DNA from: Prevotellaceae bacterium
GTDB taxonomy: Bacteria; Bacteroidota; Bacteroidia; Bacteroidales; UBA932
Direction: 5' to 3'
Length of the DNA stretch: 42,249 nt
NCBI GenBank assembly: GCA_031258415.1
Contig: JAIRMW010000064.1
Span: forward strand, 1 to 42,249
Both the position numbers and the translations under genes were made by a program. This document shows positions 1 to 42,249 of the stretch, in pieces. Within the stretch, counting starts at the first letter, position 1. Every line of letters begins with the position of its first letter. The notes below the pieces were generated by a model. It saw only the letters and a program-made list of their open reading frames with translations, searched no databases and was not told the origin of the DNA.

Positions 1-102
1 ATCGCCCAAGCCCTCACCGAAAAGATGCCCCTCATCAGTAGCGACGGAAAATTTAAAGACTATGAACGGCAGGGACTCAAACTGATTTTCAATAAACGAT
101 AA
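1..102 (+). CDS. C-terminal fragment of a VapC-like PIN toxin (cut by window edge)
   Basis: The last 33 residues of a protein whose start lies before the window. The tail (ALTEKMPLISSD, then a RQGL box) closely matches the tail of the complete PIN protein at 5744-6157 (SLTERMPLISSD, RQGL), so the two are paralogues. In PIN ribonucleases the SSD segment carries one of the metal-binding aspartates. The stop codon is followed within 5 bp by the promoter of the next cassette, so this is the end of one toxin module abutting another. Assignment to PIN rests on the paralogue, not on the fragment alone. Confidence 0.7.
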   Translation: MAQALTEKMPLISSDGKFKDYERQGLKLIFNKR

Positions 103-106
103 TACG

Positions 107-115
107 TACCTTTGC
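107..115 (+). promoter_or_regulatory. Bacteroidota -7 box for the 134-968 toxin operon
   Basis: TACCTTTGC fits the Bacteroidota TAnnTTTG -7 consensus. It sits 18 bp before the ATG at 134, with an A-rich leader between. The same box and nearly the same leader recur at 988-1013, and related versions precede the genes at 1780 and 6397. I see no convincing -33 TTTG. Confidence 0.6.
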
Positions 116-133
116 AAAAAAAACAATAGCATT

Positions 134-364
134 ATGGCAACCACAAAAAAAACCACAAAAAAAACGACCGCAAAGATAAAAAAAACGGCGCAACCAACAC
201 GGCAACAGGTCGAAGCGGAACTGTTAGAGTTGTTATTAAAAAAAACGAAGTTGCCCAAAATGGAAATCATCGACAGCGCCGAACGCTGGTTTGTAGCAAG
301 CCATCTCAAACTTCTTACCGAAAAGGAGCTACAATACTATAAAAAGAAAGGAATTTTATTATAA
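134..364 (+). CDS. Small lysine-rich protein, candidate antitoxin of the PIN operon
   Basis: 76 residues. The first 20 are a Lys/Thr tract (MATTKKTTKKTT) like a histone tail. The rest is a short helical domain ending in KLLTEKELQYYKKKGIL. That domain is repeated in the next gene (KLLTEKEREYFKNKGL), so the two are diverged duplicates. It stands first in a three-gene operon (5-bp gap to the next gene) that ends with a PIN toxin, which is the usual antitoxin-before-toxin order. The Lys-rich head resembles that of the gene at 6179-6397, also paired with a PIN toxin. Antitoxin function is inferred from position; I do not recognise a named DNA-binding fold. Confidence 0.6.
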   Translation: MATTKKTTKKTTAKIKKTAQPTRQQVEAELLELLLKKTKLPKMEIIDSAERWFVASHLKLLTEKELQYYKKKGILL

Positions 365-369
365 CGGAT

Positions 370-555
370 ATGATTGCAAAAGGCGATATACGAAAGCAGC
401 ATCTGGAACTGATAGGCCTGCTACTGGAACGGGCAGGTCTTACCTATGAAGAAATCGTCAGGAAAGAAGAAAGGCGCTTTATCCGCGATAAGGCAAAACT
501 GCTTACCGAAAAAGAACGGGAATACTTTAAAAATAAAGGACTGCAATACCTATGA
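370..555 (+). CDS. Second antitoxin-like small protein, duplicate of the preceding one
   Basis: 61 residues, without the lysine-rich head of its neighbour but with the same C-terminal helical module (LLTEKE, Y, K-KG). Its stop overlaps the ATG of the PIN toxin gene (552), which implies translational coupling. The fit is a compact antitoxin that partners the PIN protein directly; the upstream copy may be a second version. The function is inferred from context. Confidence 0.65.
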   Translation: MIAKGDIRKQHLELIGLLLERAGLTYEEIVRKEERRFIRDKAKLLTEKEREYFKNKGLQYL

Positions 556-968
556 ATAAAAACCGAATCTTTGTAGACAGCAATATATTGATAGGTGCAT
601 ACGTGTCTAAAAATCAGATGGATAAAAATTGTTTACAATATCTTTTTACGTTACAGGGCAAAAAACTGTATACATCTTCTCTTAGTATCATACATTTAAT
701 ATCGTTTTTGAAAAACAGAGAGAAAAGTGAAAAAACAAAAAAAATAGTGCGCTACCTGCTAACTAAATTTTATGTGATTTCCGTACAGGAACAGGATATT
801 ATAAACTCATTGAATATTGAATATCCTGATATGGAAGATAATATTCAATACGTCGTATGCAATAAGCTAAGTTGTTATTTTTTTATAACCAATAACTTAC
901 GGGACTATTCTGGATTTTTAAATATAAAAGCAATTACTCCATCGCGTGTTAGCCTGTTTAAAGATTAA
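552..968 (+). CDS. PIN-domain ribonuclease toxin
   Basis: 138 residues. It starts with the PIN signature FVDSNILI (first catalytic Asp near residue 9). It continues with an acidic DMEDNIQY segment near residue 95 and ends with an ITNNLRDY segment that supplies the last acidic position. Proteins of this fold cut RNA with Mg2+ and serve as VapC-type toxins. It overlaps the antitoxin-like gene upstream by 4 bp. It is AT-richer and more diverged than the other PIN protein here (5744-6157), so it is a different PIN subfamily and not a recent copy. Confidence 0.8.
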   Translation: MNKNRIFVDSNILIGAYVSKNQMDKNCLQYLFTLQGKKLYTSSLSIIHLISFLKNREKSEKTKKIVRYLLTKFYVISVQEQDIINSLNIEYPDMEDNIQYVVCNKLSCYFFITNNLRDYSGFLNIKAITPSRVSLFKD

Positions 969-987
969 TTGCATTACCCCTTTTTTG

Positions 988-996
988 TACCTTTGC
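988..996 (+). promoter_or_regulatory. Duplicate promoter and leader driving a truncated ORF
   Basis: TACCTTTGC again, followed by an A-run and AGCATTATG spaced almost exactly as at 107-136. The copied sequence ends shortly after the ATG at 1014, so this is a duplicated cassette head whose original gene has been lost. Confidence 0.5.
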
Positions 997-1013
997 AAAA
1001 AAACGATAGCATT

Positions 1014-1154
1014 ATGACAAAAAAAAAGCGGCGTCTACACACCGCTCCCGATCAGGAGGCATTCAGCGCGGGGCGCGGCCTCGATACAATTCGTATTCGT
1101 CGAAAATCAAGTCCCAGTTTCTACCCCAGACGATGTTGCCGTATTCTATTTTGA
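1014..1154 (+). pseudogene. Remnant head of an antitoxin-like gene running into antisense DNA
   Basis: A 46-codon frame beginning MTKKKRR right after the duplicated promoter/leader. After roughly 15 codons it overlaps the 3' half of the DUF2442 gene on the other strand and becomes an arginine-rich, low-plausibility sequence. I read it as a Lys-rich antitoxin start cut off when the DUF4160/DUF2442 cassette was joined here. It could still be translated, but there is no sign of a conserved product. Confidence 0.35.
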
Positions 1155-1329
1155 ATTTCTTGAATTTCTTAATATCCCGATACTTGTCGTATTGAGGGTG
1201 CGGGTTTCCAAGCAGGAACGGGCCGAAATCAATGTCCCGTACTACGCCGTCGGAGAATGTCAGACGCACTGCATAGCCGTCTAAATAGGTGGCCTCTACA
1301 ATACTTAAACAAGGACTATTTTTTTTCAT
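1063..1329 (-). CDS. DUF2442 family protein
   Basis: 88 residues with the DUF2442 pattern: a hydrophobic strand containing AVRLTFSDGVVRDIDF, a segment ending in F-KIEYGNIVWGRNWDL, and a short Tyr/Glu-rich tail. DUF2442 proteins often sit beside DUF4160 proteins as small two-gene modules thought to be toxin-antitoxin-like. That arrangement is present here: the start overlaps the end of the DUF4160 gene by 14 bp. The biochemical role of the family is not established. Confidence 0.75.
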   Translation of the reverse strand: MKKNSPCLSIVEATYLDGYAVRLTFSDGVVRDIDFGPFLLGNPHPQYDKYRDIKKFKKFKIEYGNIVWGRNWDLIFDEYELYRGRAPR

Positions 1330-1636
1330 TGTGCCGGATTTTTTTAGTAATGGTGATTTTCCGTATCTCTTTTTTTAACACAAATACATCCACCCATTTT
1401 TGAAGGATGTCCTTGTAATAATGCTGAATAAAGGCCATCGCTTTTTGAGCGTCAGTAGTCGATAACAATTCAACCTTTCGACGTTTCCTTTGCCTGACCT
1501 CTGTCAATACGCCATTATACACTATAAGTTCAAAAATAGTTTCCTTATCTCCTTTTTTTACATGCACATGAATAGGATCATGCTCATTCATGTAAAAATA
1601 GAAAACCAATCCAAAATATTCAAAAATAGTAGGCAT
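1316..1636 (-). CDS. DUF4160 family protein
   Basis: 106 residues. It has the DUF4160 hallmark: an N-terminal strand ending in FYMNEHDPIHVHVKKG, where His and Asp form the conserved HxPxHxHV-type box. The usual DUF4160 partner DUF2442 follows and overlaps. It is preceded 18 bp upstream by the 41-codon ORF at 1655-1780, so all three probably share the promoter near 1798. The C-terminal 45 residues are very lysine-rich. Function unknown; pairing suggests a toxin-antitoxin-like module. Confidence 0.75.
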   Translation of the reverse strand: MPTIFEYFGLVFYFYMNEHDPIHVHVKKGDKETIFELIVYNGVLTEVRQRKRRKVELLSTTDAQKAMAFIQHYYKDILQKWVDVFVLKKEIRKITITKKIRHNEKK

Positions 1637-1654
1637 TGCTTTACGTAATGGTTA

Positions 1655-1780
1655 TTAATCATTAATACCCGTATCCCTTCCGGGCCGGCCCTCCTCCATG
1701 TTCCTGTCGCCGACAGTTTCTTTGAAGGCTTTCTTTTTTGCTGCGACTTCTTTAGCCGCTATTTTTATAATTGTTGCCAT
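1655..1780 (-). CDS. 41-residue lysine-rich leader ORF of the DUF4160/DUF2442 cassette
   Basis: Starts MATIIKIAAKEVAAKKK and ends GRDTGIND. The MAT-plus-lysine head and its distance from the -7 box are shared with the antitoxin-like genes at 134 and 6397 (minus). It reads straight into the DUF4160 gene with an 18-bp gap. It may be a short cognate antitoxin or a leader left over from cassette shuffling; no domain is recognisable. Confidence 0.5.
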   Translation of the reverse strand: MATIIKIAAKEVAAKKKAFKETVGDRNMEEGRPGRDTGIND

Positions 1781-1797
1781 ATTCCTGTATTTTTTCT

Positions 1798-1806
1798 GCA
1801 AAGATA
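1798..1806 (-). promoter_or_regulatory. -7 box for the DUF4160 cassette
   Basis: TATCTTTGC on the minus strand, 17 bp before the ATG at 1780. It lies in a short AT-rich gap bordering the repeat block that begins near 1859. Confidence 0.6.
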
Positions 1807-1858
1807 CAAAATAATCATTCATCCCCCCCCGTATTTGTTAAATTAACATTAAGGAAGT

Positions 1859-2205
1859 TATCGTTTGTTATCGTTTGTTCCGCTGCCATCTACAGAGGGT
1901 ACCTAAATTTGCCGACGTAAACCGGACACGAATAAAAAAGCGCCGGAAAAGACAGAAACAATTACAAGGTAAACCATTGTAGACCAAAAAGGTAAACCGA
2001 AAAAACCAAAAGGAAGCCGAAAGTAAACATCCGTAAACCGACGTAAACCGGACACGAATAAAAAAGCGCCGGAAAAGACGGAAAAAATTACAAGGTAAAC
2101 CATTGTAGAATAAAAAGGTAAACCAAAAAACAAAAAGGAAGCCGAAAGTAAACATCCGTAAACCGTCGTAAACCGTCGTAAAACGGATACGAATAAAAAA
2201 AGGGA
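1859..2205. repeat. Iteron-like repeat block (two 125-bp copies plus a partial third)
   Basis: Copy one spans 1913-2038 and copy two 2039-2163, nearly identical; a partial third follows to about 2205. Within them GTAAACC occurs about ten times, ending in a tight run of three units of 10 bp (CGTCGTAAAC). Just left, TTATCGTTTG is repeated twice in tandem at 1860-1879. Directly repeated short motifs in AT-rich DNA without ORFs are typical of replication origins (iterons) or of a regulator-binding region. No replication initiator gene is seen in the window, so the origin reading is an inference. Confidence 0.55.
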
Positions 2206-2214
2206 CTGTAAAAA

Positions 2215-2532
2215 ATGGAAAATAGGAAAAGCAAACCATCGTCAAATCACAATAAACCAGACGCAAACCGCGAGGCGATCATCACCCGACGCCCCGACGG
2301 AATGCACTTTGCCGAATACCGGCTACTGCGAAAAGAACAGCAGCAGCGCATCCGCGACTACCTCGCCGGACGCCCGACGACCGCCTGCTATCCCTCCGAC
2401 CGCCGGGAACGTCGCGAACGCGAGCGCCTGCAAGCCTCGTTCGACAACGCCCAACGGCCCTATCAATTCCACAAGCACCGCTATAAACGCCTCAAACGCG
2501 CCGGACTGATTATCAGTAATGCAATACCCTAA
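2215..2532 (+). CDS. Small basic protein of unknown function
   Basis: 105 residues, rich in Arg, Lys and Gln, with an RRERRERERLQ helix and a tail HKHRYKRLKRAGLI. It looks like a nucleic-acid-binding protein and begins 10 bp after the iteron-like repeats, so binding to those repeats is conceivable. No family recognised. The overlapping frames here are open because of high GC; this one is preferred for its start just after the repeats and its tight spacing (14 bp) to the next gene. Confidence 0.5.
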   Translation: MENRKSKPSSNHNKPDANREAIITRRPDGMHFAEYRLLRKEQQQRIRDYLAGRPTTACYPSDRRERRERERLQASFDNAQRPYQFHKHRYKRLKRAGLIISNAIP

Positions 2533-2546
2533 ACAACGTATATACA

Positions 2547-2930
2547 ATGAAAACAACACCGGACAATTACACGGAAGTAGGACGACTCACAGCGCCTATA
2601 GCCAAAGAAATACATCGAAAAGCCGCGTATATTTACATTAACCGAAACTATTTGCGGCATATCGAAAATGACCACCCCAAAGAATTGAACGCATTGGGTA
2701 TTGATGCTATTACGCTGGTTCGATTAGTTGTAAACCAGTATAACCGTATCTATAAGGGTTCCGGCGACTCGTTGTTGCTGGTTGTCTACAACGGCAGGCC
2801 AAAAGCGGCTGCCATTGAATTGAATTGGGCATTAAAAGACGAATTTTATGAAGTAAAAACCGCTACGATTATGAAAAAGGACTTTTTAGAAAGAAAAACA
2901 TTACTGTGGCCATTAGAAGATAAAAAGTAG
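2547..2930 (+). CDS. PBECR-like nuclease candidate, copy 1
   Basis: 127 residues. The core is IYINRNYLRHIENDHPKEL (residues about 29-47), then a helix, then LLLVVYNGRPKAAAIELNW and YEVKTATIM, and finally LLW near the end. This His-x-x-x-x-H plus beta-strand pattern resembles the phage Barnase-EndoU-ColicinE5/D-RelE (PBECR) nuclease domains found in phages and polymorphic toxins. Two paralogues occur at 19577 and 20697. This copy has an extra tail (PLEDKK) after LLW, and the structured repeats follow 24 bp after its stop. Nuclease activity is inferred from weak pattern similarity. Confidence 0.6.
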   Translation: MKTTPDNYTEVGRLTAPIAKEIHRKAAYIYINRNYLRHIENDHPKELNALGIDAITLVRLVVNQYNRIYKGSGDSLLLVVYNGRPKAAAIELNWALKDEFYEVKTATIMKKDFLERKTLLWPLEDKK

Positions 2931-2953
2931 ATATAATGAAATAAATACTAAAA

Positions 2954-3107
2954 AATTACTGTGGCCAAAGTAGACCCACTGACTACTAACGTGCAGCTTC
3001 TGCGCTCTGCATCCCCTTATCCCTTATATAGCGATAATCGCAGGCTATATTTCGGAGCGGGACCACCCGGAGCCAATCCCGAGCAGTACGTGGACGCCAC
3101 AGTAATT
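2954..3107 (-). ncRNA. Structured repeat unit 1 (candidate small RNA gene)
   Basis: Bounded by a 12-bp perfect inverted repeat (AATTACTGTGGC / GCCACAGTAATT). Inside are a TGCAG/CTGCA hairpin, an ATATAGC/GCTATAT hairpin and the invariant segment GGAGCCAATCCC. At the right edge (3113-3121) the minus strand has TATCTTTGC, a -7 box that would start transcription at the outer edge of the inverted repeat. At the left edge the minus strand ends in a run of six T. The left arm plus AAAGTAG repeats the 3' end of the nuclease genes (Leu-Leu-Trp-Pro-Lys-stop). Confidence 0.55.
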
Positions 3108-3153
3108 TAGTTGCAAAGATAGTAAAAAAAAGTAGATTAAATGAAAAAAAAAG

Positions 3154-3309
3154 AATTACTGTGGCCAAAGTAAACCGACCGATTACTAACGTGCAGCTTC
3201 TGCGCTCTGCACTCCCTGTATGCCTAATATAGCGATAATCGCAGGCTATATTTCGGAGTCGGACGAACCCGGAGCCAATCCCGAGCAGTACGTGGACGCC
3301 ACAGTAATT
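3154..3309 (-). ncRNA. Structured repeat unit 2
   Basis: About 156 bp, same architecture as unit 1: 12-bp closing inverted repeat, GTGCAG/CTGCAC hairpin (one pair longer than in unit 1), TATAGC/GCTATA hairpin, GGAGCCAATCCC. A minus-strand -7 box TATCTTTGT lies at 3314-3322. It is separated from unit 1 by a 46-bp A-rich spacer. Confidence 0.55.
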
Positions 3310-3350
3310 CGATACAAAGATAGTAAAAAAAGAATAAATAATTAAAAAAC

Positions 3351-3378
3351 AACTAAAAACAACTAAAAACAACTAAAT
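3351..3378 (+). repeat. Three 10-bp direct repeats before the first virus operon
   Basis: AACTAAAAAC occurs at 3351 and 3361 and as AACTAAATTA at 3371, in strict 10-bp register and ending at the ATG of the next gene (3380). One helical turn spacing suits a protein-binding or AT-rich leader role. Confidence 0.4.
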
Positions 3379-3379
3379 T

Positions 3380-4036
3380 ATGGATGCAAAAGCATACACT
3401 TTAAAATTGACGGACGCAATGGCCTCCGAACTAAACGCCATTATTTACAAATCGGGCGCCGCCCCGGAAACGATCAACATCCGTGAAGCCTTCGAGATAC
3501 TCTTGAAGCGCGCGACAGCCCCGCCACCGCCCCAGCCCCCTGTGGCGGAAACCGACGAATACCGCGACCTGCTGGCCCGGCACGACGCGCTCCTCGTCGA
3601 GCATAACAGGCTTGCCGAACAATACGCCGAAGCATCGGAAGCCGCCGCCGCCGCCAAAACCGCCGCCGCCGAAGCCGCCGCCCAAGCCGAAACCCAGCGC
3701 CTGCGGGCCGACGCCGCCGCTGCCGACTGCCGGCAGGCGCAAGACGCCATCGCAGAACTGCGCGCGCTGATCGACGCGCAGCAGTTGCCCGAAAACGCAT
3801 TTATCGTACAGACCGACCCCGGCCGATGGCAACTGCTCTCCGAAACCTGCGAACGCCTCCGCGACGCCGCCACAAAATACCCCAAATTAGCCGTATTCGG
3901 AAACATTACGCCCGCCATGCTGCTCCTCTACATGTTCGAACGATACCTGTTCGAACGACGCCTCGAATGGTTCTTTCCCCTGTCGATCATGCCCCTACAG
4001 CGTATTAAAGAAATCAGCAGTCAATATGTGGAGTAG
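3380..4036 (+). CDS. Ala-rich coiled-coil protein, first gene of the virus module
   Basis: 218 residues. The N-terminal 45 residues (KLTDAMASELNAIIY, then IREAFEILLKRA) have the length and spacing of a small helical DNA-binding module. A proline-rich linker follows (PPPPQPP). Residues about 60-135 form an Ala/Glu/Arg coiled coil. The end is hydrophobic and aromatic (MLLLYMFERYLFERRLEWFF), compatible with membrane association. It overlaps the next gene by 11 bp. No family recognised; position at the head of the ATPase operon suggests a virion or assembly role. Confidence 0.6.
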   Translation: MDAKAYTLKLTDAMASELNAIIYKSGAAPETINIREAFEILLKRATAPPPPQPPVAETDEYRDLLARHDALLVEHNRLAEQYAEASEAAAAAKTAAAEAAAQAETQRLRADAAAADCRQAQDAIAELRALIDAQQLPENAFIVQTDPGRWQLLSETCERLRDAATKYPKLAVFGNITPAMLLLYMFERYLFERRLEWFFPLSIMPLQRIKEISSQYVE

Positions 4037-4286
4037 CCTATTAAAATCCGTATTCCCGATGGTCAAGCAAAATATTCCGACGATGGAAAAAAGCATCGTC
4101 GAATACCTGCAAAAAAAGCCCAAACGACCGGGCGAAAGCGCCATCACAGCCCTGCTCGATACCGACGAAAACGGACACGCACAGATACTCGTCGTCGCCG
4201 TTGCCGACGACCTGCGCATCGTCCGCGAAGTCGAACGATTCCGGCTGACCGAATTTATCGAAACCCTCTTAAAAAAAGCAATGTAG
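4026..4286 (+). CDS. Small protein of unknown function upstream of the ATPase
   Basis: 86 residues with an amphipathic start (LLKSVFPMVKQNI), a central alpha/beta segment (AQILVVAVADDLRIV) and a basic end. Its start lies inside the upstream gene and its stop is 1 bp from the next ATG, so it is translated as part of a tight operon. No domain recognised. Confidence 0.6.
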   Translation: MWSSLLKSVFPMVKQNIPTMEKSIVEYLQKKPKRPGESAITALLDTDENGHAQILVVAVADDLRIVREVERFRLTEFIETLLKKAM

Positions 4287-4287
4287 T

Positions 4288-4824
4288 ATGTTGAATATAC
4301 CCCAAACGCCAACCCCGACGCCGGCGAACGCGGCAACCCTGCCCGTCGAACGGGTTACCGCCGCCGACACCGCCGCCATGATGAGCTACAGCCCCGGCAG
4401 CGTCGACGAGCTGGCCGACGAACTGCGGCAGCCCAAACAGCCCTTCGAGGTGCCCGACTTCGAGGCCCTCGAAACGACTGTCGAAACGCCCGAACCCGAA
4501 CCCTCGCCCGCCGAGGCGCGCGCGCAAAACAAAATGGTCGCCCAAACCGTCGCCAGCGTTGGCGACGGCGTGCTGGCATTCCTGCTCTCCGTATTCGCTC
4601 ACGACGAACCCCACGAGTTCCGGCTGCCGAAAGAGTCGATGCGCGACATCATGCCGACCCTCGAGCGATGTATGGCCGGAAAAAACATAGACCTCGCGCC
4701 CGGATGGGCGCTCTTCTTTGCCGTCCTGATCGCCTACCTGCCCCTCGTGATGAAAGCCAATGCCAAACGGAACGAATGGAAAGAAAAACAGAAAGCCGCA
4801 GAGCATGGAACAGCAAGCCCTTAA
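4288..4824 (+). CDS. Proline/threonine-rich protein with C-terminal membrane segment
   Basis: 178 residues. Residues 1-80 are low-complexity and acidic (PTPTP, EPEPSP). Residues 91-103 are weakly hydrophobic. Residues 139-155 form a transmembrane helix (ALFFAVLIAYLPLV) followed by a Lys/Glu-rich tail. It overlaps the ATPase gene by 20 bp. It begins the theme of single-pass proteins that continues through the virus module. Unknown family. Confidence 0.6.
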   Translation: MLNIPQTPTPTPANAATLPVERVTAADTAAMMSYSPGSVDELADELRQPKQPFEVPDFEALETTVETPEPEPSPAEARAQNKMVAQTVASVGDGVLAFLLSVFAHDEPHEFRLPKESMRDIMPTLERCMAGKNIDLAPGWALFFAVLIAYLPLVMKANAKRNEWKEKQKAAEHGTASP

Positions 4825-5380
4825 ACCGCCCCCCGAAAGAGCCTGTAAACTGATTGCCGTAATCGGCGTAAACGGTACGGGAAAAACAACGGCAGTCATC
4901 CGACTGTTAAAATCCATGAACGGAAAAGCCCTTATTCTTACCCCACACTGTAACGAATATGAGAAATATCCGCACAATAATCTGGAAAAACCGTCCGACT
5001 TCCGATTCTCGGGAATATGTAAAAACTATTTCCCGTCGCGCGAACTGATGCAATCGGTCGTTAAATACTTCTACGACGGGACACTCGTGCTCGAAGAATC
5101 GCGTATTTACATCGAAAACCAGCCCACGCCGCTCAACTACGCCCTGCTCAACGGAATGCGACAGCGAATGACCGACATCATTTTTGTCGGACACGCTTTT
5201 TCCGACGTCCCGCCCCTATTCCTCAACCGAATGACGCGAATACTGCTGTTCCAGACGCTCGAAAAATTAGAACGCAGAAAAGGAGCCCTGCTCTACTTCG
5301 ACCTCTTTAAGGAAACACAGGAAGAGGTAAACAGAAAAGCCCTCAAAAACCCGCACTTCTGTAAACTGATAAAACTATGA
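4805..5380 (+). CDS. P-loop ATPase, candidate genome-packaging ATPase (HerA/FtsK/A32-like)
   Basis: 191 residues from the ATG at 4805; an upstream in-frame ATG at 4760 lies deep in the previous gene and is less likely. Walker A is GVNGTGKT (residues 21-28). A Walker B-like strand is TLVLEES (93-99). A third strand with a polar sensor is DIIFVGHAF (124-132), followed by LFLNRMTRILLF. This order and small size fit the packaging ATPases of membrane-containing viruses (PRD1, PM2, poxvirus A32 group). Inovirus Zot is an alternative, but there is no C-terminal membrane helix. It lies 1.3 kb before the candidate capsid gene. The ATPase call is solid; the packaging role is inferred. Confidence 0.7.
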   Translation: MEQQALKPPPERACKLIAVIGVNGTGKTTAVIRLLKSMNGKALILTPHCNEYEKYPHNNLEKPSDFRFSGICKNYFPSRELMQSVVKYFYDGTLVLEESRIYIENQPTPLNYALLNGMRQRMTDIIFVGHAFSDVPPLFLNRMTRILLFQTLEKLERRKGALLYFDLFKETQEEVNRKALKNPHFCKLIKL

Positions 5381-5404
5381 AAACGATTGATCTGAATCAG
5401 TATG

Positions 5405-5487
5405 AAAAATAAAAAAAACCGTCGGGTTTACAGTCGTAGTTTATAAGCTACTCTCCAACGGTTTTTAAGTTGATACCACATATACAA
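5405..5487 (-). ncRNA. Candidate minus-strand small RNA and convergent terminator
   Basis: The minus strand has a -7 box TATCTTTGC at 5494-5502, then three hairpins: AAGTTG/CAACTT, an outer AAAAACCGT/ACGGTTTTT stem (5414-5422 with 5458-5466), and within it a GTAG-TTT/AAG-CTAC hairpin. It finishes in a T-run. The predicted transcript is about 80 nt. Read on the + strand the same AACCGT/ACGGTT stem followed by T5 would terminate the ATPase operon, so the element may serve both strands. Confidence 0.5.
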
Positions 5488-5493
5488 CTTACC

Positions 5494-5502
5494 GCAAAGA
5501 TA
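5494..5502 (-). promoter_or_regulatory. -7 box of the candidate small RNA
   Basis: TATCTTTGC on the minus strand in a T/A-rich gap without ORFs. It is the same box that stands at the right edge of structured repeat units 1, 3, 4, 5 and 6. Confidence 0.5.
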
Positions 5503-5531
5503 GCGTTTTTTTTATTAATACGGAAAAATCC

Positions 5532-5729
5532 ATGAACCGAACACGATTATATACCAAAAAAGAATTGCGACTGCTGGCGGGAGTATCGGAGAGCACATTC
5601 CGCAGATACCTCAATAAAAAGTATTTCGACGAATTACAGAAAATGGGCTACGAAAAAAAACAGAAAATACTCACCCCCACACAATATAAATACATAGTCG
5701 ATAAGCTCGTTATCGTAAATGATGAATAA
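5532..5729 (+). CDS. Small DUF4248-like helix-turn-helix protein
   Basis: 65 residues. The pattern LYTKKELRLLAGVSESTFRRYL is a helix-turn-helix, and the ending LQKMGYEKKQKILTPTQYKYIVDKL matches DUF4248, a small family common in Bacteroidota mobile elements and prophages. It is a plausible transcription regulator of the element. It stands alone between the candidate small RNA and the convergent PIN operon. Confidence 0.65.
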   Translation: MNRTRLYTKKELRLLAGVSESTFRRYLNKKYFDELQKMGYEKKQKILTPTQYKYIVDKLVIVNDE

Positions 5730-5743
5730 AGACGATTCAGGCC

Positions 5744-6157
5744 TCACGCATTCGCAATGAACGTCAGCCCCTGCCGTTTATAGTATTTCATTTTCTGGTC
5801 GCTACTGATGAGCGGCATCCTTTCGGTGAGGGATTGGGCAATGATAAGACGGTCGAACGGATCGCCGTGATCTTTGACCGGCGCAATCTGATAGAAGGTC
5901 GTAAGATGCTCCTTTTTGATATATTTGATCTTAAAATTCAAGGTGTTTTCAATATCTTCAAACACATCTTTCGCGGATTTCCATTTAGGTACAACGATCT
6001 TATTCGTCTGTAGGAGCATGAAAATTTCCTGTATGCTAACGGCGCTTACATAAATAAGATTTTCAGGATTTTCGATAATTTGAAATATGTCTTTTGAGAT
6101 AAGAGATGTCTCTGTACGTAAGCGGATAAGAATAGTAGTATCAATTAAGTATCTCAT
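5744..6157 (-). CDS. VapC-type PIN-domain toxin
   Basis: 137 residues, complete. MRYLIDTTILIRL gives the first catalytic Asp (residue 6), VSIQEI the conserved Glu, and HGDPFDRLIIAQ plus LISSDQK the remaining acidic residues. The PFDRLIIAQ motif is typical of type II toxin-antitoxin VapC proteins. It lies 21 bp after the lysine-rich antitoxin-like gene on the same strand and is convergent with the DUF4248 gene. A second member of this subfamily ends at position 102. Confidence 0.88.
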   Translation of the reverse strand: MRYLIDTTILIRLRTETSLISKDIFQIIENPENLIYVSAVSIQEIFMLLQTNKIVVPKWKSAKDVFEDIENTLNFKIKYIKKEHLTTFYQIAPVKDHGDPFDRLIIAQSLTERMPLISSDQKMKYYKRQGLTFIANA

Positions 6158-6178
6158 AAATAGTTGGCCTGTTTTATT

Positions 6179-6397
6179 TTATGACGCCTGATAATTAGCA
6201 TCTTTTAATATCTCAAGAATACTTACGCCTGTAAGCACCCGTGGATCATTAATAATCATATCTCCTTTCGGGTGTGCCCGCATCCATTTGCCTGCTTTCG
6301 ACAGTTTTTCTTTGGGCGCTGCCTTTTTTTTGGCCGTCTTTTTTGCTGTGGCTTTCTTGGCCGTTTTTTTTGTGGTTGTTTTTGTAGTTGTTGCCAT
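6179..6397 (-). CDS. Lysine-rich antitoxin-like partner of the PIN toxin
   Basis: 72 residues from the ATG at 6397. A longer frame reaches 6442, but the -7 box at 6416-6424 lies inside that extension, so transcription would begin after it. Residues 1-36 are almost only Lys, Thr and Ala (histone H1-like). The remaining 36 residues are a short domain (GKWMRAHPKGDMIINDPRVL, then ILEILKDANY). Order and spacing relative to the PIN gene make it the likely antitoxin. The Lys/Thr head may be a DNA-contacting tail. Confidence 0.65.
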   Translation of the reverse strand: MATTTKTTTKKTAKKATAKKTAKKKAAPKEKLSKAGKWMRAHPKGDMIINDPRVLTGVSILEILKDANYQAS

Positions 6398-6415
6398 AAT
6401 AGGGTGTTTTTTTAT

Positions 6416-6424
6416 ACAAAGATA
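6416..6424 (-). promoter_or_regulatory. -7 box of the antitoxin/PIN operon
   Basis: TATCTTTGT on the minus strand, 18 bp before the ATG at 6397. It decides the start codon of that gene. Confidence 0.6.
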
Positions 6425-6480
6425 CAAAATAAACGAATACAATCACCCCTCGCCCCCCCCCGACGGCCCCGAAAAAAGCA

Positions 6481-6530
6481 GTCAAAAGCAGTCAAAAGCG
6501 GTCAAATCCGGTCAAAAGCAGTCAAAACCG
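6481..6530 (+). repeat. Five exact-register 10-bp direct repeats upstream of the capsid operon
   Basis: GTCAAA begins at 6481, 6491, 6501, 6511 and 6521, each followed by A/T and a GC-rich trinucleotide (GCA, GCG, CCG). The period is exactly one helical turn, so a protein would meet all five on one face. About 20 bp further on is a weak -7-like CAACTTTGC (6554-6562). This looks like an operator or activator array for the structural genes; an iteron function is the alternative. Confidence 0.5.
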
Positions 6531-6722
6531 CTCACGGACGGTTCGGATGTTCGCAACTTTGCACCGGTAATAAAAACGTTGCAACAATTCGATTGTTGGC
6601 GCTTTTCAGAAACGTGAGACGACCGACGCGGGACAACAGCGCCTATCGACTCGTCGAACCTGTTGGCCCCCCTTGCAAATCTTTCGTTTCTTTTTTAGTA
6701 AATTATTTTAATACAATATAAT
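6531..6722 (+). other. Leader region of the structural operon
   Basis: About 190 bp without a convincing ORF between the 10-bp repeats and the first small membrane protein. It contains the weak -7-like box near 6554 and an AT-rich stretch before the ATG at 6723. The minus-strand promoter of the antitoxin operon fires away from it, so the two operons are divergent. Confidence 0.35.
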
Positions 6723-6866
6723 ATGACAAATTATCTGAACAAAACATCCACCGTCGCATGGCTCGTCATCGCACTGATCGTCATTGTGCTCGTTACGCAC
6801 GTGGCAGACAAAAAGGCGACCGGAACCTCCAATTTTTTTGGTAAACTATTAAAAAAGAAAAAATAA
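6723..6866 (+). CDS. 47-residue single-pass membrane protein
   Basis: The first gene of the structural operon. A transmembrane helix (VAWLVIALIVIVLVTHV, residues 11-27) is followed by a basic tail ending in KLLKKKK. Its TAA overlaps the ATG of the candidate capsid gene by one base, so the two are translationally coupled. Tiny membrane proteins of this type are common in viruses with an internal lipid membrane and in filamentous phages. No family recognised. Confidence 0.65.
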   Translation: MTNYLNKTSTVAWLVIALIVIVLVTHVADKKATGTSNFFGKLLKKKK

Positions 6867-7594
6867 TGAAACAAAATTTTCCTTCACTGGCCGGTAAACA
6901 ACGCTTGTCGGCCCGTATGACCGGCGCCGATTTTACCGACGCCATTGCCCGAGCCCGACGGCAAAACTCCGTCCGGTTCAACGGCGTAACGCCCGAAGAT
7001 GCCGCCGACTTCCTGATCAGCAAGTATACCATCCAGTATACGCTTACCAGCGTCGCCGCCTCCTCCGTCAAACTCGCGTTACTGCCGGGCTATTTTAACT
7101 CGGTTACGGAGATCAACGCCTCCCGCGGACTGGCGCTCGACGCCATTATCAACGAGGGCGACATCAAGGACACCGCCTCCACGCCCGCCAAGATTGCGAC
7201 GGGTAAAGGCGAACCGTATCCGATTAACGAACTGCTGCGCTTTGTGTATCGCAATCCGCAGTGCTTCACGCATTTAAAACTACTGGCCAGCTCTCCCGAC
7301 CAGCTCTACAACAACATTGAAATCGTTCACCTCTCGCCCTATCACGGGCTGGCAAGCGACCGGCTTAACCCGTCGATGTACAAAACCGCCAACCAGACCA
7401 ACGATAAGATGGCCGACATTCCCCTGCCGGATTTTCAGATGGACGACCAGACGCTGCTGTACATCACGCTCAACGCCGGCGCGTCGCTGACGTTCATCTG
7501 GAGCGCCGGCGCCCAGTGGAACGAAGCCAGCGACCTGCACGAACTGGCGAAAGGATACGCAAGCATCCTGGCCAACGCCTCCGCAGGACGCTAA
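6866..7594 (+). CDS. Candidate major capsid protein
   Basis: 242 residues without a membrane helix, the only sizeable soluble protein in this run of membrane proteins. After a helical start it is beta-rich (YTIQYTLTSVAASSVKLALL, LLYITLNAGASLTFIW), which suits a jelly-roll fold. It is coupled to the small membrane protein upstream and is followed by a strong hairpin at 7616-7667. Such a hairpin would let this gene be expressed above its downstream neighbours, as expected for the most abundant virion protein. I cannot show homology by eye. Alternatives are a spike or another capsid-associated protein. Confidence 0.5.
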   Translation: MKQNFPSLAGKQRLSARMTGADFTDAIARARRQNSVRFNGVTPEDAADFLISKYTIQYTLTSVAASSVKLALLPGYFNSVTEINASRGLALDAIINEGDIKDTASTPAKIATGKGEPYPINELLRFVYRNPQCFTHLKLLASSPDQLYNNIEIVHLSPYHGLASDRLNPSMYKTANQTNDKMADIPLPDFQMDDQTLLYITLNAGASLTFIWSAGAQWNEASDLHELAKGYASILANASAGR

Positions 7595-7615
7595 GCGGTA
7601 AACAAACGTAATTAC

Positions 7616-7667
7616 GGGGGCCTCCGTTGGCGAGCTGTATAGTCCTCGCCCGCCAACGGAATCCCCC
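7616..7667 (+). terminator. Strong intercistronic hairpin after the candidate capsid gene
   Basis: Stem CCGTTGGCG (7624-7632) with CGCCAACGG (7651-7659), extended by GGGGG (7616-7620) with CCCCC (7663-7667). The following DNA is TTAATTATTTATT, not a clean T-run. It is therefore more likely an attenuator or RNA-stability element than a full stop. Confidence 0.6.
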
Positions 7668-7697
7668 TTAATTATTTATTACTAAAGAACAAATACA

Positions 7698-8270
7698 ATG
7701 GATAAGCAGCAAGCTACACAATTTGTACAACAGGCCTTTCAGCTGGCCGGCACCGACCGCGTCCGAGCCCTGTTCGGCAAATACAACATGCGCGGCGTTA
7801 CGCCAAGCGTTACCGCATTCGTCGCCGGCGGAAACCTCTATGGACAAGCCTTCCTTACCGATTTCGGAAACATGGTGGCCGACGCCGAGCGCGCGAAAGC
7901 CAAAGCCGACGGCGACACCGGCGACTACGGTATGATTGGCCCGCCGTATGAGCCGGTCGTTCCGGACGACACCGGCGGCGGAACGAATGACGGATGGACT
8001 GTCGTGAAAAAAATTATGGAGTTGGCTGATACAGCAGTTCATACTACTGTATATGCGTGGCAGGCATTCACCGGCGCCCCGACGCCTTCCACCACCTCCA
8101 CTACCGCCACGCAGCCGAACTACTATATCCTGCCCGGCAACAGCGCCGCCACGACCGCCGCCGCCGCCGCCGGCAACAGCAACACGACGCTCATTATCGT
8201 CATTGTGTCCGTCGTATTAGTCGTACTGATTGCCCTGATAGCCGTAACGATGCTCGGCAAAAAGAAATAA
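7698..8270 (+). CDS. Single-pass membrane protein with Thr/Ala-rich stalk
   Basis: 190 residues. A soluble head occupies 1-130, then a Thr/Pro/Ala-rich stalk, then a C-terminal transmembrane helix (about 164-184) and the tail GKKK. The topology puts the head on one side of a membrane with three lysines on the other. It is the second protein after the candidate capsid gene and is separated from it by the hairpin. Unknown family; a virion membrane protein is inferred. Confidence 0.6.
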   Translation: MDKQQATQFVQQAFQLAGTDRVRALFGKYNMRGVTPSVTAFVAGGNLYGQAFLTDFGNMVADAERAKAKADGDTGDYGMIGPPYEPVVPDDTGGGTNDGWTVVKKIMELADTAVHTTVYAWQAFTGAPTPSTTSTTATQPNYYILPGNSAATTAAAAAGNSNTTLIIVIVSVVLVVLIALIAVTMLGKKK

Positions 8271-8274
8271 AACC

Positions 8275-8844
8275 ATGAAAGTGTTGCGCAAACATATACC
8301 CGGAGAACGGTCGCCGGCGGTAGCCGACTTCTACGAGCAGACAATCACGCTCAACGAGCCGGCGTATTCGCAATTCGACGACTTTACGCAACGCTTCATA
8401 CTCCAACACGAACGGGGACATCTGGCGCTCGATACGCTCGACGAAATGGCCGCCGACCGCTACGCCTTCGACGCCCTCGCCGGCAGCGAACCCTACAGCC
8501 TGCGAAAAAGCGTCGAAGCCCTCGAAAACTCGTTGCCCTATACCAACCCGGAGCACTACGCCCGCCTCCGGCAGCAGCTGCGGCGAGCCCTCGAATGGGA
8601 CGCCAACCACGGCAACCCCGACGCCGCCAAAGCGCTGGCCGAACTCGACCGATACGCCTACTACACCGACTACCAGGGCAGCAACTGGGAGTCCTACCAG
8701 AAACAACAAATAGTCAAGACACGGGCTGACTCCGACAAAATACTGGCCGGCTCCTATACCCTCAACACCTCGTCGATCGTCCTGATGGGCGTCTTTTTCG
8801 TCGTCGTCATTCTCGTCGGGTTTTCATTTCGTAAAAAAGGATAG
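8275..8844 (+). CDS. Membrane-anchored HExxH metallopeptidase
   Basis: 189 residues. LQHERGHLALD contains the zinc motif HERGH (residues 45-49), followed by DEMAAD with Glu57 and Asp61, the E-x-x-x-D pattern of M48/M56-like peptidases. A helical middle region follows, then a C-terminal transmembrane helix (166-185) and FRKKG. In a virus it could process virion proteins or cut host envelope protein during entry. The motif is clear; substrate and role are not known. It starts 5 bp after its neighbour, in an operon of similarly anchored proteins. Confidence 0.7.
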   Translation: MKVLRKHIPGERSPAVADFYEQTITLNEPAYSQFDDFTQRFILQHERGHLALDTLDEMAADRYAFDALAGSEPYSLRKSVEALENSLPYTNPEHYARLRQQLRRALEWDANHGNPDAAKALAELDRYAYYTDYQGSNWESYQKQQIVKTRADSDKILAGSYTLNTSSIVLMGVFFVVVILVGFSFRKKG

Positions 8845-8847
8845 ACA

Positions 8848-9159
8848 ATGATCTGGAGTGCAGTTATAAACGGAATAGCCCAATTAGGCTCCTCGATCGT
8901 CGGAATGTTTACGGCAAAAAAAGTCGCCGAAACGCAGAAGCAAATTGCCGAAATCAACGCCGCCGCGCAGCTGCGGATGACCGAAATCAACGCCGACGTC
9001 CGGCAATACGAGACCGACGCCGCACAGATCGACACACAGTACAACGGCCAGTTTGCCCTGGAACTGTCGGAGTATAAAAATGCCGGATTCCAGACCGGCA
9101 TCCTCACGCTCGCCATTGCCGTAACCTGCATCCTATACATTTTAAAAAAACGACCGTAA
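8848..9159 (+). CDS. Small coiled-coil membrane protein
   Basis: 103 residues. An amphipathic start, a coiled coil around residues 25-75 (KVAETQKQIAEINAAAQ), and a C-terminal helix (about 82-99) ending LKKRP. Same topology as its neighbours. No family recognised. Confidence 0.6.
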   Translation: MIWSAVINGIAQLGSSIVGMFTAKKVAETQKQIAEINAAAQLRMTEINADVRQYETDAAQIDTQYNGQFALELSEYKNAGFQTGILTLAIAVTCILYILKKRP

Positions 9160-9162
9160 ACG

Positions 9163-9465
9163 ATGACCGCGCAGACCTTAAATAAAGAAGTAACGGCCAT
9201 AGCCAGAAGCTACTACAGAAAATACAGGCGCTACGGCGACCTGATACCGGAATACGACGCCCGACAACTGTACAACCTGACGACCCTCGACATGGAACTG
9301 AGCGGCGCCGAATACGAACCGGAAGCCCTCGCCACCGTCATCGAAGGAAATATCATCTCGGGCGCCTACAAGATCGATACCGAAGATAACGTATTGCTAT
9401 ACCTCTTCTTTGCCGCTATCGTCATCTGGGTCTATTACTATTATAAAGCCAAATTGAAAAAGTAA
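9163..9465 (+). CDS. Small single-pass membrane protein
   Basis: 100 residues. The N-terminal three quarters are soluble and Tyr-rich (ARSYYRKYRRYGDLIPEYD). Residues 76-92 form a transmembrane helix (LLYLFFAAIVIWVYYYY) with a KAKLKK tail. The start is 3 bp after the preceding stop. Unknown family. Confidence 0.6.
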   Translation: MTAQTLNKEVTAIARSYYRKYRRYGDLIPEYDARQLYNLTTLDMELSGAEYEPEALATVIEGNIISGAYKIDTEDNVLLYLFFAAIVIWVYYYYKAKLKK

Positions 9466-9502
9466 CAGAAATGTTTGCTCAAGCATATAAATTAAATAAA
9501 TA

Positions 9503-10000
9503 ATGGGACCACTTACAAAAGAACTTAAATCCGTCTGGGCCGAATATACGGAATTGCTGGACAAAATTAGCGATATAAAGATTTATCTATACGATATGGA
9601 CGTGCCTGACGCCTCCGCAGAAACCCGAGCGTTTTTAGATCATTTTTACGCGGAATACAACCCAATAAAAGAATGGTACGATGGCGCTTATTCTACTATT
9701 TCTGAATGGCATTTAAATAAATACAATGATGACGTAAAGGAAGAATGGTTAGTGAACTCCACCACCAATCGCGACGCAAAGCATTTTTTAACCCGATTAA
9801 AAAAACTGTACGGCGAAACGAATGCGTTTCTGTCGAACGGTAGTACGGCTTCCTCATCTGCGGTTCCCGGCGTCGCCGGCGTTCCCGCCGCGACGGGCTC
9901 CAATACCTCGCTGTACGTCGGCCTGCTGTTACTGGCCGTCGCCGGCGTCGGCGTCTGGTGGTTTATGCGCCGCAAAAAAGGAAGGAGAATCAAACAATGA
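9503..10000 (+). CDS. Single-pass membrane protein, WWFMRRKK anchor
   Basis: 165 residues. A helical acidic/aromatic head (1-110), a Ser/Ala/Val/Pro linker, then a transmembrane helix (about 137-155) ending WWFMRRKKG. The next gene ends in a near-copy of this anchor (VYFMRRKKRG), including at DNA level (TTTATGCGCCGCAAAAAA), so the anchor has been duplicated between different heads. It overlaps the next gene by 4 bp. Confidence 0.6.
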   Translation: MGPLTKELKSVWAEYTELLDKISDIKIYLYDMDVPDASAETRAFLDHFYAEYNPIKEWYDGAYSTISEWHLNKYNDDVKEEWLVNSTTNRDAKHFLTRLKKLYGETNAFLSNGSTASSSAVPGVAGVPAATGSNTSLYVGLLLLAVAGVGVWWFMRRKKGRRIKQ

Positions 10001-10533
10001 GCGCTTTATCGAACGCACAAGCCGCATTAAACCGCTTTGGCGACGCCTTATCAAGATTCGACGTGCTGACCGGGCTCGACGCCATTCCGGCGACGGCCGA
10101 GGCGATTGAGCAGTACCACACCAAACGGATCGACTACTCCGCCCAAATCACCAATCATAAAAACAGGCTCGATCAACTGACCCGATTACTGACTACGCCC
10201 GTCGGCAATACGTCCCTAACGAAATCCGGCATAAACCTCGAGATTAAACAAATAACCCGCAAGCTCGACGCCCTCGCGTCGGCCGTCTCCGCCGACACGC
10301 GCGACGTGAATACGCTGCATAACGACGCGATAGCCGACCTGCGGGAGCTCGAGCGCACGGATTCGGGCGCCGCGCCCGCCGCCGGCGCGTCGGGATTGCC
10401 CGCCGCCGCAACCGCCGCCGCGACCGCCGGCGCGTCGCGCTGGCTCTGGATGGCAATCGTCGCCGCCGCGATCGTCGCCATCGTATATTTTATGCGCCGC
10501 AAAAAACGAGGAATAACGAATAATAAGCAATAG
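9997..10533 (+). CDS. Single-pass membrane protein with long helical head
   Basis: 178 residues from the ATG at 9997. It is preceded by AAGGAG, a rare good Shine-Dalgarno for this window, and overlaps the previous stop in ATGA. The head is all-helical and coiled-coil-like to about residue 120. An Ala-rich linker follows, then a transmembrane helix (about 147-165) with the shared FMRRKK anchor. Function unknown. Confidence 0.6.
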   Translation: MSALSNAQAALNRFGDALSRFDVLTGLDAIPATAEAIEQYHTKRIDYSAQITNHKNRLDQLTRLLTTPVGNTSLTKSGINLEIKQITRKLDALASAVSADTRDVNTLHNDAIADLRELERTDSGAAPAAGASGLPAAATAAATAGASRWLWMAIVAAAIVAIVYFMRRKKRGITNNKQ

Positions 10534-10535
10534 CG

Positions 10536-11126
10536 ATGAATACTACTACTATATATCCCCGCGGGGTGGTCATCAACGAGCCTGCCAGTATGACGTTAGT
10601 GCGTCCGACGGGCGTCCGCGGACGTCATGTGTTCTGGCTGGCGCAGTCGGGCATTGTCTACCCCCGCCGGTCGGAGGCTATAGCCGACCGCGCCGGCACG
10701 CTTATTGCCTGCACGGCGGCGGCGCGCGAAGCGCTGCAGGCAGGCGAGCGGCTGCTCGTGCGTCCGGCAGCGATGCCTGCCGAAGTACGCATTCCCGGCA
10801 TTTTTGAAGAGCTTTACGGCGAGTCGTTCTACCGCGCCACGTTTATCGAAACGCCCTATATGGTTCCGGCGTCGGTCAAACCCACACAGCATTCGTCGCT
10901 GTGGATTTCAGCGACCGGACGCCTGTACCGGACGTACCGCCACGCCGCCACCGACGACCCGTCGCGGGCCATCGACCTGTCGGCGACGACGGGCGTAGCC
11001 GTCAAACCGTTTCCGTGGCTCTGGGTCGGGCTGGCCGTGGCGGTCGTCGGAATCGTCGTCTGCATCGCAAAAGGGAAAAAACGACCCGGCAAGACGCCGC
11101 CGGTATCGATAACCTATCATCCGTAA
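10536..11126 (+). CDS. Single-pass membrane protein with beta-rich head
   Basis: 196 residues. The head (1-155) is rich in beta-strand-forming residues with Arg-Thr turns. A transmembrane helix follows (WLWVGLAVAVVGIVVCIA, about 159-177), then a basic Pro-rich tail (KGKKRPGKTPP). The longer tail after the helix sets it apart from neighbours. Unknown family. Confidence 0.6.
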   Translation: MNTTTIYPRGVVINEPASMTLVRPTGVRGRHVFWLAQSGIVYPRRSEAIADRAGTLIACTAAAREALQAGERLLVRPAAMPAEVRIPGIFEELYGESFYRATFIETPYMVPASVKPTQHSSLWISATGRLYRTYRHAATDDPSRAIDLSATTGVAVKPFPWLWVGLAVAVVGIVVCIAKGKKRPGKTPPVSITYHP

Positions 11127-11137
11127 AATCGACAATC

Positions 11138-11608
11138 ATGGACGATATACAGAACCTCAATATACGCCGCCTGCAGACGTTCGACCGCGCCGAAGCGCTT
11201 TACCGCGCCGCGCAGCTCGTACTCCCGCCAACCGACTACAAGTCGCTCGACATAGGCGACGTATATAAACGATTGAATTATAAACCAAATAATACAACTA
11301 TGAGTATAAAATACGAAACTGCCGCCGGTACGCCGGCGCAAATCAGAGCGGCCATCGAACACGCCCGCTTCGCGCGCAGGCGCCCCTGCCCGCGCAGCAT
11401 AGCCGCGGACGACTTCGACCCGCAGGGATACTACCGACAGGCCATCGACCCGCAGTGGAGCGATCAGCCGTCCGACGACGGCGCCGACCAGCTCCTCCCG
11501 TCTTTCTACCGGTTCGACGCGCTCGGCAGGCTGACATTCTGGATACGAGTGGCCCTGCTGACGCTATTGATTATAATTATAATTAAAACGCTGACCGTGA
11601 AGAAATAA
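11138..11608 (+). CDS. Single-pass membrane protein
   Basis: 156 residues from the ATG at 11138. An in-frame open stretch begins at 10901, but it lies within the previous gene. The head is basic in the middle (HARFARRRPCPRS) and acidic later. The C-terminal helix (about 132-150) contains LTLLIIIIIKTLTVKK. Unknown family, same topology as the rest of the operon. Confidence 0.55.
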   Translation: MDDIQNLNIRRLQTFDRAEALYRAAQLVLPPTDYKSLDIGDVYKRLNYKPNNTTMSIKYETAAGTPAQIRAAIEHARFARRRPCPRSIAADDFDPQGYYRQAIDPQWSDQPSDDGADQLLPSFYRFDALGRLTFWIRVALLTLLIIIIIKTLTVKK

Positions 11609-11676
11609 AAAGCGCGTCGCGCGGCGAGTATCGAACATCGAAAAGTCTAAAAGTCAAATTTTAAAATAGAGTAAAA

Positions 11677-11862
11677 ATGAAAAAACAACACAAAAAATGG
11701 ATTATCATCGGCGTAATTGTCGTGATAGCAATTGTCGGGTACAACTATTATAAGAAGCACCCCGAGAAATTCAAATTCGCCGGCCCGTCGGGCAGTTCGA
11801 GTACAACGGACGCGACCACACCGGCTGCGACCGAACCGGCCTCCGGCAGCTATTATGGATAA
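11677..11862 (+). CDS. 61-residue N-anchored membrane protein
   Basis: A KKQHKK start, a transmembrane helix (WIIIGVIVVIAIVGYNYY, about 8-24), then a Ser/Thr/Ala-rich exposed tail. The topology is the reverse of the upstream proteins and the same as the peptidoglycan-binding protein that follows. It may be an accessory of that protein or a truncated relative. No family recognised. Confidence 0.55.
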   Translation: MKKQHKKWIIIGVIVVIAIVGYNYYKKHPEKFKFAGPSGSSSTTDATTPAATEPASGSYYG

Positions 11863-11889
11863 TAACAGGCTCGTAACGGATTGCAGGAA

Positions 11890-12312
11890 ATGAACAACGC
11901 GCAAAAAATAACCCTTGGCATCGTCGCGGCGGGCGTGGTTGCCGTGGTCGTCTGGCTGGCGCTGCGGGCTAAGAAAGCCGACGCCGCTACGACGACGACG
12001 ACTACGCCCGGAACGGACGGCGCCACGACAACCGGGCCGGCGCCCGTCGACCCTGCGGTGGCGGCGATCGCTTTTCCCATTAAAGAAGGGTCGCGCGGCG
12101 ACGCCGTCAAAGAGCTGCAGCGGGCCGCCAACCGCTATCTCGCGGCGCACCCCGTCATCACGCAGGCGCACCCCGACATCGTGGCGCTGGCCGTCGACGG
12201 TATCTGGGGCGTGAAAACCGCGAAGGCGCTGTACTATTGCTTCAACGTCGGCGAAATGGGCGTACTCAATATCGCACAATACGACGCCGTAATGGGGCAG
12301 TCGTACAGTTAG
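11890..12312 (+). CDS. Membrane-anchored peptidoglycan-binding protein
   Basis: 140 residues. An ATG at 11890 is preferred over a TTG three codons earlier. The N-terminal transmembrane helix is at residues 6-25, followed by a Thr-rich linker. A PG_binding_1-type domain follows at about 63-120: EGSRGDAVKELQRAANRYL, then DGIWGVKTAKAL. This fold binds peptidoglycan and usually partners a hydrolase; the lytic transglycosylase is two genes downstream. It would hold the virus membrane or entry device against the cell wall. Confidence 0.75.
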   Translation: MNNAQKITLGIVAAGVVAVVVWLALRAKKADAATTTTTTPGTDGATTTGPAPVDPAVAAIAFPIKEGSRGDAVKELQRAANRYLAAHPVITQAHPDIVALAVDGIWGVKTAKALYYCFNVGEMGVLNIAQYDAVMGQSYS

Positions 12313-12365
12313 CAAACCGTAAACCGTACGCTGTTTTAACCGTTTAACGTCCAAATTTAACGAAC

Positions 12366-12494
12366 ATGGATATACCTGTAAATGTAAATATGAAGCATGA
12401 AGTCGCCCTTCCGATGAAGGAGCTGTACACGTTAGTGTCGGTCATTTTTGGCGGTTCATTGCTATTGATTATCATTAAGAAAATACTGAAATGA
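12366..12494 (+). CDS. 42-residue membrane protein coupled to the transglycosylase
   Basis: Sequence begins MDIPVNVNMKHEV and ends in a transmembrane helix with KKILK (about 21-38). Its stop overlaps the transglycosylase start (ATGA at 12491), implying coupling. It could hold the transglycosylase at a membrane or act as a small holin-like protein. No family recognised. Confidence 0.55.
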   Translation: MDIPVNVNMKHEVALPMKELYTLVSVIFGGSLLLIIIKKILK

Positions 12495-12997
12495 TGTTAG
12501 TATACGAGAACAATGTACCGTCGGACGTCCGGGCGTCCTTTACGGCCAAAGTACGGACGATAGCCGGGCAGCTTGGCGTCGAACCCGACTGGCTGATGGG
12601 CGTGATGTGGGTCGAAAGTCGCCTGCGCGCCGCCGCACGCAACGCGACGACCGGCGCCACAGGCCTGATCCAGTTTATGCCCGCCACCGCCGCCGCGCTC
12701 GGCACCACCACCGACGCCCTGCGGACGATGGACGCCGTCGCGCAGTTAGACTATGTGCTGAAGTACTTAAAACCCTACACGGGGCGCATGAAATCGTTCT
12801 ACGACACCTATTTTGCTGTGTTTTTTCCGGCCGCCATCGGTAAACCCGACGACTGGACGCTCTCGGCGGCGGGTCTGTCGGCAGCGAAGATCGCCGCGGC
12901 GAACAGCGGCTTCGACGTCAATCGCGACGGCGCGCTGACCGTGGGCGAAATCAAAGAACGGCTGCCGGTCATCGAAACCGCGCAAAAAAAAAAGTAA
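12491..12997 (+). CDS. SLT-type lytic transglycosylase with EF-hand-like loop
   Basis: 168 residues. The lysozyme-like fold is marked by WVESRLRAAA (catalytic Glu42), then GATGLIQFMPATA (about 55-67), and the later YVLKYLKPYTGRM. It cleaves the glycan strands of peptidoglycan. Near the C-terminus DVNRDGALTVGE has the spacing of a calcium-binding EF-hand/dockerin loop. The frame ends in ten A followed at once by TAA. The -1 frame stays open and encodes a transmembrane tail (see the next entry). It is the entry or lysis muramidase of the virus. Confidence 0.85.
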   Translation: MMLVYENNVPSDVRASFTAKVRTIAGQLGVEPDWLMGVMWVESRLRAAARNATTGATGLIQFMPATAAALGTTTDALRTMDAVAQLDYVLKYLKPYTGRMKSFYDTYFAVFFPAAIGKPDDWTLSAAGLSAAKIAAANSGFDVNRDGALTVGEIKERLPVIETAQKKK

Positions 12998-13137
12998 CCG
13001 ACGACCTCGCCCAACGACTGTACGGGGCCTTCTTTTATGAATATGACGATATGGATCGATTTTTAAACTGGACAATAGTGGCCCTGCTGTTTGCGCTGAC
13101 CTGCACGTTAGGGTATAAATTAATTAAAAAGAGTTAG
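12994..13137 (+). CDS. -1 frame extension or separate 28-residue membrane peptide
   Basis: Directly after the A10 run (12984-12993) the -1 frame continues for 47 codons. It ends in WTIVALLFALTCTLGYKLI and KKS, the same single-helix-plus-lysine ending as the neighbours. The run contains A-AAA-AAG in the correct register for a dnaX-type -1 slip. Alternatively an ATG at 13051 starts an independent 28-residue peptide with the same helix. A homopolymer sequencing or indel error would also fuse the two. Confidence 0.45.
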   Translation, partial: VTDDLAQRLYGAFFYEYDDMDRFLNWTIVALLFALTCTLGYKLIKKS

Positions 13138-13142
13138 GTATT

Positions 13143-13697
13143 ATGAACCCAATAGTAGCTATGAGTGGCGCCGATCTCGCCGGACGGGGCGTCGAGCTCG
13201 CCGGACAGGGCGCCAAGGCCGCCGGCAAGGCGGCCGGCTCGCTGTTCAACGAGCCGATTGTCGGACGTTTTACGCTCAAGAAACTGACCGTATGGATGGT
13301 GGCGGCATTCGTACTGTATCTCGTATGGTATTTTTTCTTCCGAAAATCCGCCGCCGAAAAAGCCGCCGACAAGGCCGCCGAAACCGTCAACGGAATCACC
13401 ATTAACAGCAGCAATATTTCGCTTTCTACCAACGATATAAATCTTATTTCGCAGCAGCTGTACAACGCGATGGAGCCGTGGGGCACCGACGAGGAGGCCA
13501 TCGTCTCCACCCTCGACCGCCTTTCGACGAAAGACGACCTGCTGGCCGTGATGAAGCGTTTCGGAACACCCCAATACGGCAGCTGGATAGAAGGATACCG
13601 TTTTTTAGACCTTACCGGATGGCTCAAAGCCGAACTCGGCGGTTCCGTCCTGACACATGTTCGGAATGTGTTCCTCAATTTCGGAATACCGTTTTAA
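13143..13697 (+). CDS. Annexin-like membrane protein
   Basis: 184 residues. A Gly/Ala-rich start, a transmembrane helix at about 49-66 (LTVWMVAAFVLYLVWYFFF), an Ala/Lys helix, then a domain at about 103-168. That domain reads like an annexin repeat: LYNAMEPWGTDEEAIVSTL, a basic helix, and LTGWLKAELGG. In annexins the G-T-D-E turn binds calcium and phospholipid. The similarity is visible in one repeat only and has not been tested by profile search. A role in membrane bending or fusion would be speculation. Confidence 0.6.
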   Translation: MNPIVAMSGADLAGRGVELAGQGAKAAGKAAGSLFNEPIVGRFTLKKLTVWMVAAFVLYLVWYFFFRKSAAEKAADKAAETVNGITINSSNISLSTNDINLISQQLYNAMEPWGTDEEAIVSTLDRLSTKDDLLAVMKRFGTPQYGSWIEGYRFLDLTGWLKAELGGSVLTHVRNVFLNFGIPF

Positions 13698-13709
13698 TAC
13701 ACAAAGAAT

Positions 13710-13979
13710 ATGATTGACGAAAACACACGTGTACGCAATGAGAGCAGCCTGCTGGAATTTACCCGCGAGCCCGACGCCTTACTGATTGATAGCTCGGCGG
13801 TTTATTTGGGCTATAAATGGTCGGGCAACCACGCCTTTGACGACCCGATGTGGTCGATTAAGCGCATCCGGTGGGACGATACGACCGGCGAAGTGTCGGT
13901 CATGTGGGCCAACGGCAACAAACGCCAGTGCATCTTCCTGTTTTCGGAATGTACGACATACCCTTATGCGTTTGCCTGA
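13710..13979 (+). CDS. Small protein preceding the fibre
   Basis: 89 residues, soluble, with aromatic and acidic residues (GYKWSGNHAFDDPMW, then RIRWDD) and a strand-rich end (VSVMWANGNKRQCIFLF). Its TGA overlaps the fibre ATG (TGATG). It may be a fibre base or adaptor. Family not recognised. Confidence 0.6.
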   Translation: MIDENTRVRNESSLLEFTREPDALLIDSSAVYLGYKWSGNHAFDDPMWSIKRIRWDDTTGEVSVMWANGNKRQCIFLFSECTTYPYAFA

Positions 13980-16900
13980 TGGATAAAGAATTTGTAATCG
14001 ACCTGCTCTCCGGCAAATCCATGCTGCTGCTGAAAAATGGCGGCGGCGAGGGCGACGTGAAAGACGTACAGGTAAACGGCTCGTCGGTCGTTACCGATGG
14101 CGTTGCCGAAATTGACTTAGTGCCCTATGTCGAATACAACGGCGCCGTGAAGAACCTCAACATGGACAGCTTTTCTATCGTCAATGTCGAAACACTGGCG
14201 GTGAACGAAATCAAAAAGAACTCGGCCCTGGCCGTCGCCTACAAAGACGCCCGGACGCCAGAGGACGATACGGACGCCGCCAATAAAAAATATGTCGACG
14301 ACAATACGGGCAATAAAGTAGATAAGGTAGAGGGGAAAGGCCTTTCGACCAACGACTATACCGACGCCGACAAAACGCGGGTGGCCGGGGCGGCGCTAAA
14401 ATTCAAAATCGACGCACACAATGTGTTCGACGTCTTAAACGTGGAAGCCTACGCCTATTCCGACGGCACGACAATCGAATTACGGCATCTCGGCCTGATT
14501 TTCGACTTCGACGACTGGTGCGAATACGCCTCGTACGACGAATCGATTAATACGGTATACCGGACGTTGATCCAGTGGGATTTCAACGCCTCCGACGGCC
14601 TTTATTACCTGAATCTCTACAAGGCGTATACGGCCATACCCATAGCGATAGCCAGCTGGGACGGCGCTAATTATACCTGGTTGGAAGCCGAAGGCGTCAT
14701 TGATCTGGGCTATAAACTCGGCTTTAAAATTGGCGGAAAAATGACCGCCAACTGGTACAGCAGCCTGACGGCGGAAGGATCGGACGACCTGTTCATTGAT
14801 CTGGAATACCTGTACGGCATTCTCAAAGCGACGAACAACTCTATAAACGACTCGATCGACGACCTCTATAAAGCGATCGAAACCGCCAACGGCAAGCTCG
14901 CCGGCATCGCCCCCGGCGCCGAAGTCAACGTGCAGGCCGACTGGTCGCAAACAGACGATACGCAAGACGACTATATTAAAAACAAGCCGTCCGATCTGGT
15001 AGCCGACGCCAACTATACGCATACCGACAACAACTATACGGAGACCGAACGCATCAAGCTCGCGGGCATCGCCGACGGCGCCGAAGTCAACGTACAGGCC
15101 GACTGGAGCCAGCAGACCACCACCGCCGACGACTATATCAAGAACAAGCCGACGATCCCGACGGCGACCTCAGACCTGACCAACGACTCCGACTTTGTGG
15201 CCGACGCCGCCTACACGCATACCGACAACAACTATACGTCGGCCGAACGCACCAAGCTCGCCGGCATCGCCGCCGGCGCCGAAGTCAACGTACAGGCCGA
15301 CTGGGGACAGGAGACCACCACCGCCGACGACTATATCAAGAACAAGCCGGCGATCCCGACGGCGACCTCGCAGCTGACCAACGACGCCGGCTTTGTGGCC
15401 GACGCCGCCTATACGCATACCGACAATAACTATACGTCGGCCGAACGCACCAAGCTCGCGGGCATCGCCGCCGGCGCTGAGGTGAACGTACAGGCCGACT
15501 GGGGACTGGAGACCGCCACCGCCGACGACTATATCAAGAACAAGCCGGCGATCCCGACGGCGACCTCAGACCTGACCAACGACTCCGACTTTGTGGCCGA
15601 CGCCAACTATACGCATACCGACAACAACTATACGTCGGCCGAACGCACCAAGCTCGCCGGCATCGCCGCCGGCGCTGAGGTCAACGTACAGGCCGACTGG
15701 AGCCAGCAGACCACCGCGGCCGACGACTATATCAAGAACAAGCCGGCGATCCCGACCGCGACCTCAGACCTGACTAACGACTCCGACTTTGTGGCCGACG
15801 CCGCCTATACGCATACCGACAACAACTATACGACCGCCGAAAAAAACAAGCTCGCCGGATTGGAACCGTCGACCTATAAAGGCACATTCGGAACGTCGGC
15901 CGAACTGCTCGCCGCGTATCCGAACCCCGTTATCGGATGGTCGGCCGACGTGAATATCGGAGACAGCCAAAACCCCGAATGGCACAAATATATCTGCGAA
16001 ACCAACGGCGTCTGGACGGATGGCGGCACGATGGGCGGCGAAACGCCGGAGTCGATTAAAGTGAAATACGAAAGTAACGACGATACCAATGCGTATACCG
16101 ATAACGAAAAAAACAAGCTCGCCGGCATCGCCGCCGGCGCCGAAGTCAACGTACAGTCCGACTGGAGCCAGGAGACCACCACCGCCGACGACTATATCAA
16201 GAACAAGCCGACGATCCCGACGGCAACCTCGCAGCTGACCAACGACGCCGGCTTCGTGGCCGACGACAAATATACGCATACCGACAACAACTATACGTCG
16301 GCCGAACGCACCAAGCTCGCGGGCATCGCCGCCGGCGCCGAAGTCAACGTACAGGCCGACTGGAGCCAGCAGACCGCCGCGGCCGACGACTACATCAAGA
16401 ACAAGCCGACGATCCCGACCGCGACCTCGCAGCTGACCAACGACGCCGGCTTTGTGGCCGACGCCTCCTATACGCATACCGACAATAACTATACGTCGGC
16501 CGAAAAAACCAAGCTCGCCGGCATCGCCGCCGGCGCCGAAGTGAACGTACAGGCCGACTGGAGCCAGCAGACCACCGCGGCCGACGACTATATCAAGAAC
16601 AAGCCGACGATCCCGACGGCAACCTCGCAGCTGACCAACGACTCACACTTCGTGTCCGACACCTCCTACAATCATACCGACAACAACTATACGACCGCCG
16701 AGAAGAACAAGCTCGCGGGCATCGCCGCCGGCGCTGAGGTGAACGTACAGTCCGACTGGAACCAGCAGACTACCACCGCCGACGACTACATCAAGAACAA
16801 GCCGGGAGCCGTCAGTAAATCGTCCGACGGACTGATGACGGCGGCACTGTATACAAAATTGGGAGGTATACAGGAGTATGCGGAAGTAAATCCCGTACTG

Positions 16901-17110
16901 ATTACCTCGATTGTATTCAACAGCGCCACGGTTTCGCTGGCGACTCAGGTTACCATTTATACGAGCAAAGCGGCAAACGTATCCGTAAAAACCGCCGACG
17001 GAAAAGTAATTAGCGGCACAATGTCCGGGAAAAACCCCTATACATTTACGCCGGCCGATGTATCGATTTTTGCCGGCGATTTTATCATCGAAATAGATCA
17101 AAAAGTATAA
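13979..17110 (+). CDS. Long repetitive fibre / receptor-binding protein
   Basis: 1043 residues from the ATG at 13979. The N-terminal part (to about residue 300) is unique and contains a TPEDDTDAANKKYVDDN box, typical of tail-fibre trimerisation regions. Then come two blocks of 66-residue repeats built around KLAGIAAGAEVNVQADW, DDYIKNKPTIPTATS and THTDNNYT. They are split by a different domain (YKGTFGTSAELLAAYP, then EWHKYICETNGVWTDGG). The C-terminal domain is a short beta-rich module. These repeats are known from phage side fibres. It is probably the host-recognition spike of the virion. Confidence 0.8.
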   Translation: MDKEFVIDLLSGKSMLLLKNGGGEGDVKDVQVNGSSVVTDGVAEIDLVPYVEYNGAVKNLNMDSFSIVNVETLAVNEIKKNSALAVAYKDARTPEDDTDAANKKYVDDNTGNKVDKVEGKGLSTNDYTDADKTRVAGAALKFKIDAHNVFDVLNVEAYAYSDGTTIELRHLGLIFDFDDWCEYASYDESINTVYRTLIQWDFNASDGLYYLNLYKAYTAIPIAIASWDGANYTWLEAEGVIDLGYKLGFKIGGKMTANWYSSLTAEGSDDLFIDLEYLYGILKATNNSINDSIDDLYKAIETANGKLAGIAPGAEVNVQADWSQTDDTQDDYIKNKPSDLVADANYTHTDNNYTETERIKLAGIADGAEVNVQADWSQQTTTADDYIKNKPTIPTATSDLTNDSDFVADAAYTHTDNNYTSAERTKLAGIAAGAEVNVQADWGQETTTADDYIKNKPAIPTATSQLTNDAGFVADAAYTHTDNNYTSAERTKLAGIAAGAEVNVQADWGLETATADDYIKNKPAIPTATSDLTNDSDFVADANYTHTDNNYTSAERTKLAGIAAGAEVNVQADWSQQTTAADDYIKNKPAIPTATSDLTNDSDFVADAAYTHTDNNYTTAEKNKLAGLEPSTYKGTFGTSAELLAAYPNPVIGWSADVNIGDSQNPEWHKYICETNGVWTDGGTMGGETPESIKVKYESNDDTNAYTDNEKNKLAGIAAGAEVNVQSDWSQETTTADDYIKNKPTIPTATSQLTNDAGFVADDKYTHTDNNYTSAERTKLAGIAAGAEVNVQADWSQQTAAADDYIKNKPTIPTATSQLTNDAGFVADASYTHTDNNYTSAEKTKLAGIAAGAEVNVQADWSQQTTAADDYIKNKPTIPTATSQLTNDSHFVSDTSYNHTDNNYTTAEKNKLAGIAAGAEVNVQSDWNQQTTTADDYIKNKPGAVSKSSDGLMTAALYTKLGGIQEYAEVNPVLITSIVFNSATVSLATQVTIYTSKAANVSVKTADGKVISGTMSGKNPYTFTPADVSIFAGDFIIEIDQKV
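14890..16800 (+). repeat. 198-bp in-frame repeats within the fibre gene
   Basis: Segments beginning at the CTCGCCGGCATCGCC-type core recur with a 198-bp period at about 15060, 15258, 15456 and 15654, and again at about 16119, 16317, 16515 and 16713. An earlier diverged one lies near 14898. Identity between neighbours is very high, so unequal recombination could change fibre length. There are no spacers, so this is not a CRISPR array. Confidence 0.8.
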
Positions 17111-17112
17111 CG

Positions 17113-18048
17113 ATGAGTTTGATTACCAATTACGGGTCGGTGGCGGTCGTCAGAGGCTCCAAAGGCGGCAAGCCCACGGAGCAGCCTGTCATACTGACTT
17201 TCGTGCTGAAGTCGGCAGGGAGTATTGTCCTTGGCTGCGGCGCAATGGGCACTACTAAAAACAGTTACGGCGTGCCGTATAAATGGGATATAAGCGTCGA
17301 CGGCAGCCCGCTGACGACGTACGAGGGCTCGTCGTCGCCGGTAGCCACCGTCGATCTTGGCACCTTCTCGGCCGGCACGCATACCGTCCGGATATTCAAA
17401 AGCGCCGGCGCGCCCACTAACTGGATACGGGGGCTGAGTTTCTACGCCGCTATCAAACTCGGCTCTTATTTGGAGCTGACGAAAGTAGAAGGCGTCTTTC
17501 CCAATGTGCCGCTCGTGGCGAACTGTTACTATAATATGTTCTACGGGTGCGAGAATCTAACGTCCGTCGGGCGCGATCTTCTGCCGGCCACGACGATGGC
17601 GGACAGTTGCTACATGAATATGTTCTCGAAGTGCACGGCGCTTGTAAAGGTGCCCGAACTGCCGGCCACTGCGCTGGCAACGTCGTGCTACGAATCGATG
17701 TTTTCGGAGTGCGAAAACATCACGAGAGTTCTTTCATTCGTATTATTCCTGCCGGCGACGGTGCTGGCGAACCGGTGCTATTACCGCATGTTCTACAAAT
17801 GTATTGGACTCATCAACGTGCCCGACCTGCCGGCGACGTCGCAGGTAACGAGCTGTTATACGGAGATGTTTAGCGGCTGCACCAGCCTTCAGTCTATTCG
17901 TGTCGGCGCTACGGAATGGAGTATTACGTCCGCGCAGAATTGGGTGAAGGACGTGCCGACGGGCGGGACGTTCACCAAGCCGAATAGAACCACGATCCCG
18001 ACGGGCGTTTCCGGTATTCCTTCCGGCTGGACGGTCGTAAATGTATAA
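17113..18048 (+). CDS. BspA-like leucine-rich repeat adhesin
   Basis: 311 residues. The N-terminal half is a beta-sandwich-like region (ILTFVLKSAGSIVLGCG, FSAGTHTVRIFKSAG). From about residue 125 there are four to five repeats with the pattern CYxxMFxxCxxLxxVPxLPAT, the cysteine-rich BspA/Treponema-type leucine-rich repeat. The end GWTVVNV matches the usual close of such proteins. In Bacteroidota phages and surface proteins these repeats mediate binding. It follows the fibre by 2 bp and probably extends the receptor-binding apparatus. Confidence 0.75.
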   Translation: MSLITNYGSVAVVRGSKGGKPTEQPVILTFVLKSAGSIVLGCGAMGTTKNSYGVPYKWDISVDGSPLTTYEGSSSPVATVDLGTFSAGTHTVRIFKSAGAPTNWIRGLSFYAAIKLGSYLELTKVEGVFPNVPLVANCYYNMFYGCENLTSVGRDLLPATTMADSCYMNMFSKCTALVKVPELPATALATSCYESMFSECENITRVLSFVLFLPATVLANRCYYRMFYKCIGLINVPDLPATSQVTSCYTEMFSGCTSLQSIRVGATEWSITSAQNWVKDVPTGGTFTKPNRTTIPTGVSGIPSGWTVVNV

Positions 18049-18085
18049 CCATTAACCATTAACCATTACCCATTAATCATTAACA
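18049..18085 (+). repeat. CATTAAC microsatellite
   Basis: Five near-tandem 7-bp units in the gap before the holin. The host intergenic regions at 24331-24410 and 32903-32960 carry similar ATAAC/GTTAT-type microsatellites. The element and the chromosome thus share this style of repeat. Confidence 0.6.
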
Positions 18086-18532
18086 ATGCATACAGTATTT
18101 AAATACGCCGTATTTTTAGCGGGCTGCGTGGCGGCTTATTTTGAGCCGATACGGGCGCTGCTGGCGCTGGTGCTGGCGCTGTTTGTCGTCGATTTTATCA
18201 CCGGCATACTCAAGTCGCGCAAGGTTTACGGGCGCTGGACGCTGCACTCCAAACGGCTGCGGTGGTCGTTTGTCAAAATGTTTGTGTATATGGCTGTGAT
18301 GGGTCTGACGTTCTACGTCTGCGAAGCGATGGGCCTCTCCGATGCGACCTCGCTGGCGACGGTCAAGATAGAGGTCTGGGGATTAGTCTACATCGAGGGG
18401 CTTTCGATCGTAGAGAACCTACAGACGCTCTGGCCCGACGACAAATTTTTACAGTTTCTGCATTATCTGCTGAGCGTCGAGTTCCTCAAGTGGATTCCGG
18501 CGCTGAGTCGTTTTTTTAAGGAAAAAGAATAA
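18086..18532 (+). CDS. Phage holin (toxin secretion/lysis holin family)
   Basis: 148 residues. Hydrophobic segments at about 6-22 and 26-46 enclose ALFVVDFITGILKSRK, the conserved D-F-xTG-xx-K core of this holin family. A further segment is at about 65-85 (MFVYMAVMGLTFYVC). Basic KRLRWSFVKM and a C-terminal KEKE complete the pattern. Holins open the inner membrane at the end of infection. It is the clearest lysis gene of the element. Confidence 0.85.
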   Translation: MHTVFKYAVFLAGCVAAYFEPIRALLALVLALFVVDFITGILKSRKVYGRWTLHSKRLRWSFVKMFVYMAVMGLTFYVCEAMGLSDATSLATVKIEVWGLVYIEGLSIVENLQTLWPDDKFLQFLHYLLSVEFLKWIPALSRFFKEKE

Positions 18533-18546
18533 GGAATGAACACACA

Positions 18547-19260
18547 ATGAAAACAAAAACAATGTATCGAATCGCCGCCGTCGTCGCCATAGCCGTGGCG
18601 GTCTATTGGGGCTACCGGAGGCGCCGGCGCGGCGCGACGTCCGGCGTGGTAAAAAAGGGGAACGTATATCTCCCGAATATAGGCGTTGACATCGTCCTCG
18701 AGCCGTCCGTCATTACTGACAGGGATGTGGAGATCACCCCGTCGAACGGATCGACGGCCGTCGTGCTCGAGAGGGATATACGTACGGTGGATAGAGAGGT
18801 TGTCGACGATCACTTGCTCATCGACGGTATGCGCTACGACGACGAACAGCCGTTCGGCAGGCGACTCGATCCGGGGGAGCTGACCCTAAGCAGGGAGCCG
18901 GAGGCCCTGGCGCGCTTCTATGAGGCCTCGCCAATACGGGGCGTGCTGGGCGTAACGACCGGCGATACTCAGGCGACTACTGCGGTGCAGGTGGTCGGAC
19001 GCCCGGCGGAGACTACCGGGCCGCTGTTCGACCACGATCAGGGCGAGCTGAATCTGCATAGCGTGTTGCCCGATACGGTTTTCACCGTCATCACGACCGC
19101 CTCGTCGATCGATCGCATCGCGGTCGCCGGCGCCGGCAGGCTGTCGCGCGTCGAATGGCTCTCGAAACCCTACCGGTCGCCCGACGGACTGCTGGCGGTC
19201 GATTTTCGGGTGCGTACGGCCAACCCGTTTGAGACCGTGCATATTGTAACAAATCAATAA
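18547..19260 (+). CDS. N-anchored protein of unknown function
   Basis: 237 residues. A short membrane helix (IAAVVAIAVAVYWGY, about 8-22) is followed by RRRRR and a large, mostly beta-strand domain rich in Asp, Val and Thr. It begins 14 bp after the holin. The beta-rich exported domain could sit in the periplasm or on the virion surface. No family recognised. Confidence 0.6.
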   Translation: MKTKTMYRIAAVVAIAVAVYWGYRRRRRGATSGVVKKGNVYLPNIGVDIVLEPSVITDRDVEITPSNGSTAVVLERDIRTVDREVVDDHLLIDGMRYDDEQPFGRRLDPGELTLSREPEALARFYEASPIRGVLGVTTGDTQATTAVQVVGRPAETTGPLFDHDQGELNLHSVLPDTVFTVITTASSIDRIAVAGAGRLSRVEWLSKPYRSPDGLLAVDFRVRTANPFETVHIVTNQ

Positions 19261-19281
19261 ACTATTAAAAAATAATTAGAT

Positions 19282-19584
19282 ATGGCAAAACCAGTATTAA
19301 AAAACAAAAAGGAAATCGTCATTCCCGACGGGACGGAGAGTATTGTGGTCAGTTTCCGCACGATCAAACGGAAGGGCGGGATTAAGAATGCGCGCAAGGT
19401 GGTCGTTCCGCGTGCGGCTGCGCAGGCTGTTATCCGGCTGAAAAAGAACCGTCCGGCGACGCAGACTAAGAGCGCGACGAAACGCGCCGTTCTGTCGAAG
19501 GCCGAATTTTTAGCGCGCATGGCGGAAGGCAAACGCAAGGCCGCTGAAAAAAAAGGAGCGCCGGCGCCGGTAGCCCATGAATAA
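19282..19584 (+). CDS. Small very basic protein
   Basis: 100 residues, about one quarter Lys plus Arg, with a short beta region (EIVIPDGTESIVVSFRTIK) and a Lys/Ala-rich tail. It could condense or bind nucleic acid. It overlaps the start of the following nuclease candidate by 8 bp, so the two are coupled. A nucleoid-like virion protein or a partner of the nuclease are both possible. Confidence 0.55.
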   Translation: MAKPVLKNKKEIVIPDGTESIVVSFRTIKRKGGIKNARKVVVPRAAAQAVIRLKKNRPATQTKSATKRAVLSKAEFLARMAEGKRKAAEKKGAPAPVAHE

Positions 19585-19945
19585 GTTATACGGTTATGAA
19601 AGAGTAGGCCGGCTCAAAATGTCGGTCGCGCGCGCGATCAGGCGCGAGACGGCGGATATTTATGTTACCCGAAACTATCTGCGGCATATCGAAAACGAGC
19701 ATCCCAAAGAGTTGAAAATGTTAGGTCTCGAAGCGATTACGCTGGTGCGAATGGTGGTCAATCAGTATAACCGTATCTATAAGGGTTTAGGCGACTCGTT
19801 GCTGTTGGTGGTTTACAACGGCCGGCCGAAAGCGACGGCGATTGAGTTGAACTGGGCTTTGAAAGAAGGATTTTACGAGGTGAAAACGGCTACGATTATG
19901 CGGAAGGATTTTTTAAAAGAAAAAAAATTACTGTGGTCAAAGTAG
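19577..19945 (+). CDS. PBECR-like nuclease candidate, copy 2
   Basis: 122 residues, close paralogue of 20697-21065 (nearly identical) and more distant from 2547-2930. Conserved blocks: YVTRNYLRHIENEHPKEL, LLLVVYNGRPKATAIELNW, YEVKTATIM, and the C-terminal LLWSK. The codons for Leu-Leu-Trp (TTA CTG TGG) form the left arm of structured repeat unit 3, so gene end and repeat overlap by about 20 bp. Three repeat units follow. RNase toxicity is inferred from fold similarity only. Confidence 0.6.
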   Translation: MNKLYGYERVGRLKMSVARAIRRETADIYVTRNYLRHIENEHPKELKMLGLEAITLVRMVVNQYNRIYKGLGDSLLLVVYNGRPKATAIELNWALKEGFYEVKTATIMRKDFLKEKKLLWSK

Positions 19946-20095
19946 TTCCGCTGCGCTACTAACGTGCAGCTTCTACGCTCTGCACTCCCTCTAATCCGCC
20001 CCGTAGCGATGATCGTAGGCTACAGGGGTAAGCGGCCAGCCCGGAGCCAATCCCGGACGGGGATTCCTTATCGGAATCTGGACGCCACAGTAATT
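19926..20095 (-). ncRNA. Structured repeat unit 3
   Basis: 170 bp. The closing stem is AATTACTGTGG/CCACAGTAATT. Hairpins: GTGCAG/CTGCAC; CCCCGTAGC with GCTAC-A-GGGG, outer CCGC/GCGG; and GATTCC/GGAATC. Invariant GGAGCCAATCCC. Compared with units 1 and 2 the third hairpin has changed A:T to G:C on both sides. A minus-strand TATCTTTGC is at 20101-20109. The left end overlaps the nuclease stop codon. Confidence 0.6.
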
Positions 20096-20138
20096 TCGCT
20101 GCAAAGATAGTAAAAGGAAAGGAAATGAAAAGAAAAAA

Positions 20139-20306
20139 AATTACTGTGGTCAAAGTAGTTCCGCTGCGCTACTAACATGCAGCTTCTGCGTTCTGTATCC
20201 CCTTACACCTAATATAGCGATAATCGCAGGCTATATTTCGGAGCGGCCAGCCCGGAGCCAATCCCGGACGGGGATTCCTTGTCGGAATCTGGACGCCACA
20301 GTAATT
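20139..20306 (-). ncRNA. Structured repeat unit 4
   Basis: 168 bp, a hybrid. The middle hairpin is the TATAGC/GCTATA version of units 1 and 2, while the right part (GATTCC/GGAATC) is the version of units 3 and 6. This mosaic shows that the arms are exchanged between units. The minus-strand -7 box is at 20312-20320. Eight A at the left edge give a minus-strand T-run. Confidence 0.6.
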
Positions 20307-20349
20307 TCGCTGCAAAGATAGTAAAAGGAAAGGAAATGAAAATAAAAAA

Positions 20350-20472
20350 AATTACTGTGGTCAAAGTGTCCCTCAATTACTAACTACAGATAGAACGCTC
20401 TGTATTCTCTCTACGGTAGGCTTATTTCCGAAAGGGGGGATTTCTTATCGAAACCTGGAAACCACAGTAATT
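20350..20472 (-). ncRNA. Structured repeat unit 5 (short, diverged)
   Basis: 123 bp. The closing 12-bp stem is intact, with T:A replacing C:G at pair 12. The first hairpin is now TACAGA/TCTGTA instead of GTGCAG/CTGCAC, a multi-position compensatory change. The last hairpin is GATTTC/GAAACC. The GGAGCCAATCCC segment and most of the middle hairpin are lost. The -7 box is at 20478-20486. Either a degenerating copy or a variant with a different target. Confidence 0.55.
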
Positions 20473-20513
20473 TCGCTGCAAAGATAGTAAAAATTTTTTA
20501 AAAACAATATACC

Positions 20514-20690
20514 ATGAAATGGAGTAAGAAACAAAAACAATGGGCGTCAAAAGAGTTGCTGGACTGCGCGAACGCCTACGAAGTAAAGCGACGCAAGGTT
20601 TTACGGAATATTCGCTACCTGAATAATGGCGCCGCCAAATGGAGCGGTCATGCCCACGACTATACCGTATGGCTGCCTGAAATAAAGTAA
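20514..20690 (+). CDS. 58-residue basic protein between repeat unit 5 and nuclease copy 3
   Basis: Begins MKWSKKQKQWASKELLDCAN and contains YEVKRRKVLRNIRYL, then HDYTVWLPEIK. The charge, length and WASKELLDCANAYEVKRRKVLRNI pattern (split here by about ten residues) suggest a small helix-turn-helix DNA-binding protein. It sits 6 bp before nuclease copy 3, in the position of an antitoxin or a regulator. Copies 1 and 2 have different basic proteins in the same place (2215-2532 and 19282-19584). Confidence 0.5.
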   Translation: MKWSKKQKQWASKELLDCANAYEVKRRKVLRNIRYLNNGAAKWSGHAHDYTVWLPEIK

Positions 20691-20696
20691 GCGACG

Positions 20697-21065
20697 ATGA
20701 ATAAGTTATACGGTTATGAAAGAGTAGGCCGGCTCAAAATGTCGGTCGCGCGCGCGATCAGGCGCGAGGCGGCGGATATTTATGTTACCCGGAACTATTT
20801 GCGGCATATCGAAAACGAGCATCCCAAAGAGTTGAATCTATTAGGTCTCGAAGCGATTATGCTGGTGCGAATGGTGGTCAACCAGTATAACCGTATCTAT
20901 AAGGGTTCCGGCGACTCGTTGCTGCTGGTGGTCTACAACGGTCGGCCGAAAGCGACGGCGATTGAGTTGAACTGGGCTTTGAAAGAAGGATTTTACGAGG
21001 TAAAAACGGCTACGATTATGAAAAAGGAGTTTTTAAAAAAAGAAAAATTACTGTGGCTAAAGTAG
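20697..21065 (+). CDS. PBECR-like nuclease candidate, copy 3
   Basis: 122 residues, differing from copy 2 by only a few residues, ending LLWLK. The tandem duplication therefore includes the gene and at least one repeat unit. The stop codon again lies just inside the structured repeat (unit 6). The histidines in NYLRHIENEHPKEL and the paired strands are conserved in all three copies, so the protein appears to be maintained. Confidence 0.6.
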   Translation: MNKLYGYERVGRLKMSVARAIRREAADIYVTRNYLRHIENEHPKELNLLGLEAIMLVRMVVNQYNRIYKGSGDSLLLVVYNGRPKATAIELNWALKEGFYEVKTATIMKKEFLKKEKLLWLK

Positions 21066-21215
21066 ACCCACTGACTACTAACGTGCAGCCTCTACGCTCT
21101 GCACTCCCTCTAATCCGCCCCGTAGCGATAATCGTAGGCTACAGGGGTAAGCGGGACCGTCCGGAGCCAATCCCAGACGGGGATTCCTTGTCGGAATCTG
21201 GACGCCACAGTAATT
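21046..21215 (-). ncRNA. Structured repeat unit 6
   Basis: 170 bp with the most complete fold. It has a 12-bp closing stem, GTGCAG/CTGCAC, a long stem CCGC-CCCGTAGC with GCTAC-A-GGGG-TAA-GCGG, and GATTCC/GGAATC. On the minus strand it also has CCGTCTGG with CCGGACGG (one G:U) around the invariant segment. The minus-strand -7 box is at 21221-21229. Confidence 0.6.
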
Positions 21216-21251
21216 TCGCTGCAAAGATAGAAAAAAGAAAATTAAACCAGT

Positions 21252-21842
21252 ATGAATACAATTAAATACATTATTTTCACGTTGGTATGGATAGCCATAG
21301 GGGTGATGATCTACAAAGCGACTCAGTATCGCGAGGAGGTCGATCGTCTTTCGTCCAATCAGCGTTCGCTCTTGGAGCAGGTCGAGTTCTACCGGACGCG
21401 CGACAGTCTGAGCGCGGCGAGCGTGGAGGCGCTTCGGCTGAAGTCGTCGGAACTGGAGCGCTACCGCTCCGACCTTTCCGCCGAGGTGGAGGCGCTGCAT
21501 ATCAAGGTGCGGCGGCTGCAGTCGGTGGCGCAGACGGCGACGGCGACGGCGGTCGAGATACGGGAGGTGGTGCGCGACAGCCTCGTGTACGTGGCGGGCG
21601 AGGTCGATACGCTGCGGTGTGTCGAGTTTGCCGATCCGTATGTAACGTTTTCCGGGTGCGAGTACGGCGGGCAGTTTACCGGGTCGGTCGAGCTGCGCGA
21701 TACCTTAGTGCAGGCGGTGCATCGGGTGCCGAAGCGGTGGTGGTTCTTCCGGTGGGGGACAAAAGCGATCCGTCAGGAGGTGGTATCGAAGAACCCGCAT
21801 ACGACGATCGTTTACTCGGAGTATGTGGAGCTGAAAAAGTGA
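21252..21842 (+). CDS. DUF6549-like coiled-coil membrane protein, possible spanin
   Basis: 196 residues. An N-terminal transmembrane helix (5-21) is followed by a long coiled coil (about 25-110). The C-terminal domain carries FADPYVTFSGCEYGGQFTG, DTLVQAVHRVPKRWWFF, and VSKNPHTTIVYSEYVEL, the signature of DUF6549 proteins of Bacteroidota prophages. Topology and coiled coil resemble inner-membrane spanins (Rz), so a role in outer-membrane disruption with the holin and muramidase is plausible but unproven. Confidence 0.7.
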   Translation: MNTIKYIIFTLVWIAIGVMIYKATQYREEVDRLSSNQRSLLEQVEFYRTRDSLSAASVEALRLKSSELERYRSDLSAEVEALHIKVRRLQSVAQTATATAVEIREVVRDSLVYVAGEVDTLRCVEFADPYVTFSGCEYGGQFTGSVELRDTLVQAVHRVPKRWWFFRWGTKAIRQEVVSKNPHTTIVYSEYVELKK

Positions 21843-21849
21843 GACGGCC

Positions 21850-21908
21850 GGATGCGCGTCGCGCGGAGCATCCGCACAGCGCCTATACGAATGCGCCCGT
21901 TTTTTTTC
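21850..21908 (+). terminator. Possible terminator at the end of the virus genes
   Basis: A GGATGC/GCATCC hairpin (21850-21873), then a short GCGC/GCGC hairpin leading into CC-G-T8 (21900-21907). It lies between the last + strand gene and the convergent integrase. The stems are weak, but the T-run is clear. Confidence 0.4.
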
Positions 21909-22045
21909 GTATTTGTTCTTGGCTTTCCGGCGTTGTCGTGTTGGCATATATAGATGTAATATTCCGTCGCTGGAGGAAATCGTGCGGGCGTATGCCGAGG
22001 ATATGGTGATCGATACGAGCCGTATTTATATAGATAAGGGGTGAA

Positions 22046-23209
22046 TTAACCCCATACGCCATTAAAAAATTGCATGGCATCTTCAACCGACTCGTAGACC
22101 ACATGCGCATAGATGCGTGTTTGTTCAATCTTGCTGTGGCCAAGCAGTTCTTGGAGCGTAGCGATTTTTTCGCCATTGCTGATTAAAAAATTGGTAGCGA
22201 AGGTATGTCTGGCGCAGTGGAATGAGATGCGCTTGTCGATACCGACCTTTTTCATAATATCTTTTAAGAAAAGATTGGTTTTTTGGTCGCTGATGACATG
22301 AAACACCGGCGCGCCCGTGCGTGCGTTTGCATCGCGAATTAATTCTCGAGCACCTTGCGTAATAGGGATTTTAACGGTTTTTCCTGTTTCATTTTTCGTT
22401 TTTATCATTTGCACGACTATTGTATTGCCTACGATGTTTGCCCGTGAAAAAACTTTTATGTCGCTGTACCGAAGTCCTGTAAGGCAACTGAAAAGGAAGT
22501 ATTGCAGGACATTTTGCAAGTGTCCCGGGAGGGTGTTTGCTTTGTACAGCGCGATACATTTTTGCAACTCGACCGGACTAAGGTATTCCCGGACGGCAAT
22601 GTTCGGCTGTAGGCGAACGGGTTCAAATGGATTGCCGGATACAAGGCCCTCCTTTCGTGCGATATAGAAGTATTTTTTCAGCGGCTTCAGTGTTCCTAAT
22701 GTCGAAGAGGCTTTGTTTTTGCATGTAACCCGGCACCATCGTATCAGTTCCATGACCGTTGTTTCTGTGATGTCTCTTAATTGTAACTCCGGCGAAAAAG
22801 TCTTTATTTTTCGCAGCGCCGATAAATGCCGTTTATAGGTTCCGATAGCGTAATCCGCCTTATTTTCATTCAATTTTTTTAGCGCATAATCGAAAAATAG
22901 AAAATTCATCGTGTAATTTTCATACTCTCTCCGTAGTAGTTCCGGCGTGAGCGTCGAGAACCGCAGACGGTAACGTACAAATATTTCGTTGAGTCGTGCC
23001 TTGCAATTATTGATGATAAGGTTCTTATCTTTACTTTCCTTGGATGTCCCCTTGATGAAACCACGCGACAGGTCGATGTTCTCAAAACGTGTCGATACGC
23101 CCGTCTTAAAGCGTACTGGACGCCCGTCTACAACTGTGGACACATACACGGAATAAGTATTATCTGCTTTTTTCTGTCGCGGATTGATGTATAAAGTAAT
23201 TCTATTCAT
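22046..23209 (-). CDS. Tyrosine recombinase / integrase
   Basis: 387 residues. An N-terminal arm-binding region (ITLYINPRQKKADNTYSVYV), a SAM-like core-binding domain (about 95-200), and a catalytic domain. Catalytic residues: Arg in SCLTGLRYSD, His-x-x-Arg in HCARHTFATN, His in LLGHSKIEQT, nucleophile Tyr in RIYAHV. This is the phage_integrase/SAM-like type widespread in Bacteroidota mobile elements. It is transcribed toward the element and lies between it and tRNA-Gln, the classic position for tRNA-targeted integration. Confidence 0.93.
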   Translation of the reverse strand: MNRITLYINPRQKKADNTYSVYVSTVVDGRPVRFKTGVSTRFENIDLSRGFIKGTSKESKDKNLIINNCKARLNEIFVRYRLRFSTLTPELLRREYENYTMNFLFFDYALKKLNENKADYAIGTYKRHLSALRKIKTFSPELQLRDITETTVMELIRWCRVTCKNKASSTLGTLKPLKKYFYIARKEGLVSGNPFEPVRLQPNIAVREYLSPVELQKCIALYKANTLPGHLQNVLQYFLFSCLTGLRYSDIKVFSRANIVGNTIVVQMIKTKNETGKTVKIPITQGARELIRDANARTGAPVFHVISDQKTNLFLKDIMKKVGIDKRISFHCARHTFATNFLISNGEKIATLQELLGHSKIEQTRIYAHVVYESVEDAMQFFNGVWG

Positions 23210-23210
23210 G

Positions 23211-23334
23211 TTAGAAGTTTTTATCGATTATTCGCCTGTTTAAAGTTCAATTTTTTTTGATGGGTATGCCCTAAAACACCACAGCCCGCCAATATTGGCG
23301 GGCTTAGAAGTAACTTAGAAGCGCGAACTTCTAA
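23211..23334. promoter_or_regulatory. Candidate integrase arm sites and attachment region
   Basis: TTAGAAG(T) occurs directly repeated at 23211, 23304 and 23315, and inverted as CTTCTAA at 23328-23334. A perfect 22-bp palindrome AGCCCGCC-AATATT-GGCGGGCT occupies 23283-23304. Between the integrase start and the tRNA 3' end, such repeats are expected for integrase/excisionase binding. No second copy of the tRNA 3' end is present in the window, so the exact core cannot be placed. Confidence 0.45.
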
Positions 23335-23394
23335 ATTTAACCCATTTAAAACACTGTATGCTATGCGATTACTCAAATAATCGCGGGCTTTTTG

Positions 23395-23465
23395 TTGACC
23401 TAACAGGATTCGAACCTATACAAACAGAACCAAAATCTGTTGTGCTACCATTACACCATAGGTCA
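23395..23465 (-). tRNA. tRNA-Gln (anticodon TTG)
   Basis: 71 nt. The acceptor stem TGACCTA pairs with TAGGTCA (discriminator A). The anticodon arm ACAGA/TCTGT encloses TTTTGGT, giving anticodon TTG. The T-loop is TTCGAAT. CCA is not encoded. A -7 box TACCTTTGC lies upstream at 23484-23492. The 3' end faces the integrase, so this gene is the probable integration target. Confidence 0.92.
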
Positions 23466-23483
23466 ATAGTGCGTTTTGCGGAT

Positions 23484-23492
23484 GCAAAGGTA
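23484..23492 (-). promoter_or_regulatory. -7 box of tRNA-Gln
   Basis: TACCTTTGC on the minus strand, 18 bp before the tRNA 5' end. Confidence 0.6.
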
Positions 23493-23680
23493 CAATTTTT
23501 TTGAAGATCGTCAAAAAGTTTGCACAAAATAAACCGTCCTCTCCCGATGGCAGGCGCCAGACCCTCCTCGGCGATAGACAATGACGAGGCCGCCGCCGCC
23601 ACAGGCCAATTGTTCATTATTTATTGTTCATTGGCTTCGGCCTCGCCTGTAGACGGTTTGACCTCCTTAACGGGCATTGC

Positions 23681-24121
23681 GTTGTCTCCCACGGAAGCTG
23701 CGTTGTCCTCCGCACAAGTCGCGTTGTCCTCCGCTCAAGCCGCGTTGTCCTCCGCGCAAGCCGCGTTGTCCTCCGCGCAAGTCGCGTTGTCCTCCGCGCA
23801 AGTCGCGTTGTCCTCCGCGCAAGTCGCGTTGTCTTCCGCGCAAGCCTCGTTGTCTTCCGCGCGAGTCGATTTATCCTCCGCACAGGCCAATTTATCCCCC
23901 GCGCAAGTCGCGTTGTCCTCCGCGCAAGCTGCGTTGTCCTCCGCGCAAGCTGCGTTGTCTTCCGCGCAAGTCGCGTTGTCTTCCGCGCAAGCCTCGTTGT
24001 CTTCCGCACAAGCCGCGTTGTCCTCCGCACAAGTCGCGTTGTCCTCCGCACAAGCTGCGTTGTCCTCCGCGCAAGCCGCGTTGTCCTCCACGAAAGTCTC
24101 GTTGTCCTCCACGAAAGTTCT
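23681..24121. repeat. 21-bp tandem repeat array (about 21 units)
   Basis: Units of the form GTTGTCCTCCGCGCAAG plus four bases repeat with an exact 21-bp period and no indels. Because the period is seven codons and the unit lacks stops, several frames on both strands are open (for example ALSSAQV, RVVLRAS, CAEDNAT). None has a convincing start and a sensible non-repeat part. It runs directly into the gene fragment at 24116. A second 21-bp array lies at 35468. Confidence 0.85.
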
Positions 24122-24265
24122 GCGGTGTATGTATCGGGCAACGACGTTTATGTGGCCGAATACGCAAAGAACCACAGCAACATCGACGTCGCCACCGTAT
24201 GGAAAAACGGGATAGCGGAAACGCTCGACGACGATGGCTGGCTGTTTTCCGTTTTTGTGAAGTAA
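24116..24265 (+). pseudogene. 3' fragment of a WKNG-repeat surface protein
   Basis: 49 codons reading SAVYVSGNDVYVAEYAK, then VATVWKNGIAETL and WLFSVFVK, then stop. The VYVSGNDVYVAG / VATVWKNG pattern is a repeated beta-propeller-like motif of Bacteroidota exported proteins. Here only the last repeat survives, joined on its 5' side to the 21-bp array. Frame and stop are intact, but no start is visible. Confidence 0.55.
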
Positions 24266-24284
24266 TTCATCCTTTATAAATCAA

Positions 24285-24323
24285 ACACCCCCCCGACAGA
24301 CGAATGCGCTATCGGGGGGGTGT
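24285..24323. terminator. Strong hairpin terminator
   Basis: ACACCCCCCCGA pairs with TCGGGGGGGTGT around a 15-nt loop. It lies between the fragment above and the convergent sugar operon, so it can serve both. Confidence 0.65.
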
Positions 24324-24330
24324 CCTCTTA

Positions 24331-24410
24331 AGAATTATGAGCTAAGAGTTAAGAGTTATGAATTATGAGTTATGAGTCGAGCTACGAGCTACGAGTTACG
24401 AGCAATCGCA
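24331..24410. repeat. GAGTTATGA-type microsatellite
   Basis: Short imperfect repeats of GAGTTA, GAATTATGA and GAGCTACGA with no ORF. The same style recurs at 32903-32960. Confidence 0.6.
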
Positions 24411-24436
24411 GGGGACTAACTCGTCGTTCTTATTTC

Positions 24437-25189
24437 TTATTTCAGCGGTAGCAGGTCTACCGATTTATAAAATATCTCGGCGGCTTCCAGTTGCAATAAG
24501 ATTTTTCCTTCGGCTACGGAAAGCTGGTAGGCTTCATTCACCAGATGCCCGTTTACATAATGCTCCGACCGATTGTCGAGGCAAATGATTTCGATGGTGT
24601 TCCATTCCGGGCGCGGGTTCTCGAAGTTGGCCGTGCGCACTACGCGGTACGGTTGGTTTTCCGGGCTGACGTTGGGCGATTCCAGCGTGCTTCCGCCCAC
24701 TTTGTAATAGTCGCCGCAGTCGTTCTCCTGCACCTGACATTCTACCGAAAGCGGCCACAGGTCGTCGGGCGCCGTATCGGGAAAATGGTAGAGGACGCCG
24801 CTGTCGCGCGGGTCGTTTTCGCGCGGGGGGTATTTTTTCTCGCCCCAGCGAAATACCACACGGAGGTAGTAATCTTTGTACGAGTCGTTGGTGCAGAGAT
24901 AGCCCATGTTTTCCCCGGCGAAATGCAGCACGCCGCTGTCTATCGCAAACGACCGGTCGGGGTCGTTGTTTCGGCCGTGGGCTTTCGTGTAGGTATACCA
25001 GCCTGACAGGTCGTGGCCGTTGAACAACGGGACAAGGCGAGCCGTGCCGTCGTTGACTTTAGTGAAAGCAGCCTTGTCTTTGTGCTCTTGCACGATGGCC
25101 GGGAGGTCGCCGGCCGGCTGCACGCAGGCATTGGCGACGATGCACGCCAGTGCCGCAGTAATGATCCAATGTGTTGATTTCATCATCAT
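24437..25189 (-). CDS. DUF1080 (3-keto-disaccharide hydrolase-type) lipoprotein, distal copy
   Basis: 250 residues. The lipoprotein signal has its lipobox at VANAC (Cys22). The DUF1080 beta-sandwich follows: LFNGHDLSGWYTY near residue 55, DSGVLYHF, SVECQVQEND, PEWNTIEIICLDNRSEHYVNGHLV, and the final LQLEAAEIFYKSVDLLPL. DUF1080 enzymes act on 3-keto-glycosides by lyase or hydrolase chemistry. It is the last gene of a seven-gene minus-strand operon and lies 42 bp after the sulfatase-like gene. There are three possible ATGs in tandem at the start. Confidence 0.85.
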   Translation of the reverse strand: MMMKSTHWIITAALACIVANACVQPAGDLPAIVQEHKDKAAFTKVNDGTARLVPLFNGHDLSGWYTYTKAHGRNNDPDRSFAIDSGVLHFAGENMGYLCTNDSYKDYYLRVVFRWGEKKYPPRENDPRDSGVLYHFPDTAPDDLWPLSVECQVQENDCGDYYKVGGSTLESPNVSPENQPYRVVRTANFENPRPEWNTIEIICLDNRSEHYVNGHLVNEAYQLSVAEGKILLQLEAAEIFYKSVDLLPLK

Positions 25190-25231
25190 ATTATTTTTTT
25201 TAAAGGGTGTATATTGTATAAAATATTTTTA

Positions 25232-27199
25232 TTAGTCGAGGCCTGTCTTTCGGTTCTCAATCATCCATTGCGAAGTCTGTAGCCATGAGAAAGCGACCTT
25301 CTTCATCTCGTCTCTCGTATCGGGGCAGGCGTTGCAGTAGTTCGTGGCGTCGGCGTCGCGGTATCGGTGAAGCCTGTCGGGCAGGTCTTTGTTGTAAAGG
25401 AAGAGCAGGCTGTCGGTGAGGCAGGCGAGCGTGTGGTCGGACGAGAAGACGACGTACCGGCGCGTGTCGTTCAACAAATCGATGCCCAACGTATTGTTGA
25501 CGCAATCAATGCCCAGCAGTGACGCCAGCGTGGGCGTTACGTCGGCCTGCACGCCGGGCGTGGCAATTTCTTGCGGCCGGAGGCCGGGCGCATATATCAT
25601 GAAGGGGATGTGGTGGTAAGTGAGGCTAATATCATATAAGCTGTTTCCGATGACGCACCCATGGTCGGCGATAAACGCGAAGACGGTGCGCGCATACCAG
25701 GGCTGTTCGGCGGCATACGCCATGAAGCGGCTCAGCGACCAGTCGGCGTATTCGGTCATCTGTTTGGGCAACTCCCTGTTGCGTGGCGTGAATCCCACAT
25801 CACCGGGCAACACATAGGGCGTGTGGTCGGAGGCGGTCATCATGGCCACGAAGAAAGGCGCCCCGTGCTGCGCCATCCTGTTTATTACCGGAATCGAGAA
25901 GCGGAACATAAACTCGTCGGGGACGCCCATGGAGCTCCGCACTTCCCTTGCCGGGTAATCCTTCTGCGAAATCACGGTCTGCACATCGTTGCTCAACAGG
26001 AAGCCGTTCACATTATCGAACTGGTCGTCGTGCGGGATGAAGAACGCCGTCTGATACCCATTTTGATACAGGATGTTCGGCAGTCCGGCCATTTTCCCGG
26101 TGAAGTACTGCATCAAGGCGTGTTTCGTCATCAGCGCGGGATGGCCGAACAGTACGCTGTATATCCCGTTGTGCGTGTGGATGCCGGCGCTGTACATGTT
26201 GCTGAAGAAATACGACTGCCCGGCGAGCGAATCCAGGAAAGGTGTCAGTTGGTCGCAGTTCCCGAAGCGTGCCATTTTTCCGGCCGCCAGTCCCTCCATG
26301 ATAATCAGCACCAGATTATGCCTTTCGGCGAAGGGGTGCGGCACGAGCCGGCGTGCGATGGGCGAAAGGCTGTCGAGCGCCGGCTCGTGATGCAGCAGTT
26401 CTGCCATGCAGGCAAGGGCTTCCTCGTCGGGGATCCATGTCAATTTCTGATTGGCGGTGTGCCGGGCGTCCATGCAGCTTCGCATGAACGAGAACACGGG
26501 GTTCAGCCCCAGCTGGTTGATGAGCGGGTTGTTGGAAAAGTAGGCCGTGCCCACCCTGATAGGCGATTTCTTCGCAATGCGTCCGCGTATTCCCAGGAAC
26601 ATGACGCCCCAGAGCAGAAGCCCCGCGCCTATCCACAGCAGCACGTTGGGCGTCCATCCCCGCGGACGCGGCAGGCATGCCAAATGACGGCGCCGTATTC
26701 GTTGCATCAGAAACACATACGCACCGGTCAGGAAAACAAAAACGAACAGGAACAGCACAAAACGCGGCTCCGTGAATACTATGCCGAACACCATGGCGGG
26801 CGTATCCATCCACGTAAAAATACTGTTGTTTAGCCGTGTAAAAAAGTGGTTGAAAAACGGAATATCAATGGCGCACAGGAGGAACGAAAGCGAAAAGAGT
26901 AGCGTGATGAGTATATATCCGGCACGTAGCACCAGAGGTGTCAAACGGCCAAGCCACAGCAGCACAGTGGCGATTATCACCGGAAAAAACAGGATGTAGC
27001 ACGAGATGACCGTGTCGAACCTTACGCCCATCCACAGCGCCCGCCCCACAAGCGACCATTTCGCCGCGCCCAAACTATAGAGCCCGTCTACATGAAACGC
27101 GAGGAGCAGCAGGCGGAACAAAGTGAAAACCCCCATCGACAAAAGGTAAATGCGAAGGAGGTTATAAAAATTGCGCCTGAGGATTCCTGGTTTAATCAT
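25232..27199 (-). CDS. LTA-synthase-like membrane sulfatase (phosphoglycerol or phosphoethanolamine transferase family)
   Basis: 655 residues. About five transmembrane helices occupy the first 170 residues, then a periplasmic sulfatase-fold domain. The catalytic Thr is probably in AGIHTHNGIYSVLFG. Metal ligands are suggested by LVLIIMEGLA, ASDHTPY and IADHGCV. The family transfers phosphoglycerol or phosphoethanolamine to glycolipids or glycans. Inside a sugar-degradation operon it may modify or strip a substituent from the substrate, or be an unrelated passenger. It sits 7 bp after the TIM-barrel gene. Confidence 0.85.
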   Translation of the reverse strand: MIKPGILRRNFYNLLRIYLLSMGVFTLFRLLLLAFHVDGLYSLGAAKWSLVGRALWMGVRFDTVISCYILFFPVIIATVLLWLGRLTPLVLRAGYILITLLFSLSFLLCAIDIPFFNHFFTRLNNSIFTWMDTPAMVFGIVFTEPRFVLFLFVFVFLTGAYVFLMQRIRRRHLACLPRPRGWTPNVLLWIGAGLLLWGVMFLGIRGRIAKKSPIRVGTAYFSNNPLINQLGLNPVFSFMRSCMDARHTANQKLTWIPDEEALACMAELLHHEPALDSLSPIARRLVPHPFAERHNLVLIIMEGLAAGKMARFGNCDQLTPFLDSLAGQSYFFSNMYSAGIHTHNGIYSVLFGHPALMTKHALMQYFTGKMAGLPNILYQNGYQTAFFIPHDDQFDNVNGFLLSNDVQTVISQKDYPAREVRSSMGVPDEFMFRFSIPVINRMAQHGAPFFVAMMTASDHTPYVLPGDVGFTPRNRELPKQMTEYADWSLSRFMAYAAEQPWYARTVFAFIADHGCVIGNSLYDISLTYHHIPFMIYAPGLRPQEIATPGVQADVTPTLASLLGIDCVNNTLGIDLLNDTRRYVVFSSDHTLACLTDSLLFLYNKDLPDRLHRYRDADATNYCNACPDTRDEMKKVAFSWLQTSQWMIENRKTGLD

Positions 27200-27206
27200 G
27201 TCGGTG

Positions 27207-28091
27207 TTATCGCTCGTCGGCGTAGCTCGCCTTCACCAGCGGGCAAGTCAGCAGATAGTCCAAACTGATTTTAACGCTTTCGGCGGGCGTGTGGTTATAG
27301 TGTTCCACTTCCACAATCAGAAATTTTGTTCCGGCGACGTCGGTGTTTTTAAAGATGGCGTCGAAGCCCACCATGCCGCTTTGCCCCAGTTCCTTGTGGT
27401 CTTTGATATGAAGCAGGGTGAAGCGTCCGGGGTATTTTTGAAAGTATTCCACCGGGCTTTTCCGCCCCATCACTGTCCAGTATACGTCCATCTGGAAAAA
27501 GACCAAGTCGGGGTTGGTATGCTCCAGCATATAGTCGTACATCAGCGTCTCTTCGATTTTGGTAAATTCGTGCGCATGGTTGTGGTAGCCGAACGACAGC
27601 CCGCGGTCTTGACACTTTTGGCCGATGGCGTTGTAGTAGTCGCAGTATGTTTGCAGGTCGGCCAGCGTTTTGGGGACTTCCATCCACGGCGCCACGATGT
27701 ATTGCATGCCGGCGGCCAAGTGTGCCTCGATGGCTTCGTCCCACCAGACTAACGAGGCGGAAAAGTCGTGGGTGCGCAACTCGTCTTCCGACAGCAGTTT
27801 TGTCGTATGCGACGAGAGCACGGTCATTCCGGCGGCTTCCACGGCGGCTTTAAAGTCGGCCGGCGTTTTGCCGTAAAATTTTCCATCGCCGTAGCTGGCG
27901 GCTTCTATGGCCGTATAACCGGCCTCTCCCGCTATTTTGATCGTGGCGTCGAAATCGTTTTTGAAATCTTCGCGCAGCGAATACAGTTGCAGGGCGATGT
28001 CTTTCTTCGGCAGCTGTGGCGCGGCCGGCGCGGTTGCACAGGCCATCCATAACGGCAAGGCAACGACAAATAATAAAAAGAATTGTTTCAT
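27207..28091 (-). CDS. Sugar phosphate isomerase/epimerase family lipoprotein (TIM barrel)
   Basis: 294 residues. The lipobox is LWMAC (Cys18). The AP-endonuclease-2/xylose-isomerase-like barrel starts ALQLYSLREDF. Metal ligands are visible in GYHNHAHEF, FQMDVYW, LLHIKDH and FLIVEVEHY. Such proteins accompany Gfo/Idh/MocA and DUF1080 genes in 3-keto-sugar pathways and probably catalyse elimination or isomerisation of a keto-sugar in the periplasm. The leader nearly matches that of the hydrolase gene upstream, 3 bp away. Confidence 0.88.
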   Translation of the reverse strand: MKQFFLLFVVALPLWMACATAPAAPQLPKKDIALQLYSLREDFKNDFDATIKIAGEAGYTAIEAASYGDGKFYGKTPADFKAAVEAAGMTVLSSHTTKLLSEDELRTHDFSASLVWWDEAIEAHLAAGMQYIVAPWMEVPKTLADLQTYCDYYNAIGQKCQDRGLSFGYHNHAHEFTKIEETLMYDYMLEHTNPDLVFFQMDVYWTVMGRKSPVEYFQKYPGRFTLLHIKDHKELGQSGMVGFDAIFKNTDVAGTKFLIVEVEHYNHTPAESVKISLDYLLTCPLVKASYADER

Positions 28092-28094
28092 TTT

Positions 28095-28940
28095 TTATGT
28101 AGTTAAAAATTGTTTTACCACTATTTCAAAAATTTCGGGGTGCGATCTAAAGGCGCCATGAGGAGCAAAAGGAATATTAAAAAAGATAGAATTTTTAATT
28201 TTTTTCGATAATGCTACGCCGCTTTCCAAAGTAAACAGGTCATCATCATTTCCTCTCACTATTAATGTCGGGACTGTTATGGTTTCTATATTTTCGTAGG
28301 GGTATCCCGACGCTGTTTCATCGACCCACATTTCCAATAAAAGCGTTGCGAGTTTGTCGAAATCAGGGGACGGATTGTTTTTTTCGTACCGTGCCTTCTT
28401 TTTCGCAAATCGTACCCGGCATGTTTCCGGCGTTAGTTCCGCAAACAGTTCCTTTGTTAATTCAATATCTTCCAAACTCCAAGTGGCGCCTATGGTAATT
28501 AATTTGCGGATCGAACTAATTCCTGCTTTAGCCAAACGATAACCAATAATTCCCCCATCACTGTACCCGATGATACTGAGTTGTTTTATTTGTAAATGAT
28601 TTAACAGGCCTTCCACATCTAATTGTAATCGTTCATAAGTCAACTTGTCTGTTCCCAACGTTGATTTCCCCTGCCCCCTGCTGTCCATTCCGATTATATG
28701 AAAATCATCACAGAACAGCGATACAATAGGATTGAAGTCTTCTATATCCCCAAATCCGCCATGTAGAAAAAGCAAGACGGGTTTCCCTTCATTTTTTATT
28801 TGTTCATAATAGATAGCAGCCCCGTCCATTTCCAAATAATCGCCTGAACGGTGATTAAATAGTTTACTGTCCCGGGGTTGCGTAGTGCACGCCATCCATA
28901 ACGGCCATGCAACGATCGACAGTAAAAAGATTTTTTTCAT
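28095..28940 (-). CDS. Alpha/beta hydrolase lipoprotein
   Basis: 281 residues. The lipobox is LWMAC (Cys18). FLHGGFGD is the oxyanion turn, MDSRGQGKS the next loop, GYSDGG the nucleophile elbow (Ser), VRGNDDDLF the acid, and FAPHGAF the His. The triad is complete. Proteins of this type cleave small esters or lactones, so in this operon it could remove an ester group or open a sugar lactone. AT-richer than its neighbours, which may mean a later insertion into the operon. Confidence 0.85.
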   Translation of the reverse strand: MKKIFLLSIVAWPLWMACTTQPRDSKLFNHRSGDYLEMDGAAIYYEQIKNEGKPVLLFLHGGFGDIEDFNPIVSLFCDDFHIIGMDSRGQGKSTLGTDKLTYERLQLDVEGLLNHLQIKQLSIIGYSDGGIIGYRLAKAGISSIRKLITIGATWSLEDIELTKELFAELTPETCRVRFAKKKARYEKNNPSPDFDKLATLLLEMWVDETASGYPYENIETITVPTLIVRGNDDDLFTLESGVALSKKIKNSIFFNIPFAPHGAFRSHPEIFEIVVKQFLTT

Positions 28941-28980
28941 TTGTGCAGGTATTTAAATGAGCGATGCTGTCGGCAAGGGG

Positions 28981-30072
28981 TCATGAGGGGTTTTTCCCGG
29001 CTCCGTTGATCACTTCCCACAGCGGGAGGCCGTATCCCTGTTTCATTGTTCTGCGGCGGCGGAGGATTTCTTCCATGTCGTCGGGCGAGCCGATGCAGGG
29101 AGCGCCGTTTTTCACCGCGTCGTCAAACATTTTCCATGCCATGTCGGAAGCGATGACGCTGTCTTCCACCGTCGGGTATCCGAGGTTGCGTCCGGCCAGT
29201 ATCGAGCGTGCAAACACGTCGATCATAATATCTACTTTTTTATCTTTAAACCCATCGGTTTTCACGATGGTTTGCGTAACGCCGTGCATTTCGACGGTCG
29301 CTGTTTTGAAATCATGGGTCATGCGGGCGATGCCTTTAGTACCGATAATATCGACGTAGCAGTTGTGGGTTTGTTTTTCCGCCATGTGTCCGTATACGAA
29401 GCCCTGCGTGATGTCGAAGACCACGCCGTTTTTAAACGTGCCGTGCGCCTGTATCCACCACGGGTCGTCGTAGCTCCACATTCGGACGCCCTGCGCGTGG
29501 TAGGTATCAAAATCGCTGCCGGCATACCAGCGGGCGACGTCTACGTAGTGCATCCCGCAGTCGTGAAAACAGGGGCCTTCGGGGCCGTGTCCTTCCTGCG
29601 GCATGTGGCCGGGCGTCATGTGAGCAATGCGGATGATGGCGAGTTCGCCGATTTCGCCCGAACGGATGAAGTCGATAATGGTTTGGTGATACCATGCGTT
29701 GCGGTTAAACATATTGACCGCCACCGTCAGGTTCGACTGTTTCACGGCTTCCGCGAGTTCCCATTCCGTCCGAACGTTGTCGGCCAGCGGTTTTTCGGCC
29801 AGCACATGTTTTCCGGTTTTCAGGGCTTTGTATAATTGAGCCGGACGCGAATCCGCCAGGGCAAACAGCCCTACCGCCTGCACGTCGGGGTCGTCAAACA
29901 GGAGGTCTTCATTATCTGTAAAAACAGCGGCGGGCGCTATGTCCGCCGCTGCTTTTCGTACTTCTGTGCAGGTATCGCATATATAGGCCAATTCCCACAA
30001 TGGATTCTTCACAAATTCTTCGGCATATAGCCGGCCCATTCGTCCGAACCCTATGATTCCGATTTTCAGCAT
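28981..30072 (-). CDS. Gfo/Idh/MocA family oxidoreductase (cytosolic)
   Basis: 363 residues, no signal peptide. The NAD(P)-binding start is IGIIGFGRMGRLYAEEF. The conserved EKP is at GKHVLAEKPLADN. The catalytic-domain box is CFHDCGMHYVDVARWY with the usual His. Family members oxidise or reduce sugar hydroxyls, including C3 of glycosides. The other oxidoreductase of the operon is exported, so this one may handle the imported product. It is 10 bp after the DUF1080 gene. Confidence 0.88.
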   Translation of the reverse strand: MLKIGIIGFGRMGRLYAEEFVKNPLWELAYICDTCTEVRKAAADIAPAAVFTDNEDLLFDDPDVQAVGLFALADSRPAQLYKALKTGKHVLAEKPLADNVRTEWELAEAVKQSNLTVAVNMFNRNAWYHQTIIDFIRSGEIGELAIIRIAHMTPGHMPQEGHGPEGPCFHDCGMHYVDVARWYAGSDFDTYHAQGVRMWSYDDPWWIQAHGTFKNGVVFDITQGFVYGHMAEKQTHNCYVDIIGTKGIARMTHDFKTATVEMHGVTQTIVKTDGFKDKKVDIMIDVFARSILAGRNLGYPTVEDSVIASDMAWKMFDDAVKNGAPCIGSPDDMEEILRRRRTMKQGYGLPLWEVINGAGKNPS

Positions 30073-30082
30073 TCTTTTCCTT

Positions 30083-30919
30083 CTAATCTAATAGCTTTAT
30101 GCGAATGTTTCGGAACCAGATGTCGTTGCCGTGGTCTTGCAGTCCGAAGAAGCCTTCGCGGTTTTCGCCGCCACAGTTGTTCAACAGTTCAAACGCCAGC
30201 GGCCATGCTTTTTCGCTGAATTTACTGGCTTGTAACAGTTCTGTCCATTGGGGCGTCCACAAATGGTATTCCACTACACTCTTTGCGCCGTTTTGTCCGT
30301 GCACCACGGTGCCTTGATAGACCATTATTCTTGCTTCATTCCATTCGCCGAACGGTTTCGCATTTTGCGGTACCGCAGGGATCATATCGTACAGCGAAGC
30401 GGCTTGCCGGTTGTTGTCTTTGCCCAATGTAGCGTCGGGATGATTTTCGTTGTCCAGCAATTGAAATTCGGGCGCTGAAATGTAAATCGGCTCTATTTGC
30501 AGATTGCCGTCTTTGTCTTTCGTTGCCACCTCCTGCGCAAGATACAGGATACCGGAGTTTCCGCCCTTCGAGATTTTCCATTCCAGCAACAGCTCGAAAT
30601 TTTTGAACTTGTGATTAAAAATAAGGTCGCCGCCGTCGGTGTCCTGTGCTTCGCCGCCGCCGGTGCCGTTAAATTTAATACAGCCGTCTTCAATCGTCCA
30701 TTTGCCCGGCACGTGGTCTTTGCCGTAGCCGCGCCAGCCGTTGAATGTTTCGCCGTCGAAGAGCACGATATAGCCTTGCTCATCTACAGGAAATGTAGAA
30801 ATATCCACCGCCGGTTTATCTAATACGGTATAGGTCGGCGTGGTGTTTGTACTGCCGCCGCAGGCGGCCAATAGAGCTACCATAGCGAGGCAACCCAGTC
30901 CCAAGATTGTTTTTTTCAT
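30083..30919 (-). CDS. DUF1080 (3-keto-disaccharide hydrolase-type) lipoprotein, proximal copy
   Basis: 278 residues. The lipobox is LLAAC (Cys20), then GGSTNTT. The domain begins YIVLFDGETFNGWRGYG and continues with DGGDLIFNHKFKNFELLLEW, GNSGILYLAQE, PEFQLLDNENH, EWNEARIMVYQG, and the closing REGFFGLQDHGNDIWFRNIRI. That is the full canonical DUF1080 order. It is more typical than the distal copy and follows the Tat oxidoreductase by 39 bp, the pair seen in 3-keto-glucoside utilisation loci. Confidence 0.92.
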   Translation of the reverse strand: MKKTILGLGCLAMVALLAACGGSTNTTPTYTVLDKPAVDISTFPVDEQGYIVLFDGETFNGWRGYGKDHVPGKWTIEDGCIKFNGTGGGEAQDTDGGDLIFNHKFKNFELLLEWKISKGGNSGILYLAQEVATKDKDGNLQIEPIYISAPEFQLLDNENHPDATLGKDNNRQAASLYDMIPAVPQNAKPFGEWNEARIMVYQGTVVHGQNGAKSVVEYHLWTPQWTELLQASKFSEKAWPLAFELLNNCGGENREGFFGLQDHGNDIWFRNIRIKLLD

Positions 30920-30958
30920 TTTTTTGATACTATTAATTGATTAATTGAAAGAAGTTGC

Positions 30959-32449
30959 TTATGATACCGGCATGGCAGGCAGTTTCCAGCCTTCGCGGTA
31001 GGTATGTTTGATCATTTCGTTGGCAAAGGCGATGGCGCTTTGCGGCTCGGTTTCGGTGGGTTTCCATGTCGGGTGTCCATCTTTGATACTGAACCCGTCG
31101 CTGATTTTCATTTTTATCGTTTCGTCGGGGCCAATATTGGTGAATTGCATCTTTTCGCCGTCCCAATGCAGTTCCTTGTTCAAGGCTTGCAGGCGAACGC
31201 CTAAGACGCCCATCACGACCATTTCGTTGAACGGGCCGGCTTCCGAGAAGTCGGAGGTGGTTTTCACCCGCGTGTCGGCGCTTTCCTTGCAGGCGCGCAC
31301 CCAGTCCAGCTCATGGCTTTCCGTTACTTCGCGCAGTACTTCCGGCGATTTAGGCGTACGTCCCGACAACAACCACGGGTCGGCGCCGTAGCAGTTGCAG
31401 ATCAGCGTATCTTTCGTGCCATGGAAGATCACCAGACCGCCGCCGTCGCCCATCAGTTGCTTCCCTTCGGGGAAGCCCGCCGGACGGTCGGGCATCATGC
31501 CGCCGTCGTACCAGTGAACCACCACTTCGGGCATCGCCACTTTCGGCAGGTTTTCGCGGGCGGGGAACGTCAGTTTGACATGCTGCGCCTGCGGGGCGCA
31601 GTCTTTCAGCAGTTGGGTCGACGACCCTTCGACTTTCGTCGGATAGCCTAATTTCAAGGCTTTGAACACCGGGTGCAAGATGTGGCACGCCATGTCGCCC
31701 AACGCGCCGGTACCGTACAGCCACCAGCCCCGCCAGTTCCACGGATGGTAGATCGCATTGTAGGGGCGCACCTCGGCCGGACCGGAGAACAAATCCCAAT
31801 TCAGGGTGGCAGGGATTTTATCCGCTTTCGCGGGCGTTTCCAATCCCTGCGGCCAGATAGGGCGGTCGGTAGCGGCTTCGACCTTCACGACGTCGCCGAT
31901 TTCGCCATTCCAAATCCATGCGCACGTTTGGCGCACGCCTGCCGCCGATGCGCCCTGATTCCCCATTTGGGTGGCCACCCGGTGATGCGCGGCCAGCCGC
32001 GTCAGCAGCCGCGATTCGTACACCGTATGCGTCAGCGGTTTTTCCACATACACATGTTTCCCCATCGTCATCGCCTCCGAGGCAATAATCGCGTGGGTAT
32101 GATCGGCGGTAGCGACGACCACCGCGTCGGCCGATTTGCCGAGTTCGTCGAACATTTTCCGATAATCGTAAAAACGTTTCGCGTCGGCGTACCGTTTAAA
32201 GGTACCGTCGGCATATTTCCAGTCCACGTCGCAAAGCCCGATGATTTTCTGGCTGCTGATGGCTTTCAATACGCCGGCTCCCCGTCCGCCGACCCCGACG
32301 CCCAGTATATTCAAGGCGTCGCTTGGTGGGACGTGCCCAAATTGTTTACCCAATATCACGTTGGGTACGATAGTGGGCGCCACAGCTATGCCTAAAGCGG
32401 CTGTAGCGCTTGTTTTTAGAAATTTTCTTCTGGAGATTTTTGATGCCAT
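30959..32449 (-). CDS. Tat-exported Gfo/Idh/MocA oxidoreductase
   Basis: 496 residues. The twin-arginine signal SRRKFLKTSATAALG directs it out in folded form with its cofactor. The dinucleotide fold is NILGVGVGGRGAGVL, then GKHVYVEKPLTHTV with the EKP motif. GALGDMACHILHP holds the catalytic His. Exported members oxidise the C3 hydroxyl of glycosides. It is the first gene of the operon, with a -7 box at 32487-32495. Confidence 0.92.
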   Translation of the reverse strand: MASKISRRKFLKTSATAALGIAVAPTIVPNVILGKQFGHVPPSDALNILGVGVGGRGAGVLKAISSQKIIGLCDVDWKYADGTFKRYADAKRFYDYRKMFDELGKSADAVVVATADHTHAIIASEAMTMGKHVYVEKPLTHTVYESRLLTRLAAHHRVATQMGNQGASAAGVRQTCAWIWNGEIGDVVKVEAATDRPIWPQGLETPAKADKIPATLNWDLFSGPAEVRPYNAIYHPWNWRGWWLYGTGALGDMACHILHPVFKALKLGYPTKVEGSSTQLLKDCAPQAQHVKLTFPARENLPKVAMPEVVVHWYDGGMMPDRPAGFPEGKQLMGDGGGLVIFHGTKDTLICNCYGADPWLLSGRTPKSPEVLREVTESHELDWVRACKESADTRVKTTSDFSEAGPFNEMVVMGVLGVRLQALNKELHWDGEKMQFTNIGPDETIKMKISDGFSIKDGHPTWKPTETEPQSAIAFANEMIKHTYREGWKLPAMPVS

Positions 32450-32486
32450 AAGTATTTATTTTGATTAAAGAATGAATTTTAACGCG

Positions 32487-32495
32487 GCAAATATA
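32487..32495 (-). promoter_or_regulatory. -7 box of the sugar operon
   Basis: TATATTTGC on the minus strand, 37 bp before the ATG at 32449. No clear -33 TTTG at the usual spacing. Confidence 0.55.
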
Positions 32496-33054
32496 CGCAT
32501 TAATCAGCAGACGTCCATAATTTATTTACAAAAAATATACACAAAGTTATTAACTATGCTAAAAACGATGCTGCACTGCCCGTAGAGGCCTGTAGAGGCC
32601 GATCGCTCCGCCCCATATCCATAAATTCCCCACGATCCTTAGCGAGGCGCGCCGGTGGAGAGCGCGCGGAGTAGGGCCGACGCATCTCATTTTTGATAAG
32701 GTACAGCAAGCGTTGAAAGGGATCCTGCGCTCGGCATGGTTTTATGCAAAAACAGCACGCAGATTTAGCACGATTTACACCGATTTTATTCCGTTCTCCA
32801 TCTTGCGTAAATCATGATTATCCGTGTGATCTGCCTGCTAAAAACAAATCGCAATGGGTACGAATGATACGCATTCCATACAACAATTAGATGCGTCGAC
32901 CCTGCATAACCCATAACCCATAACCCATAACCCATAACTCATAATTCACAACTCATAACTAAATTCGTATCTTTGTACGCCGTTCTGCGAGGCGTTCGTC
33001 GACAGAGGCGAAAGGTCGGCAGACGAAAACGGCAGGCGTCAAAAAAAAGAAACA
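32496..33054. other. Intergenic region with microsatellite and promoter
   Basis: No convincing gene. It contains a doubled TGTAGAGGCC near 32590, a row of CATAACC units (about 32908-32938) decaying into CATAACT/CACAACT to 32960, and a + strand -7 box TATCTTTG at 32968-32975 for the leader ORF and ABC gene. Confidence 0.6.
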
Positions 33055-33147
33055 ATGAACGATCAACCCAAATACTCCCGCCACTATACGGCGCCGTCGA
33101 GCCGCTTCCGGCCCGGCGCCGGCGCTCTAATACCCTTTACGAAATGA
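33055..33147 (+). CDS. 30-residue leader ORF coupled to the ABC ATPase gene
   Basis: Starts [14 protein letters not shown] and ends GALIPFTK. It begins about 75 bp after the -7 box, preceded by an A-rich stretch typical of Bacteroidota starts, and its TGA overlaps the next ATG (ATGA at 33144). The peptide is basic and Pro/Arg/Gly-rich without any domain. It could be a coupling leader or a small functional protein. Confidence 0.4.
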
Positions 33148-33794
33148 TTCGCGCACAACAACTGACAAAAGCATTCGACCGTCTACAGGTACTCAAAGGG
33201 ATCGATCTGGAGATCCGTAAATCGGAAGTCGTTACCATTGCAGGCGCCAGCGGAGCGGGGAAAACCACGCTACTGCAAATTCTCGGAACCCTCGGCAGGC
33301 CCGACTCCGGACGCCTGTATATCGACCGCACGCCCGTATTTGAGCTCGACGACCGGGCGCTGTCCGATTTTCGCAACCGGCGGATCGGCTTCGTCTTCCA
33401 GTTTCACCATCTGCTGCCGGAGTTTACGGCGCTGGAAAACGTATGTATGCCGGCCCTGATTGCCCGCAAAAGCCGCGAACAGGCGACGGCGAGGGCCAAA
33501 GAGCTGCTCGCCCTGCTGGGGCTCGACAGCCGCCTGCACCACCGCCCCGCCGCCCTCAGCGGTGGCGAACAGCAGCGGGTCGCCGTAGCGCGGGCGCTGA
33601 TGAACGAGCCGGCGGTGCTGCTCGCCGACGAACCTTCGGGAAACCTCGACTCTGCAAACAAACGGGAACTGCACCGTCTCTTCTTTACCCTGCGCGACCG
33701 CCTGAAGCAAACCATCGTGATCGTTACGCACGACCCCGAGCTCGCCGAAATGAGCGACCGGACGGTTATCATGAGCGACGGGATGATTATTTAA
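33144..33794 (+). CDS. lolD: LolD-type ABC transporter ATPase
   Basis: 216 residues from the ATG at 33144, the usual length for LolD. Walker [10 protein letters not shown] (about 36-44), Q-loop [12 protein letters not shown], signature [15 protein letters not shown], Walker [13 protein letters not shown], and H-loop IVTHD. The [16 protein letters not shown] stretch is characteristic of the LolD/MacB group that powers lipoprotein release or related export. No permease gene is next to it, so it must pair with one elsewhere. Confidence 0.88.
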
Positions 33795-33830
33795 TACAAA
33801 AATAATGCGCTTTTTTATAAAAAGATTTAC

Positions 33831-33839
33831 TATCTTTGT
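33831..33839 (+). promoter_or_regulatory. -7 box of the Ig-repeat lipoprotein gene
   Basis: TATCTTTGT, 72 bp before the ATG at 33912. Confidence 0.6.
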
Positions 33840-33843
33840 AACA

Positions 33844-33874
33844 GTTTACGCACAAAAAAACATGGTGCGTAAAC
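33844..33874 (+). promoter_or_regulatory. Perfect 10-bp inverted repeat at the 5' end of the leader
   Basis: GTTTACGCAC (33844-33853) and GTGCGTAAAC (33865-33874) are perfectly complementary around an 11-nt A-rich loop. It starts 5 bp after the -7 box, where transcription should begin. It could be a 5' mRNA hairpin that protects the transcript or an operator for a dimeric regulator. Confidence 0.6.
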
Positions 33875-33911
33875 AAATAAAACCAATGTTAATATTTAAA
33901 TTTTATTTTGT

Positions 33912-35279
33912 ATGAAAAAAATGCTTGTTTTAGCTGCCTGCTTTGGAATGGCAGCCGGATTTGTCGCCTGCAGCGACAACAACAATGACGACCCCTCGGC
34001 GCCCGGAAAAGCCACGGTCTCCGGCCCTGAACGCAACGTCTGGCCAGAAACGTCCGTTACGCTCACCGCCACCGCCGACGGCGCCGAATCGTTCGTCTGG
34101 TACAACGGCACGGCGCCTGTGTCGGGCGCTACCGCCACCACCTACACCGTTACCGTCAGCGGCTACTACTCCGCGGCCGGCGTAAACGCCGTCGGCGAAG
34201 GCCCGAAAAGCGACCCCAAAGCCGTTGACATCACAACGTTTACAATCGGACTTACAGGCGACAACGCAAATGTCTGTCCTGAAGAATCTGTAACGCTTAC
34301 CGCCAGCTTGTCTGGCGCCGAATCGTTTGCCTGGTATTTGGGTGAAACAAAATTAGCCGCCACGGCGAGTACCTATTCCGCCACCGTCAGCGGAATTTAT
34401 ACGGTGGCCGGTATTATTGACGGAAGAGAAGGCCCGAAAAGCGGCGCAATTATCGTAAACATCACCCCGTGCCCCGCGCCGGCAAAGGCGACGATTTCCG
34501 GCAGTACCTCCAACACTTGTCCGGCTATAACCGTGCTCCTGACTGCCAGCGCGTCTGGCGCCGCCTCATACGAATGGTATAAGAACGGGAGCATAATTCA
34601 AGGCGTTACGACTAATACCTATACCGTTACTGCTTCCGGCAATTATACTGTTGCTGGTGTAAACAATAATGGTACAGGAGAAATAAGCGACGTCAAAACG
34701 GTTACAATTAATGCGGACTGTCCATTGTCTATAGATGATTTAGTCGGTACTTGGAATGGTTCGGAAGAATACTATGGCGAAAATGGATGGACTGCGGATG
34801 CCTATGAGAACGAAATTACAAAAGTAGATAATCAAACAATTAATCTCTCAAATTTTGCAGGATCTGGGTTAGATTTGAAAGCAACAGTTGCAGTTGTAAA
34901 TAACACTTTACAGGTAACGGTGCCTTCACAAGAATTCGGACGAATGAACGACACTACATACATAGGCGTATCAGCCCTTAGCTCTGGTACATTTAGCGCT
35001 GACTTTGGAGTGGGCTTCCCGCCCATGCCTGTTACGAGAACTGTAGACGGCCTCCTTAAAATGAATTTGTTAGCGCCTTATGGAGAGCCTTATTCTTACT
35101 TTCTATGGGCTGCAAATGAAAACCATGAATATAGAGGATACTACTGGTATGCTAGAAATGTAATATGGATAAAGCAAGCCTCATCGCCAGGCGCACCTTT
35201 AAAATCTCCAAAAGCAACGGAATTAAAGAAAAATCTTTTGCTTAATAAAAGTAAGGCTCCCTTTATCGAGGTACAATAG
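33912..35279 (+). CDS. Lipoprotein with three Ig-like repeats
   Basis: 455 residues. The lipobox is GFVAC (Cys20), followed by SDNNNDD, an acidic stretch like the Bacteroidota surface-export signal. Three repeats of about 85 residues follow, each with SVTLTATADGAESFVWYNG-type and TYTVTVSGYYSAAGVN-type strands. From about residue 275 a different domain begins LVGTWNGSEEYYGENGW, lipocalin-like in character. The 3' third is AT-richer than the repeats. It is probably a cell-surface adhesion or binding protein; ligand unknown. Confidence 0.75.
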   Translation: MKKMLVLAACFGMAAGFVACSDNNNDDPSAPGKATVSGPERNVWPETSVTLTATADGAESFVWYNGTAPVSGATATTYTVTVSGYYSAAGVNAVGEGPKSDPKAVDITTFTIGLTGDNANVCPEESVTLTASLSGAESFAWYLGETKLAATASTYSATVSGIYTVAGIIDGREGPKSGAIIVNITPCPAPAKATISGSTSNTCPAITVLLTASASGAASYEWYKNGSIIQGVTTNTYTVTASGNYTVAGVNNNGTGEISDVKTVTINADCPLSIDDLVGTWNGSEEYYGENGWTADAYENEITKVDNQTINLSNFAGSGLDLKATVAVVNNTLQVTVPSQEFGRMNDTTYIGVSALSSGTFSADFGVGFPPMPVTRTVDGLLKMNLLAPYGEPYSYFLWAANENHEYRGYYWYARNVIWIKQASSPGAPLKSPKATELKKNLLLNKSKAPFIEVQ

Positions 35280-35349
35280 TAAAGACAAACTGATACCTCT
35301 AAGAAATAAAAGATAAACAACTATCTGGTTAGTTAAACATGAAAAAGCG

Positions 35350-35376
35350 AGAGCCGCCTTCGGGCGGCTCTTTCTT
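35350..35376 (+). terminator. Intrinsic terminator
   Basis: AGAGCCGCC-TTCG-GGCGGCTCT followed by TTCTTT, 71 bp after the lipoprotein stop. A stable UUCG tetraloop hairpin. Confidence 0.9.
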
Positions 35377-35467
35377 TATTGTCGTCGCACAACCACCCAA
35401 TGTAAGGGCGGTAATGTAGGGGCGGGTTTCAAACCCTCCCCTACGGCGACGACGATGGCCATGCCTG

Positions 35468-35637
35468 AAAAGACTCGAAACAATCGCCGAAAGACTCGAG
35501 ACAATGGTCGAAAGACTCGAGACAATCGCCGAAAGACTCGAGACAATCGTTGAAAGACTCGAGACAATGGTCGAAAGACTCGAGACAATCGTTGAAAGAC
35601 TCGAGACAATCGTCGAAAGACTCGAGACAATCGTCAA
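35468..35637. repeat. Second 21-bp tandem array (about 8 units)
   Basis: Units of AAGACTCGAGACAAT plus six variable bases (CGCCGA, GGTCGA, CGTTGA) at a 21-bp period. One + frame would read LETIVER heptads, a perfect coiled coil, but it has no start codon. Directly after the array is TAATGAACAATTGGCCTGCGG. A nearly identical flank follows the array at 23681-24121 when that one is read on the minus strand. Confidence 0.85.
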
Positions 35638-36556
35638 TGAATAATGAACAATTGGCCTGCGGCGTGGGGCAGCGCCTCGCCGGTCTCGTCATGGCGAGCG
35701 AAGCGCCGCCCCGCAACCCGGAGGGTTGAACAGGAATAACTCCCAATGAAACGCAGCAACCGGGGGATCATTCAACCCTCCGGGTTGCGTGGGTGTCGCC
35801 GTGTTCGTTACCCCCAATGAAGCGAAGCGATTGGGGGTTATTCATAGTAAGACCTCCGGTCTTTTTGTTGTGGCGTCCCCCATCCCCCAATCGCTACGCT
35901 CGCCATGACGGTCGCGGCACGACTTCCGCAGGCCATTGTTCATTGTTCATTGAAATAAGGTAATAAGGTTCGGGGGAGGGTGAGGCGTCCCGTGCTACTG
36001 AGGTTGTTTTGTTATGAAAATAAGGTGGAAATCAGGTAGACCGCCCTGCGGTGGCCAATGAACAATGAACAATTGGCCTACGGCCAACGGCGCCTGTCAT
36101 GATGCGCAATGGAACGTTGGCCGGAGGCCATCCATATCAATAGCATGGGTCGCCCGCGCAGCCCATTCCCCGTAGGGGATTCATGTCCTACGGACAATGG
36201 TTGAAGATGGGGGGTGTTGTGTTCTATTGCTATGGATGACCTACGGCCAACGGCGCCTGTCATGATGCGCAATGGAACGTTGGCCGGAGGCCATTCATAT
36301 CAATAGCATGGGTCGCCCGCGCAGCCCATTCCCCGTCAGGGGATTCATGTCCTACGGCTAATGGGAGGGGATGGGGGGCGTGTTGTTTTCTATTGCTATG
36401 GATGGCCTCCGGCCAACGGTTCGCTAACGGGTCCCTGTGGCTCTCTGTGGTCTCTATGTTCCTTTCTTCTTGCACAGAGGACACGGAGGTTGCACAGAGG
36501 GGCACAGAGGAATGGGCGCTGAGCGCATTTCCGTGCCTCCTTTGCATGCAGGTTAT
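35638..36556. repeat. Repeat-rich intergenic region with 163-bp tandem duplication
   Basis: No gene seen. Two 163-bp copies (36077-36239 and 36240-36412) share CGGCCAACGGCGCCTGTCA, GTCGCCCGCGCAGCCCATTC and the ATTGGCC/GGCCAAT-type flanks. Further pieces resemble CAATGAAC and CCCCAATC-containing repeats at 35700-35960. A segment with repeated CACAGAGG follows to 36500. Related sequence in inverted orientation lies at 41660-41910. Confidence 0.75.
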
Positions 36557-36931
36557 TTACCGTTTGGCGCCAGCTTTTTTTCGTATCGCGATCTTAAACT
36601 TCGTCTCGGCTACTTTTATCATCTCTTCGTAAGCGTCCGCTCGTAGCCGCTCTGTTTTAAGCTCTGTCTGCAACCGCGATACTTCCCGCTCAAGGGTTTT
36701 TAACTCGCTGCCCGCCGGAACTTCCGGGGATGGATGGGTCGCTTTCTTTCGCTTTCGCATGGGTTCCGATTTTACATCGTTTTCTGCCGCAAAGATAGCA
36801 AGCCATCTTGATACCGTCGAATGACCGAGGGGTAAAATCCGTGATATGCGATCCTCTCCATAGCCATACTCATAACGTAACTGGATTACTTCTTTAAAAT
36901 ACAAAAGTTGTTTTCTTGTCTGTAAATGCAT
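36557..36931 (-). CDS. Orphan IS3-type OrfA (transposase helix-turn-helix subunit)
   Basis: 124 residues. An N-terminal HTH (IQLRYEYGYGEDRISRIL, then HSTVSRWLAIF), a basic linker, a leucine-zipper-like helix (LKTLEREVSRLQTELKTERL), and the ending AETKFKIAIRKKAGAKR, close to the usual RKKxGAKQ end of IS3 OrfA. The partner OrfB (DDE transposase) should follow on the minus strand but is absent, replaced by repeat DNA. No terminal inverted repeats identified, so this is an IS remnant. Confidence 0.7.
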   Translation of the reverse strand: MHLQTRKQLLYFKEVIQLRYEYGYGEDRISRILPLGHSTVSRWLAIFAAENDVKSEPMRKRKKATHPSPEVPAGSELKTLEREVSRLQTELKTERLRADAYEEMIKVAETKFKIAIRKKAGAKR

Positions 36932-37236
36932 TTCTTGCTCTTTTATGAGTCAACTTTTTTAGCGAAAGACACATGCAATCTTCAACTTTAGGGCAACAAA
37001 AGTAAAACTATTTTTTAATCCCTGCAATTTTTCCGGCCATTTTTTTTCTTATTTTGTTGCATTTACTATTTGAACCTGCCTGTCTCCGTTGCATTTACTA
37101 TTTGAACTTAGCTATCAACTGTTTTTCGGTTCGTGCAGAAGCCGTTGTGCTGGAAGGCCGCATGTGCAGGCATTTAACGATCAGTCGTATGATGATGCCG
37201 CCGGCGCTTTGGCGCAGCCGCATTTGCCGTCTTTGC
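36932..37236. other. Intergenic region with a 20-bp direct repeat
   Basis: No convincing gene. GTTGCATTTACTATTTGAAC occurs twice, at about 37058 and 37090. The remainder before murF has only short open frames antisense to nothing recognisable. Confidence 0.5.
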
Positions 37237-38514
37237 CTACAGATACGCTTCCAGCCGGTCTAATCCAACGCCTCTCGAGCCTTTGATTAGCAGGGTGACG
37301 CCGGTAAGGGGCGCGGCGGCGAGGTGCGCTTTTACCGCATCGGTCGAATCGAAACAACGATACCGGTTTTGCGCCGCCTGCGTAAACAGGCGGCCAACCA
37401 GCCACACGTCTTTTAACGGCGACTGCGTTAGCCGGTCAATCACAGCGGCATGTTCTGCCGCCGAGTTGGCGCCAAGCTCCAGCATGTCGCCAAGGATAAG
37501 CATTTTGTGGTTGGCGGGCAGGCGTATAAAATGGTCAATGGCCACGGCCATGCTCGAAGGATTGGCGTTGTAGGCGTCCATTATAACCGTATTGCGTGCC
37601 GTGCGGATCAATTGCGAACGGGCGTTGTCCGGCGCGTATGCACTGACCGCCGCCACCGCCGCCGCCGCCGGGATGTTAAAGTGTTTTCCGACAGCCAGCG
37701 CCGCCAGCACGTTATCGATATTGTAGGCGCCTGTCAGGTTGGTTTCAATGAGCGGATAGTCCGGCAGGGAAAAGCGCAGGAAGGGGCATGTGGCGTCGGG
37801 CGCCGTAATCCGTACCGCCTGTTCTTTTATGCCGTACCGGACGGTACGCAGCGCCCGTTCGGCTACCATTTCCGACAGGATCGCATGATCGGCATTATAG
37901 AATGTCGTACCTGCATGTATCGTCAGGTAGTCGTATAATTCGCCTTTTGCTTTTCGTACTCCTTCGAGCGAGCCGAAGCCTTCCAGATGCGCTTTGCCAA
38001 TGTTGGTAATCAATCCGAAATCGGGCTCTGCTATCCGGCACAGCTCGGCAATTTCGCCCGGATGACTGGCGCCCATTTCCACGATTCCGATTTGCGTGGT
38101 TGCGTTCATGCGCAACAGGGTCAGGGGCACGCCTATGTGATTATTCAGGTTGCCCTGTGTTACGCCTGTTTGATAGCGGGTAGCCAGTACTCGGGCGAGG
38201 AGTTCTTTGGTCGTCGTTTTTCCATTAGTGCCGGTAACGGCAATCACGGGGATGTTTAACGTCCGGCGATGCCTGTTTGCGAGGGTTTGCAGCGCGGCGA
38301 GTACGTCGTCTACCAGCCACAGTTGAGGGTGCGTCGGCAGCGAGGCGTCGTCTACCACCGCGCGGGCAGCGCCTTTTTCCAGCGCCTGTAGGGCAAACCG
38401 GTTTCCGTCAAACCGGGCTCCCTTTAAGGCAAAAAATAAACATCCCACTGTTATTGTACGACTGTCGGTACAAACAATGGGATGTTGTTGGTAGATTTGA
38501 TATAAACGTTCCAC
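37237..38514 (-). CDS. murF: UDP-N-acetylmuramoyl-tripeptide--D-alanyl-D-alanine ligase
   Basis: 425 residues. It adds D-Ala-D-Ala to the UDP-MurNAc-tripeptide in the cytoplasm, the last soluble precursor step of peptidoglycan. The N-terminal domain has DSRTITVGCLFFALKG. The ATP loop is VTGTNGKTTTKELL (about 93-106). VEMGASHPGEIAEL and ITNIGKAHLEGFGS are typical Mur ligase segments, and DAYNANPSSM and LGDMLELG mark the third domain. It starts 25 bp after the gldJ stop, so the two form one operon. Confidence 0.95.
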   Translation of the reverse strand: MERLYQIYQQHPIVCTDSRTITVGCLFFALKGARFDGNRFALQALEKGAARAVVDDASLPTHPQLWLVDDVLAALQTLANRHRRTLNIPVIAVTGTNGKTTTKELLARVLATRYQTGVTQGNLNNHIGVPLTLLRMNATTQIGIVEMGASHPGEIAELCRIAEPDFGLITNIGKAHLEGFGSLEGVRKAKGELYDYLTIHAGTTFYNADHAILSEMVAERALRTVRYGIKEQAVRITAPDATCPFLRFSLPDYPLIETNLTGAYNIDNVLAALAVGKHFNIPAAAAVAAVSAYAPDNARSQLIRTARNTVIMDAYNANPSSMAVAIDHFIRLPANHKMLILGDMLELGANSAAEHAAVIDRLTQSPLKDVWLVGRLFTQAAQNRYRCFDSTDAVKAHLAAAPLTGVTLLIKGSRGVGLDRLEAYL

Positions 38515-38539
38515 CCCGGGAAATAGCGTTGGGGGGTGC

Positions 38540-40048
38540 TTATTTGCTTCGCTTGGGCGCGCCGACTTTGTCCATGGCGCAGCGGAACCCGATGTCTATC
38601 GACGAGCGGTCTTCGTCCAGAAAGCGGCGGGTACCGGGGCTTAGCCAGTAGGCGCGATCGAGGAACGAGCCGCCTTTATATACCCGTGATTTATCGCTAA
38701 TCAGGCTCGACATGCCGCGGTGCGACGCGCCTTCGCCCTGGTCATACATGCGGTCGGAGCTTTCATTTTTTGGCGTCAGCTCTCTGTTTTGAGCATAATC
38801 TAACGACGATAAAATATCGCCGTCGGCATAATTACGGTTGTCGCCTACCTGATAATTATAACGGGCGTCTCCCTGAAAGCCGATAGTGTCGCGGCGTAGC
38901 CGGCCTAACGAGTCTTTTTCTAAATAGTTTCCTTCTTCGTCGCGCAACAGTTCGGTAAATACATTCCCCCGGAACGGACGGAAGTCTTCTACCACCGACG
39001 ACGACGAGGGGCGGTACACGTCGGCCACCCATTCGTTGACGTTACCGGCCATGCAGTACAGTCCGTAATCGTTCGGCAGGTAGGAACGTACCGGCGCGGG
39101 CAACGCATGGCCGTCGTTCAGATGGCCTGCGACTCCCATCAGGTCGCCTCTGCCCCGTTGGAAATTCGCTAAAAATCGTCCCCGTGATTTTTTCTCTGCG
39201 CTACGAATTGACGAGCCGCTCCACGGATACATCCGGTGCTCTGTGATCCGCTCATCGGTGGTTGAGCCAATTTGAGCCAGTGCGGCGTATTCCCATTCGG
39301 CTTCTGTCGGGAGGCGGTAGTTGGGTAATAGAATACCGTCGTCGGGCTTGACGCGGCGGGTGGCTTTGGAGTCGAGTTGCGAATAGTCGCGCAAATTTTT
39401 TCCGACGACGCCTTCATACTGGCCTGTTAAGTATGCTTCTGTATTAAAGTTATTCGCATCTTTCTGCTCGGGATCCGGTTTTAAGATGCCATGTTTATAC
39501 AGCAATATTTCGTTGACCCTGTCGGAACGCCACAAGCAATAGTCGTTGGCCTGTCGCCAGCTTACGCCTACCACCGGATAATCATTATAGGACGGGTGCC
39601 GGAAATAGGTCGTAACATAGGGGTCGTTATAGGCTAATTGCCGGCGCCATGCGAGCGAATCGGGCAATGCGTTGCGAAGCACTTCGGGGTATGAGACATA
39701 TACCCTTTGTAGCCAGTGAATGTACTCGCGATAATCGACATTGCGTATTTCCGTTTCGTCGATATAATACGAATCGACCGTTACACGCCGTGGTTGATTA
39801 TTCCATTCATAATTGACGTCTTCTTCTACTTGTCCCATTACAAAAACGCCGCCTTCGATAAATACAAGGCCCGGACCCGTTACCTGTTCCGATGCGGTTT
39901 TTACTTCAAATCCACCGAACTTCGGGTCGTTATAGGCCCATCCTGTAGTGGAAGAACTTCCTGCGCTTGATTTGAAAAGATTACAAGCGGAAAAAAGCCA
40001 AGCAGTTATGGCTAACAAGGCAATGGTAAAAACTTTTTTCATCTTCAT
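38540..40048 (-). CDS. gldJ: GldJ-like gliding/type IX secretion lipoprotein
   Basis: 502 residues from the ATG at 40048; a second in-frame ATG lies at 40042. The promoter at 40084-40092 places transcription after an upstream ATG at 40087, which excludes that longer start. The lipobox is LFSAC. The FGE-sulfatase (SUMF1-like) domain has LVFIEGGVFVMGQVEED, PVVGVSWRQANDYCLWR, YRLPTEAEWEYAAL, GNVNEWVADVYRP, and the end VYKGGSFLDRAYWL. Length and motifs fit GldJ, a component of gliding and type IX secretion machinery. It implies that the host exports proteins by that route. Confidence 0.85.
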   Translation of the reverse strand: MKMKKVFTIALLAITAWLFSACNLFKSSAGSSSTTGWAYNDPKFGGFEVKTASEQVTGPGLVFIEGGVFVMGQVEEDVNYEWNNQPRRVTVDSYYIDETEIRNVDYREYIHWLQRVYVSYPEVLRNALPDSLAWRRQLAYNDPYVTTYFRHPSYNDYPVVGVSWRQANDYCLWRSDRVNEILLYKHGILKPDPEQKDANNFNTEAYLTGQYEGVVGKNLRDYSQLDSKATRRVKPDDGILLPNYRLPTEAEWEYAALAQIGSTTDERITEHRMYPWSGSSIRSAEKKSRGRFLANFQRGRGDLMGVAGHLNDGHALPAPVRSYLPNDYGLYCMAGNVNEWVADVYRPSSSSVVEDFRPFRGNVFTELLRDEEGNYLEKDSLGRLRRDTIGFQGDARYNYQVGDNRNYADGDILSSLDYAQNRELTPKNESSDRMYDQGEGASHRGMSSLISDKSRVYKGGSFLDRAYWLSPGTRRFLDEDRSSIDIGFRCAMDKVGAPKRSK

Positions 40049-40083
40049 ATCTATTAATATTTGATTTATTTCGCATTTGTCGG

Positions 40084-40092
40084 GCAAAGATA
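40084..40092 (-). promoter_or_regulatory. -7 box of gldJ-murF
   Basis: TATCTTTGC on the minus strand, 35 bp before the ATG at 40048. It decides the start. Confidence 0.65.
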
Positions 40093-40314
40093 ACGAAGTT
40101 TTTTTAATTGGACAAAATAAATTTTAGTAAACACGTGCAAAGAAACTCGTAAGGATGTTTTTTACGAACGGAAAAATTTATCTAATCGGTTGGCGAAACA
40201 ACGATCAATGGTGCGTCAATAGCGCAAAATCAGTGAAAAATAACGACCGGCATACCAGAAAAATAACGCATTGAACAACGTTTCCTTTCCGCCCGCCGGT
40301 TCTAAAATTTTTCG

Positions 40315-40322
40315 TATTTTTG
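40315..40322 (+). promoter_or_regulatory. -7 box of the PLP enzyme gene
   Basis: TATTTTTG, 26 bp before the ATG at 40349. It lies after the more upstream in-frame ATG at 40271, which is therefore unlikely to be used. The 190 bp between the gldJ promoter and here hold no gene. Confidence 0.5.
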
Positions 40323-40348
40323 TGCGCTTTTTAAAAAAATGCTTTTAT

Positions 40349-41602
40349 ATGAATGCGATCAATCCTCCTACAGGTTCTCCCGAAACACAGATGCTACATG
40401 CGCCCTATCCGTTAAAAGATGCGTATGGCGCTTTAAGTATGCCCGTTTATCAGGCGGTAGCGTATGAATTTGAGACGGCGGCGCAAATGGAAGCGGCCTT
40501 TACGGGAAAATCGCCGGAACATGTCTATTCGCGCGTGTCGAACCCCACGGTACAGTATTTTGAACAGCGCGTAAAGACATTGACCGGCGCGGACGAAGTG
40601 ATTGCTTTCAATTCGGGCATGGCCGCTATTGCCAATACATTCATAGCCGTTGCTCAGGCCGGCGCCAATATCGTTACTTCGCCGCATTTGTTTGGGAATA
40701 CCTACTCGCTGATTGCTTTTACATTGAACGATTTTGGCGTAGAACCCCGCTTCTGCAACCTGTCTGATGTGGCGGAGGTGGAAAAGCAATTAGACCGGAA
40801 CACCTGCGCCGTCTTTCTGGAAACCATTACCAATCCCCAAATGGAAGTGGCCGACTTGCAAGCCCTGTCGGAGATTTGCAAAAAGCATCGCGTACCATTG
40901 ATTGCCGATACAACGATTGTCCCGTTTACGGCTTTTAAAGCGGCGGCGTTTGGGGTAGACGTCGAAGTGGTGTCGTCTACCAAATATATTTCAGGCGGGG
41001 CGACTTCATTGGGCGGACTGGTGCTGGACTATGGCTCGTACGACTGGCGCCAGTCCTCCAAATTGCGCACATTGGCGGGTCAAGACGGCCTGTCGGCGTT
41101 CTCGCTTAAAATACGTCGGGAAATCCATCGGAACTTGGGCGCCTGCATGACGCCGGAGGTGGCCGCAAAACAGCTAACCGGACTGGAAACGGTGGCTATC
41201 CGCTACGAGCGTGCCGCCGCTACTTGCCGCGCGTTAGCCGCTAAGGTACGGCCGTTGGACGGCGTAGCGTCCGTCAACTACCCGGCGTTGGAAGGACATC
41301 CGTTCCGGGACGTTAGTCGCCGGCAATTTGGCGAGTATCCGGGCGCCATGTTTACTTTTGATGTGGTTTCGCGGGAGGCGGCATTCCGGTTTATTGACCG
41401 GCTGAAGCTAATCCGTCGCGCCACCAATCTGTTTGACCATAAAACACTGGCTATCCATCCGGCCAGCACCATTTTCGGAACCTTCTCCGAAGCGCTTCGC
41501 CAACGCATGGACGTCAGTCAAAACACCATTCGCATATCGGTCGGGCTGGAACACATAGACGATCTGTACGGCGATTTTGCGCAAGCATTGCTTCGCGATT
41601 AG
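40349..41602 (+). CDS. Cys/Met metabolism PLP-dependent enzyme (O-acetylhomoserine sulfhydrylase-like)
   Basis: 417 residues. Family landmarks: YSRVSNPTVQYFEQRV near residue 60, VIAFNSGMAAIANTF, TSPHLFGNTYSL, LETITNPQMEVADL, LIADTTIVPFTAF, and the PLP lysine in VEVVSSTKYISGGATSLGG. The end IRISVGLEHIDDLYGDFAQAL is standard. The reaction could be O-acetylhomoserine plus sulfide to homocysteine, or methionine gamma-lyase chemistry. Sequence alone does not separate them. It is a single-gene unit. Confidence 0.88.
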   Translation: MNAINPPTGSPETQMLHAPYPLKDAYGALSMPVYQAVAYEFETAAQMEAAFTGKSPEHVYSRVSNPTVQYFEQRVKTLTGADEVIAFNSGMAAIANTFIAVAQAGANIVTSPHLFGNTYSLIAFTLNDFGVEPRFCNLSDVAEVEKQLDRNTCAVFLETITNPQMEVADLQALSEICKKHRVPLIADTTIVPFTAFKAAAFGVDVEVVSSTKYISGGATSLGGLVLDYGSYDWRQSSKLRTLAGQDGLSAFSLKIRREIHRNLGACMTPEVAAKQLTGLETVAIRYERAAATCRALAAKVRPLDGVASVNYPALEGHPFRDVSRRQFGEYPGAMFTFDVVSREAAFRFIDRLKLIRRATNLFDHKTLAIHPASTIFGTFSEALRQRMDVSQNTIRISVGLEHIDDLYGDFAQALLRD

Positions 41603-41930
41603 TGGGGCTTCCCGTGCTACTGAGGTTGTTTTGTTTTTAAAAATAAGGTGACGGGAAATGCGCTCCGCCGCGGCCATTCCTCTGTGTCCCTCTGTGCCCC
41701 TCCGTGTCCTCTGTGCAAGAAAAAAGGAACACAGAGCGCACAGAGGGGCACAGAGAGTCGTTGGCGAACCGTTGGCCGTCAGGGCAACCATATCAATAGA
41801 AAACGCCCCCCATCCTCAACCGTTGGCCGTAGGCCATCCATCCCCTGACGGGGAATGGGCTGCGCGGGCGACGCTCTTGCTATTGACATGAATGGCCTCC
41901 GGCCAACTCTCCATTTTTAACATTCAACGC
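41603..41930. repeat. Dispersed repeat, inverted relative to 36077-36500
   Basis: No gene. CACAGAGGGGCACAGAG-type sequence, GCGAACCGTTGGCC, CATATCAATAG, CCCCTGACGGGGAATGGGCTG and GCGCGGGCGAC-type blocks correspond to reversed segments of the 36.1-36.5 kb region. The two copies flank the OrfA, murF, gldJ and PLP enzyme genes. Confidence 0.7.
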
Positions 41931-41954
41931 CGCAGGGCGGCCAACTTTCAACGC

Positions 41955-42249
41955 TTCCGAGCCTGCTCCGGTAAGTAACCGCGACTACGTCAGTAAGGAG
42001 TTACGACTACGTCAACGAGTATCGGCGACTACGTCAGCATATAATCATAATCGCTTCAGTATATAGGTTATAACTATATTAGCGCATGGCTATAATTACG
42101 TCAACGAGTATCGGCGACTACGTCAGCATGTAGCGACGACTACGTCAATAAGTAGCCGCGCCTACTCGAGTAAGTAGCCGCGCCTACTCGAGTATGTAGG
42201 CGCGCCTACTCGAGTAAGTAGGCGCGCCTACTCGAGTAAGTAGGCGCGC
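41955..42249. repeat. CGACTACGTCA repeats passing into a palindromic CTACTCGAGTA / GGCGCGCC array
   Basis: CGACTACGTCA recurs about seven times to 42150, and a 30-bp stretch with ACGAGTATCGGCGACTACG is duplicated (about 42014 and 42101). From about 42150 a 22-bp unit made of the palindromes TACTCGAGTA and GTAGGCGCGCCTAC runs to the window edge. Early units have AGCCGCGCC instead of AGGCGCGCC, so the perfect palindrome is spreading through the array. No gene seen. Confidence 0.8.

Follow-up and report, generated by a model that had tools for sequence, protein, structure and literature searches.

A small membrane protein encoded in a provirus of a Bacteroidales bacterium carries in its C-terminal part what is, on the grounds of profile comparison and predicted fold, a true homologue of one annexin repeat, with a likeness well above chance. 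The gene lies in a window (the whole analysed stretch) of 42,249 nt. The gene looks like a core gene of a lineage of Bacteroidota proviruses, and we suggest that its product works at a membrane of the virus.

Architecture and predicted fold of the protein

The features of the protein, all of them on the plus strand, are the following.

13143..13697, + strand: annexin-like single-span membrane protein, intact open reading frame from ATG to stop, 184 aa
13275..13340, + strand: transmembrane helix, residues 45-66 (hydropathy; AlphaFold helix)
13428..13679, + strand: single annexin repeat, residues 96-179 (AlphaFold, pLDDT above 90; profile matches)
13470..13493, + strand: A-B loop (MEPWGTDE, residues 110-117), which corresponds to the M-K-G-x-G-T-D-E loop of type II calcium sites
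13632..13634, + strand: codon for Glu164 (motif KAELGG), the counterpart of Glu72, which is the acidic calcium ligand in annexin A5

The chain begins with an Ala/Gly-rich stretch modelled at low confidence and continues through the transmembrane helix and another, short helix into a compact domain at the C-terminus. The first-pass annotation had placed a transmembrane helix in front of the repeat, and both the Kyte-Doolittle maximum (residues 48-66) and the AlphaFold helix (45-66) confirm it. In the AlphaFold model the domain adopts the five-helix annexin fold, with helices A (96-110), B (117-125), C (130-140), D (157-164) and E (167-179) predicted at pLDDT above 90. The stretch AMEPWGTDEEAIVSTLDRL corresponds to residues 109-127. 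The motif LTGWLKAELGG, at about residues 157-167, makes up the D helix and the D-E loop, the site of the acidic calcium ligand in annexins. Helices C and D are separated by an insert, a hairpin of about 10 residues. The chain contains one repeat and not the four by which classical annexins are defined.

Homology to annexins

Taken alone, the single sequence is insufficient. The Pfam annexin model (PF00191) gives it 16.9 bits (E 0.007) against a curated cut-off of 25 bits, and we therefore speak only of a homologue of an annexin repeat. Its relatives do exceed this cut-off, with scores of 30.7, 31.5, 25.6, 37.2, 26.2 and 25.1 bits, and of 27 for G014. When the Pfam model was run blindly over 300 whole genomes of the host's family, the top three matches (G021, G014 and G091) were members of the annexin-like family, and the 184-aa protein came fifth.

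Searches in the opposite direction lead to annexins as well. The 24 best phmmer matches of the protein among 177,635 PDB sequences are all annexins, the best E-value being 4.6e-6 summed over repeats. A weaker tail at E about 0.5-0.9 includes the PRD1 vertex protein P16; homology to P16 was dropped, the match being confined to the transmembrane stretch (DUF1970 E 0.044, PDB E 0.48). A profile of the protein and four homologues, all four found without any annexin information, matches Annexin VI in the PDB at 2.3e-26, with 26.2 bits for the best single repeat. With a profile of 29 relatives the E-values fall to 6.4e-50 and the alignment runs across the whole repeat, a figure that is somewhat flattered, some of the relatives having been retrieved by a search pattern that includes the G-T-D-E loop.

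Structure comparison points the same way: the 50 best Foldseek matches in the PDB are essentially all annexin structures or annexin fusions, most with a probability of about 1.0. Their E-values start at about 0.05, none reaching 0.001, partly because only about 84 of the 184 residues align; the TM-scores of 0.28-0.34 are normalised to the full 184 aa. A chance or composition-driven resemblance of some unrelated helical bundle would fit the subthreshold Pfam score and these modest Foldseek E-values, but it is already disfavoured and in our view highly improbable, given the relatives above the cut-off, the full-repeat coverage of the family profile, the five confidently predicted helices, and the 82.4 bits that the protein receives from a family profile built without its closest relatives and clade, where the best of 2000 shuffles reaches 8.3. 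Sequence comparison and predicted fold thus bear out the annexin-like repeat first noticed in this gene.

Candidate calcium site

The type II calcium site of annexin A5 takes its ligands from the backbone, through oxygens of M28, G30 and G32, and from one side chain, that of E72. The same positions are occupied here by M110, P112, G114 and E164, and T115 is present too; a proline (P112) stands where annexins have Gly30. The distance from T to E is 49 residues, as against 39 in annexin A5, because of the hairpin insert. The E164 position is Glu or Asp in 27 of 29 relatives and in 44 of the 52 members of a larger set, in which 40 have Gly at the position of G114 and 42 have Thr at that of T115. 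Three members of the core lineage (L126, L131 and L133) have lost the G-x-G-T-D loop motif, so calcium binding cannot be essential throughout the lineage. Judged by these residues, a role of calcium is likely for many family members, not for all.

The provirus and its lineage

The stretch from position 1 of the window to about 23.2 kb looks like an integrated provirus, whose left end apparently lies at or past the contig end. Its main features are these.

4760..5380, + strand: P-loop packaging-type ATPase (weak matches: AAA_16 E 2e-4, DUF87/HerA E 0.013), kept upstream of the capsid candidate
6723..12312, + strand: series of short genes, almost all predicted to encode a single membrane helix (hydropathy; about a dozen single-span proteins)
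6866..7594, + strand: capsid-protein candidate, 242 aa, beta-rich, with a jelly-roll-like model of low confidence; conserved, upstream of the zincin-like gene
8275..8844, + strand: zincin-like protein carrying a HERGH motif and, at its C-terminus, a membrane anchor; conserved in the lineage
11890..12312, + strand: single-span membrane protein that includes a peptidoglycan-binding-like domain (matches to PHROG endolysin families at E 0.0008), conserved in relatives
12491..12997, + strand: lytic transglycosylase (SLT), sharing 43% identity over 137 aa with the lytic enzyme of the Flavobacterium phage FLiP
18086..18532, + strand: holin (Phage_holin_4_1), profile match
22046..23209, - strand: tyrosine integrase, adjoining tRNA-Gln (23394-23465)

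The integrase, the packaging-type ATPase and the cluster of single-span membrane proteins support the initial description of the gene product as a phage membrane protein. A search for a repeated attachment site for tRNA-Gln found none. Among the provirus genes scanned there is no portal, tail tube or tail gene, and the combination of a packaging ATPase with a membrane-protein cluster and no tail genes is the one expected of a membrane-containing double-jelly-roll virus. By sequence, the capsid candidate has no match among known capsids; its model (pLDDT 62) has no significant fold match, and neither sequence nor fold ties it to any known membrane-containing phage. The membrane in the virion is therefore deduced from gene content, and we consider the provirus apparently tailless and probably membrane-containing.

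Several further elements were noted in passing. The provirus also encodes a BspA-type LRR protein and a repetitive fibre-like gene; the fibre-like ORF (13976-17110) contains 198-nt tandem repeats (AGIAAGAEVNVQADW units) in eight copies of 61-100% identity. Three small ORFs (2547-2930, 19577-19945 and 20697-21065) are paralogous and accompanied by repeated non-coding stretches. Two small proteins (552-968 and 5744-6157) appear PIN-like by eye and might be toxins of toxin-antitoxin pairs. The zincin-like protein, found beside the capsid candidate at most sites examined, is a possible virion maturation protease. In the host flank, just past tRNA-Gln, lies an array of 21-bp tandem repeats (23617-24215).

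Close relatives keep one gene order around the annexin-like gene: ATPase, capsid candidate, zincin and annexin recur in this succession, with peptidoglycan-binding-like and transglycosylase genes nearby. These relatives had been found through the annexin gene itself. To test the association independently, we searched 393 Bacteroidales genomes with nothing but the capsid-candidate profile and scanned the flanks of 12 sites. An annexin-like membrane protein lies downstream of the capsid candidate at nine of the 12 (L125, L126, L128, L129, L130, L131, L133, L134 and L136). At L132 the sequence stops 0.8 kb past the capsid gene, and at L127 and L135 the several kb downstream of it hold no detectable annexin-like match. 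Since the capsid profile was built from sites first found via the annexin gene, this sampling is independent of the annexin sequence and not wholly of the lineage. A scan of viral contigs with the capsid alignment gave no relative. On this evidence the annexin-like gene looks like a core gene of the provirus lineage.

Distribution in other viruses and elements

Annexin-like domains had been called rare in viruses in the first-pass annotation, which is not quite so. A tblastn search of 50,697 phage records gave no convincing match, single-sequence searches of IMG/VR and phage records gave no confirmed relative, and among BFVD viral models only one matched at E below 0.001. The family is nevertheless present in 23 IMG/VR loci and in many Bacteroidota proviruses, and looks overlooked and not rare.

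Its settings are diverse. One flavobacterial genome (L073) harbors a FLiP-like provirus that carries an annexin-like membrane protein together with a G2P-type replication protein (E 2e-7), a FLiP capsid-like protein (E 1.3e-4), an integrase and a phage lysozyme. The IMG/VR contig L040 has three annexin-like membrane protein genes within 1.8 kb (9300-11099), with a peptidoglycan-binding-like protein between the second and the third. Other flavobacterial elements with transglutaminase-like proteins, one of them with an ArdC-like protein, carry single or paired annexin-like genes. In tailed-phage-like IMG/VR contigs (L027-L050) the proteins are larger and join the annexin repeat to a C-terminal peptidoglycan-binding-like part; PG_binding_1 reaches Pfam significance only in L032 among those scanned, and in L035 a T4-type major head protein is encoded near the annexin-like gene. 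These versions indicate that the annexin domain is not restricted to membrane-containing viruses. A protein of L060 (1201-1917, - strand) has a membrane helix and then two annexin-like repeats in one chain, and scores highest of the set against the Pfam annexin model (37.2 bits).

The genome of Marinilabilia salmonicolor JCM 21150 encodes a homologue 38% identical over the annexin domain, in a neighbourhood of polyvalent-protein and fibre-like genes. The element bearing it is likely viral.

Discussion

A function in structure or assembly at the membrane of the virion is suggested by the membrane helix, by the clustering with membrane, transglycosylase and peptidoglycan-binding genes, and by the presence of the gene almost throughout the lineage. 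We hypothesize that the protein is a single-span virion or assembly membrane protein whose annexin domain contacts phospholipid, a proposal that we judge about evenly poised between right and wrong. The transmembrane helix would place the protein in the bacterial inner membrane and subsequently in the membrane of the virion. The annexin domain would then touch phospholipid, possibly via calcium held in the A-B and D-E loops. Such contact could gather or curve the virion membrane; alternatively, it could join virion and host membranes at DNA delivery. Two proteins whose genes lie just upstream, the transglycosylase and the peptidoglycan-binding protein, may act alongside it. That a lipid-binding domain would suit a membrane-containing virion, as first supposed, is plausible.

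The same neighbours can be read differently. If the protein stayed in the inner membrane of the host, absent from the virion, it might disturb or hold that membrane at lysis, in concert with transglycosylase and holin. The adjacent transglycosylase and peptidoglycan-binding-like genes fit such a function, as do the fusions with a peptidoglycan-binding-like part in tailed-phage-like contigs. However, the holin lies 4.4 kb off, beyond the fibre genes, and the transglycosylase is similar to the lytic enzyme of FLiP, a protein with a structural annotation, which indicates a virion module. We regard this lysis function as unlikely, while still the strongest competitor.

Slightly less probable again is that the repeat has lost lipid and calcium binding and is now only a small helical adaptor between proteins, linking the virion membrane to a capsid vertex or to the lytic enzyme. 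This would account for the core members without the G-x-G-T-D motif. It would also agree with two proteins of membrane-containing phages, the structural-annotated ASQ41217 of FLiP and gp12 of phiCjT23, which have a similar layout (a membrane helix, then a helical domain) and, when scored with the larger family profile, come first or nearly so among the proteins of their genomes, at E-values of about 0.01-0.1 that are not significant. We do not claim their homology to the annexin-like family: a reversed decoy scores close by, and the narrower domain profile missed ASQ41217. L084, picked up as a relative of gp12, was a false hit, a thioredoxin-like host protein. Against a pure adaptor, the G-T-D-E loop and the distant acidic ligand are kept in most relatives, a conservation not easily accounted for unless the domain has a role involving metal or lipid.

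The preferred reading, a virion or assembly protein in contact with phospholipid, can be set beside known systems. With the eukaryotic annexins (A5, A6 and A8) the 184-aa protein shares the five-helix repeat, the A-B loop and the acidic D-E residue; those have four or eight repeats and no membrane anchor, whereas in the protein described here a single repeat, with a hairpin inserted between helices C and D, is joined to a transmembrane helix. Finnlakeviridae (FLiP) and phage phiCjT23 are membrane-containing Flavobacterium phages with small genomes rich in membrane proteins and Bacteroidota hosts, as in our case, and the FLiP virion lytic enzyme is of the same family as the provirus transglycosylase, although the latter also resembles many tailed-phage enzymes. 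The provirus capsid candidate, in contrast, looks unrelated to the capsids of these two phages, and FLiP has single-stranded DNA and no packaging ATPase (PMC5894146), while the provirus has one.

Both single-domain annexins of bacteria, some of them with a transmembrane region, and annexin domains of phage-tail-like toxin systems are already known. Kodavali et al. (2014) described the former, mostly from Bacteroidota, with a G-x-G-T-D loop that often includes Trp and with neighbouring pairs in flavobacteria; they treat them as bacterial genes and do not mention phages (PMC3894181). One repeat is common to those proteins and ours, which differ in being encoded in proviruses, as a core gene of one lineage. 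Annexin domains of bacterial toxins delivered by phage-tail-like systems were proposed to help breach membranes (PMC3482391). There too a single annexin domain occurs in a prokaryotic delivery setting, but as an accessory domain of a large protein, and not in a small stand-alone viral membrane protein. In the part of the literature covered by our search, we found no earlier report of annexins in viruses of prokaryotes. M. salmonicolor JCM 21150 is among the annexin-bearing strains named by Kodavali et al. (PMC3894181), and at least one published "bacterial annexin" is of the type described here and sits in a virus-like neighbourhood.

Taken together, we tentatively propose, as a possibility short of even, that annexin repeats are a working part of Bacteroidota viruses. 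Membrane-anchored single annexins would be core proteins of the virion, serving to gather or fuse membranes while particles assemble or deliver their DNA, and some at least of the published bacterial annexins would be genes of integrated viruses. Annexins are membrane-organising eukaryotic proteins, best known from animals and plants, and the few relatives known from bacteria have been regarded as possible ancestors. If our assumptions are true, they bear on the points at which the annexin fold passed from one domain of life to another, and viruses may be suggested as its carriers. A core provirus gene gives bacterial annexins a testable function in virus assembly or entry, and provides a marker for the poorly sampled, apparently tailless proviruses of Bacteroidota.
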